Origin: a virus
Length of the DNA: 45,849 bases
Virus record (IMG/VR): IMGVR_UViG_3300009618_000010
Location: 1 to 45,849 of that record
Reading direction: 5' to 3' (one strand)
Below the pieces are notes generated by a model. It had not been told where the DNA came from. It made no database searches and saw only the letters and a list, made by a program, of their open reading frames with translations. Made by a program: the position numbers and the translations under genes. Below are positions 1-45,849 of the stretch, in pieces (positions within the stretch are counted from its first letter, which is position 1; each line of letters begins with the position of its first letter).

Positions 1-632
1 ACAGATCGGCCCCGGACAGATTGGCCCCGGACAGATCGGCCCCATACAGATCGGCCCCGGTCAGATTGGCCCCGGACAGATAGGCCCCGGACAGATAGGC
101 CCCGGACAGATTGGACGAGGGCAGATTGGCCCCGGTCAGATTGGCCCCATACAGATCGGCCCCGGACAGATTGGACGAGGGCAGATTGGCCCCGGACAGA
201 TTGGCCCCGGTCAGATTGGCCCCATACAGATCGGCCCCGGACAAATCGGCCTCGGACAAAATAGCCATGGACAGGCAGGCCCTGGACAGCTTGGCAAAGG
301 ACAGAGTGGCCCCGGTAAGATTGGCCCCATACAGATTGGCCCCGGTCAGATTGGCCCCATACAGATCGGCCCCGGACAGATAGGCCCCGGACAGATTGGA
401 CGAGGGCAGATTGGCCCCGGACAGATAGGCCCCGGACAGATTGGCCCCGGACAGATAGGCCCCGGACAGATTGGACGAGGGCAGATTGGCAAAGGATAGA
501 CTGGCCCCGGACAGATCGGCCCCGGATAGATAGGCCCCATACAGATTGGCCCCGGACAGATTGGCCCCGGTCAGAGTGGCCCCGGTCAGATTGGCCCCGG
601 ACAGATTGGCCCCGGTCAGATTGGCCCTGGAC
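1..632 (-). repeat. 15-bp coding tandem repeat (about 42 units)
   Basis: The plus strand reads as variants of ACAGATTGGCCCCGG repeated head to tail with no indel that breaks the 15-base period. Each unit encodes one pentapeptide on the minus strand. Units near 265-300 and 490-520 are the most diverged. The array could expand or shrink by slippage in 15-bp steps while keeping the frame. Confidence 0.9.
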
Positions 633-721
633 TTAATTTTTTGGTGGAGGGCTGCCTCAAGTGATTTAAAGTTGCCGTCAATTAGAACTTTTCCTGTAAC
701 TGATTTAATTTGTATTTTCAT
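1..721 (-). CDS. Pentapeptide-repeat protein (3' end outside window)
   Basis: The frame opens at ATG 721-719 and stays open for 240 codons to the left edge, so the C-terminus is missing. Residues 1-30 form a short non-repetitive head (MKIQIKSVTGKVLIDG, then FKSLEAALHQ). From about residue 31 the protein is an unbroken series of five-residue units such as GANLS, GADLS, GANLT and GADLY, the A(N/D)LxG signature of pentapeptide-repeat proteins, which fold as a right-handed quadrilateral beta-helix. About 42 units are visible. Short heads of this kind before pentapeptide repeats are familiar in phage and bacterial proteins. Function is unknown; a virion or host-interaction role is only a guess. 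No clear Shine-Dalgarno site or promoter of its own; it may be co-transcribed with the DUF932 gene. Two other frames are open across the repeat but encode only Pro-Gly-Ile-Cys or Arg-Leu-Ala-Pro strings. Confidence 0.9.
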   Translation of the reverse strand, partial: MKIQIKSVTGKVLIDGNFKSLEAALHQKIKSRANLTGANLSGANLTGATLTGANLSGANLYGAYLSGADLSGASLSFANLPSSNLSGAYLSGANLSGAYLSGANLPSSNLSGAYLSGADLYGANLTGANLYGANLTGATLSFAKLSRACLSMAILSEADLSGADLYGANLTGANLSGANLPSSNLSGADLYGANLTGANLPSSNLSGAYLSGAYLSGANLTGADLYGADLSGANLSGADL

Positions 722-802
722 AAGGTTAAAAAGTTTGGGGAGGGGCGTGCTTTTCTGAGCATCGGGAGCGAAAAACACGCGCTGCCTCCCCGGTAGGATG
801 GT

Positions 803-1834
803 TTACATTGTGGCGGTGAGTAAGGCAGCGCCGGTGCTCCGCACGGCTTCCAGTTCCAGGGGTTTCTGCGCCAGGGCGAAGAATTCCGACTTGACCGAAG
901 CGCCTGTTTCAAACTCCGAGGATGCGAACTGGCGGAATTTATCTCCGCTCCGCACGCTCTCGTGTGTGTAGTAATCCGTTACCGCGCTGACCGCATCGGC
1001 CAGGGTCTCACCGCGATTGCCAGCGCCATGCAGGAACAACTCGACGAGGCGATCAGTCTTATTGACCGCGCGGGTGGAGAGACCCTCTTTAAGCTCGACG
1101 GGCGTAACAGGACGGCTGATAAGCCCGGCGAAAATCTCGCGGGCCTCCTGGGTGGAGACAGCAACCTTGTCAAATTTGTCGAATGCCTCTGCAAACTGAA
1201 CCTGGGCACCGATTGCTTTACTCACCAGCCCGGCGATATTGGGGAACCGGAAGATCGCCTTCGGGGTGTGCCGTTGCCGGAGGGACACCTGGTGATCGCC
1301 CTCACGGCTTCTCCGCGCGTTTTCGACCGAGAAGAGATTCATGGAGAAGGTATTGTCACAAACCGTGCAGGTGTTGCTCGTATTGACCCACAGGACGCTC
1401 GACTTGTCGTTGCCGTGCCCGAAGTTCAAAAAGGCTTTGAAGTCGCGCCCGGCTGCTTTGAAACTGCCCGGATTATTGCCGCTAAACTCGATGGAGACGA
1501 ACACGCGGCCCCGGTTGCGGACTGAGCCAACTGAGACGATTTTATGCCCGCTGCCGTTGATGCTGTCGCGGATAAGGCCGAGAAACTCCACATTGTTGAT
1601 CGGGCGGAAGGTCTCGGAATTATAGGCCGTGCCGACTTCCAGGCCGGGCTTGTCCGTGCATTCGAGCACGCGATACTTGGAATCCTGCCCGTTCTTTTGC
1701 AGAATGACCGGAACGTAGTCCCATTGCGTCAGCCAGTTATCGTCCAGCGTGATCGAGTCGCGGACTTCGGTGAGACCGTGCCACGCTTGCGTGGTGCCCT
1801 GTTGCTTGTCATTATATTCAATCTGATGTGCCAT
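803..1834 (-). CDS. DUF932 (phage/plasmid-like TIGR03299-type) protein
   Basis: 343 aa. The N-terminus (MAHQIEYNDKQQGTTQAWHG) carries the 'xWHGL' pattern typical of DUF932 proteins, followed by the beta-rich region with SVGSVRNRGRVFVSIEF and the HGND/CTVCDNTF segment usual in the middle of the family; the C-terminus ends with a short DAVSAVTDYYTHES region. Length fits the family. DUF932 proteins are common on phages and plasmids; their function is not established. The start ATG is preceded by an AAGAAAG stretch, and a TTGACC-17-TAAGCT promoter lies about 50 bp upstream, so the gene has its own transcription unit although it follows the giant gene in the same direction. The long frames on the plus strand here are shadows. 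Confidence 0.9.
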   Translation of the reverse strand: MAHQIEYNDKQQGTTQAWHGLTEVRDSITLDDNWLTQWDYVPVILQKNGQDSKYRVLECTDKPGLEVGTAYNSETFRPINNVEFLGLIRDSINGSGHKIVSVGSVRNRGRVFVSIEFSGNNPGSFKAAGRDFKAFLNFGHGNDKSSVLWVNTSNTCTVCDNTFSMNLFSVENARRSREGDHQVSLRQRHTPKAIFRFPNIAGLVSKAIGAQVQFAEAFDKFDKVAVSTQEAREIFAGLISRPVTPVELKEGLSTRAVNKTDRLVELFLHGAGNRGETLADAVSAVTDYYTHESVRSGDKFRQFASSEFETGASVKSEFFALAQKPLELEAVRSTGAALLTATM

Positions 1835-1885
1835 ATGTTTTCTTTCTTGAGACCCGCCTTACTGGGGCTTGCCTCTTCTGTGATA

Positions 1886-1914
1886 AGCTTACGGCAGCCC
1901 ACAGAAAAGGTCAA
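1886..1914 (-). promoter_or_regulatory. Sigma70-like promoter of the DUF932 gene
   Basis: On the minus strand: TTGACC (1914-1909), 17-bp spacer, TAAGCT (1891-1886). The expected start near 1879 gives a leader of about 45 nt. The -35 box forms the end of a 71-bp repeat shared with 43304-43374. Confidence 0.55.
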
Positions 1915-1980
1915 GGGATTTTCAGAAAAAGAATCTGGATTTATTTCAGCCCTTTCGGGCAGGTTGGCATGGACTATGCT
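1910..1980 (-). repeat. 71-bp dispersed promoter-bearing repeat, copy 1
   Basis: Aligns without gaps to 43304-43374 in inverse orientation, about 53 of 71 positions identical by eye, with a perfect 20-mer core (minus strand AAATAAATCCAGATTCTTTT, 1946-1927) and the first five bases of a -35 box (TTGAC) at one end in both copies. It overlaps the last codons of the giant gene (stop at 1974-1976). A small GCCC-GAAA-GGGC hairpin (1949-1960) lies inside this copy only. Confidence 0.7.
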
Positions 1981-4900
1981 TTGCCTGGGAAGAGAGCAAG
2001 CTGGCCCGGCGTAGGAGCTTCGCCGGGGGCCTTGGCAGCCTTTGGAGCTTTGGGGGGAGGCCCTTTAAACAGCCTGGGGTTTATCGTGGTCTGGGGCATG
2101 TGCTGCATTACCTTATACGCCTTGGTGCCACCTTTGGCCGCTATCTCCCGCGATCTAAACCACGGTTTCAAAGCCTGCTCCATCGCCAGGGGCTTGGCGG
2201 GAGCACCGAGGCCGGTTCCCGGAATGACAATAGAATAGCTTGGATGCTCCGGGACACCGTGCTCTTCCGCTGTCCCCAGCGGCTTATTTTTATTGACTTG
2301 TATAATCTGGACGATTTGACCCTGCTGTTGGGCGGCATTCGGCTCATTAAACCTGTCCCGGACTTCCTCATAAGGAGGCACGCCAAACTTTTTGCTGTTG
2401 GTTGCGGAGCCGATATATTTCCAAATCTCAGAACGAGTCCAAAAAGGCAATCCTTGCGCGCCGCCCGTGCCCGCTTCATTTTTTGCCGATGAAAGCACCA
2501 AGTTTTTCAGATCATCAAAATTCTTGACACGAGTGAAATCCATTCCTGGAAGATTCATTTGGAAAGCATTGCCTTGGTCTTTAACTTTGCGCCCGGCTTC
2601 GCGCGCCAGCCTGTTTAAATTGCCGGGCTTGACCGATTTTGCTTTCAAAGCATCTTCCAACTCTTCCAAATAGGCCCGTGCAAAAGAGATCGAGCCTGAG
2701 GACATATCCGGGCTTCCGGCCACGACCGCGATGTAGTCCACATTTTTTAAAGCATTTGTGATGCGGGTCAGGTGATTAGGGGTCAAGGCCCATCCGGCTT
2801 TGCCCTGGGTTTCCGGCATATTAGGATAACCAGGGCCTCCCATCATCGGCACAGCGGTTTCCCTGCCGCTCGCGGTTTTGTAGTTTCCGCCAGAAGCCTG
2901 CTGGTCGGCCATAACAAACAGCATCTTCTTTCCGTTGAGAGCTTCCCACTCTTTTCCGCTCATGGCAGGCGGTGAGAACGTGCCAATGGCAATAGGTTGA
3001 CCTGGCTCCTTATCGGCCAGTGAGACCGGCTTTCCAGAGGCGATGTCGGCTCCGGTCTTCTCCAAGGCAGCGGGCGAGAAAAGTGCCACACCCTGCGAGA
3101 CGCTGGCCTTCATTTCCGGTGTGATTGGAAGCGTATGAATTTGAATTGACCTCATTGGCTTTGAAGGGTCATCATAACCCTCATCTGATGGAATGTTACC
3201 AAGAGTGCCCTCAGTGACGCGCGCCCCGAATTTCTTTCCAAACTTATTGGCGTAGTCCACCATGATTTTGTCGTAGAACCCGGACATACCCTCGCCGCCC
3301 ACCTTCAAATCAACACCACTAAGAGTGTGTAAATCAGTGAGATTTTTATCCGGTTTGCTCGCCAGGAGCTTTTGAGCAACTTCTTTACCTACGTAATTTT
3401 CAAGCTTTTCCGGCGTTACACCGTCAGCTACAGGAATCCAATCCACTACACCTCCTATCTTGTGAGCACTTAAATTTCCAGTAGTCTCATTATATTGCAA
3501 TGCAGTTACATGTTTCTCCAAACTATAGCGGTCAGCCTGCTGTTTTCCAGTTGTCCAACCAATCCAATCCTTGCCTTCCTCGGCTGCCATTTGCACAAGG
3601 CGGCGAAAGACGGTCTCCTGCCAAGTGTGCTTGAATGGAGCTTCGGGGACTTTCAAAGTTTCTTTACTGGCTTTTCTGGCTTCTTCGGCCTGCCTAAACT
3701 CTTCGGTTTGCTGCCGATATTTTACAAAGGCATCGACCAGAGGCTTGACTGCCGGGTCTTTGATCTCGAATTTACCGTCCAAGCCAAACTCAGAGTGTAA
3801 ACCTGTAGGAGTTGCAAACGTAGCTGCCACAGTCTCTTTTCCATCCCGCGCCACGAAGTTTATGGTAGAATACTGGCCTTCTGAGTTGGTGCCGATTTTA
3901 GGTTGAATACCTTCCTTTATGAGATTTTTAATCTCACCATTATAATTTTCCTGTAGGGCAGCAAGTTGGTTTTCCGTAATTCCCTTTTCTTCATTCCCTG
4001 TTAGGTATCCGTATTTCTTACCCTGCTGGTGCCAATCAGATTGTATTTCCTCGGCAAAGAGGCCAGTCTTTCCCGCTGTATCGGTGCGGTCATCCACGCG
4101 CGCATGGGCGATGACACCCGTGCTTTCTTCGCCCCAGTGCTCGTGCTCCAAGTCTTCGGGCCTAGTCACCTGCTCCGGCGCGTGAAACAGAATCTCGCGG
4201 TAATTGGTTTTTTGGCCTTCAAGCACGTATCTTCCAAATGACGTTTCACCCCCATTTTGAGAAGGCTTATAGTATTCAAGACCGCTCTCTTTTGCAAAAT
4301 CTAAAGTCTCAAAACGAGCTTTAGCTCCTGCGCTATACCCTACATAGAGCCTATATTGACTTTTTCCAGTTCCTAAGTTTGTTTCTTTTCTTATGCGGAT
4401 ACCGCCGTCAGCTACTTCTTCTCCCGTCTTTGAATTTACTAAAATCCACTCTGTAGGATTTTCTTCGTCATCAGGATACCACTCTGTATTTTGGTCAGGG
4501 GCAGTTTTAACGGTCTCTTGTGGAGTAAGATCATTCTGCTTGAGATACTCCTGGACTTCGGCTTTGGTGACGCGCTGCTTGCCTTTCAAAAAGTCGTCCA
4601 GGCCGCTCCACTTCAATTCATCGGACTTGACACCATTGCTGGGATTGCGGAGGATTGCGGACAACTGCGCTGCGGGCATCTTTTCGCCGGAGAATTTGGC
4701 GTCCACGACCCGCCCTAATTGACTGTAGAAAGTCGGCTCTTTCTCTTCCTCGGCAGCCGCAGAGAACTGCCCGGCTTGTAGTCCAAGTTTCTTGTCCCAT
4801 TTAGCGTTGACAGCCTCGACCGCAGGCCCGATTTCCGGCTGCAATTTATCGAGCACGGCCTGGGCCTCTGGGCCTAGGGCTTTGATCTTGTCCGCAAACG

Positions 4901-7900
4901 GGGTGCCCTCGTGTCCTGTTTCATAGAAGCTGTGCGGACTCTCCGGCTCAAAGTTACCGGGGCTGGTTTCCTTGAATCCCGCCGCTACGGCCTCCTGGTC
5001 GGCAAAATGGCCGTGGAGCAGCCCAAAGAGCTTGGCGTCAGCGGCAGGAAGATCGACATTAGTGACTGGATTGTGCTCGGTCTCACCCGCGCTGTTTTTA
5101 TAGGTGCCTTTTATGATCTCGCCCGGCTTGACTTTGAAATGATCAAAAAGGGGCTGCATCGCCTTTAGCATGTCCTGTTGATAAGCCAGCTTTGTGTCGT
5201 AGGGTGCCGATTGCAGGCCGGGCAATTTGCCGCTGGCCTTACCGGGGGCCATTTCCATCGGATAGCGGAGAGTTTCCTTGTTTTCGCTTTCGTCGGCTGC
5301 TGGGGAGTAAGTCCCTCCTTCTTTCGGCGGCTTAGTCCAAACGCCTTTCTTATTGACATATCCATACTGGATGGGATAGCCGGAAGGCTTCTCCGGGTGG
5401 TCTTCATCCACATCGACCCAATCGTCCAGGCTCAAGACGCCCTTATTTCGCAGCTTGTCGAATTCAGTAGCACCGGGCATTTTATCCAACTGCTCCGACG
5501 TGTAAATCTTTCCTTTCCACTTGATTGCGGACTGCAAACCAGCCGGAGGAACAGCCTCCTTGACCGGTGCGACTGGGGGCCTATTCGGGTTCTGCTCGTT
5601 GAACCGCTCGGATGTCAGGCCGTAGGTGGTGCCGGGCTTAAAACCAGCGGCGGCAAGGACGGCGCTATTCGGCACGCGGTCGCTCTCGCCCGGCTGATAC
5701 TGCTTGGCTTCCACAGCGCGCGCAAACGCTTTATCCCGGTCGAGAAACTCACCGGGCGTGTTGGTCGTATAACCATCAATCAAGTCGCCGGAATACTTCG
5801 GAGATTTCATCCGGGCCAAGTAGTGAGACGCGCCTTCGTAAATGCGGCCAGTCTTTTCATCCTTTACGGCGGCACTCTTAATTGCGTGCGGGTCATCACT
5901 GGCAGAAAATTTCAGCGGCTCATTTCGTATCTCTTTCCACAGTTCATCCGGGACTTTGTAGCCGAGTTTCGCCAGCGAGTGCGCGTAAGTAGTGGAATTC
6001 GCGGCGGTCGCGCCGGGCAAGTCAACTTTGGGCGTGATTTGCAGCCAAGGCGGCATTCCAGGAAGTGTTTCCTGCACACCATCAAACGATGCTGGATATT
6101 TCTTACCATCCGGGCCGGTCAATTCGATGTTGCGTTTGCCTTCTGAGGCTGGACTGAAATTTGCCTTTACTTTTTCCCAGTTTGCCACTTTCGCTTCCGA
6201 TGGTTCTGGCGTCATGCCTTCTCTCCTGTCTAACCGAAAGCTCCGAAATGTCTTTGTCAACAGTTTATTGAGAATATCCCTCTTAACTGTTCCAAGGCCG
6301 TTTGCGTCACCAGGCAAGCCCGCAGCATGATTGTTTTTCAGTGTGTCAAGATCGGCTTTAGCCTTCGCCATGTCACCACCCCACAAACCAAGGCCACCTT
6401 TAGTCTTCATTTGCGCGAGTAATTGATCTTCCGCTTCTTCACTCTGCATCCGGTCTATGAAATTGCCTTTACTGGTTTTCTCAATTCCCCTCGACCAAGC
6501 GCGTTGGTAAGAAACAGGCACATTACCCAGGTCGCGGGAAGCGCGCTTTGCAAAGCTTAGACGATCAACAGCACTCTTACCCCCCGCTATACCGTGGTTC
6601 CAGAAAGAAATCTTCTCACCGCTGGCGATGGAATCAAAAGTGGTTTTAATAGACTGCTTTGTCCAGGGAGTTATAGCCGGGTCTTCCATCAATCCAGCAG
6701 GCATTTTCGTCACCAGCGTTTTATCTGGAAAATACTTGGCTAATGCGGTTTCTTCGGCGTTTGTTCTGCGCCGCAACTCGCCAGGCGGATAAAACTTGAT
6801 GCTTTCTTTTCCAGTCTGCCTATCAACAACTCGCTCACCCCACGGATTGATTGCTTTTGGCTGCCCGTTTTTATCGGTCACATTATACCAGGGGGCTTTC
6901 GGGCCTCCCATATCGGCGGCTGTCAACTTTACTTCGGGAGCTTCTCCCGGCGCTTTGTTAAACACCATATCCCGTTGCGCTTTAAGCAATCTGTAAGTAA
7001 GCTGCCGTAGATTAGGGTCATTAAAAGAACCTTTGAAGTCGGGAAAGATTGTGCCGTTATCATGGACTTTAGTGAGATCAACTCCCTGGTCACTGAGCCA
7101 GCCTTTAACGCCCGCTAATGCTGTTTGTGTCGCAGATTGCTGGACATCTTTGCCCTGCATGGCTTGCAAAAGGTCTTTGCCATCAAGAGCGTGTGAAGCC
7201 GCCTCAGAAAGCATTTCAGAATATCCCCAATCAGGGTCTATAGCATCCTCTCTTTTTATGTAATTTGCAGCGGCATAGGGGTCGCCGTGAGAAACCCGAT
7301 TTGCATAATCGAGTTTGAAATGGTCAATTGTTTTACCCTCTGGCCCCGCGCTGACGTCTCTCTTTAAAGCCTGGTCAAGTGTGGCTTTAATATCGGGATG
7401 CTGGGCAACTAATTCGTCAAAAATCGGGTGGAATGCTTCGTGAATAAGTGTGCCGCCCGGCGCGCGCTTGGTTGGGTCAATCCATAGTGTCTTATTAGCC
7501 TTGTCATACCAACCTGCCTGGCCTACTGCCTTTCCACCCGGAGCAAATGCGCTTCCCGCATCCTGGTCAGTTGCAAATTTAATTGTGCGGTCGGGAAGAA
7601 CTTTTTTTAAAGTCGCGGCTGTTAGAATATCACTGGCAGGAACAAGGCGTAAAGTGGCCGCACTCCCCCCATTCGCAAAATGATCAGCAACAACTTTTGC
7701 GGCTCCGCCTATATTAGCGTCAAAAATCTTTGCCTGGCCAGCGGACATCATTCCATGCGGAACGCCTAGAATCGCCATTTGTCCCGCGCTCTCGCCTATT
7801 TCCTGCGCGTTTCCCCCGGAAACAACGCCGATGCCCGCGCCTAAAGCCGAGCTTATGGCGACATTTTTAGCAACATTTGCGCCAAGAGTCCCGGAATCAA

Positions 7901-9344
7901 TCACCACTTTAACAGCGGGATTTTTAACCAAAGCTTTCATCCAATGACCAGCAGGCGCATTCTCAGCCGCATTTGCCCATATACCCTCCGGGTCGGTTCT
8001 ATCAGCAGTGGCGAGACGCTCCATTAAATCGCCCAAGCCTTCGGCGAGAGCGCCCCCCTTTTCCAAACCTTTTACGATGCCCACTGCACCAGCCACAACA
8101 GGGCCTAAAATTGGGACGTGGCTTGTGATATAGTATTTAATCCAAGGAGCTACTCCGGCGCTCTCCACGTCCCCTTTTCCTCCCGCCCAGTTCAGAAACT
8201 TGGAAAGGGGCTTCGAGGCAGCCGTCATTTTAGCGCCCGCGCCGGAGATCGCTGACCCCAGCGTCTCCGTAGCAGCGGCAATTGGGCCAGCGGCAGCCGC
8301 TTTACCGGCTACTGATGGCGGTATAACTGGCGGAATAGTCGGCGGTGTTGGCGGTATAACCGGCGGTATTTCTCCGGGTGCCGCTGGAACGGTTCCAGTC
8401 ACCCCGGCTTCTTTAAGCGCCTCATTCACCGAGGCTTTCGCGGCAGCAGCGCCCGGAATAGCCTCAGCCCCCGCCGGGGCGGCTTTCTCCATCGCTGCAA
8501 GCATGGTGTTTTTAAGCTTCGCAGCATTAGCGGCAGCACCCCCTGTAGCGGCTTCCGCTGCACCCCCAAACGGAATCATCATGGAAGCAGTGGAAATCGC
8601 ATTAACAAGCGCCGGGTCAGGAGTGCCCAGCCCTGCCGTAAGCGGCGCATTTGTGATTGAATTACCCACAGGCTGCGCGTAACCCGGCGTCGGGTATTTA
8701 TTGACATGATCGAGTTTCCAGTCTTGAAATTTCTGTTCTTTCTGCGCGGGGGTGAGCTTCGCTCCTGTGGCCTTATCATAAAGCCAATTTGCAGCCGCCA
8801 CCGAAGAGGTTAGTGGGTATGTAAGCGCCTCAGCACCAGCTTTGGCAAGTCCCGTTGGAAGTTGATAAGCAGCCTCCGCAATACTTGGCAAAACAGATTC
8901 ATCAGAGGGTAACGCACCAGGAGCTACGGCAGAGACAACGCCAGCGGCCCCAGGTGTCATAATTTTTGCCAGTGCAGGGAGATTTTTAGCAGTGTTCCAA
9001 GCTTCGCTTAAATAGCCAAGTCCGGCTTTACCAGCTTTCTGAGGGAGGGTCTCGGCCTGCTCTATGGCATACATTTCCGCCAGCCTGTTTTCGGTGTCAG
9101 CCTGTGTGGGGGCAGCCCGGAAGCCAGCGGCGGCAAGATCGGGGTCGATGTCGGGGGCCTGCGCGGCACCCGGCTTAAAACCAGCGGCAGAAAGGTCGGG
9201 GTCGATGTCGGGGGCCTGCGCGGCACCAGGCTTAAAACCAGCGGCGGCAAGATCGGGGTCGATGTCGGAGGCTTGCGCGGGGGCAGCAGGCTTAAAACCA
9301 GCGGCGGCAAGATCGGGGTCGATGTCAGGGACAGCGGTAGCCAT
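1974..9344 (-). CDS. Giant polyvalent phage protein (2456 aa) with metallopeptidase-like motif
   Basis: Residues 7-84 hold four repeats of DIDPDLAAAGFKP; 85-600 are Ala/Gly/Pro-rich with hydrophobic stretches. HEAFH at residues 635-639 (context GGTLIHEAFHPIFDEL) matches the HExxH zinc-peptidase motif. Further right come blocks seen in large polyvalent proteins of phages: FYSQLGRVVDAKF...GLDDFLKGK...VTKAEVQEYL at about 1539-1605, EEIQSDWHQQGKKYG near 1765, HTWQETVFRRLVQMAAEEG...IGWTTGKQQADRY at about 1905-1945, GFYDKIMVDYANKFGKK near 2025, and a C-terminal region from about 2135 starting KKMLFVMADQQASGG. Such proteins are thought to be packaged and injected effectors or internal virion proteins; that role is inference here. 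A fifth copy of the repeat core (VLAAAGFKPG) lies near 5634-5661. The ATG sits 7 nt after a TATCCT box, so the mRNA may be leaderless. Confidence 0.88.
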   Translation of the reverse strand: MATAVPDIDPDLAAAGFKPAAPAQASDIDPDLAAAGFKPGAAQAPDIDPDLSAAGFKPGAAQAPDIDPDLAAAGFRAAPTQADTENRLAEMYAIEQAETLPQKAGKAGLGYLSEAWNTAKNLPALAKIMTPGAAGVVSAVAPGALPSDESVLPSIAEAAYQLPTGLAKAGAEALTYPLTSSVAAANWLYDKATGAKLTPAQKEQKFQDWKLDHVNKYPTPGYAQPVGNSITNAPLTAGLGTPDPALVNAISTASMMIPFGGAAEAATGGAAANAAKLKNTMLAAMEKAAPAGAEAIPGAAAAKASVNEALKEAGVTGTVPAAPGEIPPVIPPTPPTIPPVIPPSVAGKAAAAGPIAAATETLGSAISGAGAKMTAASKPLSKFLNWAGGKGDVESAGVAPWIKYYITSHVPILGPVVAGAVGIVKGLEKGGALAEGLGDLMERLATADRTDPEGIWANAAENAPAGHWMKALVKNPAVKVVIDSGTLGANVAKNVAISSALGAGIGVVSGGNAQEIGESAGQMAILGVPHGMMSAGQAKIFDANIGGAAKVVADHFANGGSAATLRLVPASDILTAATLKKVLPDRTIKFATDQDAGSAFAPGGKAVGQAGWYDKANKTLWIDPTKRAPGGTLIHEAFHPIFDELVAQHPDIKATLDQALKRDVSAGPEGKTIDHFKLDYANRVSHGDPYAAANYIKREDAIDPDWGYSEMLSEAASHALDGKDLLQAMQGKDVQQSATQTALAGVKGWLSDQGVDLTKVHDNGTIFPDFKGSFNDPNLRQLTYRLLKAQRDMVFNKAPGEAPEVKLTAADMGGPKAPWYNVTDKNGQPKAINPWGERVVDRQTGKESIKFYPPGELRRRTNAEETALAKYFPDKTLVTKMPAGLMEDPAITPWTKQSIKTTFDSIASGEKISFWNHGIAGGKSAVDRLSFAKRASRDLGNVPVSYQRAWSRGIEKTSKGNFIDRMQSEEAEDQLLAQMKTKGGLGLWGGDMAKAKADLDTLKNNHAAGLPGDANGLGTVKRDILNKLLTKTFRSFRLDRREGMTPEPSEAKVANWEKVKANFSPASEGKRNIELTGPDGKKYPASFDGVQETLPGMPPWLQITPKVDLPGATAANSTTYAHSLAKLGYKVPDELWKEIRNEPLKFSASDDPHAIKSAAVKDEKTGRIYEGASHYLARMKSPKYSGDLIDGYTTNTPGEFLDRDKAFARAVEAKQYQPGESDRVPNSAVLAAAGFKPGTTYGLTSERFNEQNPNRPPVAPVKEAVPPAGLQSAIKWKGKIYTSEQLDKMPGATEFDKLRNKGVLSLDDWVDVDEDHPEKPSGYPIQYGYVNKKGVWTKPPKEGGTYSPAADESENKETLRYPMEMAPGKASGKLPGLQSAPYDTKLAYQQDMLKAMQPLFDHFKVKPGEIIKGTYKNSAGETEHNPVTNVDLPAADAKLFGLLHGHFADQEAVAAGFKETSPGNFEPESPHSFYETGHEGTPFADKIKALGPEAQAVLDKLQPEIGPAVEAVNAKWDKKLGLQAGQFSAAAEEEKEPTFYSQLGRVVDAKFSGEKMPAAQLSAILRNPSNGVKSDELKWSGLDDFLKGKQRVTKAEVQEYLKQNDLTPQETVKTAPDQNTEWYPDDEENPTEWILVNSKTGEEVADGGIRIRKETNLGTGKSQYRLYVGYSAGAKARFETLDFAKESGLEYYKPSQNGGETSFGRYVLEGQKTNYREILFHAPEQVTRPEDLEHEHWGEESTGVIAHARVDDRTDTAGKTGLFAEEIQSDWHQQGKKYGYLTGNEEKGITENQLAALQENYNGEIKNLIKEGIQPKIGTNSEGQYSTINFVARDGKETVAATFATPTGLHSEFGLDGKFEIKDPAVKPLVDAFVKYRQQTEEFRQAEEARKASKETLKVPEAPFKHTWQETVFRRLVQMAAEEGKDWIGWTTGKQQADRYSLEKHVTALQYNETTGNLSAHKIGGVVDWIPVADGVTPEKLENYVGKEVAQKLLASKPDKNLTDLHTLSGVDLKVGGEGMSGFYDKIMVDYANKFGKKFGARVTEGTLGNIPSDEGYDDPSKPMRSIQIHTLPITPEMKASVSQGVALFSPAALEKTGADIASGKPVSLADKEPGQPIAIGTFSPPAMSGKEWEALNGKKMLFVMADQQASGGNYKTASGRETAVPMMGGPGYPNMPETQGKAGWALTPNHLTRITNALKNVDYIAVVAGSPDMSSGSISFARAYLEELEDALKAKSVKPGNLNRLAREAGRKVKDQGNAFQMNLPGMDFTRVKNFDDLKNLVLSSAKNEAGTGGAQGLPFWTRSEIWKYIGSATNSKKFGVPPYEEVRDRFNEPNAAQQQGQIVQIIQVNKNKPLGTAEEHGVPEHPSYSIVIPGTGLGAPAKPLAMEQALKPWFRSREIAAKGGTKAYKVMQHMPQTTINPRLFKGPPPKAPKAAKAPGEAPTPGQLALFPGKA
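9093..9326 (-). repeat. Four coding repeats DIDPDLAAAGF(K/R)
   Basis: Four imperfect units of about 57-60 bp encode DIDPDLAAAGFKP with a variable linker (AAPAQAS, GAAQAP, GAAQAP, AAPTQA). The third unit has DLSAAGF. The last unit (9146-9106) is the one nearly identical to a plus-strand segment at 9610-9650. Confidence 0.9.
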
Positions 9345-9351
9345 TCAATGA

Positions 9352-9380
9352 AGGATACCTTAAAAAGGGGGTTTTTGCAA
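9352..9380 (-). promoter_or_regulatory. Promoter of the giant gene, likely leaderless
   Basis: On the minus strand: TTGCAA (9380-9375), 17-bp spacer, TATCCT (9357-9352), then seven bases to ATG at 9344. No Shine-Dalgarno sequence fits in that gap. Confidence 0.5.
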
Positions 9381-9439
9381 GGTCATTTTACGCAGCATAA
9401 AGTGTGCCAAAGCTCCTAAATAAATCTGCTCAAAAACGC

Positions 9440-9468
9440 TTGACCGGGGGCTAAACCGGGCCGATAAT
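9440..9468 (+). promoter_or_regulatory. Sigma70-like promoter of the plus-strand membrane protein
   Basis: TTGACC (9440-9445), 17-bp spacer, GATAAT (9463-9468), the best -10 match in the window. It points right, against the surrounding genes, and would start transcription about 30 nt before ATG 9505. Confidence 0.6.
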
Positions 9469-9504
9469 GGGGTATGAAGATTGAGCAAATAGAAAGTTGA
9501 AAAT

Positions 9505-9798
9505 ATGAAATATGCAGCGTTAATTTTAAGCAGTTTAATCATGCTATTTTGCTGCGGTGTGGCGGCGATCTTTGGATATTGCTGCTGGGACTGCTCTTCT
9601 CCCGCCAGTGACCCCGACCTTGCCGCCGCTGGCTTCCGGGCTGTTCCCACCATAGGCGATCATTTGCTGCACGCTGTAATGGCATCAGGCATTACCTTTG
9701 TAGTGCTTTTAGTATTGATGACCGTGATTGCCCTAATTTGGCTCGCTTTTTTAAACTGCCTGCGCGGAATTTCCAGCGCAGTGCGAGGGGACGAATAA
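9505..9798 (+). CDS. Small membrane protein with a DPDLAAAGF motif (moron candidate)
   Basis: 97 aa on the strand opposite to all neighbours. Residues 1-27 are a hydrophobic segment (MKYAALILSSLIMLFCCGVA) that could be a signal anchor; a second hydrophobic segment covers about residues 59-83 (ITFVVLLVLMTVIALIWLAF). Between them lies SDPDLAAAGFRAVP, the same motif as in the giant protein. The stop (9796-9798) directly abuts the end of the 617-aa gene. It has its own promoter but only a weak A/G-rich stretch before the ATG. An isolated, inverted, self-promoted gene in a late operon is the usual description of a moron. Function is unknown; the two hydrophobic segments suggest the cell membrane. 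The frame could in principle be chance, but the composition and promoter argue for a gene. Confidence 0.65.
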   Translation: MKYAALILSSLIMLFCCGVAAIFGYCCWDCSSPASDPDLAAAGFRAVPTIGDHLLHAVMASGITFVVLLVLMTVIALIWLAFLNCLRGISSAVRGDE

Positions 9799-11652
9799 TT
9801 ATCGGTTAACCGGCTTGCCGTTCACAATCACCGTGCCGCGCCAACTTGGCGGCAAAGCCAACGCCTGCTCTTTTGTCATGGTTGGAGGGCCAGCGGCAGG
9901 AGCACCCGCAGCACCAGGAGCACCCGCAGCACCAGGAGCAGCCGCAGCGCCAGGAGCAGCCGTAGCCGCAGCGGCAGATGATCTGGCAACGTTCTCGGCT
10001 ACAGATGGAAGTCCGGTAGCCTTTCTGCCCGTCTGCCTCTCAAATTCATCCATCACAGTTTGCTGATGCGCGCTTAGGATTTTAACAAGAGTTTGGTCAA
10101 TATATTGATTGAAGGCTTCGGGAGACCGCATCGCTTGGGGCAAACCTTCATTGATTTTCTTAACCTCTTGATCGGTGACGCGGCCAACATGCAGCGTGCT
10201 TAAACTTTCAAGAAACTGTTTGCTCAAGAACCGCTTTACCAGGTCGCTTGCGGCTTGGGGAGACGCTGTTCCCACTCTTCCGCCTGATATATTTGCAGCC
10301 GCAGCCTCAAGCCATCGCCATGCATCCCCTGCTCCCGCGCCTGTGACAACTCCAAGGGTGGAAGGATAGTTGGAAACAGCCGCCCTAACATTACTGATTT
10401 GTTGAAAGACTTGATTGACATTGTTTAAATCTTCCTGTGTTTCCGCCACTGCTTTGGGAGAAGTTTGAGCAGCAGCCGCAGTGGCTTCCGGGGTAAGAGA
10501 AGCCGCTCCAGTTTCAGGGTTAATATCCCATCTATTAACTCCACCACCACTTTGTTCTCTGGTAGCTGCCGCAAGCGCCTGAATTCCAGAAAGATTGACA
10601 ACGTTAGCCTTACCCCCACCTGGAAGAGGAACTTCACCTGTAGTCTGAACCGTATTAGGCGGAACCTGGCCAACAGGCACCGCGGCTAATTGCTGATTAT
10701 TCCAATCTCTTACTGCCTGTGCGGGATTTGATAAATATCCGAATCCGGCTTTAGTAAGATTTACTCCACTACGCCGAAGAATTTCAGCAGCCGCCGCAGG
10801 GTCTTCTTTAAAGATTTGCTGATAAGGCTTGCCGGTATGCTGAGCCAAAATATCGCCTGGCGTTCCCATGGAAGCAGGCGAAGGGGCGGCTTCACGCGGA
10901 GAACCTGATGTCCCAGGCGGAGGCGTTGCTGTTGCTCCCGGTTGTCCCGCTGTCCCTGCCTGAGAAGCAACGGGTGTCCCTGTGGCTGCGCCTGTCCCTG
11001 CTGTCGAGGATAGAGGCGAGGCTAAAGGCGGCGTTAGAGTCCCTGGCGGAAGAACAGAAATACCGTTCGACCCAAGTTTGTCAAGGTCTTCATCATTAAG
11101 AGGAAACTTATATGTAGGCGACCCAGGGCCTTGAGTATTTACGGAATCAGTAGCAGGCACCGGGTTAGGTCGTGGTGTGTAAGGAGCTTGATCTGTCATT
11201 GCAGATGCAGAAGCCGGGCCAGAATTGCCGTCTCCTGCCGCGCCGGTGACTTTGGATGTAGTGCTCCCTAATCCAGACTTGTCAGGAGGAACATCAGTTG
11301 GTCGTGCTCCATTATCTCTCTGAGTGCTGTCTGGAATTTGCAAAACATCATTATAGTTACCCGGCCCAACAGGAGGCAATGAAGGAGGATTGACCTGGGG
11401 AGACTTACCCGAATCTGTAGGACGAAATTGACCCTGCTGTTCTACACCAAATTTCGCCTGCTGCATCTGCCAAGCTTGAGCAGCTATTTGTTGTTGCGTG
11501 AGTTGTGTTCCTGCTTGTATGGCAGATGTCTGCGCTTGAGCCTCTGGTCTTTGAACCAAAAATTGATACAACAAATTTCCGACATTTCCCATTGCTCGCC
11601 CTGCATTAGCAGAAGCGGCAGCATTTGGGTCTGTAAAAGGTTCTAGTGGCAT
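9799..11652 (-). CDS. Putative internal virion/structural protein (617 aa)
   Basis: Not assigned to a named family. The N-terminus is Ala/Gln-rich (ASANAGRAMGNVGNLLYQF...QAQTSAIQAGTQLTQQQI), consistent with helical packing. Residues 100-290 are a low-complexity Pro/Gly/Thr/Ser linker. From about 390 the protein is more ordered: LNNVNQVFQQISNVRAAV, then KRFLSKQFLESLSTLHVGRVTDQEVKKINEGLPQ and INQ-like helices, a pattern I associate with phage internal or ejected proteins. The tail has Ala-Gly-Pro collagen-like triplets and ends in SWRGTVIVNGKPVNR. It follows the 96-aa and 246-aa genes closely and is probably in one transcript with them. The virion assignment comes from position and composition only. 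Confidence 0.75.
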   Translation of the reverse strand: MPLEPFTDPNAAASANAGRAMGNVGNLLYQFLVQRPEAQAQTSAIQAGTQLTQQQIAAQAWQMQQAKFGVEQQGQFRPTDSGKSPQVNPPSLPPVGPGNYNDVLQIPDSTQRDNGARPTDVPPDKSGLGSTTSKVTGAAGDGNSGPASASAMTDQAPYTPRPNPVPATDSVNTQGPGSPTYKFPLNDEDLDKLGSNGISVLPPGTLTPPLASPLSSTAGTGAATGTPVASQAGTAGQPGATATPPPGTSGSPREAAPSPASMGTPGDILAQHTGKPYQQIFKEDPAAAAEILRRSGVNLTKAGFGYLSNPAQAVRDWNNQQLAAVPVGQVPPNTVQTTGEVPLPGGGKANVVNLSGIQALAAATREQSGGGVNRWDINPETGAASLTPEATAAAAQTSPKAVAETQEDLNNVNQVFQQISNVRAAVSNYPSTLGVVTGAGAGDAWRWLEAAAANISGGRVGTASPQAASDLVKRFLSKQFLESLSTLHVGRVTDQEVKKINEGLPQAMRSPEAFNQYIDQTLVKILSAHQQTVMDEFERQTGRKATGLPSVAENVARSSAAAATAAPGAAAAPGAAGAPGAAGAPAAGPPTMTKEQALALPPSWRGTVIVNGKPVNR

Positions 11653-11655
11653 AAA

Positions 11656-11946
11656 TTATTGAGGGGCACAAAATCCTCCGGCAGCAGGCGCAGCAGTATT
11701 TCCGGCAGCAGGTGCAGCAGCAGCATCATTTCCGGCAGCATTCAGCGCCATGCCCCCAGCACCTGAACCACCAAGACTAGTCGGCGCTACAGTTCCAGCC
11801 GGGGGAGAACAAAACCCATGCTTACCCATTACTTGAGCTAATCCCGATAAATCAGGGCTTTTAGCTGTAGGAGATTGCGGAGGCATTGTCGTCCCCCCAG
11901 TAGGTGAATTGCCCAAATAACTTAATGTAGTGGGTAGATTTTGCAT
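11656..11946 (-). CDS. Small Ala/Gly/Pro-rich protein (96 aa)
   Basis: Unrecognised. The sequence opens MQNLPTTLSYLGNSPTGG and ends in an AAAAPAAGNTAAPAAGG stretch before GGFCAPQ; two cysteines stand in GFC contexts (KHGFCSP and GGFCAP). It sits three bases from the 617-aa gene and three bases after the 246-aa gene, so the three genes are almost certainly co-transcribed. A small structural or chaperone partner of the flanking Ala-rich virion candidates is the most likely role, but nothing in the sequence proves it. Confidence 0.6.
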   Translation of the reverse strand: MQNLPTTLSYLGNSPTGGTTMPPQSPTAKSPDLSGLAQVMGKHGFCSPPAGTVAPTSLGGSGAGGMALNAAGNDAAAAPAAGNTAAPAAGGFCAPQ

Positions 11947-11949
11947 AGA

Positions 11950-12690
11950 TTAAAACGATGGAACGGTGTTTAGAATTCCAGATTCAACGCTTGGACTCAT
12001 AACTCCGCTGGTGTAATCTCCACTCCCAGCACTGTAAAGTTGACCACCAGAGCCAAGGCCGCTGATAATCGGCGCGGCAGCCCCGGCACCGCCAGCATAC
12101 GCGCCAGGCACTCCGCTAAGATAACTCAACGGGGCAGCATAGGCTTGCGCTAACTGCCCACCAGCCTGATTTTGCGCGCCGCGCTCGGCCTGATAGTTCT
12201 GCAAATATGAGAGGGCATTCTGTTGAGCCGCTGCCTCGTTGCCCTGAGCCGTCGCCGCCTGCTGCACCTGCTGCTGGCCGGTGCCCCAGGCCATGCCACT
12301 CTTAGCCATTTCAGATCGCGCGCGCGCTGCCGCGTCAGCGGCCCCCGCACCCTGGACAGCCTCGTTTTGGGCCAGCGCGCGGTTCAACTGAGGGCTGCCG
12401 GAGAGATAATCGCCCGCCGCTGTATTGGCTGCATTTGTTTGGGCTGCCCCAAAGCCAGGATTGGCCGCTGCTGACTGCAAAGCCGACGCAGAAGCCTGAC
12501 CAGCGGCATTCATGGCTGGCATATTGCCACCAAGATAAGAGAGGGCCTGCTGGCCAAGCTGGGAAGCTCCCGAAGGGGTAAAAATAGGCTTACCATTCGG
12601 CCCAATGGACGACGGCCCCAGCGGATTGGCCCACTGGTTATTGTTCCATTGATTCCCACCTTGAGTTTGTCCGCCGCTGCAAAAGCTCAT
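11950..12690 (-). CDS. Ala/Gln-rich putative ejection/internal virion protein (246 aa)
   Basis: Begins MSFCSGGQTQGGNQWNNNQW, then a long Ala/Gln/Asn-rich helical region (residues 45-185, e.g. AGQASASALQSAAANPGFGA and QQQVQQAATAQGNEAAAQQ) and a Gly/Ser-rich end. Proteins of this make-up and operon position in short-tailed phages are often small ejection (pilot) proteins that leave the virion with the DNA. That is inference; no domain is recognised. On the minus strand TATGAT (12702-12697) stands six bases before the ATG without a convincing -35 box. An AAGGAAAGGGG stretch about 14 bases upstream could serve as a distant ribosome-binding site. Confidence 0.7.
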   Translation of the reverse strand: MSFCSGGQTQGGNQWNNNQWANPLGPSSIGPNGKPIFTPSGASQLGQQALSYLGGNMPAMNAAGQASASALQSAAANPGFGAAQTNAANTAAGDYLSGSPQLNRALAQNEAVQGAGAADAAARARSEMAKSGMAWGTGQQQVQQAATAQGNEAAAQQNALSYLQNYQAERGAQNQAGGQLAQAYAAPLSYLSGVPGAYAGGAGAAAPIISGLGSGGQLYSAGSGDYTSGVMSPSVESGILNTVPSF

Positions 12691-12750
12691 TTTTAGATCA
12701 TACCCCTTTCCTTAATTCTGACCGATTTTCCCTGATTTTGCAAGCCTAAA

Positions 12751-13200
12751 CTACGCCTCCGTAGGTGCTTTGGAATCAAAGGAATACATACGATATTTAC
12801 GGCTCATGGCTACGGCATGGTCAAAGCCACCCCGTAGGAGCGCCACGGCATAAAAAATGTCCTGATATTGGCTCTTGAGCACCTGAGCCGTGATCTGCTC
12901 CAAAACTTCCGATTTTTTGCGAAAATCTTCCGATGCAACCCAGGCCAGCGCGCTCATGTGGAGCACGGGCAAGAGAAAATCCTGGTGCTTCTGGAAAAAC
13001 TCGTTTTTGGCGAAGGCACTCAAAAGCGCGAGATCGAAGCATACGGAAGTCTCCGCCGCGACGGGCTTATCCCCGTCGAAAAGATCGTCCTGCTTGTGAA
13101 CCCAGCAATAAAACTGCCCCATAAACGCCTCGGCAGCTTTGTCGCCGCGCGCGATGTCCGCAAACGCTTCTTTTGGTGTCCAGGACATAAATTTAGTCAA
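12751..13200 (-). CDS. Conserved phage hypothetical protein (149 aa)
   Basis: Mainly alpha-helical by eye. The segment FYCWVHKQDDLFDGDKP resembles a motif I know from uncharacterised phage proteins (a 'CHxxDDxxD' pattern), followed by helices and LLRGGFDHAVAMSRKYRMYS. Function is unknown. The start overlaps the end of the 806-aa glycosyltransferase gene by eight bases, so it is translated from the same message. An acidic pair (DD) followed by D could bind metal, but this is not established. Confidence 0.75.
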   Translation of the reverse strand: MTKFMSWTPKEAFADIARGDKAAEAFMGQFYCWVHKQDDLFDGDKPVAAETSVCFDLALLSAFAKNEFFQKHQDFLLPVLHMSALAWVASEDFRKKSEVLEQITAQVLKSQYQDIFYAVALLRGGFDHAVAMSRKYRMYSFDSKAPTEA

Positions 13201-15613
13201 GTTGAAAGTTCAATTCCGCCGCTCGACTCTTTAAAAGTGCCCTGTCGGCTTCCACAAGGTCTTCCTGCCACGCAAGTCTGGCAGTCTCATCAAAATCTTT
13301 GAGCACATTTCCGGGACGTGAGTTTAGACTGTAGTGATCGTGAAAAACTTTCGCCTCTTCGCACCATACATACTTTCCAGCTTTTTTACAGCGGGCCGAA
13401 AGCTCGTTGTCGCATCCGACATGATGGTATCCAGTATGAAAAAACTCCCCTCCAAGCATAGGGAGCAACTTTTTGCTGGCCAGCCAATGCGGATTCTCTT
13501 TTCCGCAGGAGTATTCATCATTGAAGCTGACAAAACCGTCCAGATCAGGGAAATTCTTCTGCATGGCCTCGACCGCGAGCCGCAGCCAGCCTGGTTTCGG
13601 AATGCAATCGTTTCCAAGGAAGGCTACAAGCTCTCCTTTAGACGAATCCACCATCTTTTTTAGAAGTTTAGGCACCCCGGCCCGATTTGTGAAACTGTCG
13701 TGCTCCACAACTACGTCATAATTGGAATACTCCGCAGTTTTGTGCAGCAAATCGAGCATGTTCTTTAACTTCTCTTCTCGGCCCAATGTTGGAATACAGA
13801 CAGTGACATGCGGCTGGCTACTTTTTCCAAAATAGAGCCGCTCCAACACTTCTCTAGGGGCCTGCACGGTGCGCGTCTCACCAACAAAAAGAGGGTCAAA
13901 GGCACTCCCCGCGTCGATGCACGTAATATCAGATCGAACTTTAAGAAGCTCGGCAATCAAAATCTTGCTCATCATCCCGGTTGAGAAAACAAAAAGAGCA
14001 TCCCGTTTGCAGTAATTAAAAAGCTCCTTCTTAACGCGCTCAAAATCACTGAAAGCGTTTTTTAACGGAACCTCGACAAACCGGGCCTTGAGCAACTCTG
14101 CTGCTTGCCGTAACCTGGATGGGCCAACAAAGACTTTAACCCCAGTCCTGGCGGAAACTGCATCCCAAAACGATTTCACTTCGAGAAGATTATTGTCCGT
14201 CCGATGCAAAAGCATATTGAAAGTCTTTTGATTTCGGAAACCTACAACGTGGACACTCCCTGACAAATAAGCAAATGCCTGGATTAACGCGCGGGCTAAT
14301 TCCGGGCTGTAGGTATGCCCATCGCAGTTCTCCCCCTTCACTCCGTCGATGCAGGCGCGCTCCCCGTCCCCCAATTTCACAAAGCTAAATGGCTCCCGCG
14401 CTATGACCGCCTTTTTAAACTCATCCAGCGATAAGCCGGGCTTGAGGTAGAACTGACCATCACTCAGGTATTTCTCGTTGAACGGCTGATAACTTACTGC
14501 CTGCCGCCAGTGAAAACCGCTGCCTGCTCTATCCCCCATCCACCATAGCGCCCAATATAGTAACTCGTGGGGCTGCTGACGGTAATGATTTTCATCGTTT
14601 GCGTAGAAGTCCGTGTTCGGAAGAGCGAGCGCCGCAGAGGCGTAGGCCGCTGTTTTGTGATGGTCGTTTTTCTCAAAAAAGTAGCAGGCAAGGCGCATCA
14701 GCGGTTCCCGCCTGTGACCATCAGCAAGAAAAGCCCGGTTCCACCAATCCAAAGCTTCTTCCGGCTGGTTTAGAGACTTGTAACAATCCCCGATAAAAAC
14801 CATGCTTTGCGCGCGCTCGGCTGCCCAACCATTCATGGTGATATGCCGTTTAAGCTCACGTATGGCCGACTGATACCGGCCTTTATACATAAGCTCTCTC
14901 CCAAAATAATGAGAGTTTCGATCATTTTTCGGATGCAGAAAACAATCCAGCGCGAGGCCGACAAGATAACCGCTGCGATTAGTCGTGAGATTCTGCCAAT
15001 GCTCTATCTTCACGACTTCCGGCCCAAGGTAAATCGACTCAGACGGTGTAATATCGGTGAGAACCTCATGCACAATGCACTCTGAATTCCACTTCGATTT
15101 GAGGCGATTGTAGAATCTGGCGTGCCTGAATTGGATTATAGGGTCTCCAAACGAATCGTGAGCGTAAACAAAATCATGTTCGATTCGCCCCAAGTTTGGC
15201 ATCGACATAACGCTATCAACTGCATCGAGATCAAGCTTCGTAAAAGCCTCATCACAATCCAGAATGCACACCCAATCTCTGCTCGCCAGGCTCACCACAG
15301 AATTTCGCGCGGCGCTGAAATCAAACAGCCTGTCTCCTTCCTTCACAATAGGCTGCTCTCCCCCAACTACAAACTTGTCGTTTATCCCTCTTGCGATTTC
15401 GGCGTCCAGCACGTGGATAAAACGTTCCCCCTCTTCAAAAACAATGCAGCCAAGATCAGCCGCGACTTTAGGCGTTCCATCCGTGGAGCCTGTATCCGCC
15501 AAAATTATTTCTCCGCCGCGCTCCTTAAATTCAGCCAAAGAAGCGATTAGACGAGGGAGAGTCTTAGACTCGTTTTTTGCAATCAGAGCAACTGAGAATA
15601 AGGGAGTTTTCAT
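13193..15613 (-). CDS. Three-domain glycosyltransferase (GT2 - GT-D-like - GT2)
   Basis: 806 aa. Domain 1 (about 1-250) is GT2-type: FSVALIAKNESKTLPRLIAS, then EIILADTGSTDGT and CILDCDEAF as the DxD-like metal site. A helical stretch (about 250-390) has TPR-like features (ALDWWNRAFLADGHRREPLM). Domain 2 (about 395-590) contains FSFVKLGDGERAC, the KxGDGE pattern of the GT-D type glycosyltransferase fold. Domain 3 (about 600-800) is again GT2-like: VTVCIPTLGREEKL, VVVEHDSFTN, FLGNDCIPKPGW. Likely cytoplasmic, adding several sugars to a phage or host glycan or to virion proteins; target unknown. It lies directly after the 224-aa GT-A-like gene, overlapping its end by four bases, inside the tail and virion operon. 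The family calls rest on motif recognition. Confidence 0.85.
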   Translation of the reverse strand: MKTPLFSVALIAKNESKTLPRLIASLAEFKERGGEIILADTGSTDGTPKVAADLGCIVFEEGERFIHVLDAEIARGINDKFVVGGEQPIVKEGDRLFDFSAARNSVVSLASRDWVCILDCDEAFTKLDLDAVDSVMSMPNLGRIEHDFVYAHDSFGDPIIQFRHARFYNRLKSKWNSECIVHEVLTDITPSESIYLGPEVVKIEHWQNLTTNRSGYLVGLALDCFLHPKNDRNSHYFGRELMYKGRYQSAIRELKRHITMNGWAAERAQSMVFIGDCYKSLNQPEEALDWWNRAFLADGHRREPLMRLACYFFEKNDHHKTAAYASAALALPNTDFYANDENHYRQQPHELLYWALWWMGDRAGSGFHWRQAVSYQPFNEKYLSDGQFYLKPGLSLDEFKKAVIAREPFSFVKLGDGERACIDGVKGENCDGHTYSPELARALIQAFAYLSGSVHVVGFRNQKTFNMLLHRTDNNLLEVKSFWDAVSARTGVKVFVGPSRLRQAAELLKARFVEVPLKNAFSDFERVKKELFNYCKRDALFVFSTGMMSKILIAELLKVRSDITCIDAGSAFDPLFVGETRTVQAPREVLERLYFGKSSQPHVTVCIPTLGREEKLKNMLDLLHKTAEYSNYDVVVEHDSFTNRAGVPKLLKKMVDSSKGELVAFLGNDCIPKPGWLRLAVEAMQKNFPDLDGFVSFNDEYSCGKENPHWLASKKLLPMLGGEFFHTGYHHVGCDNELSARCKKAGKYVWCEEAKVFHDHYSLNSRPGNVLKDFDETARLAWQEDLVEADRALLKSRAAELNFQLD

Positions 15614-16284
15614 ATATTTGTTGGAGTAAACTTCTGCAATCCATGCGCGATCTCAAACATTTTTCGATCAGCAATAGCAGTCCCTATATGCCCACACTGA
15701 ATATCACAATCTAACACGGCTCGAACACCCATGCGGTGAAGCCGCCTAAAGAAAAACACATCTTCGCCCAAATACGCTTCTTTATTCACCCCAGCGGCGG
15801 CTTCAATGTTGTTCTGAAACCACCATTCGTCCCCAAACTCTTCCGCCATCCGGTTGAGTAACTCACAGTCCACCAAAAGGCAACCTCCACCAGTTCCACC
15901 CGCTGTAAAAAGGCCGCTGGCTGGTATATCTTGGCAGAAAGTAAACGGGTCGAAATTATAGGCTACAGGAAGAAGCCCTTTTGTATAGTAAACCCCTCCA
16001 ACCACGGGAAAATCGCGGGAAGCAAGTTTTGCAATCCCGCCCGGCGGGATTAAAACATCATCATCCACCATCCACAGATGTGTTATCTCCCCTTTTTTCC
16101 ACAAATCAACGGCAGTCCTGCACATCGCATTGCGTGCCATTGTAACATACATATTGGCCTCGATCTCAAGGCGCTTTATTAGCCCTGAATTCACAGAATC
16201 CAGCAGCATCCCCATTTGATAAGCAAATCCCTCCGCGCATACAGACTTGTAAGTTGGAATTCCCAAAAGGATTTTCTTTGTCAT
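15610..16284 (-). CDS. GT-A fold glycosyltransferase-like protein (224 aa)
   Basis: Starts [18 protein letters not shown], a GT2/GT-A type opening, followed by [17 protein letters not shown] and the acidic cluster [12 protein letters not shown] that would coordinate the nucleotide-sugar metal. [10 protein letters not shown] and [17 protein letters not shown] are typical later elements of small phage GT-A proteins. The start ATG overlaps the TGA of the collagen-like fibre gene (ATGA), implying coupled translation, and the end overlaps the start of the three-domain transferase by four bases. This arrangement suggests that the enzymes act with, or on, the fibre; that is inference. Confidence 0.8.
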
Positions 16285-18764
16285 ACTAGGGATTCCCAGG
16301 CGACTAACGCTGAATTAGCATAAACGGTTATCGTCGAAAGCGTGCTCCCAGCTTCAACCGCAGGATAAACGGTGCAAGCTCCGCCATTTGTTGCTGTAAT
16401 AACGCCAGAAATTCTTACCATGCCTGTCGTCGTCGTAAAAGCAATTAAAGATATACTGTTGGCTGTGTTTGTTGCAGAAATAACCCCCTGAGTAAACGCT
16501 TGAGCAGATGTTGCGCATCCAAATAACGGAGCTAACACAGTTGGGGAACCTGCGGACACCGTAATTCCAAATTTACAAGCAGTGGCCGCAATATTTCCTA
16601 CTGTCATAATCCAGTCAAACACCCAAGTCTGAGAATTGCCAATGGCAAAACCAAGACCAGTGACGTTAGACAGAGCCGTGGTTGTGGTAAAAGTGAGATT
16701 TCCAGATAATACAATTGCTGTTGAATTCACACCTGGGCCGGTATATCCCGTGGGGCCAGTTGGCCCGGTATATCCAGTGTATCCCGTGGGGCCGATTGGC
16801 CCGGTGTAGCCGGTTGGGCCAAACCCTGTATATCCAGTCGGGCCGATTGGCCCGGTGTAACCCGTAGGGCCAGTAAACCCGCTATTAGGCCCAGTGTATC
16901 CAGTATATCCAGTGTATCCAGTTCGCCCGGTATATCCAGTTGGGCCAAACCCTGTATATCCAGTGTAACCAGTCGGGCCGGTTACGGTCGAGTTCGCGCC
17001 CGCTGCCCCGGTGTATCCGGTGTAACCAGTCGGGCCGGTATAGCCCGTCGCCCCGGCAGCCCCAGCGCCTCCGGTGTAACCCGTGGGGCCGGTGTAACCC
17101 GTGGGGCCGTGTGAAAGAGTGCAAACTACACTGTCTCCCGCTGTTATATTGCCCTCAGAAGTAAGAATAGCAGAAGACCACCCAGTCCCCCATCCTGTCT
17201 GGGTTCCTACAAAGCTTACTTGGACTCTAGTAATTACCACGGCAGGGTAATTCCAAGTTGTAGCTGTAGTTCCAAGAAGAATGCAATTTTTCCCGGCTGT
17301 TGCATCATACGATAATCTTACTTCCGAAAATGGGGGATTGCCAGTTATAGCGGCAGTGCAGGCCGCCCATGTATCTGAGCCTCCCCCGAAGCTGTAACCT
17401 CCTATTAAAACTGACCAAGCTCCTGTTGCGCTTGTATAGTCATACCCGACTATTTCTATGGCGAGCATGACATCATCCCATGCGTAAGGCATTATAAATT
17501 CTAGTGTTCCAGTAGGCGTAATATTGCTGCTATAAGAATAAACATCAAAATAAGTAAATATGCCTCCTGCGCCTGTAAGACCGGGAGCGCCAATTGGGCC
17601 AGTATAACCAGTGTAACCAGTCGGCCCGGTAGCCCCAGCGGCCCCCGCACTGCCCGTGTATCCAGTATATCCAGTTCGCCCGGTATATCCCGTGTAGCCA
17701 GTTGGGCCAAACCCTGTATATCCAGTCGGGCCGATAGGCCCGGTGTATCCCGTGGGGCCAAACCCTGTATATCCAGTCGGGCCGATTGGCCCGGTGTATC
17801 CGGTGGGGCCGGTTGCGCCCAATGGGCCTGTGTAGCCAGTCGGGCCAGTATATCCAGTTGGCCCATAATTTAACGGGCAAACAACGCTATACCCTGAAGT
17901 TATATTTGTCTCAGCAGACAAAAGAGCCGCTGACCACCCAGTTCCCCAACCAGTCAAAGCTTCAAAAGCAGTCTGGACTCTGGTGATGACCACGGCAGGA
18001 TTACTCCATGATGTGGCCGTTGTTCCGAGAAGGATGCAGCATTTTGAAGCCACATTATCCCAGGACAACCTGACTTCTGAAAACGGAGGGGAACCACTGA
18101 TTATGGCATTGTAGTCCTGCCAAAATGAACCTGATTGATAGTTAAAACCTCCAATTAAAACAGACCAAGCTCCATCAGAACTGTAATCATACCCGGTTAT
18201 CGTGATGGCAAGCTCAGTGCTTGACCATGTTTTAGGCATGATAAACTCAAGCGTTCCCGTAACCGTTCCGCCAGTATTGTCATACGAAATGACATCATTG
18301 TAAGTATAAACAGTTCCGGTTAATCCGGGCGAACCATAAGGGCCAGTATAGCCAGTCGGCCCGGTGGCCCCAGCGGCCCCAGCGCCGCCCGTGTAACCAG
18401 TCGGCCCGGTCGCCCCAGCGGCCCCAGCGCCGCCCGTGTAACCAGTCGGCCCTGTCGCCCCAGCGGCCCCAGCGGCCCCAGCACCGCCCGTGTAACCAGT
18501 CGGCCCGGTCGCCCCAGCGGCCCCAGCACCGCCCGTGTAACCAGTCGGCCCGGTCGCCCCAGGAGCACCAGGAGCGCCAGGAGCGCCAGGAGCACCAGGA
18601 GCACCAGTTGCCCCAGTCCCTCCGCTTCCACTCCCCGCAACATGCTGCACAGCCTGCTGGCACTTGCGCGTCCATACTGCAACGGCCTGCTGATAATCTT
18701 TTAGATTATGCCCCCCTGTTGAGGGTGTGGGGGGAAGCGTGAATGGGGGTGTGGGTTCGCCCAT
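16281..18764 (-). CDS. Collagen-like tail fibre protein (827 aa)
   Basis: After a 50-residue head with helical [19 protein letters not shown], the protein alternates collagen Gly-X-Y segments ([16 protein letters not shown] type; about 52-145, 300-400 and 560-690) with globular parts. Two globular domains (about 145-300 and 400-560) are clear duplicates: both have [43 protein letters not shown] and GWGTGWS. The C-terminal 140 residues (from [19 protein letters not shown]) are a beta-rich cap like those ending bacterial and phage collagen-like fibres. Expected to be trimeric and exposed on the virion. The DNA of the collagen parts is highly repetitive, so length variation is likely. A short gap (18765-18770) separates it from the hub gene. 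Confidence 0.85.
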
Positions 18765-18770
18765 ACAGCC

Positions 18771-21700
18771 TTAATAGAATCCGCCTGGCCTAGCTAAAAT
18801 CTCGAACTGTTCAATGCGCCATTGAACATCGGGGTCTTGGCTGTAAAAGCGCACCCGCAAATAACGGCCAGAACCGCCAGGATTCACCTTGACAGGAAGT
18901 GGCTGAGTGCCGTCCACCAAAATCGGAAAGGGGTCTGTCCATATGATCGCCGCGCCGCTCAAGCTGGCTTGAGTGCCGACTTGAACATACATCGTTGCGC
19001 CCGCAGGAACCGGAACAAGAGTCGAAAGCTGCAAAGCCAAAACCACGACATCTACATACTTGAAGTTATCCGGTGCCCCAAGATCGTAGTCCATTGATTC
19101 AGAAAGTGCCGTATAGCCCGCGCCTTCCCGATTGTAAACTGAGCCATGCAGCCGAAGCCCTGCATCCGCGCTTCCAAACACAGGAGCGTGGTTTATGCTC
19201 GCGCTCACAAATGTATCCCAATCCAATGAACTGGGAAGCTGCGCCCAGGTTATTTCATTGGCAAGATCGCTGTTTGAAAGCTGGCTCCAAGTTGGGTCGG
19301 TTGACCAATCCACCAACCCAATCGCCGTAGGCTGGAATGAAGCATTGCTGTAAATATCAATCGTGGCGGAATCTTCCACGTAATTCCAGATAAGGACTTT
19401 GAAAGACCCTCCGGTAATGGGATAGATCGTCCAGATTTCTTTTCTATTCTCATTGTGGAACAAAAGAATCTGATTCACCTTTGTCCGATCAAACTCCGCA
19501 AAAAGCTGCCGGGTGTATTGCTGGCAAATGGGCTTGAGATTAGGGCCTCCCTCGTAGAGATACAATTCTTTGTGGCCCAAGAAAAACATTCTCCCGTCGC
19601 CGCTGTCTGTCACCGCGTTGCGGCCAATCAAACCTTCGCCGCTGATTTCATTGTGAATGAAAAAAGTCCCGTTACCTAGGCCAGTGTAGGCAATACTTTG
19701 AATCGACCGGCTTTTGAAAATATAAGCGTAGTCGCCTTGCGGTATGATGTCAAAAATGGGGCCGTTCATGCGGGAGCCGGAGACCACGGTTGACCCGGCT
19801 TCATTCGCATCCAGCGTGAAGAACTGGACTCCATTGGCTGCCACTGTCAGGCCCGCAGGCGTAGCTCCAGTCAAATTCATCAGCGTCAACACCAAGCTCT
19901 TTCCGGTCATTGACGTTACCGTATAATAGTTGTAGTAAACTTGGGTTCCAGTTCCATACACAAAATCACCCTGCGTAACAGTCAGGGAAACCACCTGACC
20001 GGCTACAAGTTGAAGCGGAACGGGGAGTGGTATGCCAGTCCCCGATATGGGATATGATACAGGAGTGAAACCGCCAAGCCCGTTAGGAACATTAGTCGTG
20101 GCCGTTATATCCCCGGAGAAAGTGTCGTTTATTGTTTCATCAGAGAAAGCGGGAGTGAAATAAACGTAAGAGTTTATCGTTTGACCCGGAGCCACTGTTA
20201 CTGATGCAGGCCCGGTAAACACAGCCGAAGGATATGTTATATCTGATACTGTGAGATTAGACTGTCCAGGATTGTAAAGAGAAAACATGGCTGCAACCGT
20301 GCTGCCATACGGAACATCGCCGTAATTCAAACTTCCAGAAGCCACAATCTGAGGCCCTGGCGTAACGCCGGTTCCAAATATAGGCAGGGCATTTGATAAA
20401 TAATCCTGTGCGGCACCTGGATGCGTATAGGTAATCGAAATGCTTCCAGCGTATCCTTGGACTAAAGTAGGCTCAAAGGTTACAGAAAAAGTAGTTGAGG
20501 CGTAGGGAGCGAGACCACTCGCAGGAGGGACTCCAGTTAGGGGTGCCCCGATAACAAACCCAGGAATGCTCGTTGAGGGGAGAATCGGATAAACATAAAC
20601 GCCAACGCCTGAGACATTTGTTATTGTTACCTCGACGGGGGACGTAATAGTGCCAGTATTTACGAATCCGAACTGACAGGCTCCGTTGTCGTTTATAAAA
20701 ACAGACGGAGTAGTCAATGAACTAACACCAGTCCCGTTTACCGCCACATAATTCATGCCATTAGTGGCATTTGAACAGTTGACAGTTACGTCCCCGGTGT
20801 AAATCGCAAACGATGTAGGGGTAAATCTGATCGGGATAACCAGGGTTCCCGGAGCCTCAGACGGCGAGGTAGTCCCAGGAACAGTCCCAGTCGTGAAAGT
20901 GGTGCTAAATCCAGCGGGCACAGTCACACTCGTTATATTCAATGCCGTATTTCCAGGATTTGTAACAAGCACATAGCCGTCTAAAAACCCCGGCTGAGGT
21001 TGAGCGGGCAATGTCTTTACAACTACGCTTCCGAAATTAAAATTTCCAGAGAGGTTAATAATCGCCGTGGCCCCGATTCCTGTTCCAGAAATAGGATACA
21101 CAGTAGTTCCAAGAACAGTCGAGCCAGATGGCCCGGTGCATCCTACAACGATAGTCCCGCTATATGGTATGCTTTGTGTGGGAGAGAATGTTATAGTTAC
21201 GGACTGTGACGCGCCAACAGCAATCGGCCCGGTAAAAGTCCCCGCAAATCCCGCTGGAAGATCAATGCTGTTAATTTCAATAGGGGCATTTCCCGTATTG
21301 GTAAGAGTCAAAAGAGCTTGTGATGTGTCATTAACATTAGTGTTTGGGAAAGTCAAATCCCCCGAAATGCTTAAGCTTGGAATCACAGCGGCGGGATTTG
21401 CAACCTGGACAGTGACGCTTCCTCCGGGTATGGGCTGAACGAACGGAGCCAACAGCGTGAGCACCGCAGACACCACAGTCGAGGCAATCGGAATGTAATC
21501 GGTGAAGTCGTCAATGTCGCTCCATATCAAATTGTCATCCTGCCACAACAAAACGTGATTCTGGAATACGGCCACACCGTCATACTGACTCCCAGCGGGC
21601 AAGCCCGGCAGCGGGAGCGCAGTGGCGCTTGGCGGAGTCCAGTAGAGCGCCGGATTATCATGCTGTGCCAAAATAACTTTATCGCTGAAATTATCTGCAG

Positions 21701-22451
21701 TCCAATTATATCCCGGCGTGAGCGCGGTGCCCTGGTAGAGATAGTTAAAAAATGCCTCATACGAAGTGGCCCCGGCACCGTTAGCCGAAGTCTCCGCGAC
21801 TGAAAAGACCGAATCCTGAGAGCATATCACCAGAGGTGTAGGAGTATCATTGACAAGATTGGCCTGGAAGATCAAGCTGAACGGCCCTCCCAAGAATGGA
21901 TAAGGGTTGCCGCGCCCGGAATTATACACTATACCAACGTCCGCGCTCGACAGCGCCCGCGCCCATACTCCGACTGCATCAAGCGAGAATCCGTCCGGCG
22001 CAGGCCACGACATGAGATTAGGATTTCCCAGTTCAAAATCTTTATATGGAGAAACACTCGATACCGTGGAATCCGCCAACGCCAAAAGCGCGGCGGATGC
22101 CGGAACGCCGTTAAGCCAAATCGTGATCGTGCCTACATTCGGATATGTGCCGCCGGGATTCGGACTGTAAACCACGGCGAAAAAATTCCAGCCGGAATTC
22201 ACTGAGGCGGAAGTCTTCACTGTAGTTGAGATACTCAGTGCAGAATTGTTGACAAGAAATGATAGCGTGCCGTCCTCATTCAACGAAATGCTCCACGACG
22301 GGCCTGTTAAAATCGGGGTGGGCAAATACGGGGTATAAACCGTGCTCAGAGCCGTAGGCTCAAACCAGCCCGTAATCGTAAACGGGCCAGTGTGCAAGGC
22401 CACTAAAGCCGTTGCCGTGCTCGAAAGATATGGAGCAGTGAACGTAGGCAC
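18771..22451 (-). CDS. Tail hub-like protein with LamG part and HYDIN/ASPM-type Ig repeats (1226 aa)
   Basis: Start is GTG 22451 with AGAGG eight bases upstream. Residues 1-175 look like the larger part of a LamG/concanavalin domain (GPFTITGWFEP, FFAVVYSP, ITIWLNGVPA, AVGVWARALSSADVGIVYN). Residues 180-335 resemble the first part of a phage gp10-type hub/propeller (VILAQHDNPALYWTPPS, GVAVFQNHVLLWQDDNLIWS). About 335-840 hold several Ig-like repeats of the HYDIN/choice-of-anchor-D kind (LTLTNTGNAPIEINSIDLP, ITFSPTQ, YPISGTG). From about 840 the hub resumes (LVAGQVVSLTVTQGDFVYG, GPIFDIIPQGDYAYIFKSRS, MFFLGHKELYLYEGG, KEIWTIYP), ending in a receptor-like beta region. The LamG part lacks its first strands; these appear to be on the 283-aa gene. 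Confidence 0.8.
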   Translation of the reverse strand: MPTFTAPYLSSTATALVALHTGPFTITGWFEPTALSTVYTPYLPTPILTGPSWSISLNEDGTLSFLVNNSALSISTTVKTSASVNSGWNFFAVVYSPNPGGTYPNVGTITIWLNGVPASAALLALADSTVSSVSPYKDFELGNPNLMSWPAPDGFSLDAVGVWARALSSADVGIVYNSGRGNPYPFLGGPFSLIFQANLVNDTPTPLVICSQDSVFSVAETSANGAGATSYEAFFNYLYQGTALTPGYNWTADNFSDKVILAQHDNPALYWTPPSATALPLPGLPAGSQYDGVAVFQNHVLLWQDDNLIWSDIDDFTDYIPIASTVVSAVLTLLAPFVQPIPGGSVTVQVANPAAVIPSLSISGDLTFPNTNVNDTSQALLTLTNTGNAPIEINSIDLPAGFAGTFTGPIAVGASQSVTITFSPTQSIPYSGTIVVGCTGPSGSTVLGTTVYPISGTGIGATAIINLSGNFNFGSVVVKTLPAQPQPGFLDGYVLVTNPGNTALNITSVTVPAGFSTTFTTGTVPGTTSPSEAPGTLVIPIRFTPTSFAIYTGDVTVNCSNATNGMNYVAVNGTGVSSLTTPSVFINDNGACQFGFVNTGTITSPVEVTITNVSGVGVYVYPILPSTSIPGFVIGAPLTGVPPASGLAPYASTTFSVTFEPTLVQGYAGSISITYTHPGAAQDYLSNALPIFGTGVTPGPQIVASGSLNYGDVPYGSTVAAMFSLYNPGQSNLTVSDITYPSAVFTGPASVTVAPGQTINSYVYFTPAFSDETINDTFSGDITATTNVPNGLGGFTPVSYPISGTGIPLPVPLQLVAGQVVSLTVTQGDFVYGTGTQVYYNYYTVTSMTGKSLVLTLMNLTGATPAGLTVAANGVQFFTLDANEAGSTVVSGSRMNGPIFDIIPQGDYAYIFKSRSIQSIAYTGLGNGTFFIHNEISGEGLIGRNAVTDSGDGRMFFLGHKELYLYEGGPNLKPICQQYTRQLFAEFDRTKVNQILLFHNENRKEIWTIYPITGGSFKVLIWNYVEDSATIDIYSNASFQPTAIGLVDWSTDPTWSQLSNSDLANEITWAQLPSSLDWDTFVSASINHAPVFGSADAGLRLHGSVYNREGAGYTALSESMDYDLGAPDNFKYVDVVVLALQLSTLVPVPAGATMYVQVGTQASLSGAAIIWTDPFPILVDGTQPLPVKVNPGGSGRYLRVRFYSQDPDVQWRIEQFEILARPGGFY

Positions 22452-22461
22452 TTAAACCTCT

Positions 22462-23934
22462 TTATGTTAAAATTCTGTCCCACGTCCATTGCCAAACAAT
22501 CGTCAACGTATAAGTATTGCTTTTTTGCTGCGGCATTGTAAAAAGATAAATCAATCCCTCAGCCCCGCCGCTTGGGTCAATAGTGCAAAGCTTGAAAATG
22601 GCATTGCTGTTTCCCTGATCGACAGAATATGTTACACTCCAAGTAAGCGTGTAACTTCCAGATACGTAACTTCCAGCAACAAGGGCCTGTGTCCCTCCCG
22701 TGGGGGTGTCCCCGCCGCCAGGAAACACGCCAGTTCCGGGAAAAGTCGGAAGCGCATTAGTATCCGTAAGGATAGCCATATACTTGCTCTGAGACGGCTC
22801 ACCAAACGCGGAACCGTTGTTTGGAACACTGAAAGCAATAGAACTTCCGTCGGTTCCAACCCCGGAGAATTGATGACACCCAAGTATTTCATGTCCGATG
22901 GTATTAGTGTAAAGCTGATCGGCGTCAGTTCCGCTGCTGGTTACAGTTATGGCACTACCACTAGGAGTAGCGGAAACAGAAAGAGTATTAACTAAATCCG
23001 TTCCGGCAGGATTTGCATAGTAAACGGTTCCAAAAGTTATGCCTGTCGGAGCCGTCGTGCCTTCAAAAAATACAGGAGTATTTTGCGTAAAAGCAGGTTG
23101 TCCTGCCATAGTGATTGTGGGTGAAGAAGGAGTAAAGGCTACAGTATAAAGCAACGCTGGCCATCCAGAAATTTGCACCCCTGGCGGAATTCCCATATTC
23201 CTAAGACGCGCAGAAATAGGTGTCACCGTAACCAACGCCTGATAGACCACACGAATCTGTTGGCCAGTAACAACGGCAACAGGCGCAGCCGAGAAAATGC
23301 CGCGCATATTTAAATTCGCCCCAGCCGACGAGTTATTGGAAAATCCAACTTCGTAGTATAATTCATCCCCGGATTCAATGGGAAAATCGAAAGTGCGCGT
23401 GTGGGTGTAAAGACCAGCCGAGTAAGTCGTGCCACAGTTTCCAGCCCCAGTCAAGTAGTTATTTGTGCGATGAACCTCGGCGTTAAGGCCAGTCTGGTTT
23501 ATCGCAAAAACTTCAAATACTGCCGACGATTGGGCAAGTGTGGCAGAAAGAGTGACTGTAGTAGAATTAGTGTAGTGTGTAATTACGGCTGAGTTAGTAG
23601 TCCCAGGAAAATAGATAAGCATCCCCGTCATACCGCTGTTAAAAAATCCAGCGAAGGAAGTGCAGGTTGTTCCGCTGGTCGAAGCTGTAACCGCTCCTGA
23701 AGAAACTACGGTCGGCGTAGAATCAGTTCCCACACAACAGTAAGTAAATAGGGCGGCAATCGTAATCGACGCAATGTTGTTCATCCCGTTTTCGAGAATG
23801 AGATTGTTTGCCCAATCGGTCTCACGAACAATCTTGCCGCAATCGGGGTGTCCCGGCCTGCGTTCAATTACCTGCGCTTTGAAGCGATTAGAAATACCCG
23901 CCTCTGTCCCATTGATGAAAATTTCTTTATGCAT
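22462..23934 (-). CDS. Putative tail/virion protein (490 aa)
   Basis: The frame is open further upstream, but ATG 23934 is preferred because it lies just after the stop of the 283-aa gene (23939) and upstream codons would overlap that gene. The N-terminus MHKEIFINGTEAGISNRFKA followed by ETDWANNLILENGMNNIA resembles openings of phage tail-fibre-like proteins. The rest is Ser/Thr/Gly-rich and beta-like, ending FTMPQQKSNTYTLTIVWQW. No enzymatic motif is seen. It lies between two genes that appear to encode parts of one hub protein, so it may be part of an insertion, or an accessory fibre that assembles with the hub. Confidence 0.75.
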   Translation of the reverse strand: MHKEIFINGTEAGISNRFKAQVIERRPGHPDCGKIVRETDWANNLILENGMNNIASITIAALFTYCCVGTDSTPTVVSSGAVTASTSGTTCTSFAGFFNSGMTGMLIYFPGTTNSAVITHYTNSTTVTLSATLAQSSAVFEVFAINQTGLNAEVHRTNNYLTGAGNCGTTYSAGLYTHTRTFDFPIESGDELYYEVGFSNNSSAGANLNMRGIFSAAPVAVVTGQQIRVVYQALVTVTPISARLRNMGIPPGVQISGWPALLYTVAFTPSSPTITMAGQPAFTQNTPVFFEGTTAPTGITFGTVYYANPAGTDLVNTLSVSATPSGSAITVTSSGTDADQLYTNTIGHEILGCHQFSGVGTDGSSIAFSVPNNGSAFGEPSQSKYMAILTDTNALPTFPGTGVFPGGGDTPTGGTQALVAGSYVSGSYTLTWSVTYSVDQGNSNAIFKLCTIDPSGGAEGLIYLFTMPQQKSNTYTLTIVWQWTWDRILT

Positions 23935-23938
23935 ATAT

Positions 23939-24790
23939 TTATCCGTAACTTCCTGACAAAATCGCTGAATCCAGCGCAAAACTATCTGAATGCGAAATCG
24001 GCCCGATAACTGTCTCAGTATAGCTTCCCGAAGATAATGCCGTATCCAGAGAAACCGAATCACCCGGCGCGGAAGACACTATGACCACAAGGGCATAAGT
24101 CCCCGAATTCAGCGCACTATCCAAAGAAATCGAATCGCCTGGCGCATCAGATACAATGACAGTCTCAGTATAAATTCCCGAATCAAAAGCGCCGTCCACG
24201 GATATGGAATCCCCCGGCGCGTTGGATATTAACACTGTAGGAGTCATGGCCCCGGACGAAAGCGAACTATCCAGCGTGAATAAATCTTTCGGAAGTCTTT
24301 CGATAAGGGGATTTATAAACCCGCTTGATAAGGCCGAATCCAGTGTTGCTGAATCTCCGCCTCCGACTACCGGGCTAATCGGAGGCATCGGGGGGAACAG
24401 CGCCGCCAGTCCGAGTATCCCCGGAGTGGTCAATATATCCGGCACACCGGGAGCCGTGCCAGGCACGTCAGTAAGATTATAGCCGTTAGGCGTGGCGTCA
24501 AACCGGGTGCCATTTGGCTCCTGCAACGGCCAATACGCCACTATCCCTTGCAGTAATTCAGAAGACAAAAAAATACGCTGATGCCCCGGAGCCGCACATA
24601 CAACGCCGTCTTCATATCGGACATTCTGAGCAACAGCCGAAGACCGTTGATAGGCCGCGCTGCTGAGAATCGTGCCCTGAATTTCGCTGCTCTGCGTTGG
24701 CAACAAGTCAGCCGAGATCGAAGGCAAACGAGTTACGAGACCCCTGCTCGGAGCTTTTACGACAACTGAGATTGGCTTTGCGCGGCGCAT
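23939..24790 (-). CDS. Hub N-terminal part with incomplete LamG domain and C-terminal repeats (283 aa)
   Basis: Residues 1-72 resemble the N-terminus of gp10-type phage hub proteins (APSRGLVTRLPSISADLLP, AVAQNVRYEDGVVCAAPG). Residues 80-130 read like the beginning of a LamG domain (GIVAYWPLQEPNGTRFDAT...NGYNLTDV...GLAALF) but the domain is not completed. From about 145 to the end are five or six units of about 27 residues with the core DS(I/V)SLDSALxSG. The start ATG overlaps the stop of the 237-aa gene (TAATG). The missing part of LamG is found at the start of the 1226-aa protein, downstream of the 490-aa gene. A functional two-chain hub or a decayed fragment are both possible. Confidence 0.75.
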   Translation of the reverse strand: MRRAKPISVVVKAPSRGLVTRLPSISADLLPTQSSEIQGTILSSAAYQRSSAVAQNVRYEDGVVCAAPGHQRIFLSSELLQGIVAYWPLQEPNGTRFDATPNGYNLTDVPGTAPGVPDILTTPGILGLAALFPPMPPISPVVGGGDSATLDSALSSGFINPLIERLPKDLFTLDSSLSSGAMTPTVLISNAPGDSISVDGAFDSGIYTETVIVSDAPGDSISLDSALNSGTYALVVIVSSAPGDSVSLDTALSSGSYTETVIGPISHSDSFALDSAILSGSYG

Positions 24791-25503
24791 TAGATGGCAA
24801 GGGCAAGATAGGTATATGCCCGGAGATTGGTGCTAAAAAAAGTATTTCCGTGCAAGATCGTAAATCCGTCAGCATTCCACTGCACGTCATTTAAAAATGG
24901 ACTAATGAGACCTGTAACAGGACTGTCCCACGATTCGTGAATCGATGAAATTCCGCCAGACGCTTCTGAATTAAAAGCAATCCCAATGCCGGTATGTGTT
25001 GAATCTACCACAATCAAAACCGTAGGAGCAAAGCTTAAACCGCTTACTGTTATAGTATCAACCGATGCGGCAGTTCCATTATATGTTCCCACTTTTGCAA
25101 AACCTGCCACAAGTGAACTGATATTTGACTGGGCTAAGCCTACCGCATTATTCTGAATCGAATTGGTAGCGACAGAATTAGCAGGCATCACAATACCCGA
25201 CGCCAGCAAGCCCGCCGTGATTGAAAGAAGTTGAATTTGCGCCGGTGTGACCGCCTGGGGAGCCAAAAGGCCCGTAGTAATAGCAAAAGGTGCAATGTCT
25301 GCGGTCTGGATAGCACCCGCAGTAAAGAGCGATGCGCCGCCAGCCGCTCCGCCTGCCTTAATCCATCCAGGAGTGAAGAGTCCGGCATCTTCCCAAATCT
25401 GTTCGATCAGGGCGTCCAAATCCACTTTTAACTCGCGGATTCGGCTTGCACCTAATGTGACCGCTTCACTGTCTGCCGGAACTGTCTCGGTTAAATAGCT
25501 CAT
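24790..25503 (-). CDS. Putative tail fibre/virion protein (237 aa)
   Basis: Opens MSYLTETVPADSEAVTLGAS followed by RIRELKVDLDALIEQI, a head I associate with short phage fibre or tail proteins. Residues 45-130 contain quasi-repeats with the core ITxGLLA (FAITTGLLAPQAV, LSITAGLLASGIV), typical of beta-helical or trimeric shaft segments. The C-terminal 100 residues (TVSGLSFAPTVLIVVDSTHT) form a beta-rich tip. Overlaps the start of the 283-aa gene by one base and follows the adaptor gene by two bases, so it belongs to the connector and tail operon. Confidence 0.75.
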   Translation of the reverse strand: MSYLTETVPADSEAVTLGASRIRELKVDLDALIEQIWEDAGLFTPGWIKAGGAAGGASLFTAGAIQTADIAPFAITTGLLAPQAVTPAQIQLLSITAGLLASGIVMPANSVATNSIQNNAVGLAQSNISSLVAGFAKVGTYNGTAASVDTITVSGLSFAPTVLIVVDSTHTGIGIAFNSEASGGISSIHESWDSPVTGLISPFLNDVQWNADGFTILHGNTFFSTNLRAYTYLALAI

Positions 25504-25505
25504 AG

Positions 25506-26177
25506 TTACATTCTCAATTTTCGGCCAACGACTTCAGAATAAGCATCCTGGTAAGAAGCCTGCCGGTATTTGGCCTCGAATTTTCCCTCTGCCTTTTGCG
25601 ATTCATCGTCATTGATGTTGGAGAACGCAATCGCCTTTGCCTTTTCCAAAATCATATTTGGATAAGCGGTTAAAAGCGGTGACGTATCCGTAGGATTGAC
25701 AAGGGCTGGCAGATACGCATACATATTAACTTCGAGATTAAACGCCTCAATCAGAGGCTCAACAATCCCGATCTTTGCTCCCACGGATGCGCCAGCCGCC
25801 GATTGCGCTGGTGTAGGCGCGCCGCGCACGAGAAACACGCGCGGAGGCCATACAAACATTGGAGCACCACCCCAGGCCCAAACTCGAAAAATTTCCTCTT
25901 CCTCAAAGATGGTCGTGGCAGGAATTCTCCCGCCGTCATCCGCAACGAAATTGATCGCGGGCGCGCGACGAAGCTCCTTAAAATTCGACTCAAGCGCAAC
26001 AAGCTCATACCCGGCCCCTGGCCCAAGCACGACCGGCTCTGTGACCTTCATGCACGCCCAAGAACGCCGATTCTCGATCTCAATGAGAGCCTCATTGACG
26101 AAATTGCCATAGTCGGGCGCAAGATCGCTTCGGAGAATCGCTCTCCCCAGCCGGGCTTGAATATCAGAAAAATTCAC
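25506..26177 (-). CDS. Head-tail adaptor-like protein (P22 gp4-like position)
   Basis: The frame is open from 26231, but its first 18 codons run through a strong hairpin; GTG 26177 gives a natural start (VNFSDIQARLGRAILRSD). The N-terminal helical motif DIQARLGRAI...DYGNFVNEALIEIENRRSW is typical of phage head-tail adaptors of short-tailed phages, and the C-terminus (KAIAFSNINDDESQKAEGKF...YQDAYSEVVGRKLR) is again helical, as in that family. About 223 aa. Expected to bind the portal and join it to the hub encoded just downstream. No Shine-Dalgarno sequence precedes the GTG; a U-rich tract and hairpin do. The family call is moderate. Confidence 0.7.
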   Translation of the reverse strand: MNFSDIQARLGRAILRSDLAPDYGNFVNEALIEIENRRSWACMKVTEPVVLGPGAGYELVALESNFKELRRAPAINFVADDGGRIPATTIFEEEEIFRVWAWGGAPMFVWPPRVFLVRGAPTPAQSAAGASVGAKIGIVEPLIEAFNLEVNMYAYLPALVNPTDTSPLLTAYPNMILEKAKAIAFSNINDDESQKAEGKFEAKYRQASYQDAYSEVVGRKLRM

Positions 26178-26222
26178 AAAAAATAAAAGTGCCAAAAAGG
26201 GACACACCCCTTTTGGCACTTT
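26178..26222 (-). terminator. Rho-independent terminator abutting the adaptor start
   Basis: On the minus strand 26222-26186 forms a 16-bp stem (AAAGTGCCAAAAGGGG paired with CCCTTTTTGGCACTTT, one G-U pair) with a five-base loop, followed by TTATTTTTT. On the plus strand the G-U pair becomes an A-C mismatch, so it fits minus-strand transcription from the capsid unit. The tract runs directly into GTG 26177. Confidence 0.8.
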
Positions 26223-26249
26223 GGAAAGCACCTGTCCCGTGGCCGGGGA

Positions 26250-26420
26250 TTACTTCTTCATTACGGAGCCGGGAGCGTTCTTGACCTGGTTTTCCCTGTC
26301 AACCGCTTCCACGTTTTTCTTGGGCGGTTCCCCGTCCAGGATGCGCTCGGCGTATTGTTCGTTGACCAAGCCCGATTTCACATCAGACTTCGCATATGTC
26401 GGCTTAACATTGTCACCCAT
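26250..26420 (-). CDS. Small hydrophilic protein (56 aa)
   Basis: Start ATG 26420 is chosen over an earlier in-frame start because TAGGAGAC lies 8-14 bases before it and the earlier start would overlap the 109-aa gene more. Sequence MGDNVKPTYAKSDVKSGLVN then a charged end (VDRENQVKNAPGSVMKK). No family recognised. It is the last gene before the terminator at 26178-26222 and thus part of the capsid transcript. Confidence 0.65.
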   Translation of the reverse strand: MGDNVKPTYAKSDVKSGLVNEQYAERILDGEPPKKNVEAVDRENQVKNAPGSVMKK

Positions 26421-26431
26421 AATTTTGTCTC

Positions 26432-26761
26432 CTACTTGATTTCCACAATTCCCCACGCCTTATTTTTCGAGGCTGCTCGCAAATTTGCGGCCAGCTTCTC
26501 GTCATCCGTTTTCAGAAACGAATTCGGCGCATATCCGGCGTCATTATTCCGCCGAATCAAACGAAACTGAAATCTCGTCCCGTCTGCAAACTTTATCACG
26601 TCCGCTACGCCAAAAAGTTTCACAAACTGAAACTTCGGTGGAGTTGTAGGAGGCGTTCCCTTCTGCCCTACGCCTCCCTTATTCTCCTTGGCGTCCTCAG
26701 CGGTTCCTGAAACCCTTCTCAGGGCTGCCGCTGGCGTCAAAATTTCTTTCTCTTCGGCCAT
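26432..26761 (-). CDS. Small protein downstream of the capsid gene (109 aa)
   Basis: MAEEKEILTPAAALRRVSGT opens a flexible charged region with a Pro/Thr linker (TPPTTPPKF). The second half (FVKLFGVADVIKFADGTRFQ...LRAASKNKAWGIVEI) looks folded. Its position after the major capsid gene fits a head-decoration or head-completion protein, but no signature supports either. Confidence 0.65.
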   Translation of the reverse strand: MAEEKEILTPAAALRRVSGTAEDAKENKGGVGQKGTPPTTPPKFQFVKLFGVADVIKFADGTRFQFRLIRRNNDAGYAPNSFLKTDDEKLAANLRAASKNKAWGIVEIK

Positions 26762-26809
26762 AAGTGTAATGGACTAAAGGCACTCCCTTACACCATGTGC
26801 CGTGCTGCC

Positions 26810-26825
26810 CCAGGCTTACGCCTGG
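26810..26825 (-). other. Tetraloop hairpin containing the capsid stop codon
   Basis: The minus strand reads CCAGGC-GTAA-GCCTGG: a perfect 6-bp stem closed by a GNRA-type GTAA loop. The TAA is the stop codon of the capsid gene. There is no T-tract, so it is not an ordinary terminator. It could protect the 3' end of the capsid message. Confidence 0.5.
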
Positions 26826-28072
26826 ATGGCAGTCAAATTGTAGGCGTAACCAAACGCCTCAGCAAACCGCAGCTTCAACCCCAGCTTGGCCCGGAACTGC
26901 TCCATGTAGCTGTCTTGACCGGGGGTTTGGATGTTAGGCTCAAGGAACAAAGGTTCCAGAGTCTTCTGCATTACATGAGCCAAGTCCGCTACGAAAATCC
27001 AGGACGAAAACGCCGGAATTTCTTTCAACAGCGGATGGAAGGCCAGATCAAGCTCACCGAAAGGCGTATTGATAACCGTGATATTCATTCCCCACACGGT
27101 TTCCTGGTTCATAATTCGGAAGCCGTTGGTCGCGGAATTAGCCAGTGCAGAAAAAGCCGCGTAGGCTGTCGGGCCGCAAAGACCCAGCTTGGCGTCAGAA
27201 CCAACCGTCATAAATCCCTGCATCCAGGGGGCAACCTGAGTCGCATAGGAACAGGTGCCACTTCCGCCGTTAAGAGCGTTTTCCGGGACGGCAGTGTCGA
27301 TAGCGTCTTTGATGCCGCCCGTGTAATAGACGTAGCCATTGGAGCCGGTCAGACGTTGCTTGGTGCCCAACAGGAAAGCAGCCTCAATGTCCTTGGAGAT
27401 TTTTTCCAGGGCTTGAATCCGGCGCGCCTTGAGAGGCCCGGCCATATCAGAGCGCAGCTTATTGGCCTTGAAGGCATTGGTAACATCAATCGTGGCATTG
27501 AAGGTCTGAACGAAATTCGTCAAGATTTGCGGTTCCTCATAGCTGGCCCGCGTCGGCAAAGCACCTTCGTCTTTGCCCAAGGTGACGATGGCGAGAGTGT
27601 CGCCCTGCACAAGCGTATAACCCGTCAGCGTGCCGCCATTGATAGCGCGGGCAACCGTAACGGTATCGGAAGTCGGGTCAGCCGTGACCTGAATCATTTC
27701 ACCCGTCCGCATGTTGCGAAGAACATGGCCCTGGGCCAAAAATGTCCAGGCGGTAATATCAGTCGCGCCGGTCGAGTCAGTAGTAACAACTACGGTGCCA
27801 GCCTGCCCGGATTGAACGGGTGCCACAGCATTGGCGGTCTCAACATAGACCTGACGGTTTACCGGGTCTCGCTCAAACCAGTTGAATTCAGTATTTTCGG
27901 CAGGCTCGGCTTTGAGGCGCGACATCAGCCCGAAGAGCGTGCTGCCCGCGTTCATCCCCTTGCTGTTCCGCACGAGAATTGTATCCTGATACTCACCAAC
28001 CAAGTCGGCCTTGGTGTCGAGATCGCTGTTGGCGTTGCTGGTGGAGAGTAAACCTGCGATTGCACTTGGCAT
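26816..28072 (-). CDS. Major capsid protein, HK97-like fold (DUF5309/SU10-like)
   Basis: 418 aa. The layout matches HK97-fold capsid proteins of the SU10/DUF5309 kind: an N-terminal arm and E-loop region (LFGLMSRLKAEPAENTEFNW), a beta-rich domain with HVLRNMRTGEMIQVTA and VARAINGGT, a PTRASYEEPQILTNFVQTFN stretch, long helices (RSDMAGPLKARRIQALEKIS), IEAAFLLGTKQR, the P-domain region GGIKDAIDT, and the conserved late block GMNITVINTPFGELDLAFHP. It follows the scaffold-like gene and has its own promoter with a 45-nt leader and AAAGGAA ahead of the ATG, as expected for a highly expressed structural protein. The long frame opposite is a shadow. Confidence 0.88.
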   Translation of the reverse strand: MPSAIAGLLSTSNANSDLDTKADLVGEYQDTILVRNSKGMNAGSTLFGLMSRLKAEPAENTEFNWFERDPVNRQVYVETANAVAPVQSGQAGTVVVTTDSTGATDITAWTFLAQGHVLRNMRTGEMIQVTADPTSDTVTVARAINGGTLTGYTLVQGDTLAIVTLGKDEGALPTRASYEEPQILTNFVQTFNATIDVTNAFKANKLRSDMAGPLKARRIQALEKISKDIEAAFLLGTKQRLTGSNGYVYYTGGIKDAIDTAVPENALNGGSGTCSYATQVAPWMQGFMTVGSDAKLGLCGPTAYAAFSALANSATNGFRIMNQETVWGMNITVINTPFGELDLAFHPLLKEIPAFSSWIFVADLAHVMQKTLEPLFLEPNIQTPGQDSYMEQFRAKLGLKLRFAEAFGYAYNLTAIQA

Positions 28073-28117
28073 AAATTATTCCTTTGTTACCGTGTGACTA
28101 CTTTGGTCATCATTAGT

Positions 28118-28147
28118 AGTGTAGCAAGAAACAGGCCCACTTGTAAA
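28118..28147 (-). promoter_or_regulatory. Promoter of the major capsid gene
   Basis: On the minus strand: TTTACA (28147-28142), 18-bp spacer, TACACT (28123-28118), then a 45-base leader containing AAAGGA nine bases before ATG 28072. Unlike most promoters here it has a real leader and Shine-Dalgarno site. Confidence 0.55.
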
Positions 28148-28173
28148 TACCCTTTGATTCTTCTCGTAAAGAA

Positions 28174-29169
<996 letters not shown>

Positions 29170-29173
29170 AAGA

Positions 29174-29452
29174 TTATTTTTCAGTTGAGTCAAGGAACGT
29201 GAGAACTTCCTTCAAGGAGTCCTGACAATCCTGCTTTTCGATCAGTGTTGACATTTTCTTTATTTGACACACAATACCCTGGGACTTTCCAAGATTTTCC
29301 GGGGCCACATATTCGAGCGCTCCCCGCGCTTCCTTTAGCTCTTTTTGCAACCATGCAGCCAGGAATTTTTTGACCCTGCCATCTTGAAACAGTTTCCAGT
29401 CACGCCGGAAATCATACGCCAGATTTTTAGGGTCAACGTCCAGGACATTCAT
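29174..29452 (-). CDS. Small helical protein between portal and scaffold (92 aa)
   Basis: MNVLDVDPKNLAYDFRRDWK, then two helices (KKFLAAWLQKELKEARGALE; IVCQIKKMSTLIEKQDC...LKEVLTFLDST). A TTG codon directly precedes the ATG in frame, so initiation could also be at 29455. It is headed by a TTGACA-18-TAAGCTGGT promoter. Small helical proteins are common at this place in phage head operons; no specific function is known to me. Confidence 0.75.
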   Translation of the reverse strand: MNVLDVDPKNLAYDFRRDWKLFQDGRVKKFLAAWLQKELKEARGALEYVAPENLGKSQGIVCQIKKMSTLIEKQDCQDSLKEVLTFLDSTEK

Positions 29453-29464
29453 CAATACTATACC

Positions 29465-29494
29465 AGCTTACAATAAACGCCTAAAGAATGTCAA
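29465..29494 (-). promoter_or_regulatory. Promoter upstream of the scaffold unit
   Basis: On the minus strand: TTGACA (29494-29489), 18-bp spacer, TAAGCT (29470-29465), then GGTATAGTATTG to ATG 29452. The TTG at 29455 lies nine bases after the -10 box. It shares the TARRCTGGT form. Confidence 0.6.
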
Positions 29495-29503
29495 GGCATT
29501 TAT

Positions 29504-31768
29504 TTATACGCTCCCCGGTCTGGGCTGCCCCGGAGAGATCGGAGTCAATACCGGCGCGGTCAACGGCCCCAGCGCGGGCAATGTTGGCTTCGGGCCTGGG
29601 TTCTGCGGAATACCAGCCGGAACACCAGGAGGGCCGACAGGAGGTAAACCAGCGGGAGCGCCGTTAGCCGGAGGAACACCAGGAGCGCCAGGAAGAGCAG
29701 GAGCGCCAGGAATTCCAGGAGGCCCGGCAGGAGGCAACGAATTCTTGTCATACAAAAAATTCTCGACATGAAGACCCGCAGCCTTAGCCCCAAGGAATAA
29801 GAGTTTCTTTGGATTGAGATTGCCGGGCTGAGGCGAAAACGCATCGGGGAATCCCTGGGCAGCTTCCAACAGTTTCGAGATCGCCGCGACTTTGCGCCCA
29901 TCCGTGCCGGGCAGTGTGCCGTCGTGCGGCGGAAAATCATACTCGCCCGCGATGGCGTTTTTATCCAGGCTCACGGAAGCCGCGTCCCTCAACTCAGGCG
30001 GCAGGCTCGTCACATCGGAAGGCTTGAACCGAATCATTTGAGCGTCGTCCATGAATTGCTGGAACATGCTGACAATCATTCTTGTTTGCGGCACGAGCGC
30101 CTGGGACGACATCAGGCGGGCAATAGAAGTCAACCGGCCCGCTCCCATTTGCTGTGTCCCGGCAAACTGCGTGGCGCTGGCAGGCTCGCCGCCCGGCATG
30201 ACACCCTGCATTCCCTCATCGGCAGCGGTGACGCTCTGAGAAAACTTGATGAACTGCATTGCTTCCTCAAGAAATTTCTCTGTCAAGTCTTTAATCGGAA
30301 TCTGCTGGAAAATCTCACTGAGCTTTTTCCCTTCTGCTTCCGGCTTGAGCGTAATCAGCAATCCCTCTTTGTCGGGATTCATAAAATCGGTCACATCAAC
30401 ACAACGCGGGTCGTAAACGAAAATGTTCCCAAGCGTGCGGCTCACCGCTTCCTGGTGCCGATTTTTCAAAAAGTCAACGTAATCCTGAATGCCCTTCAAC
30501 ATCTGAATCCAACTCACTGAAAATTGGAAATGGGCATTGGGTCGTCCTTCGGCCACTGAATACGGAAACAGCCCATGCTCGTAAGTGGATTCGTTCATTG
30601 AGAGCAGGACATCGCCGCCAGAAATGAGAATCTGGAAGATAACCGGCTCGTCTTCGGTCGCACCGGGCTGCGTGAAATCCTGGTTTGCGGCGGGATTATT
30701 GTCGCGCGCTTTTGTTCCGGGAGGGCCTCCCGCGATGCCCGGCTCCAAACTATTGCGAGTCGTGTTGATCGGGCCACGTCCAGGACGGGCCACATTGGAC
30801 TCCACGATATTGGGAAAGCCCTGATCGGGCCGGGCCACACTGGCAAGACCGGCAGCGGGATTTTGGTATCCCTGGCCGTCGTCATTATTTAGCTGCGCGC
30901 CGGTCGGACTGGATTTACCGCCGGAAAGCGGGGGAGTCGGAGTTTCATCGCTGTAAATACGATTTTCAGACGGAACCAGACGAACCCATAGCTCCCAGCA
31001 TTCGACGTTTCCCGTGTCATTCTTATCCGCCTGGATGTTGCCGGTTGGCTGCAAGGCGCGCGTGCGCTCGTAAGCCGTGCGGCTCAATCTGATTTCCGTA
31101 GGATTCGGAAGAACACCGGGCAACGAGGGAACCGCCGCATCAGCCTGCGCAATTCCCTTTTTGGCTTTAGCAACCAAATCTTCAACAGCACTCGGCAGAA
31201 CATAAGATGGGTGGTCAATCGGGAGCTTGGCTCGACGGCGAAGCTCCGTGACAGAAATAATAGTCCTGTGACCAGTAAATCGCATGTCTTGAATACGATG
31301 AATTGGAAGAGCAGGGTCAGCAATGAAATCATACGGACTGACAATTTCCATCTTGGCAAAATTGCCGATCACTTTGTTACGCCGCGTCGGGCGCATATAC
31401 GTCCGGGGCTTGCCGCTTTCATCCAAATCATTCGGGTCTTCAACCATTATTGGCACCATTTCCGGTCGGAAGATCGGCGACCATGAATTGTAAAAAATCC
31501 CGCGATTGATGGCGAGCGCGTCCTGCACCCAAAGATACCCCAGCAAATAAGTCGGCTGTTGCTCCGCATTCCAGCGCAAAAGATTATTGACAAGCTCCGC
31601 AGGCACGTCATCCTCCGGGCGGCGTCCCTCGACCTTCCACGGCGTTTCCTGGCCAAAAAGCACCTGGGCGATATACGTGGTCATGGTCGTGATCTGAGTC
31701 GCGGTCATCGGAAGGATATACCGCTTCGGGTGCCCCCGCTCCAAATTCTCCGTGTCTTTTTTACTCAA
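29504..31768 (-). CDS. Portal protein (unusual 5' end)
   Basis: 754 aa from TTG 31768. HPKRYILPMTATQITTMTTY, then IAQVLFGQETPWKVEGRRPED and LLGYLWVQDALAINRGIFYNSW, is the usual portal clip and wing region; VVSPYDF-type (MEIVSPYDFIADPALPIHRI), then HFQFSVSWIQMLKGIQDYVD and NRHQEAVSRTLGNIFVYD follow, and the C-terminus is a Pro/Gly-rich tail. It forms the dodecameric DNA entry ring. The frame is open for 29 more codons upstream (to a TGA at 31856-31858) and these codons read like portal sequence (RYLKIFSNDFDLCYDILSCY), yet they contain no ATG, GTG or TTG, and the TTG itself lacks a Shine-Dalgarno site. A lost, spliced or displaced N-terminus is therefore likely. Confidence 0.85.
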   Translation of the reverse strand: MSKKDTENLERGHPKRYILPMTATQITTMTTYIAQVLFGQETPWKVEGRRPEDDVPAELVNNLLRWNAEQQPTYLLGYLWVQDALAINRGIFYNSWSPIFRPEMVPIMVEDPNDLDESGKPRTYMRPTRRNKVIGNFAKMEIVSPYDFIADPALPIHRIQDMRFTGHRTIISVTELRRRAKLPIDHPSYVLPSAVEDLVAKAKKGIAQADAAVPSLPGVLPNPTEIRLSRTAYERTRALQPTGNIQADKNDTGNVECWELWVRLVPSENRIYSDETPTPPLSGGKSSPTGAQLNNDDGQGYQNPAAGLASVARPDQGFPNIVESNVARPGRGPINTTRNSLEPGIAGGPPGTKARDNNPAANQDFTQPGATEDEPVIFQILISGGDVLLSMNESTYEHGLFPYSVAEGRPNAHFQFSVSWIQMLKGIQDYVDFLKNRHQEAVSRTLGNIFVYDPRCVDVTDFMNPDKEGLLITLKPEAEGKKLSEIFQQIPIKDLTEKFLEEAMQFIKFSQSVTAADEGMQGVMPGGEPASATQFAGTQQMGAGRLTSIARLMSSQALVPQTRMIVSMFQQFMDDAQMIRFKPSDVTSLPPELRDAASVSLDKNAIAGEYDFPPHDGTLPGTDGRKVAAISKLLEAAQGFPDAFSPQPGNLNPKKLLFLGAKAAGLHVENFLYDKNSLPPAGPPGIPGAPALPGAPGVPPANGAPAGLPPVGPPGVPAGIPQNPGPKPTLPALGPLTAPVLTPISPGQPRPGSV

Positions 31769-31827
31769 CGAGGAGTAGCACGAGAGAATATCGTAGCAAA
31801 GATCAAAGTCGTTGCTGAAAATTTTTA

Positions 31828-31973
31828 GGTAGCGGGTAAGCCCAGTGATGTTAAGTCACCAGGCTCCCGCTACCAATACGCTAGGGCATCGCGACCAATT
31901 CTTAGACTTTAAGTAGCCATACCGGGAATGTGTTCAATTACGAACTATTTCCCGGCATGGCTACAGATAGTCT
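31828..31973 (-). other. Two long hairpins between HNH gene and portal
   Basis: Hairpin A (31904-31973): 15-bp stem GTAGCCAT-CCGGGAA with TTCCCGG-ATGGCTAC around a GTTC/GAAC inner stem, with an extra outer AGACT/AGTCT pair. Hairpin B (31828-31874): 9-bp GGTAGCGGG/CCCGCTACC extended by GCC/GGC and GTGA/TCAC. Neither has a T-tract, so they are unlike terminators. Hairpin B overlaps the upstream open part of the portal frame. Confidence 0.7.
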
Positions 31974-32016
31974 TTGGCCAACTTCACCATCCGCGCTCTC
32001 AAATCTTTATCTGTAT

Positions 32017-32646
32017 CTAACCTGCGGGCGAGTAATCTGTCCATAGACGTTCACCTTTCTTCAAATTCTCCGTTGCCCAAAGCGGCTGGAGATTGGTGTA
32101 TGAAAAACAGGCTTTCTGTTGCTTTGGGTCTGTCAGGTCGAACTCTTTAATTGGCTTTACATGGTCAATGTGAAAAGACCCTGGAATAGCCCATGACATA
32201 CCTGGCCTGAATTTTGACTCTAAATGTTGTCGAAGAAAATCAATTGAGCACCCGATAAGCTCTTGTGTTTTAAACGCTTTTCTACCGTCCCGTTCGCGTA
32301 AAGCAGAGCGAATTCGGTTCCGCAGCCGATTGCCGATTTGACAAAGTAAGGTCTTCTTGTAATTCTTCCGCTGCGCTATGCCTTTACTGCTTTTTGCATA
32401 TTTACGACATGCAAGTCTTGATGCTTCTGGGCTGTTCTGACGCGCTTGCCTAGCTTTTTTAAGAATAGCTTCCCTATGTCGAAGATAAAACCGCTTTCTT
32501 TTTGCGCGGCATCGCTCAGGGTTCTTCTTTTCCCACCTTCGGTTCTGCGCAGAAATTCTATCTTTGTTTTTCAAGTAACGTAAATGATTTCTTTCCCGCT
32601 TTCTTGCAGAAATGGCAACTGGGTCGTGATACTCTTGAAGAGTCAT
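32017..32646 (-). CDS. HNH homing-type endonuclease (209 aa)
   Basis: A basic N-terminus rich in Arg/Lys (SARKRERNHLRYLKNKDRIS...RCRAKRKRFYLRHREAILKK) is followed by the HNH region: IGCSIDFLRQHLESKF, GSFHIDHVKPIKEFDL (first His-Asp-His part) and SYTNLQPLWATENLKKG (Asn and final residues). This is the layout of small free-standing or intron-encoded phage homing endonucleases, which nick or cut DNA at an allele lacking the insertion. The ATG follows the stop of the 128-aa gene directly (TAAATG). The first 11 residues (MTLQEYHDPVA) are not typical of the family and could be left over from a displaced neighbour such as the portal. Confidence 0.9.
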   Translation of the reverse strand: MTLQEYHDPVAISARKRERNHLRYLKNKDRISAQNRRWEKKNPERCRAKRKRFYLRHREAILKKARQARQNSPEASRLACRKYAKSSKGIAQRKNYKKTLLCQIGNRLRNRIRSALRERDGRKAFKTQELIGCSIDFLRQHLESKFRPGMSWAIPGSFHIDHVKPIKEFDLTDPKQQKACFSYTNLQPLWATENLKKGERLWTDYSPAG

Positions 32647-33033
32647 TTAAGCTTTCGCTCCGGGAGCGATATTGGGCGGCTGATGGGGATTCAGTGGGTG
32701 CTTCAGCGGTGGAAGAACTTTCACGATTGGGCCAAGTGTCCCATCAGGCAATTTGATATGCAAAAGAATCGACCCATCAAGCTGAGTGACGGCCTGATAT
32801 TGAGGCGGCGGAGCTTGCGGAGCAGCCCCCGGAGGCCCTCCGGCCTGCCGCAGAATAGCACCAAGCGCAGCCGGAGGCGGAGCAGCCGGGCCATGAATAA
32901 CCGGAGTATTCGGCAGCGGCGCGGGTGCCGGTGTGGCCCCTGGGACTCCTGATGGGATAGTCCCCGGCGTGGCCGGGGGAAGCATGGCGCTCACTGGCGC
33001 GGGGCCGATATTCGGGCCAACATAATTCAACAT
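32647..33033 (-). CDS. Pro/Ala-rich small protein upstream of the portal (128 aa)
   Basis: A strong AAGGAG stands ten bases before ATG 33033. Residues 15-80 are Pro/Ala/Gly-rich linkers (PPATPGTIPSGVPGATPAPA); the C-terminal part YQAVTQLDGSILLHIKLPDG is ordered, followed by a Pro-rich end. No family recognised. It lies in the head operon between the tRNA and the HNH gene. Confidence 0.7.
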   Translation of the reverse strand: MLNYVGPNIGPAPVSAMLPPATPGTIPSGVPGATPAPAPLPNTPVIHGPAAPPPAALGAILRQAGGPPGAAPQAPPPQYQAVTQLDGSILLHIKLPDGTLGPIVKVLPPLKHPLNPHQPPNIAPGAKA

Positions 33034-33050
33034 AACTTTTACTCCTTAAC

Positions 33051-33126
33051 TGGTAGCGGGGGCGGGACTTGCACCCGCGACCTCCACGTTATGAGCGTGA
33101 CGAGCTACTCACTGCTCCACCCCGCA
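33051..33126 (-). tRNA. tRNA-Met (CAT), initiator-like
   Basis: 76 nt with encoded CCA (33053-33051). Acceptor 7 bp with a mismatched first pair (T1-T72); D-stem GAGC/GCTC; anticodon stem TCACG/CGTGG with loop CTCATAA (CAT at 33093-33091); perfect T-stem GCGGG/CCCGC with loop TGCAAGT. The mismatched 1-72 pair and purine-pyrimidine pair A11-T24 are features of bacterial initiator tRNAs, and the body is close to fMet tRNA. The three G-C pairs of the initiator anticodon stem are only partly present, and the usual GG of the D-loop is absent. It lies between two head genes. Confidence 0.85.
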
Positions 33127-33128
33127 AA

Positions 33129-33551
33129 TTATTCAGCCAAATCCTTGGCACTAATCGGCGGAGCTTCCTTTTTGGATTTCTTCCGCTTATAGCCCAGGGC
33201 CTTGGTCTCTTCCTCGTCCGACTCTTCCTCACCCTCACCAGAACCGGAACCACTGCCGGAGCTTTCTCCGTAGGTCTCGCGGCCCTCTTCGTGCTCTGGC
33301 GCGATGTCGTCAAGCTCGATCACATCAAACTGGACACTTTTTCCAAAACTATCATCAGTAAGGCCCGTGACACAAATGCGAACCGTGGCAGCAAACTCTT
33401 CGCCCACCTTAGCCTCAGTTTCGTCCAAAAACTTTGCGGCGTGCTCATCCCTCAAGGAAAAGCCAGGATAAGTGACTTTTGGCTCCTTCTCGTTGGATTT
33501 CTCCGGGGTCGCCAGGGAGCCGAGCGACTCGTGTTTCTTACCTAGTTCCAT
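33129..33551 (-). CDS. Acidic small phage protein (140 aa)
   Basis: N-terminal half (YPGFSLRDEHAAKFLDETEA, then VGEEFAATVRICVTGLTDDS and GKSVQFDVIELDDI) is a beta-rich domain common in uncharacterised phage head-module proteins. The C-terminal third is a Glu/Ser/Gly-rich tail (ESSGSGSGSGEGEEESDEEE) ending in a basic patch. The ATG stands eight bases after the -10 box, with no room for a ribosome-binding site. Function unknown. Confidence 0.8.
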   Translation of the reverse strand: MELGKKHESLGSLATPEKSNEKEPKVTYPGFSLRDEHAAKFLDETEAKVGEEFAATVRICVTGLTDDSFGKSVQFDVIELDDIAPEHEEGRETYGESSGSGSGSGEGEEESDEEETKALGYKRKKSKKEAPPISAKDLAE

Positions 33552-33559
33552 AATCTACC

Positions 33560-33589
33560 AGTCTAACCGATTTCGAGCCTGTTTGTCAA
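33560..33589 (-). promoter_or_regulatory. Leaderless-type promoter of the 140-aa gene
   Basis: On the minus strand: TTGACA (33589-33584), 18-bp spacer, TAGACT (33565-33560), GGTAGATT, ATG 33551. This would drive the 140-aa gene, the tRNA, the 128-aa, HNH and portal genes. Confidence 0.65.
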
Positions 33590-33595
33590 CGCCAT

Positions 33596-35182
33596 TTAAT
33601 ACCAGCGTTTTGGCCGATTGGGGATTTCCTTCACATTAAAGGCCCCCACGGGCTTCTTTGCCTGCTCAACTTCGGCCCTGAGCAGCCGTAAGTTGTTGTA
33701 TTTAGCGTAACGGGAAGCATCCGCAACGTGGTCAAAATCGCCGCCAACCGGGCCTTTTAACGGCTCATCCCCACCAAACCCAGGCTCACCCTCCACGGGA
33801 TAGCGATAGCCCCCGATGGATGCGGTATAAAGCATGGGACAAGTGTTCTTATCGATGCGATAAATAGGCTTGCCAAATCTATCCCGCTTTTCCAGAAGCC
33901 GGTTGTAAACAGCTAATGATTCCTGTAATCCCATACGGGTGAAGCCTGGATAAATTCCATACGTGCGAAGCACCTGCACGCTTGAACCCTTGTCGGTTTT
34001 TGCATTGCCCGCGATGTCGCAAAAATCCTTCACACCAGAGCAGATGGAGCGATCATTCCAGAAAGGAAAGGCCGTCCGCGTGATCTCCAAAGCACCCCGC
34101 GCTTGACGCTCCACGTCCGATTGCCGGGCAAAATACTCGTGCATGTCCCACCAATACTCATCATGGCCGTCAAACCAATAGGCGGAAAAGGTCACCGCCT
34201 GTGTCGTCCCGAAGTCCCAGCCTCGAATCAAATATGCACCCTGCGGCCAGGGCAGACTCTCCGAAGTGTGCTCGGTCGAAAATTGGAACAATACAGGCGT
34301 GCCTTCAAACGCATCGGCATACTGCCCGTAAACCATCCGCATCAGCATGGCCGGATTTTTCTTGTATTGACGCTCAAGATTCTCAACATAGCCCTTCGGA
34401 AGATTTTTTGCGTTGTCCTGAGTTTTTAAATGCCAAAATCTGACAAACGGGTCGTCTTTGGAATCCTCTTCAAGTTTTGCAATCCAATGCCGAGGCGAGG
34501 GGGGATTAGTGTCAAGAATAACACCCCCATCCCGAATAAACCCAAGCTCATCGCACCTTGACGGGTCAACCCCCTTCCATCGCAAAGTGGCCACACCCAA
34601 ATCCAAGTCTTCGCGCTCCAACTGATCGGCCTCAACAAAGACCAGAAGCGAACACTCATACCCACGGAACCGGCTGGCACGGTATCTATCTTCCGGGACA
34701 CCGTCAAAAAATATAAATGAGCAATAGACATTTCCAACCGAATCCAACCACGTGAGTTTCTGCGCTTTGGTAGCGTGCGGGACTTTCTTGAGAAACTCAT
34801 TATATTTTTCGACCGCGAGCTTGCTCGGAAGCCGGAATTGCTTTCCGCCGTTAATCTTTTTGAACAGGCTTACGCCGGTGTCCTGATAAGCCGTCCCCAT
34901 TTTTGGGAATACCTGATGCTCGAAAGTTTCCAGGGTTGTATCCTGATTGCTGTCCTGGGTCTTGCGGAGAATATAGGCTTTGGCTCCTGAGTTGTAAAGG
35001 CAATGTCCGATCACTTCAACTGCAATCGCCGTGGTTTTGCCGGTTCCCCGACCGCCGATGAGCGCACGAATGCGAGCCTTCGACGCATGAAATTCCTGCA
35101 TATCAGCCGAAGGCCGATACCACGCGCCCGCTTCAACCACGGCTTGAGCTTCATTCTCTAGCGTTGATGCTTGAACTGGCAT
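33596..35182 (-). CDS. terL: Terminase large subunit
   Basis: 528 aa. Walker A at about residues 43-51 (GGRGTGKTT), Walker B-like LLVFVEADQLEREDLD with the catalytic acid, a coupling segment (VILDTNPPSPRHWIAKL), and the RNase H-like nuclease domain starting at RGWDFGTTQAVTFSAYWFDG with later acidic residues (VKDFCDIAGNAK; DFDHVADASRYAKYN). This is the ATPase/nuclease motor that packages DNA through the portal. ATG 35182 follows a strong hairpin and T-tract (35186-35233) by only a few bases, with no Shine-Dalgarno site. The small-subunit candidate is about 6 kb away at 41492. Confidence 0.95.
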   Translation of the reverse strand: MPVQASTLENEAQAVVEAGAWYRPSADMQEFHASKARIRALIGGRGTGKTTAIAVEVIGHCLYNSGAKAYILRKTQDSNQDTTLETFEHQVFPKMGTAYQDTGVSLFKKINGGKQFRLPSKLAVEKYNEFLKKVPHATKAQKLTWLDSVGNVYCSFIFFDGVPEDRYRASRFRGYECSLLVFVEADQLEREDLDLGVATLRWKGVDPSRCDELGFIRDGGVILDTNPPSPRHWIAKLEEDSKDDPFVRFWHLKTQDNAKNLPKGYVENLERQYKKNPAMLMRMVYGQYADAFEGTPVLFQFSTEHTSESLPWPQGAYLIRGWDFGTTQAVTFSAYWFDGHDEYWWDMHEYFARQSDVERQARGALEITRTAFPFWNDRSICSGVKDFCDIAGNAKTDKGSSVQVLRTYGIYPGFTRMGLQESLAVYNRLLEKRDRFGKPIYRIDKNTCPMLYTASIGGYRYPVEGEPGFGGDEPLKGPVGGDFDHVADASRYAKYNNLRLLRAEVEQAKKPVGAFNVKEIPNRPKRWY

Positions 35183-35185
35183 TTC

Positions 35186-35233
35186 AAAAAGCGAGGGCGG
35201 CTGCCAGCGTTAGCGCAGTAACAGCCGCCCCTC
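35186..35233 (-). terminator. Hairpin with T-tract just before terL
   Basis: On the minus strand a 9-bp perfect stem GGGCGGCTG/CAGCCGCCC (35230-35222 and 35203-35195), extended by an imperfect CTC/GAG, is followed by GCTTTTTG and then, after two bases, ATG 35182. It has the form of an intrinsic terminator. Because terL has no promoter between it and the ATG, it may instead act as an attenuator or leader structure. Confidence 0.6.
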
Positions 35234-35299
35234 TTTACACCGTGCGTTTTATTGCTGGGGAAAACATGAAAACCCAGCGTCGCCCGGCGCGTAAGTCGT

Positions 35300-35464
35300 T
35301 TAATCGTGACCGCCGCCCATTGACCATTCGACGGCTCGCAACTGAGCCAATGCCTCAGCACGGGTCTTATGGGGCTTTTTGCTCAACGGCTTGCCTGAAT
35401 GTTTCGCGATGACATTGAATCCGCCGCCTTTGCCCCGTTGAATCGCATGGAATTTTTTAGCCAT
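35300..35464 (-). CDS. Small basic phage protein (54 aa)
   Basis: MAKKFHAIQRGKGGGFNVIA followed by KHSGKPLSKKPHKTRAEALA and QLRAVEW. This pattern (a beta-turn, 'SGKPLSKKP', 'A..QLRA') is shared by very short uncharacterised proteins common in phage genomes. AAGG stands about eight bases before the ATG. It precedes terL in the same direction. The role is unknown. Confidence 0.7.
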   Translation of the reverse strand: MAKKFHAIQRGKGGGFNVIAKHSGKPLSKKPHKTRAEALAQLRAVEWSMGGGHD

Positions 35465-35470
35465 AAATCC

Positions 35471-35677
35471 TTAACTCACTGGGGGAGGAACCGGACAAGA
35501 GCCACCACGTCCGCGCATACGGGAAGAACTGGCATCCCCATTGTAGGGCTTGTTCCCGGCGCGGTCGTCGCCCACTTCGGACAACGGGATACTGCGGGGG
35601 GCCTGTGGCTCCGTATTGGGCAAAGCACTCTCACGGGACGGAACATCCTGGTAAGGGCCGTTTTTTGTTTCACTCAT
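35471..35677 (-). CDS. Small hydrophilic protein (68 aa)
   Basis: MSETKNGPYQDVPSRESALP opens a Pro/Ser/Gly-rich, probably disordered chain ending CPVPPPVS. An AGGTG lies about 16 bases upstream. A second overlapping frame (65 aa) is judged a shadow because its composition is less protein-like. Function unknown. Confidence 0.55.
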   Translation of the reverse strand: MSETKNGPYQDVPSRESALPNTEPQAPRSIPLSEVGDDRAGNKPYNGDASSSRMRGRGGSCPVPPPVS

Positions 35678-35725
35678 AAAAACACTTCACCTGTCTTAAT
35701 CGATGAACATCCACCCACGCGGCGA

Positions 35726-35929
35726 TTACAACGCCGGGTTGTAAATGTTGTAATTCAATCCGCGAGCCTGCGCTAAGGCAATCGTAATACCAGCCAAAAC
35801 CGTGGCAATCTGCCCAGCCGTAACGGTATTTCCAACCCAAGTGGCGAGATTAGCCGTTAAGGTAGCCGAAATGTCAGCGATTTCCCGGACTTCAATAGCG
35901 TCGGGCGCAATAGATGCAAATGATGCCAT
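35726..35929 (-). CDS. Small Ala/Thr/Ile-rich protein (67 aa)
   Basis: MASFASIAPDAIEVREIADI then SATLTANLATWVGNTVTAGQ and IATVLAGITIALAQARGLNY: moderately hydrophobic, possibly helical or membrane-associated in the second half. The ATG stands eight bases after TAAACT. It probably heads the unit that reads through the 68-aa and 54-aa genes to terL. Confidence 0.6.
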   Translation of the reverse strand: MASFASIAPDAIEVREIADISATLTANLATWVGNTVTAGQIATVLAGITIALAQARGLNYNIYNPAL

Positions 35930-35937
35930 ATAAAACC

Positions 35938-35966
35938 AGTTTAGAAGATCGGCCTGTAAATGTCAA
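35938..35966 (-). promoter_or_regulatory. Leaderless-type promoter of the 67-aa gene
   Basis: On the minus strand: TTGACA (35966-35961), 17-bp spacer, TAAACT (35943-35938), GGTTTTAT, ATG 35929. Same -10 extension (GGT) and spacing as the promoters at 39731 and 33560. Confidence 0.65.
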
Positions 35967-36154
35967 CCCCTTTTTTTCATTTCAGCTTTTTCCGAGGCAA
36001 CCGGCAACGGGGCCGGGGATTGTTGGCGCGCGGCACCAATGCCCACCGATGATGCGGGCGCGGGCCGGGCAGCCGGAGGGACATAGACAGGCTTCTCTCC
36101 GGCACTTCGAGTAGAGCCGCGGCCTACAGACGATGATTTCAATGAAACATTCAT
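35963..36154 (-). CDS. Small Pro/Ser/Ala-rich protein (63 aa)
   Basis: MNVSLKSSSVGRGSTRSAGE followed by KPVYVPPAARPAPASSVGIG and a basic end (AEMKKRG). Likely disordered. The ATG stands six bases after TAACCT. The stop lies within the next promoter's -35 box. No homolog recognised. Confidence 0.5.
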   Translation of the reverse strand: MNVSLKSSSVGRGSTRSAGEKPVYVPPAARPAPASSVGIGAARQQSPAPLPVASEKAEMKKRG

Positions 36155-36160
36155 AAAATA

Positions 36161-36189
36161 AGGTTAACAGAATTTCACCGTGAAGTCAA
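36161..36189 (-). promoter_or_regulatory. Leaderless-type promoter of the 63-aa gene
   Basis: On the minus strand: TTGACT (36189-36184), 17-bp spacer, TAACCT (36166-36161), TATTTT, ATG 36154. It overlaps the last codons of the 274-aa gene. Confidence 0.5.
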
Positions 36190-36999
36190 ACCACCCTCAA
36201 AAAATTTGAGGATGCGCGTGCCAAAACGCCGGGCAATCTCAATATCTCGAACAGGGTCAATCGTTTCATGCGCCGCCCGGTCGGCCCCAAATCTTTTCTC
36301 CTGGACTGTCCCGTCATACATGACATACCAGACGCGGCAGCCGCATAAATGAGCCTCGATTATCAGGGACGTGTTATGGTCTGTCGTGTATAGATTTTCA
36401 GCGGCGCGCAAAAGGCCAAGCGTGCGATGATGCACATAGTCCGGGTTATGTCTCTGGCCGTCTGGAAAAGCAGCGTTCTCATTGGGAATAATCACCGCGC
36501 CGGGGATGTCCGGGTCAACGCCACAAACTGGCTTGTGCGCGGAGCCGACACCATAGAGAAGACTTTTAATGGTCTTCTTTCCTGGGAAACAGAAAGTGGG
36601 GTCTATATAGGGCAGGTAAACAATATCTTCCCGCGTGATCTCATGGTCACAGATCGTTTGCAGCGCCGCCAGATAAATATATTCTTCCTCATAAATAATG
36701 AAGCATTCGTCCTCGTGAATGTGATCTGCCGAGAAAGTAGTATTGGCAGAGCGATCTTCCCAGCAGCACTTTCGGCGCGCGCCGGTTGGATTGGCGTTTC
36801 TGGTCGGGTGCCGGTAACAGACAATATCGCTCTCAATTGCCTTTACCCGCACCGGGATGTTGGGATTCAGAAAACAAAGGCTGGTCGTGGCGACTTCAAA
36901 TCCCGCCTCCACCATCAGCGCGGCCATGTAGTGCCAGGTGCGGCCCGGCCCGCTGCACCCATGATATTCTGGTAGGTCAAGAAGAAATGTATCGTTCAT
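36175..36999 (-). CDS. Glycosyltransferase-like protein, paralog 2 (274 aa)
   Basis: LLDLPEYHGCSGPGRTWHYM, AALMVEAGFEVATTSLCFLN and a C-terminal DHNTSLIIEAHLCGCRVWYV correspond segment by segment to the 343-aa neighbour (YYPCSGGSRTMHYMAALLVD; DHNTALNIEAALCGCRVIYL). The late 'S..EA..CG..V' block and the N-terminal 'G...H..A.L...G' block resemble GT-B type glycosyltransferases of O-antigen and exopolysaccharide clusters. The first part, about 70 residues in the paralog, is missing, so this is the shorter copy. The gene overlaps its paralog by four bases. The sugar and acceptor are unknown. Confidence 0.7.
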   Translation of the reverse strand: MNDTFLLDLPEYHGCSGPGRTWHYMAALMVEAGFEVATTSLCFLNPNIPVRVKAIESDIVCYRHPTRNANPTGARRKCCWEDRSANTTFSADHIHEDECFIIYEEEYIYLAALQTICDHEITREDIVYLPYIDPTFCFPGKKTIKSLLYGVGSAHKPVCGVDPDIPGAVIIPNENAAFPDGQRHNPDYVHHRTLGLLRAAENLYTTDHNTSLIIEAHLCGCRVWYVMYDGTVQEKRFGADRAAHETIDPVRDIEIARRFGTRILKFFEGGLTSR

Positions 37000-38027
37000 A
37001 AGGATTCTCCGAAAAATTTAAGCACCCTATCTGCAAATCTACGGGCCACGGCAACGTCCCGCTGTGGATTCATGGCCTCAAGTTCGAGAACTTCACGCGG
37101 GAAAAATTGTTCCTGGTATGACCCGTCATCAAACAGATAAATCACCCGGCAGCCGCACAGCGCCGCCTCTATGTTGAGCGCGGTGTTGTGATCGACCGTC
37201 CAGAGCGTCTCTGACGCGCGCAAGATCGCAACGGTGCGCTGATGGACAAAAAACTGGTCATGCCCCTGGTCATCGGGGAATTTGTCCACAAAGCCGGGAA
37301 TCACGACGGCACCGGGCGGAGGCTGGATGGTGTGAAGTTTTGGATTTTGCGCCACACAGGTTTTGCTCGCGGCCCCGGCCCCGTAGAAACAATACTTAAT
37401 CGTCTTGACCGAGGGCGCGAAGCACCACGCCGGGTCGATGTGGGGCAGGTAAATAATATCTTCCTCAGTCACGGGGTGATGGCACGCCGCCTGAACGCTG
37501 GCCAGATATTTCTTCATGTAAATAATGGCGCACTCTTCTTTTTTGATTTTTCCCTTGAAATACTCTTCTGCAAAGCAGAGCATCCACCGGCAGACGCGCT
37601 TGGCGCAAAGAGGATTATCGGTGGAGCGCACGCCGTCGTAATAAACGGCCACATCTCCATCCTGGGCGATCTGCTCGACCGGAATGGTCGGATTGAAGAA
37701 GCAAAGTTTATTGGTGACAACAGGAACGCCCGCATCGACGAGCAGCGCGGCCATATAGTGCATCGTCCGGGAGCCGCCAGAGCACGGGTAATAATCCGGC
37801 ACAAAAATAAAAAATCTGTTCCGGGGAGCCTTGACCGGCGCGGCAGCCCTGGCAAGCGTCGCTTTAAGCGTGTCACTTTTCTTCACTGCATCAACAACTT
37901 TGCCGGAGGCATCTTTCACCACACCCGCCCATGCGGCTGCGGCGGCTTGATGGGCCTTGATCTCCGCCAGCCATTTCTCGGTCTGCCTCCGCACCGCCTG
38001 TTTTTTCAACTGTTTTGTTGTCAACAT
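36996..38027 (-). CDS. Glycosyltransferase-like protein, paralog 1 (343 aa)
   Basis: Residues 1-70 form a basic, Ala-rich helical head (MLTTKQLKKQAVRRQTEKWL). From RFFIFVPDYYPCSGGSRTMH the chain matches the 274-aa neighbour. 'NPLCAKRVCRWMLCF' resembles the NP-x-A-K-x-V-x-RW motif of a GT-B glycosyltransferase family in polysaccharide loci, and TVDHNTALNIEAALCGCRVI is the donor-binding-like late block. It follows the SDR gene by four bases. Together with the SDR and its paralog it looks like a sugar-transfer unit. The GT assignment is by motif only. Confidence 0.72.
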   Translation of the reverse strand: MLTTKQLKKQAVRRQTEKWLAEIKAHQAAAAAWAGVVKDASGKVVDAVKKSDTLKATLARAAAPVKAPRNRFFIFVPDYYPCSGGSRTMHYMAALLVDAGVPVVTNKLCFFNPTIPVEQIAQDGDVAVYYDGVRSTDNPLCAKRVCRWMLCFAEEYFKGKIKKEECAIIYMKKYLASVQAACHHPVTEEDIIYLPHIDPAWCFAPSVKTIKYCFYGAGAASKTCVAQNPKLHTIQPPPGAVVIPGFVDKFPDDQGHDQFFVHQRTVAILRASETLWTVDHNTALNIEAALCGCRVIYLFDDGSYQEQFFPREVLELEAMNPQRDVAVARRFADRVLKFFGESL

Positions 38028-38031
38028 AAGA

Positions 38032-38970
38032 TTAGAAAATATCGGCTTCGTAAGACGCGATCACCGAATCAGTATAATCCGCGCAGCGCTGTTGGGCTTT
38101 ATACCAATCCACTGTCTTCCTGATTGTCTCATTTATGCCCCAAACAGGTGTCCAACCCAGGCGGCGCAGGGCTTTCTCAGAGCTTAATCGTGTGACTGTG
38201 GCGTCTTTTTCTCCCGCGTCGGCAATCTCAAAGTGAAACTCCGGCCAAAGGAATGCGACACTGGCAATAATTTCCCCAACCGTATCCACCATGTTGGCAT
38301 TGGGTGAAAGGTTAAAAGCTTCGCCGGGCGTGCCCTCCATCAGCCGCGCGCCCACCATCAAGTATCCCCGCAGCGAATCCAACACATGAAGCACCGGCCT
38401 CACAAAATTCGGATGCTTGATGACAAGAGGAACACCCGTGCGCACGGCTTCCGCTATGGACGGAAACAGCCGCTCTTTGCAAAAATCATTTCCACCGATG
38501 CAAAGGCTGCTCCGCACGATTGAGGCGCGGCTTCGCCCAAAAGCCTCAGCAGCCCGCTCTGCGCACGCTTTTGAGTGAAAATACACACTCCTTCCGCAAA
38601 GCATGTCGCCCTCAAAATACTCTCCGAGCCGCCCATCGTTGAAATACACCTGATCGCTGGATGCGCATACAACAGGGCATCCGGCACTGACACAGGCCCA
38701 CACCACGTTGCTAGTCCCGTAAAAATTGACGGCAAAAGCGTAATCTTTATCCCTGTCGGCAATCGCAGGGCTGGATACCGCCGCCAGATGGAACGCAATA
38801 TCCGGTTTAACCGAATCCACATGCCGGACAATACTTCTGGCATCCAGAATATCAAACCTGTAATCATAAACGGTTGCGCCCGCGCGGACGAGTATTTTAG
38901 TCAGCCACTTTCCCTTGAACCCGCTTGCGCCGGTAATCAGGACTCTTTTGTTTTTGTAGTTGTTATTCAT
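38032..38970 (-). CDS. NAD(P)-dependent sugar epimerase/dehydratase (extended SDR)
   Basis: 312 aa. The Rossmann motif GASGFKG (ITGASGFKGKWLTKILV) closely resembles CDP-glucose 4,6-dehydratases. D-I-x-D-like FDILDARS, the PDIAFHLAAVSSP segment, VNFYGTSNVVWAC, CASSDQVYFNDG and the catalytic YFHSK (Tyr-x3-Lys) follow in the usual order. Length fits the extended SDR family. The substrate is a nucleotide sugar, probably CDP- or dTDP-linked; 4,6-dehydratase versus 4-epimerase cannot be settled by eye. Cytoplasmic. The first gene after it in transcription is the 343-aa transferase-like gene. Confidence 0.85.
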   Translation of the reverse strand: MNNNYKNKRVLITGASGFKGKWLTKILVRAGATVYDYRFDILDARSIVRHVDSVKPDIAFHLAAVSSPAIADRDKDYAFAVNFYGTSNVVWACVSAGCPVVCASSDQVYFNDGRLGEYFEGDMLCGRSVYFHSKACAERAAEAFGRSRASIVRSSLCIGGNDFCKERLFPSIAEAVRTGVPLVIKHPNFVRPVLHVLDSLRGYLMVGARLMEGTPGEAFNLSPNANMVDTVGEIIASVAFLWPEFHFEIADAGEKDATVTRLSSEKALRRLGWTPVWGINETIRKTVDWYKAQQRCADYTDSVIASYEADIF

Positions 38971-38972
38971 GT

Positions 38973-39722
38973 TTATTCTCCTTTAAAATTTTTGTCGTCC
39001 GCGATGTGGAGATCAAGATACTGTAATGTCACTCCCCGAATCCTAACCGGCGCTCCGTTGGCTTTTTTAAACGCCTGAGACAGCGCGGGCGGAGTTACAC
39101 CAAGCAGCCGGGCAGCCTCGGCAGCGGATTCAAAAGTGTTAACATCCGCACCCCTCAAGCCCCCTTCGTAGTCTTCGTGAAATTCCACAATAATAATTTT
39201 TCTTCCAGGAGGCCCTGACCGTGTCGGAGTTTCAACAGGAGAAGTCTCATATTGTTCAACAGGCAGCGGAGGCAGTCCTTTAGCAATTCTCTCCAATCGA
39301 ATGAGCCGGGGAGTGCGCATCCGGGCAATGACTTTGCCTTTGATGATGACCGCTGCTTTCCCGCCAACACTCGCCGCGTAAGCCTCATCCTCGGCGGTAG
39401 GCATAGGCCAGCCGGTTTTTTCGTCCCAAGCCATTGCAGCCTTCGCTTCCGCAAGCGAATCCTCAACCGAGAGCGCGTCAAGCGCTGCCTGTCTCGCCGC
39501 GAGTGCCGCTGCTTCTGCCGCCTCGGCTGCCGCCTCAAGTGCCTTAATTCGATCAGCCCGGCTCACGGGCGGAGGCGTAGGGCTATAATAATCATCGGGC
39601 CTGCACGCCTCATTTTCCAGATGAGACTCCCCACAATTCTTGCATTTTATCTCGACGGGCGGAAGTGCCGCTAAGGCATCAGCGCCGCCAGGGATTAAAC
39701 CAACCAAGTTTTCTTCATTCAT
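38973..39722 (-). CDS. Zinc-ribbon plus NUMOD-like DNA-binding protein (249 aa)
   Basis: Residues 25-40 contain CKNCGESHLENEAC, a partial zinc-binding pattern (CxxC...C with His). A long Ala/Glu helix follows (IKALEAAAEAAEAAALAARQ). The C-terminal 50 residues (VNTFESAAEAARLLGVTPPA, then LSQAFKKANGAPVRIRGVTL) resemble a NUMOD1-like helix-turn-helix module of the sort found with phage endonucleases and regulators. No nuclease motif is seen. It begins a transcript whose ATG is eight bases from the -10 box, ahead of the sugar genes. It could be a regulator of this region; the twin 15-bp palindromes lie only 80-280 bp upstream. That link is inference. Confidence 0.65.
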   Translation of the reverse strand: MNEENLVGLIPGGADALAALPPVEIKCKNCGESHLENEACRPDDYYSPTPPPVSRADRIKALEAAAEAAEAAALAARQAALDALSVEDSLAEAKAAMAWDEKTGWPMPTAEDEAYAASVGGKAAVIIKGKVIARMRTPRLIRLERIAKGLPPLPVEQYETSPVETPTRSGPPGRKIIIVEFHEDYEGGLRGADVNTFESAAEAARLLGVTPPALSQAFKKANGAPVRIRGVTLQYLDLHIADDKNFKGE

Positions 39723-39730
39723 ATGGAACC

Positions 39731-39759
39731 AGTTTACGATTTCTCTAATCTTTTGTCAA
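39731..39759 (-). promoter_or_regulatory. Leaderless-type promoter of the sugar-gene unit
   Basis: On the minus strand: TTGACA (39759-39754), 17-bp spacer, TAAACT (39736-39731), GGTTCCAT, ATG 39722. Full -35 match and TAAACTGGT. Confidence 0.65.
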
Positions 39760-39853
39760 GACCGTAAATTGTGGATTACAGAAAAGCCAGCTAAGCGCCG
39801 CGTGAAAATCACGCAAAATGACAGAAAACCTGTCAATACTAGGCGGGAAAAAG

Positions 39854-39938
39854 GGGGAAGAGGTATATGATTTATTATTACTTAATTAACTTTATAAAGT
39901 AAAATAAGTAAGGAGTGATTTATATAAAGCTCTTCCCC
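39854..39938. other. AT-rich nested palindrome
   Basis: GGGGAAGAG (39854-39862) and CTCTTCCCC (39930-39938) form outer arms around TATAT/ATATA, TTACTTA/TAAGTAA and a central ACTTTATAAAGT. An extended hairpin of about 85 nt or a cruciform could form. It lies between the two operators. Confidence 0.65.
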
Positions 39939-39944
39939 TAGTTT

Positions 39945-39967
39945 CCCGGCGAAGCTCCGGGCGTTTT
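39945..39967 (+). terminator. Small intrinsic terminator facing right
   Basis: CCCGG-CGAAGCT-CCGGG followed by CGTTTTT. The T-tract fits only plus-strand transcription, yet no plus-strand gene precedes it. It may end a short transcript that includes the AT-rich palindrome. Confidence 0.5.
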
Positions 39968-40183
39968 TGCATAAAACGATCTGTTTGCGTGAAAATCACG
40001 CGAATAAGCTCACCTGGGGCCTACCCCGCCTAAAAATTGAACCGGGGGCCAGGGGTGGGGTTATGGGAACCCATTTCTGAATTTCTGAGCCGGGGGTGGG
40101 GTGGCTGTCTTTGTGGGCGTGTGACTCCCCGCCAGATTTACCACCCCCGGATGGAACCAAACAGCCCAAAGTCGAGATAGCCG

Positions 40184-40293
40184 TTGATTATCAAGCACTT
40201 ACGATGACGATCGCCCTCGACCGCGCGAGACTGGTCTCCCTCGGCCCTCCGGCGCTCCGCCAAGACCTTGCCTCGTAAGTGCTTGATAGTCAA
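40184..40293. repeat. 21-bp inverted repeat flanking 68 bp
   Basis: TTGATTATCAAGCACTTACGA (40184-40204) faces TCGTAAGTGCTTGATAGTCA(A) (40273-40293), one mismatch in 21. The GC-rich centre has no gene. It resembles a small non-autonomous element or a paired recombination site. Confidence 0.7.
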
Positions 40294-40366
40294 TGCTATT
40301 CGCACAATGTAAGTTGTATTCCGTTGGAGCTAAAGCCCTCAGCATCAGGCATTTATGACTTTTCGG

Positions 40367-40452
40367 TGACCTGGCGGAGCGGCGAGCCGGGGGCCAGTTG
40401 ATGGGAATGCGAGTGCCCCAAAACGGCCTTTTCGCGGTGCTCCGCCAGGTCA
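40367..40452. repeat. 14-bp inverted repeat flanking 58 bp
   Basis: TGACCTGGCGGAGC (40367-40380) and GCTCCGCCAGGTCA (40439-40452) are perfect inverse copies. A partial match (GCTCCGCCAAGACC) also lies near 40254 inside the preceding element. The stretch 40294-40366 between the two elements holds nothing I recognise. Confidence 0.7.
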
Positions 40453-40489
40453 TCGGTCGATTAGGCTTAAAAATATTTCGTTATATTAC

Positions 40490-40599
40490 GAGCTATACAG
40501 CATATAGATATGCTCTATACAGCATACAGATATGAGCTATACAGCATACAGATATGAGCTATACAGCATATAGATACGAACTATACAGCATATGGCATA
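40490..40599. repeat. 22-bp tandem repeat, five copies
   Basis: Unit GAGCTATACAGCATAYAGATAT, copies at 40490, 40512, 40534, 40556 and 40578; the last is diverged at its end. AT-rich. The first junction contains the palindrome GCATATAGATATGC. The array has the form of iterons. Confidence 0.85.
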
Positions 40600-40626
40600 G
40601 ATAGTTCCACTGGGTAGAACTATCTA
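40598..40626. other. Perfect 10-bp hairpin after the 22-bp array
   Basis: TAGATAGTTC (40598-40607), loop CACTGGGTA, GAACTATCTA (40617-40626). No T-tract. It joins the 22-bp array to the 10-bp array. Confidence 0.7.
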
Positions 40627-40650
40627 CGCTATTGTGATAAGCTGACGATT

Positions 40651-40706
40651 AGGCATGATTCGGCATGATTCGGCATGATTCGGCATGATTCGGCATGATT
40701 CGGCAT
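40651..40706. repeat. 10-bp tandem repeat, about 5.5 copies
   Basis: CGGCATGATT repeated head to tail (first copy AGGCATGATT, last copy truncated to CGGCAT), ending five bases before the stop codon of the 52-aa gene. A half-copy (GACGATT) precedes it. Confidence 0.85.
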
Positions 40707-40710
40707 CGGC

Positions 40711-40869
40711 TTACCGTAAGAGGGCCTCGCGGACTTGACGCTTCGCCTCGGCCCGCTGCTGCACGCGCGCGCGGTTCTTAATCTCTTCCGTCCCAGTCCA
40801 GTGTGTCATGTTGGAATGACCACGCTTGCCGCCCTGGCCTCCCCTGATCTTTTTTAGCTTGGCGCTCAT
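40711..40869 (-). CDS. Small basic conserved protein after the small terminase (52 aa)
   Basis: MSAKLKKIRGGQGGKRGHSN followed by MTHWTGTEEIKNRARVQQRA and a charged end. The 'RGHSNMTHWTGTEEIK' pattern occurs in short uncharacterised phage and bacterial proteins. Its ATG overlaps the TGA of the preceding gene (ATGA), so translation is coupled. The high content of Lys and Arg suggests nucleic-acid binding. Confidence 0.75.
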   Translation of the reverse strand: MSAKLKKIRGGQGGKRGHSNMTHWTGTEEIKNRARVQQRAEAKRQVREALLR

Positions 40870-41492
40870 GGGGTTGGCGGAGGCTGACCTGGCGGTATGG
40901 TCTGGACAGCATCGGGCCGCAAGTCGATGATCTCGGCTGGCGAAATCTCGCGCGCCTTGGAAATGCAGGCAGGCAGAATGATCGTAATCCCAGGGGCTGA
41001 CGCACCGCTGCCTGCCGGGCCATCCTGGCCTTGTCTGCTGCCTGGCTCAACGTCGCCCAGCGCGCGGTAAGTGCCAGCGGCCACCGTCTGCAAAAACGTT
41101 GCAATGTTCACCAAGTCGCCGGTGCTCGGCTCAACCTCGGCCCGCACAATGCCCACCTTGCCATTGAACACCTTCTCAAATTTCAGCTTCTTCGCGCGCA
41201 ACTGGTCAATGATGTTCAGCGCCTCGGCCCGTAGTTTTTTCCAGCCTTCGAGATTTTCCAGCCGGTTCTGTTGAATCAACGCCAGTTTCTGCACGGCATC
41301 CAATGGCTTGACCAGCGCCTCACCCGTAATCTCGCTGACCGGCATGGTGTCGCGGAGCTTCGCCCATTTCTCCCACGCTATGTGCTGGTTAAGCGTCGAT
41401 ACGGTGACACCATAGACGGCGCTAATTTCCTCAAGTGGCGTGCCGTGGGAGTAAGCCACAAACATCGCGGGCCAATTTGGCATTGGATTCAT
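40866..41492 (-). CDS. Probable terminase small subunit (208 aa)
   Basis: Residues 1-45 look like a helix-turn-helix (WPAMFVAYSHGTPLEEISAV then YGVTVSTLNQHIAWEKWAKL), as in DNA-recognition heads of small terminases. The middle is a long helix (LIQQNRLENLEGWKKLRAEA, LNIIDQLRAKKLKFEKVF) suited to oligomer formation; LVNIATFLQTVAAGTYRALG follows, and the last 60 residues are a Pro-rich tail. The repeat arrays at 40490-40706 directly downstream would be a natural packaging-recognition site. The family call is moderate; a general DNA-binding regulator is the alternative. ATG stands nine bases after a TACGCT box. Confidence 0.65.
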   Translation of the reverse strand: MNPMPNWPAMFVAYSHGTPLEEISAVYGVTVSTLNQHIAWEKWAKLRDTMPVSEITGEALVKPLDAVQKLALIQQNRLENLEGWKKLRAEALNIIDQLRAKKLKFEKVFNGKVGIVRAEVEPSTGDLVNIATFLQTVAAGTYRALGDVEPGSRQGQDGPAGSGASAPGITIILPACISKAREISPAEIIDLRPDAVQTIPPGQPPPTP

Positions 41493-41501
41493 ATTATTAT
41501 C

Positions 41502-41530
41502 AGCGTAGCAGATCGGCGCAATGGAGTAAA
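41502..41530 (-). promoter_or_regulatory. Leaderless-type promoter of the small-terminase candidate
   Basis: On the minus strand: TTTACT (41530-41525), 17-bp spacer, TACGCT (41507-41502), GATAATAAT, ATG 41492. The match to consensus is weaker than in the other cases. Confidence 0.4.
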
Positions 41531-41608
41531 GATAATTTCAAAATAGAGGGATGCATATACGGTGTTCACCTGATATCGGTTTGGGAGGGAATCGGCTATG
41601 CTGATTAT

Positions 41609-41809
41609 ATGGCTCTCATTGACCCTAATTCATCGCCGTATCCACCGGCACCGCTGCCCCAGGCTGTCCTGGTTGCCGCCGCTGCCGCTGGTGTAATCAC
41701 CACCACTAACCAGGACTATCAACAGACTGGGACTCTGTTTTCCACGCAAGTCTCTGCGGTTGAAACACCTTATGGCAAGAATCCGTTTTATGAGGTTGGC
41801 GTCTCATAG
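41609..41809 (+). CDS. Small protein with N-terminus related to its neighbour (66 aa)
   Basis: ATG 41609 is chosen because the codons upstream run back into the small-terminase gene region. Sequence MALIDPNSSPYPPAPLPQAV, then LVAAAAAGVITTTNQDYQQT. The pattern MALxxP...LP...LVAAAxAG recurs at the start of the next gene, so the two are probably related by duplication. Function unknown. Confidence 0.5.
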   Translation: MALIDPNSSPYPPAPLPQAVLVAAAAAGVITTTNQDYQQTGTLFSTQVSAVETPYGKNPFYEVGVS

Positions 41810-41820
41810 AAAGATTTAAT

Positions 41821-42525
41821 ATGGCTCTATCCACACCCTCTTTACCAGAGTCAGCACTCGTTGCCGCCGCGTTAGCCGGTCAATCTGCTGACTCTGTGGC
41901 GCTTGAAGCGTTGCTTCTGGCTCAGACACAAACGGATATCATCATTTCATTTGCCGCCGCTGCCGCCGCTACCGCCGCTGCCGCCGCTGCCGCCGCTGCC
42001 GCCACTGCCGCGCAAGTTGCCGCCCAGGCTGCCGCCACTAATGCAACTAATGCCGCCTCGGCTGCCGCTGCCGCCACGAGTGCTGCTGCTTCCTCCGTAT
42101 CGGCTGCCGCTGCCGCCGCGAGTGCCGCTGCCGCGACTTCCTGCGGATGCGCGAGTGCTTACGCCAGTTACGCGGCAGCCCTCGGTGCTGCCGCCAGTGC
42201 TGTGGCTGCCTCGGCCAGCGCCTCGACGGCAAACGCTGTCGCTGTCCTGGCTGCCGCCGCTGACGCGGGCCACACTCACCAGTATTCTTGCAACGCTGCC
42301 GCCGCTGTCTGCGCGTCGGCGAATGAAGCAGCCGCAGCTTCTGCCACGACCGCCTCAAACGCCGCGACCAGCGCGGGTGTATATGCCGCCGCGATGGATG
42401 CGGTAAACGCCCAGGCCCAGGCTTTAATCGCGGTCAATGCCGCCACATCTGCGGCTCAATCGGCTGCCACGGCTGCCTCGACCGCCCAGGCTTGCGCCGC
42501 TGACGCTGCCGCTGACGGAGTCTAA
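41821..42525 (+). CDS. Extremely Ala-rich protein (234 aa)
   Basis: About half of the residues are alanine, in runs such as AAAAATAAAAAAAAAATAAQ, with Ser, Thr and Asn between them. Residues 1-40 are more ordered (MALSTPSLPESALVAAALAG). The Ala/Ser/Thr/Asn texture resembles coiled shafts of lambda Stf-like side fibres, but there is no adhesin tip, and the gene is on the strand opposite to the other virion genes. Six cysteines lie between about residues 107 and 226, including TSCGCAS. A structural helix bundle is the most that can be said. Confidence 0.6.
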   Translation: MALSTPSLPESALVAAALAGQSADSVALEALLLAQTQTDIIISFAAAAAATAAAAAAAAAATAAQVAAQAAATNATNAASAAAAATSAAASSVSAAAAAASAAAATSCGCASAYASYAAALGAAASAVAASASASTANAVAVLAAAADAGHTHQYSCNAAAAVCASANEAAAASATTASNAATSAGVYAAAMDAVNAQAQALIAVNAATSAAQSAATAASTAQACAADAAADGV

Positions 42526-42608
42526 TCCTTATGATAAGCTTACTGATATGCTCGGTTTGTCTCCTGCTTCTGGCAGTGCCGACCGGGCCGGAGTCAACAC
42601 AATAGCAT

Positions 42609-42637
42609 TTGACAAGCTCCGCCTGGTCTGCTAAACT
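42609..42637 (+). promoter_or_regulatory. Promoter upstream of the 54-aa gene
   Basis: TTGACA (42609-42614), 17-bp spacer, TAAACT (42632-42637): the same two boxes as the best minus-strand promoters. ATG 42655 is 17 bases further. Confidence 0.6.
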
Positions 42638-42654
42638 TGTAGTATTGTAATCTT

Positions 42655-42819
42655 ATGAAAAGAATTAATAAGTCTTTACAAGACTGCTCTTTATTGGAGC
42701 AGATCAAACGGCTCTCCATCCTCGCAGCCCGGCATACCTCGGCCATTCGGCGCGCGCGGCGCAACACAGATCGTGCCTTACGGGCCTTGCGAAAGCAGAC
42801 TTTACATTCAGACGCCTAA
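42655..42819 (+). CDS. Small basic helical protein (54 aa)
   Basis: MKRINKSLQDCSLLEQIKRL then SILAARHTSAIRRARRNTDR and ALRALRKQTLHSDA. Strongly basic; could bind nucleic acid. No Shine-Dalgarno site. The stop codon lies inside a small hairpin. Not recognised. Confidence 0.55.
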   Translation: MKRINKSLQDCSLLEQIKRLSILAARHTSAIRRARRNTDRALRALRKQTLHSDA

Positions 42820-42826
42820 ATGTAAA
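42801..42826 (+). other. Hairpin over the end of the 54-aa gene
   Basis: TTTACATT (42801-42808) pairs with AATGTAAA (42819-42826), 8 bp, 10-base loop. No T-run follows; a weak terminator or mRNA end structure. Confidence 0.45.
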
Positions 42827-42832
42827 ATACAC

Positions 42833-42861
42833 TTGCACCGTAACGGGGCTTCTGTTACACT
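42833..42861 (+). promoter_or_regulatory. Leaderless-type promoter of the 95-aa gene
   Basis: TTGCAC (42833-42838), 17-bp spacer, TACACT (42856-42861), CCTGAAT, ATG 42869. The -10 box equals that of the capsid gene. Confidence 0.45.
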
Positions 42862-42868
42862 CCTGAAT

Positions 42869-43156
42869 ATGTATGGATTAAGTGAAATCAGACGGGCCAA
42901 TAAACTGGCTGATGCGAAGGCGCGCAAATTCGCCCAAGAACAGGCTGCGGCAGCCATTGCACGGCCTGGGGGTGACGCCAGTGCTGTGGGTGCCGATGCC
43001 GTGGCTCATCAGGAAGCCCAAGCCCGGCGCGAAACGCACGCCCTGGGGCTGCCTGACGCTCCAACCGATATGACATGCCCGTTTCGAGACCCGCGCGGCC
43101 CCAAGGCCCTGGACACCGGCTTGCGGCCCTCCGCGCGCACAGGCGGCGCACATTAA
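42869..43156 (+). CDS. Small phage protein (95 aa)
   Basis: MYGLSEIRRANKLADAKARK and FAQEQAAAAIARPGGDASAV form a helical first half; the second half is Pro/Arg-rich (LPDAPTDMTCPFRDPRGPKA). Start ATG 42869 is used because it stands seven bases after a TACACT box and the codons before it lack protein character. The family is not recognised. Confidence 0.6.
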   Translation: MYGLSEIRRANKLADAKARKFAQEQAAAAIARPGGDASAVGADAVAHQEAQARRETHALGLPDAPTDMTCPFRDPRGPKALDTGLRPSARTGGAH

Positions 43157-43446
43157 CTTAAATGGCGGGGCTTACCAGTCCCGCAGGCCACACAGCGGCC
43201 CTTCACTGCCCGGATTGAGAATCCCACGGAAGATCAAGCCGGGCTTTATCTATCTGCCTGGTTTCAACGCGCGGTGAAACAAAAACTAGCTACTTTTTGT
43301 TACAGCATTCGCCGTGCCAAAGTCCTCAAAACAGGCAAAATAAATCCAGATTCTTTTGCTTCAAATCCATTGACGCCCTGCCGATACTCTGATAGATTGC
43401 AGGCAGATAGAGAGCGCAGAGTGAGAGAAGAACGAAAGAAAAAAAT
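43157..43446 (+). promoter_or_regulatory. Intergenic region with promoter TTGACG-17-TAGATT
   Basis: About 290 bases without a gene. GCCCGG (near 43217) and CCGGGC before TTTATCT could form a weak terminator for the upstream gene. GTTTCA/TGAAAC and AACAAAAA/TTTTTGTT hairpins lie between 43260 and 43306. The 71-bp repeat copy follows, then TTGACG (43370-43375), 17 bp, TAGATT (43393-43398), with a leader of about 40 nt to ATG 43447. Confidence 0.55.
43304..43374 (+). repeat. 71-bp dispersed promoter-bearing repeat, copy 2
   Basis: Ungapped inverse match to 1910-1980. The perfect core AAATAAATCCAGATTCTTTT is at 43338-43357, and twelve bases separate it from the -35 box, exactly as in copy 1. Confidence 0.7.
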
Positions 43447-43638
43447 ATGAATTCTACTGGATTCACTTGGAAGAAAAAAAGAAGCAGACGTGACGGTTAT
43501 GGCAACCGGTGCGCGCTGATCTGTGACACATGCGGCGAGACCGTAATCGACGGAGACCCCGGCAATGGCGCGGGCTTCCGGTATTTTTACGCGTATGCAG
43601 ACGCGGCAGTGAGAGAGCATCGGGAAAAGGGTTGCTAA
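43447..43638 (+). CDS. Small CxxC protein (63 aa)
   Basis: MNSTGFTWKKKRSRRDGYGN, then LICDTCGETVIDG with a CxxC pair, and a late His/Cys (VREHREKGC) that could complete a zinc site. Many early phage genes encode such small zinc-ribbon-like proteins. AGAAGAACGAAAG precedes the ATG. Confidence 0.6.
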   Translation: MNSTGFTWKKKRSRRDGYGNRCALICDTCGETVIDGDPGNGAGFRYFYAYADAAVREHREKGC

Positions 43639-43684
43639 ACTCCACTTGCACCGAAGCCCACGCAACTTGCTTTATGGATAGATT

Positions 43685-44170
43685 ATGAGAATTCTTAACT
43701 CCACCAAATGGCCGGACTCGGTGCTCCGCGACATCATCGGTTTCTGCAAGCCATCGAATGTCGCGGGCTTCGATATAGCATTCAAAAACAGCGGATGGTT
43801 TCACGGCAGGGCCTGGATTCAAGGATACTACCGCCACGAGCGGGCGATGCGCTCAAAGGGAAAAGATGCAAATGACGTGCCGTATATTGTGATTTATATT
43901 AAGCATGGAGTGCTGCCGACAACGCGCTACACCAAGCCGACTGTTTACATCGAACGCAAAAAGGAAGGCTATTTGGGCACGCGTCAGTTTACACCGCACG
44001 AGGATTTGGTTACGCTGATCGCCCATGAATTGCGGCACTTGTGGCAGGCCAAGATTTCGCGTGGTCATCGAGTTTGGGGAGCCAGAGGCCAGTTCAGCGA
44101 ACGGGACTGCGATGCTTATGGGATTCGCATGGTGCGCCGGTGGAGGCGCGAGCAGAGAACGCAAGTTTGA
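43685..44170 (+). CDS. Small zinc metalloprotease-like protein (161 aa)
   Basis: LVTLIAHELRHLWQAK near residue 113 contains HExxH, and 20-25 residues later SERDCDAYGIRMVRRW supplies an E/D-containing helix typical of the third zinc ligand in small gluzincin or SprT-like peptidases. The N-terminal part (VAGFDIAFKNSGWFHGRAWI, YIVIYIKHGV) is a mixed alpha/beta lead-in. Length is short but complete for such mini-peptidases. It could also be a metal-binding protein without activity. It is the most readily interpretable gene of the plus-strand block. Confidence 0.7.
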   Translation: MRILNSTKWPDSVLRDIIGFCKPSNVAGFDIAFKNSGWFHGRAWIQGYYRHERAMRSKGKDANDVPYIVIYIKHGVLPTTRYTKPTVYIERKKEGYLGTRQFTPHEDLVTLIAHELRHLWQAKISRGHRVWGARGQFSERDCDAYGIRMVRRWRREQRTQV

Positions 44171-44193
44171 GTCAATCAAGAAAGAAAAACATT

Positions 44194-44478
44194 ATGCATA
44201 CAACTTATACAATGTATCTGATAAATCGGGCTGCTGCGGAAAAGGCGCGCCGTCAAAAGGCAAACGCTGAAAAGGAAGCAGCCCAGGCCGGGCAGTTCAA
44301 CACAGACGCGGCTGCCGACGTGAAGCGCGAGTGCCAGAAGAAAGCAGTCAATGGTTATCTTACCAGTTCCGTGCGGGCAAAGAGGATACAACGGAAATCG
44401 GCTGCCAATATAAAGGCCGCTCTCGCGATAGCTCTCGCGCCAATTTGTCGCGAGCAGAAGAAAGCGCAGGGCCAATGA
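44194..44478 (+). CDS. Basic Ala-rich small protein (94 aa)
   Basis: ATG 44194 is preferred over an earlier in-frame ATG that lies within the peptidase gene. MHTTYTMYLINRAAAEKARR opens a highly basic helical chain (RQKANAEKEAAQAGQFNTDA; ECQKKAVNGYLTSSVRAKRI). Possibly nucleic-acid binding; unrecognised. The stop overlaps the next ATG (ATGA). Confidence 0.55.
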   Translation: MHTTYTMYLINRAAAEKARRQKANAEKEAAQAGQFNTDAAADVKRECQKKAVNGYLTSSVRAKRIQRKSAANIKAALAIALAPICREQKKAQGQ

Positions 44479-44669
44479 AAAAATCCACCAAAATCGAAAT
44501 CCGGGAACTGGCCAGCGTGGCGCAAATGACGCGCGAGGGCTGGACAATGCGGGGCACGACCCGCGACGCCAGCACTCTTCCGCAAATCCAGCGCGCGCTT
44601 GAAGGGACTAGCCAAGTCGCATTCAGCCGGGGACACGCAGGCAACATTCATTATTGGGTAAAAAAGTAA
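44475..44669 (+). CDS. Small protein (64 aa)
   Basis: MKKSTKIEIRELASVAQMTR, then EGWTMRGTTRDASTLPQIQR and a C-terminal HYWVKK. ATGA overlap with the preceding gene supports this start. No family recognised. Confidence 0.6.
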   Translation: MKKSTKIEIRELASVAQMTREGWTMRGTTRDASTLPQIQRALEGTSQVAFSRGHAGNIHYWVKK

Positions 44670-44677
44670 AAACATCT

Positions 44678-45085
44678 ATGAAAACATCAAAATTCAGCGT
44701 TGACGCCTCAACTGGCGATCTCTACGAGAATGATAATCTCGTAGGAAAACTGATTACTGGAACTTCTGGCGCGTGGCTGCGCCTGATAACGCAGGCGAAT
44801 AGAGTGCATATAGGGGTCGATGAATCGAACGAGCGCATCGCCCAAGAGAATAAGGCCGCGCTGCTCCGGGTTGCATCGGAGGCAAGCCAAAACCCGGCGA
44901 CTCGCGCGGTTATTCGGTGCTACGCCAAGTCTATAGGGGTCGATCTCGCCTCGACACCGATACCGGGCTGCTTCGAGCCGAAGCCCGCATTCGGGCAGCC
45001 TGACCCTAAGACCGGCGTTTATGATCTCTCAAACGTCTGTGAAATCTGCGGTGGCAGCCACGACCCGGCCCAGCACCATCCGTAG
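44678..45085 (+). CDS. Small protein with C-terminal CxxC/HxxxxHH (135 aa)
   Basis: Start ATG 44678 (MKTSKFSVDASTGDLYENDN). The N-terminal half is beta-like (LVGKLITGTSGAWLRLITQA), the middle helical, and the end (VCEICGGSHDPAQHHP) has two Cys and three His suited to a zinc site. Unrecognised. Confidence 0.6.
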   Translation: MKTSKFSVDASTGDLYENDNLVGKLITGTSGAWLRLITQANRVHIGVDESNERIAQENKAALLRVASEASQNPATRAVIRCYAKSIGVDLASTPIPGCFEPKPAFGQPDPKTGVYDLSNVCEICGGSHDPAQHHP

Positions 45086-45113
45086 GAACCTCGCACGGAG
45101 AAATAACACTATT

Positions 45114-45443
45114 ATGACTGTAAAATACCACATCATCACGATTGACGGGTGCGAGACCCTCACCCTTGGCGGCACGCTGGTCGATGCTGGCGACGACCAT
45201 GTTTGGTTGACATCAGTGCAGGGTGAACAATTCCTGTATCTGCCCAAGGATTTGGTGCGCGAGATCACCAAGGAAGAGGCTGAGTTTCGGCTGGCGAACC
45301 TGCACGAGCAGGGCAAGACGATTGAGGCGATGCTGCTCAAGACCGGCCAGCAAGCCACATTTGTGCCAGAGCCGAAGCCGACCGCGCTAATTAAAAAACC
45401 GCTGCCGCCCTGGCCTCAGTGCGATCACCCCATACTGAACTAA
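45114..45443 (+). CDS. Small beta-rich protein (109 aa)
   Basis: ATG 45114 (MTVKYHIITIDGCETLTLGG) is chosen because it clears the preceding gene. A beta-rich first half (TLVDAGDDHVWLTSVQGEQF) and a helical EEAEFRLANLHEQGKTIEAM follow; the end is Pro/Lys-rich. Function unknown. Confidence 0.6.
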   Translation: MTVKYHIITIDGCETLTLGGTLVDAGDDHVWLTSVQGEQFLYLPKDLVREITKEEAEFRLANLHEQGKTIEAMLLKTGQQATFVPEPKPTALIKKPLPPWPQCDHPILN

Positions 45444-45449
45444 CACCAT

Positions 45450-45545
45450 ATGAAAATTGTTTTGATCTGTCTTGGCATCCTGTCAATTCTGGCCACAGTG
45501 GTCTGCATTGCAGCGTGCAAAATATCAAAGCGGTCAGAGGATTAA
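45450..45545 (+). CDS. Single-span membrane mini-protein (31 aa)
   Basis: MKIVLICLGILSILATVVCI then AACKISKRSED: one hydrophobic segment (residues 3-22) with a basic tail. The Cys at about residue 23 is not in a clear lipobox. Six bases after the previous stop and four before the next ATG, so tightly packed. A real but uncharacterised small gene or leader is likely. Confidence 0.5.
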   Translation: MKIVLICLGILSILATVVCIAACKISKRSED

Positions 45546-45549
45546 CACT

Positions 45550-45849
45550 ATGCAAAAACTTCGACGACATGAGAGACCCAGCCTCTACAATGTAAAGTTT
45601 CAAACCTTGGATGGATTTGAACTGTGGATTACCCCGTATAACAGAATCTTTGTGGTCAAGGCCGGGACTAACATGCTGAGTTATCCAATCCTACGAACCA
45701 GCGGAGATATTTATTTTGACCCTCCTTTTGAAGGGCCGCTGCCTGAACCAGTGATTTCCGCGCTTTCCACGATCTTGGAGAAACAAAGAAAGCTCCGGCG
45801 CACCCTAGTTGCCCAGGGTGAATTCGATGATGGAGACGCCTGGGAATGG
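45550..45849 (+). CDS. Partial small protein cut by the right edge (100 aa seen)
   Basis: MQKLRRHERPSLYNVKFQTL, then DGFELWITPYNRIFVVKAGT and a helical end (LSTILEKQRKLRRTLVAQGE). The frame is open to the last base, so the C-terminus is missing. A small beta-rich phage protein; no family recognised. Confidence 0.55.
   Translation, partial: MQKLRRHERPSLYNVKFQTLDGFELWITPYNRIFVVKAGTNMLSYPILRTSGDIYFDPPFEGPLPEPVISALSTILEKQRKLRRTLVAQGEFDDGDAWEW

Follow-up and report, generated by a model that had tools for sequence, protein, structure and literature searches.

A podophage tail nozzle encoded in two genes that divide a LamG domain

The window analysed here is the complete 45,849-nucleotide stretch of the IMG/VR virus record IMGVR_UViG_3300009618_000010, and its tail nozzle is encoded on the minus strand. 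In transcription order, the locus contains an SU10-type adaptor gene (25506..26231; Pfam SU10_adaptor, E=1e-11, and synteny), present directly upstream in the syntenic block, a gene for a 237-aa protein (24790-25503), the gene for chain 1 of the nozzle (283 aa; 23939..24790), an intervening gene for a 490-aa fibre-like protein (22462..23934), the gene for chain 2 of the nozzle (1226 aa; 18771..22451) and, directly downstream, a gene for a collagen-like fibre (16281..18764). The genes for chain 1, the 490-aa protein and chain 2 are co-directional and close-packed. The arrangement recurs in a second, nearly identical IMG/VR contig of the same phage, which shows 0 base differences over positions 18409-28583. 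Two glycosyltransferase-like genes (13193-15613 and 15610-16284) are also located within the tail gene cluster.

The N-terminal segment of chain 1 (approximately residues 1-76; 24563..24790, minus strand) resembles a podophage nozzle (MRRAKPIS...NVRYEDGVV..APG; MRRAKPISVVVKAPSRGLVTRLP...NVRYEDGVVCAAPG) and was delimited by alignment to unsplit nozzles of related phages. It is followed by the opening of a LamG domain (24389..24562, minus strand), where strand 1 (IVAYWPLQE; IVAYWPLQEPNGTRFDAT) and strand 2 (GILGLAALF) were identified by alignment with the unsplit LamG of the relatives L107 and L108. A first-pass annotation, made from the DNA letters alone, had described the 283-aa protein as a hub N-terminus with the opening strands of LamG, and the alignment to unsplit nozzles confirms this description. 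The C-terminal half of chain 1, up to the stop codon, consists of six degenerate repeat units, each about 25 residues long (23942..24364, minus strand; main period 25 aa). Repeats of about 27 residues had earlier been placed between the two hub genes; they lie instead within chain 1 itself. No relative was found to have this repeat array. Chain 1 is 49% identical to its 136-aa homologue in relative B, 49% identical to that of relative C and 50% identical to the N-terminus of the unsplit nozzle of L107, while a search with chain 1 among named phages gave no match.

The gene for chain 2 begins at a GTG codon of its own, preceded by an AGAGG ribosome-binding site, and its product opens with the continuation of LamG (TFTAPYLSS...GPFTITGWF), after which the nozzle body follows. 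The LamG remainder, from the third strand onward (21885..22448, minus strand), was assigned by Pfam Laminin_G_3 (E=8e-9) and by alignment to unsplit LamG; its score for PF13385 is 36.2 bits against a cut-off of 27.6, covering model positions 12-150 of 151. Residues 878-1224 match positions 192-522 of PHROG 3287 (E=4e-32), and the earlier reading of the 1226-aa protein as one that starts in the middle of LamG and goes on as the hub is thus borne out. Between nozzle segments of chain 2 lies an insert of about four Ig-like domains of the ASH/HYDIN type (20010..21390, approximate limits, minus strand; Pfam PF22544/PF15780/PF07610), which is absent in the unsplit L107 and L108; the count of four comes from motifs read in the chain 2 sequence. 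A three-tryptophan loop (19218..19289, minus strand) resembles the short-tail-fibre dock loop of phage SU10. The loop is present in the window, L107 and L108 and is absent in relatives B and C, where it has been lost from the corresponding regions (L100:15929-16897 and L106:13827-14795). Fibre attachment may differ between B and C on one side and the window and its unsplit relatives on the other.

Judged by these similarities, the hub of the window is a podophage tail nozzle of PHROG 3287, kin to the nozzles of SU10 and Bruynoghevirus. The designation as a gp10-like hub stands as far as a nozzle hub is meant, but the type is that of SU10 and Bruynoghevirus and not specifically P22 gp10. Both the body match and the N-terminal segment of PHROG 3287 nozzles are found in the window, the latter on chain 1, and the four Ig-like domains in the propeller together with the three-tryptophan dock loop are those of the long, SU10-type nozzle. 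In SU10 the adaptor binds a hexameric nozzle, in which N- and C-terminal parts of the protein together make up the platform; the nozzle has four Ig-like domains and a dock loop with Trp839/847/857 (PMC9509320). The nozzle of this Kuravirus (gp17; PDB 7z47) shares with the window the SU10-type adaptor and portal, the beta-propeller hub, the four Ig-like nozzle domains and the three-tryptophan fibre dock loop, and its C-terminal region matches the nozzle profile built here (A6). It differs in being a single chain of weak sequence similarity, and LamG is not mentioned in the part of its description used here (PMC9509320). By analogy with SU10, the N-terminal segment of chain 1 is expected to contribute to the platform domain. 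The nozzles of Pseudomonas phage Bjorn/Bruynoghevirus and PDB 9nwi_Y (PHROG 3287) are homologous to the window hub (22-23% identity by BLAST), and profile A6, in which the chain-1 rows are included, matches the solved nozzle 9nwi_Y over its entire length. Nozzles of this type are, however, encoded as a single gene of about 515 aa and contain neither LamG nor the Ig-like insert.

An uninterrupted nozzle, for which a search among relatives had been suggested, is present in L107 (IMGVR_3300046463_000715), together with L109 and L110, and in L108 (3300046517_001648). In these phages, of which L107 and L108 are uncultivated, a single gene encodes the whole nozzle (868 or 871 aa), and its complete LamG is placed as in the window. 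The gene order around the nozzle is common to the window, B, C and the unsplit phages; the adaptor is upstream and the fibre gene downstream in the unsplit phages as in the window, and the downstream gene is collagen-like in relative B as well. The major capsid protein of the window is 70-76% identical to that of each of B, C and the unsplit phages (70% for L107/L108). Scanning of prokaryote genomes with the nozzle profiles did not reveal any relative.

When aligned on the unsplit relatives, the two reading frames of the window (24790-23939 and 22451-18771, minus strand) tile one continuous LamG, and joined they give one canonical nozzle, as the first-pass annotation had proposed for a tail hub split in two genes through this domain. 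The joined LamG is 246 aa in length in the window, 233 aa in B and 235 aa in C; the unsplit LamG measures 232 or 235 aa. LamG strands 2 and 3 form a hairpin whose tip is the site of the cut, and the stretch interrupting LamG is about 1.94 kb (approximately 24394-22452) and not the 2.3 kb estimated earlier. The Pfam LamG model begins only past the break in the unsplit relatives too, and therefore the Pfam match alone cannot judge whether chain 2 is complete. Alignment to the unsplit relatives indicates that chain 2 is without the first LamG strands and that these reside on chain 1, so that neither chain in the window would hold a complete LamG sandwich; the LamG/ConA-like sequence match (PF13385) occurs in both split and unsplit forms and is here spread over two chains (three in C). 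A profile of the joined LamG aligns across the break with solved ConA-like domains, at marginal scores. AlphaFold2 models were of low confidence, with a mean pLDDT of 53 for the unsplit 868-aa nozzle and 50 for its LamG alone. Foldseek on the low-confidence LamG model returned generic ConA-like folds with TM-scores <0.45 and was set aside as evidence.

The same LamG hairpin is cut in two divergent relatives, B (IMGVR_3300046485_000051, L100), which was reached via a terminase 76% identical to that of the window, and C (IMGVR_3300050026_000607, L106); further nozzle loci were found with the chain 1 profile. Both chains of B and of C are about 46-53% identical to those of the window. In B the nozzle is in two parts (L100:11848-12258 and 13292-16900). 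Its chain 1, of 136 aa, ends just past the second LamG strand (FALAAVFPALSALP, then the stop codon), the gap is filled by two ORFs (192 and 133 aa) that matched no family, and the stop and start at the last junction overlap. Chain 2 of B (1202 aa) carries a 44-aa N-terminal extension (L100:13292-13430) with two short repeats, the second of which resembles LamG strand 2 and was aligned from profile position 44. Going by this resemblance, the LamG of relative B may be partly self-completed by the chain 2 extension.

In relative C (chain 1, L106:9001-10059; chain 2, L106:11187-14798) a second cut is present. Chain 1, of 352 aa, is cut right after the first LamG strand and continues into a Ser/Gly-rich linker and another domain. 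The middle gene, of 372 aa, begins with the second LamG strand, GKFNKAAFF (MTTVLHVTSQAGKFNKAAFF), and chain 2, of 1203 aa, begins at the third; only a few bases separate the genes. Among 3504 six-frame segments of the C locus, GKFNKAAFF matches strand 2 of B and the window best, so that one LamG is spread over three genes in C. The adaptor-like region of C corresponds to residues 290-440 of a 440-aa ORF (L106:6419-7741), and its adaptor may carry an N-terminal addition. Two distant nozzles (L024 and L051) were also considered; their short ORFs appear to result from simple frame breaks, no gene lies in between, and they are not comparable splits.

The genes in the gap differ among the window, B and C and are unrelated between these lineages. 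The 490-aa gene of the window, correctly placed between the two hub genes by the first-pass annotation (ORF 23934-22462, minus strand), is fibre-like by its match (E=3e-14) to PHROG 4176, a tail fiber protein. In its product no LamG strand was recognised, and no homologue was found in the six relative records searched, a search that had no positive control in those records. An Rfam search returned a tRNA only and no group I or II intron, and comparison of the intervening ORFs with family profiles gave no endonuclease match.

Codon positions were compared pairwise among the split lineages. Second positions are 71-79% identical in chain 1 and 65-69% in chain 2, while third positions are 36-39% and 34-38% identical, respectively. 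Second positions are thus far more conserved than third positions, which indicates that both chains are under purifying selection. The LamG strands are equally conserved on the two chains across the three split lineages (33-43% identity on chain 1 and 34-43% on chain 2). Drift would be expected of strands that no longer served the domain. Reading frames and starts of the split genes are intact. In a tree of the C-terminal part of the nozzle, the split phages group together (support 91/94), the unsplit pair (100/98) stands beside them, and distant single-gene nozzles without LamG fall outside. The simplest history would be that an ancestor gained LamG in a single gene, that the gene was split once on the way to the window, B and C, and that a second cut followed in C.

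The conserved split in three lineages, the purifying selection and the retention of the LamG strands on chain 1 make complementation the best explanation, with indirect support; of the two readings offered by the first-pass annotation, this is the one that we retain. The nozzle of the window is probably assembled from two polypeptides that complement each other through shared domains. Chain 1 would give N-terminal platform strands and the first two strands of the inserted LamG (ConA-like) domain, and would associate non-covalently with chain 2, with six copies of each in the hexameric nozzle. Chain 1 would thereby be built in twice, as both the LamG and the platform beta-sandwich would be shared with chain 2. 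Because the break is at the tip of the LamG hairpin, the C-terminus of chain 1 would point outward with its extra modules, displaying the 25-aa repeats in the window and the Ser/Gly linker and domain in C. We infer the physical complementation, the hexamer stoichiometry, the outward display and the accessory-module role from these comparisons.

A rather unlikely alternative is that chain 1 serves as an accessory protein in its own right, and that chain 2 folds LamG without its first strands and makes no LamG contact with chain 1. The nearly end-to-end coverage of the Pfam LamG model by chain 2 and the extra strand-like segment on chain 2 of relative B agree with such a view. Unsplit relatives do have the earlier strands, however, and there too the model starts at this point. 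Further, conservation in the LamG strands of chain 1 equals that in the remainder of the domain, a constraint not needed in free segments, and chain 1 also bears the nozzle N-terminus, required for the platform by analogy with SU10.

The other reading of the first-pass annotation, an element splitting an essential gene, fares worse in both of its forms, given the conserved break, the varying gap genes and the lack of an intron or endonuclease match in the searches made. That a recent insertion or decay broke the gene and left remnants could be suspected from two pieces of one canonical protein with unrelated coding sequence between them, but it is very improbable. The same break, with a different insert in each case, occurs in three divergent lineages, both parts are under purifying selection with starts and frames intact, and its conservation in B and C refutes decay for the lineage as a whole. 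We give hardly any credence to a gap that is an intron or intein-like element removed to yield one fused protein. The uninterrupted form in relatives would fit, yet Rfam gave no intron match, C has two separate cuts, the reading frame of chain 1 stays open over about 150 residues of structured repeats before its stop, chain 2 in the window has its own start and a clear ribosome-binding site, and the intervening genes are fibre-like or without an assigned family. All three known split lineages come from metagenomic contigs, as do the unsplit relatives, and with every record a metagenome assembly an assembly artefact has to be considered; the agreement of the two contigs of the window phage, the intactness of all junction genes and the occurrence of the split in two more lineages in syntenic context make it most unlikely.

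Under complementation, the break would also be a site where accessory virion modules accumulate, with fibre-like genes settled in the gap. This docking role is a weaker claim than complementation, suggested by the different chain-1 additions and the different gap genes across the three lineages. It is possible, if tentative, that the split LamG acts as a modular socket, whose cut ends carry exchangeable adhesin or fibre modules; strand complementation would hold these modules to the hub, and as many as three chains would share one domain, as in C. Nozzle hubs are essential and are known as single chains. In the window and B the nozzle is instead encoded by two genes, and in C by three LamG-bearing genes; a limited search of the open literature found no report of a split nozzle. 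If complementation is correct, such a hub, stably divided among two or three chains with beta-sandwiches in common, would be a split-protein system of natural origin in the virion. It would also illustrate how a core structural gene can be opened in phages to admit new surface modules. The naturally evolved fragment pairs are ready-made for tests of domain complementation.

A scan of the DNA for motifs gave nothing useful. Just upstream of its portal gene, L108 encodes another, separate protein (L108:832-1833) that contains an entire LamG on one chain, and this domain is related to the nozzle LamG (25% identity, E=2e-9). An endonuclease VII-like gene lies between the terminase and portal genes of the window (32017-32646). 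Its homologue in relative C (L106:7738-8271) is about 0.7 kb upstream of chain 1, and a mobile endonuclease may thus have moved near the split nozzle in that phage. A tRNA gene (33054-33126, minus strand) is present beside the structural genes of the window, and positions 1-632 form a long tandem array of about 42 copies of a 15-bp repeat.

Follow-up and report, generated by a model that had tools for sequence, protein, structure and literature searches.

Analysis of the window, the whole 45,849-nt stretch of viral DNA, revealed that its portal gene is interrupted twice near the 5' end by short hairpin-forming inserts. At the sequence level this interruption is secure. Ribosomes may produce the full-length portal from unspliced mRNA through two programmed bypasses in succession, each like that of T4 gene 60. 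From the comparisons described below we give this reading somewhat less than an even chance, and we hold it as the best explanation because the layout is that of T4 gene 60, here twice in one gene. On the minus strand the order is proline-rich gene, HNH gene, portal gene, with the following features:

33033-32647, minus strand: small proline-rich gene, 5' of the HNH gene.
32017-32646, minus strand: HNH endonuclease gene, 209 aa (ORF list; phrog_1035, 1.1e-6; homologues; alignment).
31964-32044, minus strand: portal exon 1, ATG plus 26 codons, MDRLLARRLDTDKDLRARMVKLAKDYL, recognised by homology to the N-terminus of relatives.
31904-31973, minus strand: hairpin 1 including its outer helix; the stem, 16 bp, starts at the G of CTG (31964); inner stem 31964-31913 (RNA fold).
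31903-31963, minus strand: insert 1, 61 nt, consisting of a 58-nt gap plus the putative landing codon CTA 31905-31903; absent from relatives.
31873-31902, minus strand: portal exon 2, 10 codons, RIGRDALAYW, with all family-invariant residues kept.
31828-31874, minus strand: hairpin 2, stem from the GG of TGG with the UAG enclosed, then UAAAAAUUUUC (RNA fold).
31817-31872, minus strand: insert 2, 56 nt, after which coding restarts at AGC 31816; absent from relatives.
29504-31816, minus strand: portal exon 3, from SNDFDLCYDIL to the stop; SU10-type portal protein (PF23899, 1.4e-14; phrog_156, 2.9e-13).

Comparison with relatives located the true portal start at ATG 32044, within the 3' end of the HNH gene, and a check of the start context found the Shine-Dalgarno-like sequence AAAGGTGA upstream of it. 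The preliminary description had overlooked this ATG and had regarded the portal as lacking a usable start; as the ATG is usable, neither a rare start codon nor re-initiation, both of which had been proposed, is necessary to explain the portal N-terminus. We confirmed that TTG 31768 is the first ATG, GTG or TTG of the long portal frame, which is open above it without such a start. The first 37 portal codons are all present, but split in two by the two inserts. The third piece opens with SNDFDLCYDILSCYS from 31816 and runs unbroken for 770 codons; the neighbouring head genes are likewise intact. The portal 5' end had been thought to be displaced by an endonuclease insertion: it is indeed disrupted next to the HNH gene, but it is still there, as two pieces. 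Beyond the HNH gene on its 5' side, the proline-rich gene is separated from a 140-aa ORF by a tRNA-Met (CAT) gene at 33051-33126. A clear Shine-Dalgarno sequence is absent from many minus-strand genes of the window, the terminase gene (start 35182) included, which may inform on the host.

Insert 1 follows CTG/Leu27 and insert 2 follows TGG/Trp37, and the first codon of each is an in-frame TAG (at 31963 and 31872, respectively). Both contain stop codons in all three frames, so simple readthrough or a single frameshift was ruled out as the way in which the portal is decoded. Together the inserts comprise 117 nt, and the original reading frame is therefore regained past both. The earlier view that ordinary expression cannot yield an intact portal holds; to obtain a whole portal, ribosomes must hop over both gaps or the RNA must somehow be trimmed. 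The preliminary description had missed that there are two separate inserts flanking a conserved 10-codon exon, and with them the likeness to T4 gene 60 bypassing beside an HNH gene.

When folded as RNA, hairpin 1 (70 nt, 31973-31904, outer helix AGACU/AGUCU) reached -41.1 kcal/mol with z about -10.3, and hairpin 2 (47 nt, 31874-31828) -32.7 kcal/mol with z -5.0. For both hairpins jointly z was -10.4, and 0 of 200 shuffles was equally stable. The 47- and 70-nt hairpins noted earlier are thus real, but they lie within the portal coding region rather than directly upstream of the gene. Each stem begins inside the preceding codon and pairs the UAG. Both stems, of 16 bp (hairpin 1) and about 19 bp (hairpin 2), share the closing GUAGC/GCUAC and lead into an unpaired A/U-rich tail, and such spacers stand before both resume codons. 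Of the codon pairs at the gap borders, that of site 1 (CUG/CUA) is synonymous but not identical, and that of site 2 (UGG/UUC) does not match.

Relatives were taken as IMG/VR portal proteins 65-75% identical to the window portal. They start, for example, with MDRLVARRLDTDKDYRSRLVKLAKDYLKIGRDALAYWSSDFDLAYDLLSCYS, and those without interruption run gaplessly through both sites (KDYL-KIGRDALAYW-SSDFD); in one of them (L028) site 2 reads TAC TGG AGC AAC GAC, with no insert. Exon 1 is homologous to the N-terminus of every uninterrupted relative, and exons 1 and 2 keep all residues that are invariant among relatives. For the two exons together pN was 0.152 compared to 0.150 in uninterrupted relatives (pS about 0.8-0.9), and for exon 2 alone 0.107 compared to 0.122. 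As the constraint on exons 1 and 2 matches that in uninterrupted relatives and the invariant residues are kept, these values argue that the three portal pieces are still selected as one protein; they are not proof, since the exons may have had too little time to diverge after the insertion. The predicted structure of one relative's portal had a mean pLDDT of 33 and was therefore not used.

Constraint on the exons also bears on the idea that translation begins at an internal start (such as TTG 31768 or ATG 31708) and yields a shortened portal, the N-terminal ~53-73 residues being dispensable. Such a product would be encoded by the long open frame after TTG 31768, and a poor start is conceivable as several genes of the phage have a weak Shine-Dalgarno sequence or none. 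However, no Shine-Dalgarno-like sequence precedes any of the internal starts, and many family-invariant residues would be lost. Nothing would then keep exon 2 and the beginning of exon 3 from drifting, yet both are conserved; codons 38-73 are only slightly more divergent (pN 0.235 vs. 0.182), and Ala44, invariant in relatives and located just downstream of exon 2, is Cys in the window portal. We consider a shortened portal rather unlikely. A single in-frame hop that starts at CTG 31966, covers 138 nt and lands on CTA 31828, skipping both hairpins and exon 2, would give KDYL-KIFSNDFD; the frame fits and the two preceding codons are also synonymous (UAU CUG to UAC CUA). This hop would nevertheless delete the invariant GRDALAYW block, leave the intact exon 2 unexplained and require landing at the base of hairpin 2. 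It would also reach far beyond the distance that T4 ribosomes slide efficiently (PMC11194080), and appears very improbable.

The inserts might instead be mini-introns, with precise excision of the hairpins from the mRNA (by self-splicing, or by a nuclease and a ligase) joining the exons before translation. Their exact removal restores the frame at both sites, and in the predicted fold the inserts pair their own ends together. As excision requires no codon match, it fits site 2 better than bypassing does. Rfam covariance searches of the whole window, and at a relaxed threshold (E<=5) of 31700-33150, returned tRNA-Met but no group I, group II or other intron; weak matches to miRNA precursors were just long hairpins. 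The group I splicing suggested earlier found nothing relevant in Rfam at either gathering or relaxed thresholds, the inserts being 56 and 61 nt, and we know of no self-splicing intron as short as 56-61 nt. The geometry of archaeal bulge-helix-bulge introns (two 3-nt bulges, 4-bp helix) was not found either, as the predicted boundaries lie outside bulges, in helices or in the unpaired tail. A GT-AG reading of the inserts was dropped because it would destroy the invariant Trp37/Ser38, and no RNA ligase was recognised among the scanned window proteins. Excision before translation is in our opinion quite improbable. We are, if anything, a shade more doubtful of its specific form, in which 56-61 nt hairpin mini-introns with no known ribozyme core and no codon matching would be precisely excised by a novel activity.

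Both inserts were also present in two other IMG/VR contigs, L002 and L007, and the HNH gene was found in all three insert-bearing contigs. While L002 is identical to the window at the inserts, 6 SNPs over 4352 nt separate L007 from it. Three of the six are located within the inserts (114 nt; binomial p 3e-4) and none within the portal coding pieces. None of the three insert SNPs breaks a base pair: one changes G.U to A-U, another extends stem 2 and the third is situated in an internal loop. Hairpin 2 of L007 folded at -35.9 kcal/mol (z -6.2). These contigs matter for the possibility that a recent insertion broke the portal gene and left a dead or dying allele, the sampled genomes being defective or decaying proviruses. 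The insertion could be recent, since all contigs that carry it are closely related (99.9-100% identical). Against this, the same allele was assembled in two other records with SNPs between them, these SNPs cluster in the inserts and leave the portal coding sequence untouched, and both the 770 codons of exon 3 and the adjoining head genes are intact. We regard a dead allele as unlikely, though not negligibly so.

Further copies were sought with the DNA patterns KLAKDYL-TAG and DALAYW-TAG, which matched only the known contigs. With a gapped pattern built on the two ends of insert 1, 28 stretches were matched, a strong hairpin being present only in the known one. The search for other copies in the phage collection gave no similarity, and no portal relatives were found in the genome collection. 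Elsewhere, the repeat-rich segment 28969-29034 (in the ORF 28174-29193) differs between L002 and the window in the number of repeat units, a copy-number change between near-identical phages. About 1 kb at 39730-40720 holds no clear gene. It contains several long inverted repeats (e.g., 40184-40204/40273-40293 and 40364-40380/40439-40455) and the short tandem repeats GCCGAATCAT and GCTGTATAGCTCATATCT, and is possibly an origin or regulatory region.

The HNH gene begins with an ATG immediately after the TAA of the gene before it, and at its 3' end it overlaps with the portal ATG. In the alignment its product is endonuclease VII-like with an intact DH/N motif. It belongs to a family of free-standing endonuclease VII-like proteins that is widespread in phages, with homologues in 113 phage records. 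The first residues, described before as atypical of HNH proteins, are no anomaly, as the N-terminal part varies across the family. The gene is more A/T-rich than the phage (G+C 44% vs. 53%). Two near-identical relatives, L004 and L005, retain, as a remnant, 25 residues of the HNH 3' end immediately 5' of the portal ATG (60% over 25 aa, E 5e-5, BLAST) and no inserts; a similar-looking stretch was seen by eye in L006, which was not among the BLAST matches. On the evidence of these sequences, an endonuclease gene appears to have occupied the portal 5' site in related phages, and gene and inserts may be separable. In L004 the remnant (4855-4901) supplies sequence including a GGGAG ribosome-binding site before the intact portal ATG and looks like a leftover of endonuclease gene loss. 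Related HNH genes from 80 IMG/VR loci and 9 phage records were surveyed for strong hairpins, nearly all of these loci and records being scanned within 1 kb; the six high-scoring loci were read and none contained an interrupted gene. At L106:1160-1300 and L119:2800-2950, paired long hairpins built from the repeated words GTGTGGAA or CCTCACCT lie directly 3' of related HNH genes, apparently between genes.

The simplest model is that the phage endonuclease's target region in the portal gene was disrupted by the inserts and that ribosomes bypass both; the two hairpin inserts would have been acquired where the HNH homing endonuclease gene also settled. At site 1 a ribosome at Leu27 (CUG) would meet the hairpin-held UAG, release, slide 58 nt and re-pair at CUA, so that decoding restarts at AGA. 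The same would happen at site 2 from Trp37 (UGG) across insert 2, with a restart at AGC. The resulting portal would have 27 + 10 + 770 = 807 aa and would give peptides such as DYLRIGR or DALAYWSNDFDLCYDILSCYSSLSK, which a shortened portal would not. Several features point to bypassing: uninterrupted relatives encode the pieces as one sequence, each insert opens with UAG and has a stop-enclosing hairpin, and the HNH gene lies directly 5'. The allele recurs in two other contigs, with insert SNPs that preserve pairing. The codon pair at site 1 is synonymous, and the gaps of 56-61 nt are at or just past the range in which the processivity of T4 sliding is constant (<=56 nt; PMC11194080). Other features speak against it. 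The landing codon at site 2 is mismatched (UGG vs. UUC). Perfect matching of codons is not universal, as mitochondrial byps show (PMC5009743). The stems are far longer than that of T4, exon 1 reads like any portal N-terminus and gives no hint that a nascent-peptide signal has evolved in it, the first stop comes after only 27 residues, and two serial hops would multiply losses. Three things we infer: the joining of the pieces, its occurrence during translation, and a protective role of the inserts against the adjacent endonuclease.

For comparison we used the published layout of the T4 gene 60 bypass (PMC3014915, PMC5009743, PMC2988022, PMC11194080) and the T4 record, from which the take-off stem UGGAUAGCC/GGCUAUCUA was read and folded. 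In both phages the coding gap lies near the 5' end of a gene with uninterrupted homologues in relatives. UAG directly follows the take-off codon, a hairpin that starts within that codon encloses the stop, an A/U-rich spacer follows and coding resumes in another frame, with an HNH homing endonuclease gene 5' (mobA in T4). T4 has one 50-nt gap in a topoisomerase gene, whereas the window has two inserts of 56 and 61 nt in a portal gene, with longer stems. In contrast to T4, the landing codon in the window is a synonym of the take-off codon at site 1 and does not match it at site 2, and its portal has no evident nascent-peptide signal. The mobA gene is a pseudogene in the T4 record, while the window HNH gene is intact. 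Bonocora et al. in 2011 reportedly treated the 50-nt T4 gap and the neighbouring endonuclease as one mobile cassette. The gap has also been described as protection against cleavage (PMC5009743).

Other systems share parts of this arrangement. The byps of Magnusiomyces capitatus are also several short inserts in essential genes that are translated around without removal; they number 81 in a mitochondrial genome with relaxed decoding, compared to two in one phage gene here, and each window insert has an immediate stop codon and a strong hairpin. In mycobacteriophage Corndog, as in the window, an HNH insertion lies directly upstream of an essential structural gene, the tape measure gene, which is then without a canonical start; RT-PCR showed no splicing, and bypass or an ACG start was proposed (PMC4351075). 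The Corndog gene has no ATG and no hairpin inserts are described in its coding region, whereas the window portal has ATG 32044 and two interruptions. Phage group I introns with HNH endonucleases likewise place an HNH gene next to an interrupted essential gene. The window, however, has no intron core or Rfam match, its inserts are far too small and its HNH gene lies outside them.

In the literature searched, T4 gene 60 is the sole experimentally established long translational bypass of a phage, Hau3 and Corndog being proposals. If bypassing holds, the window portal would be a second, unrelated phage gene with the T4 layout, doubled within 150 nt of one essential gene beside an HNH gene, and would show that endonuclease-linked bypass elements arise repeatedly. 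It would then also test which of the T4 signals (matched codons, nascent peptide, short stem) are really needed. If bypassing does not hold, some novel rescue of a doubly broken essential gene may exist.
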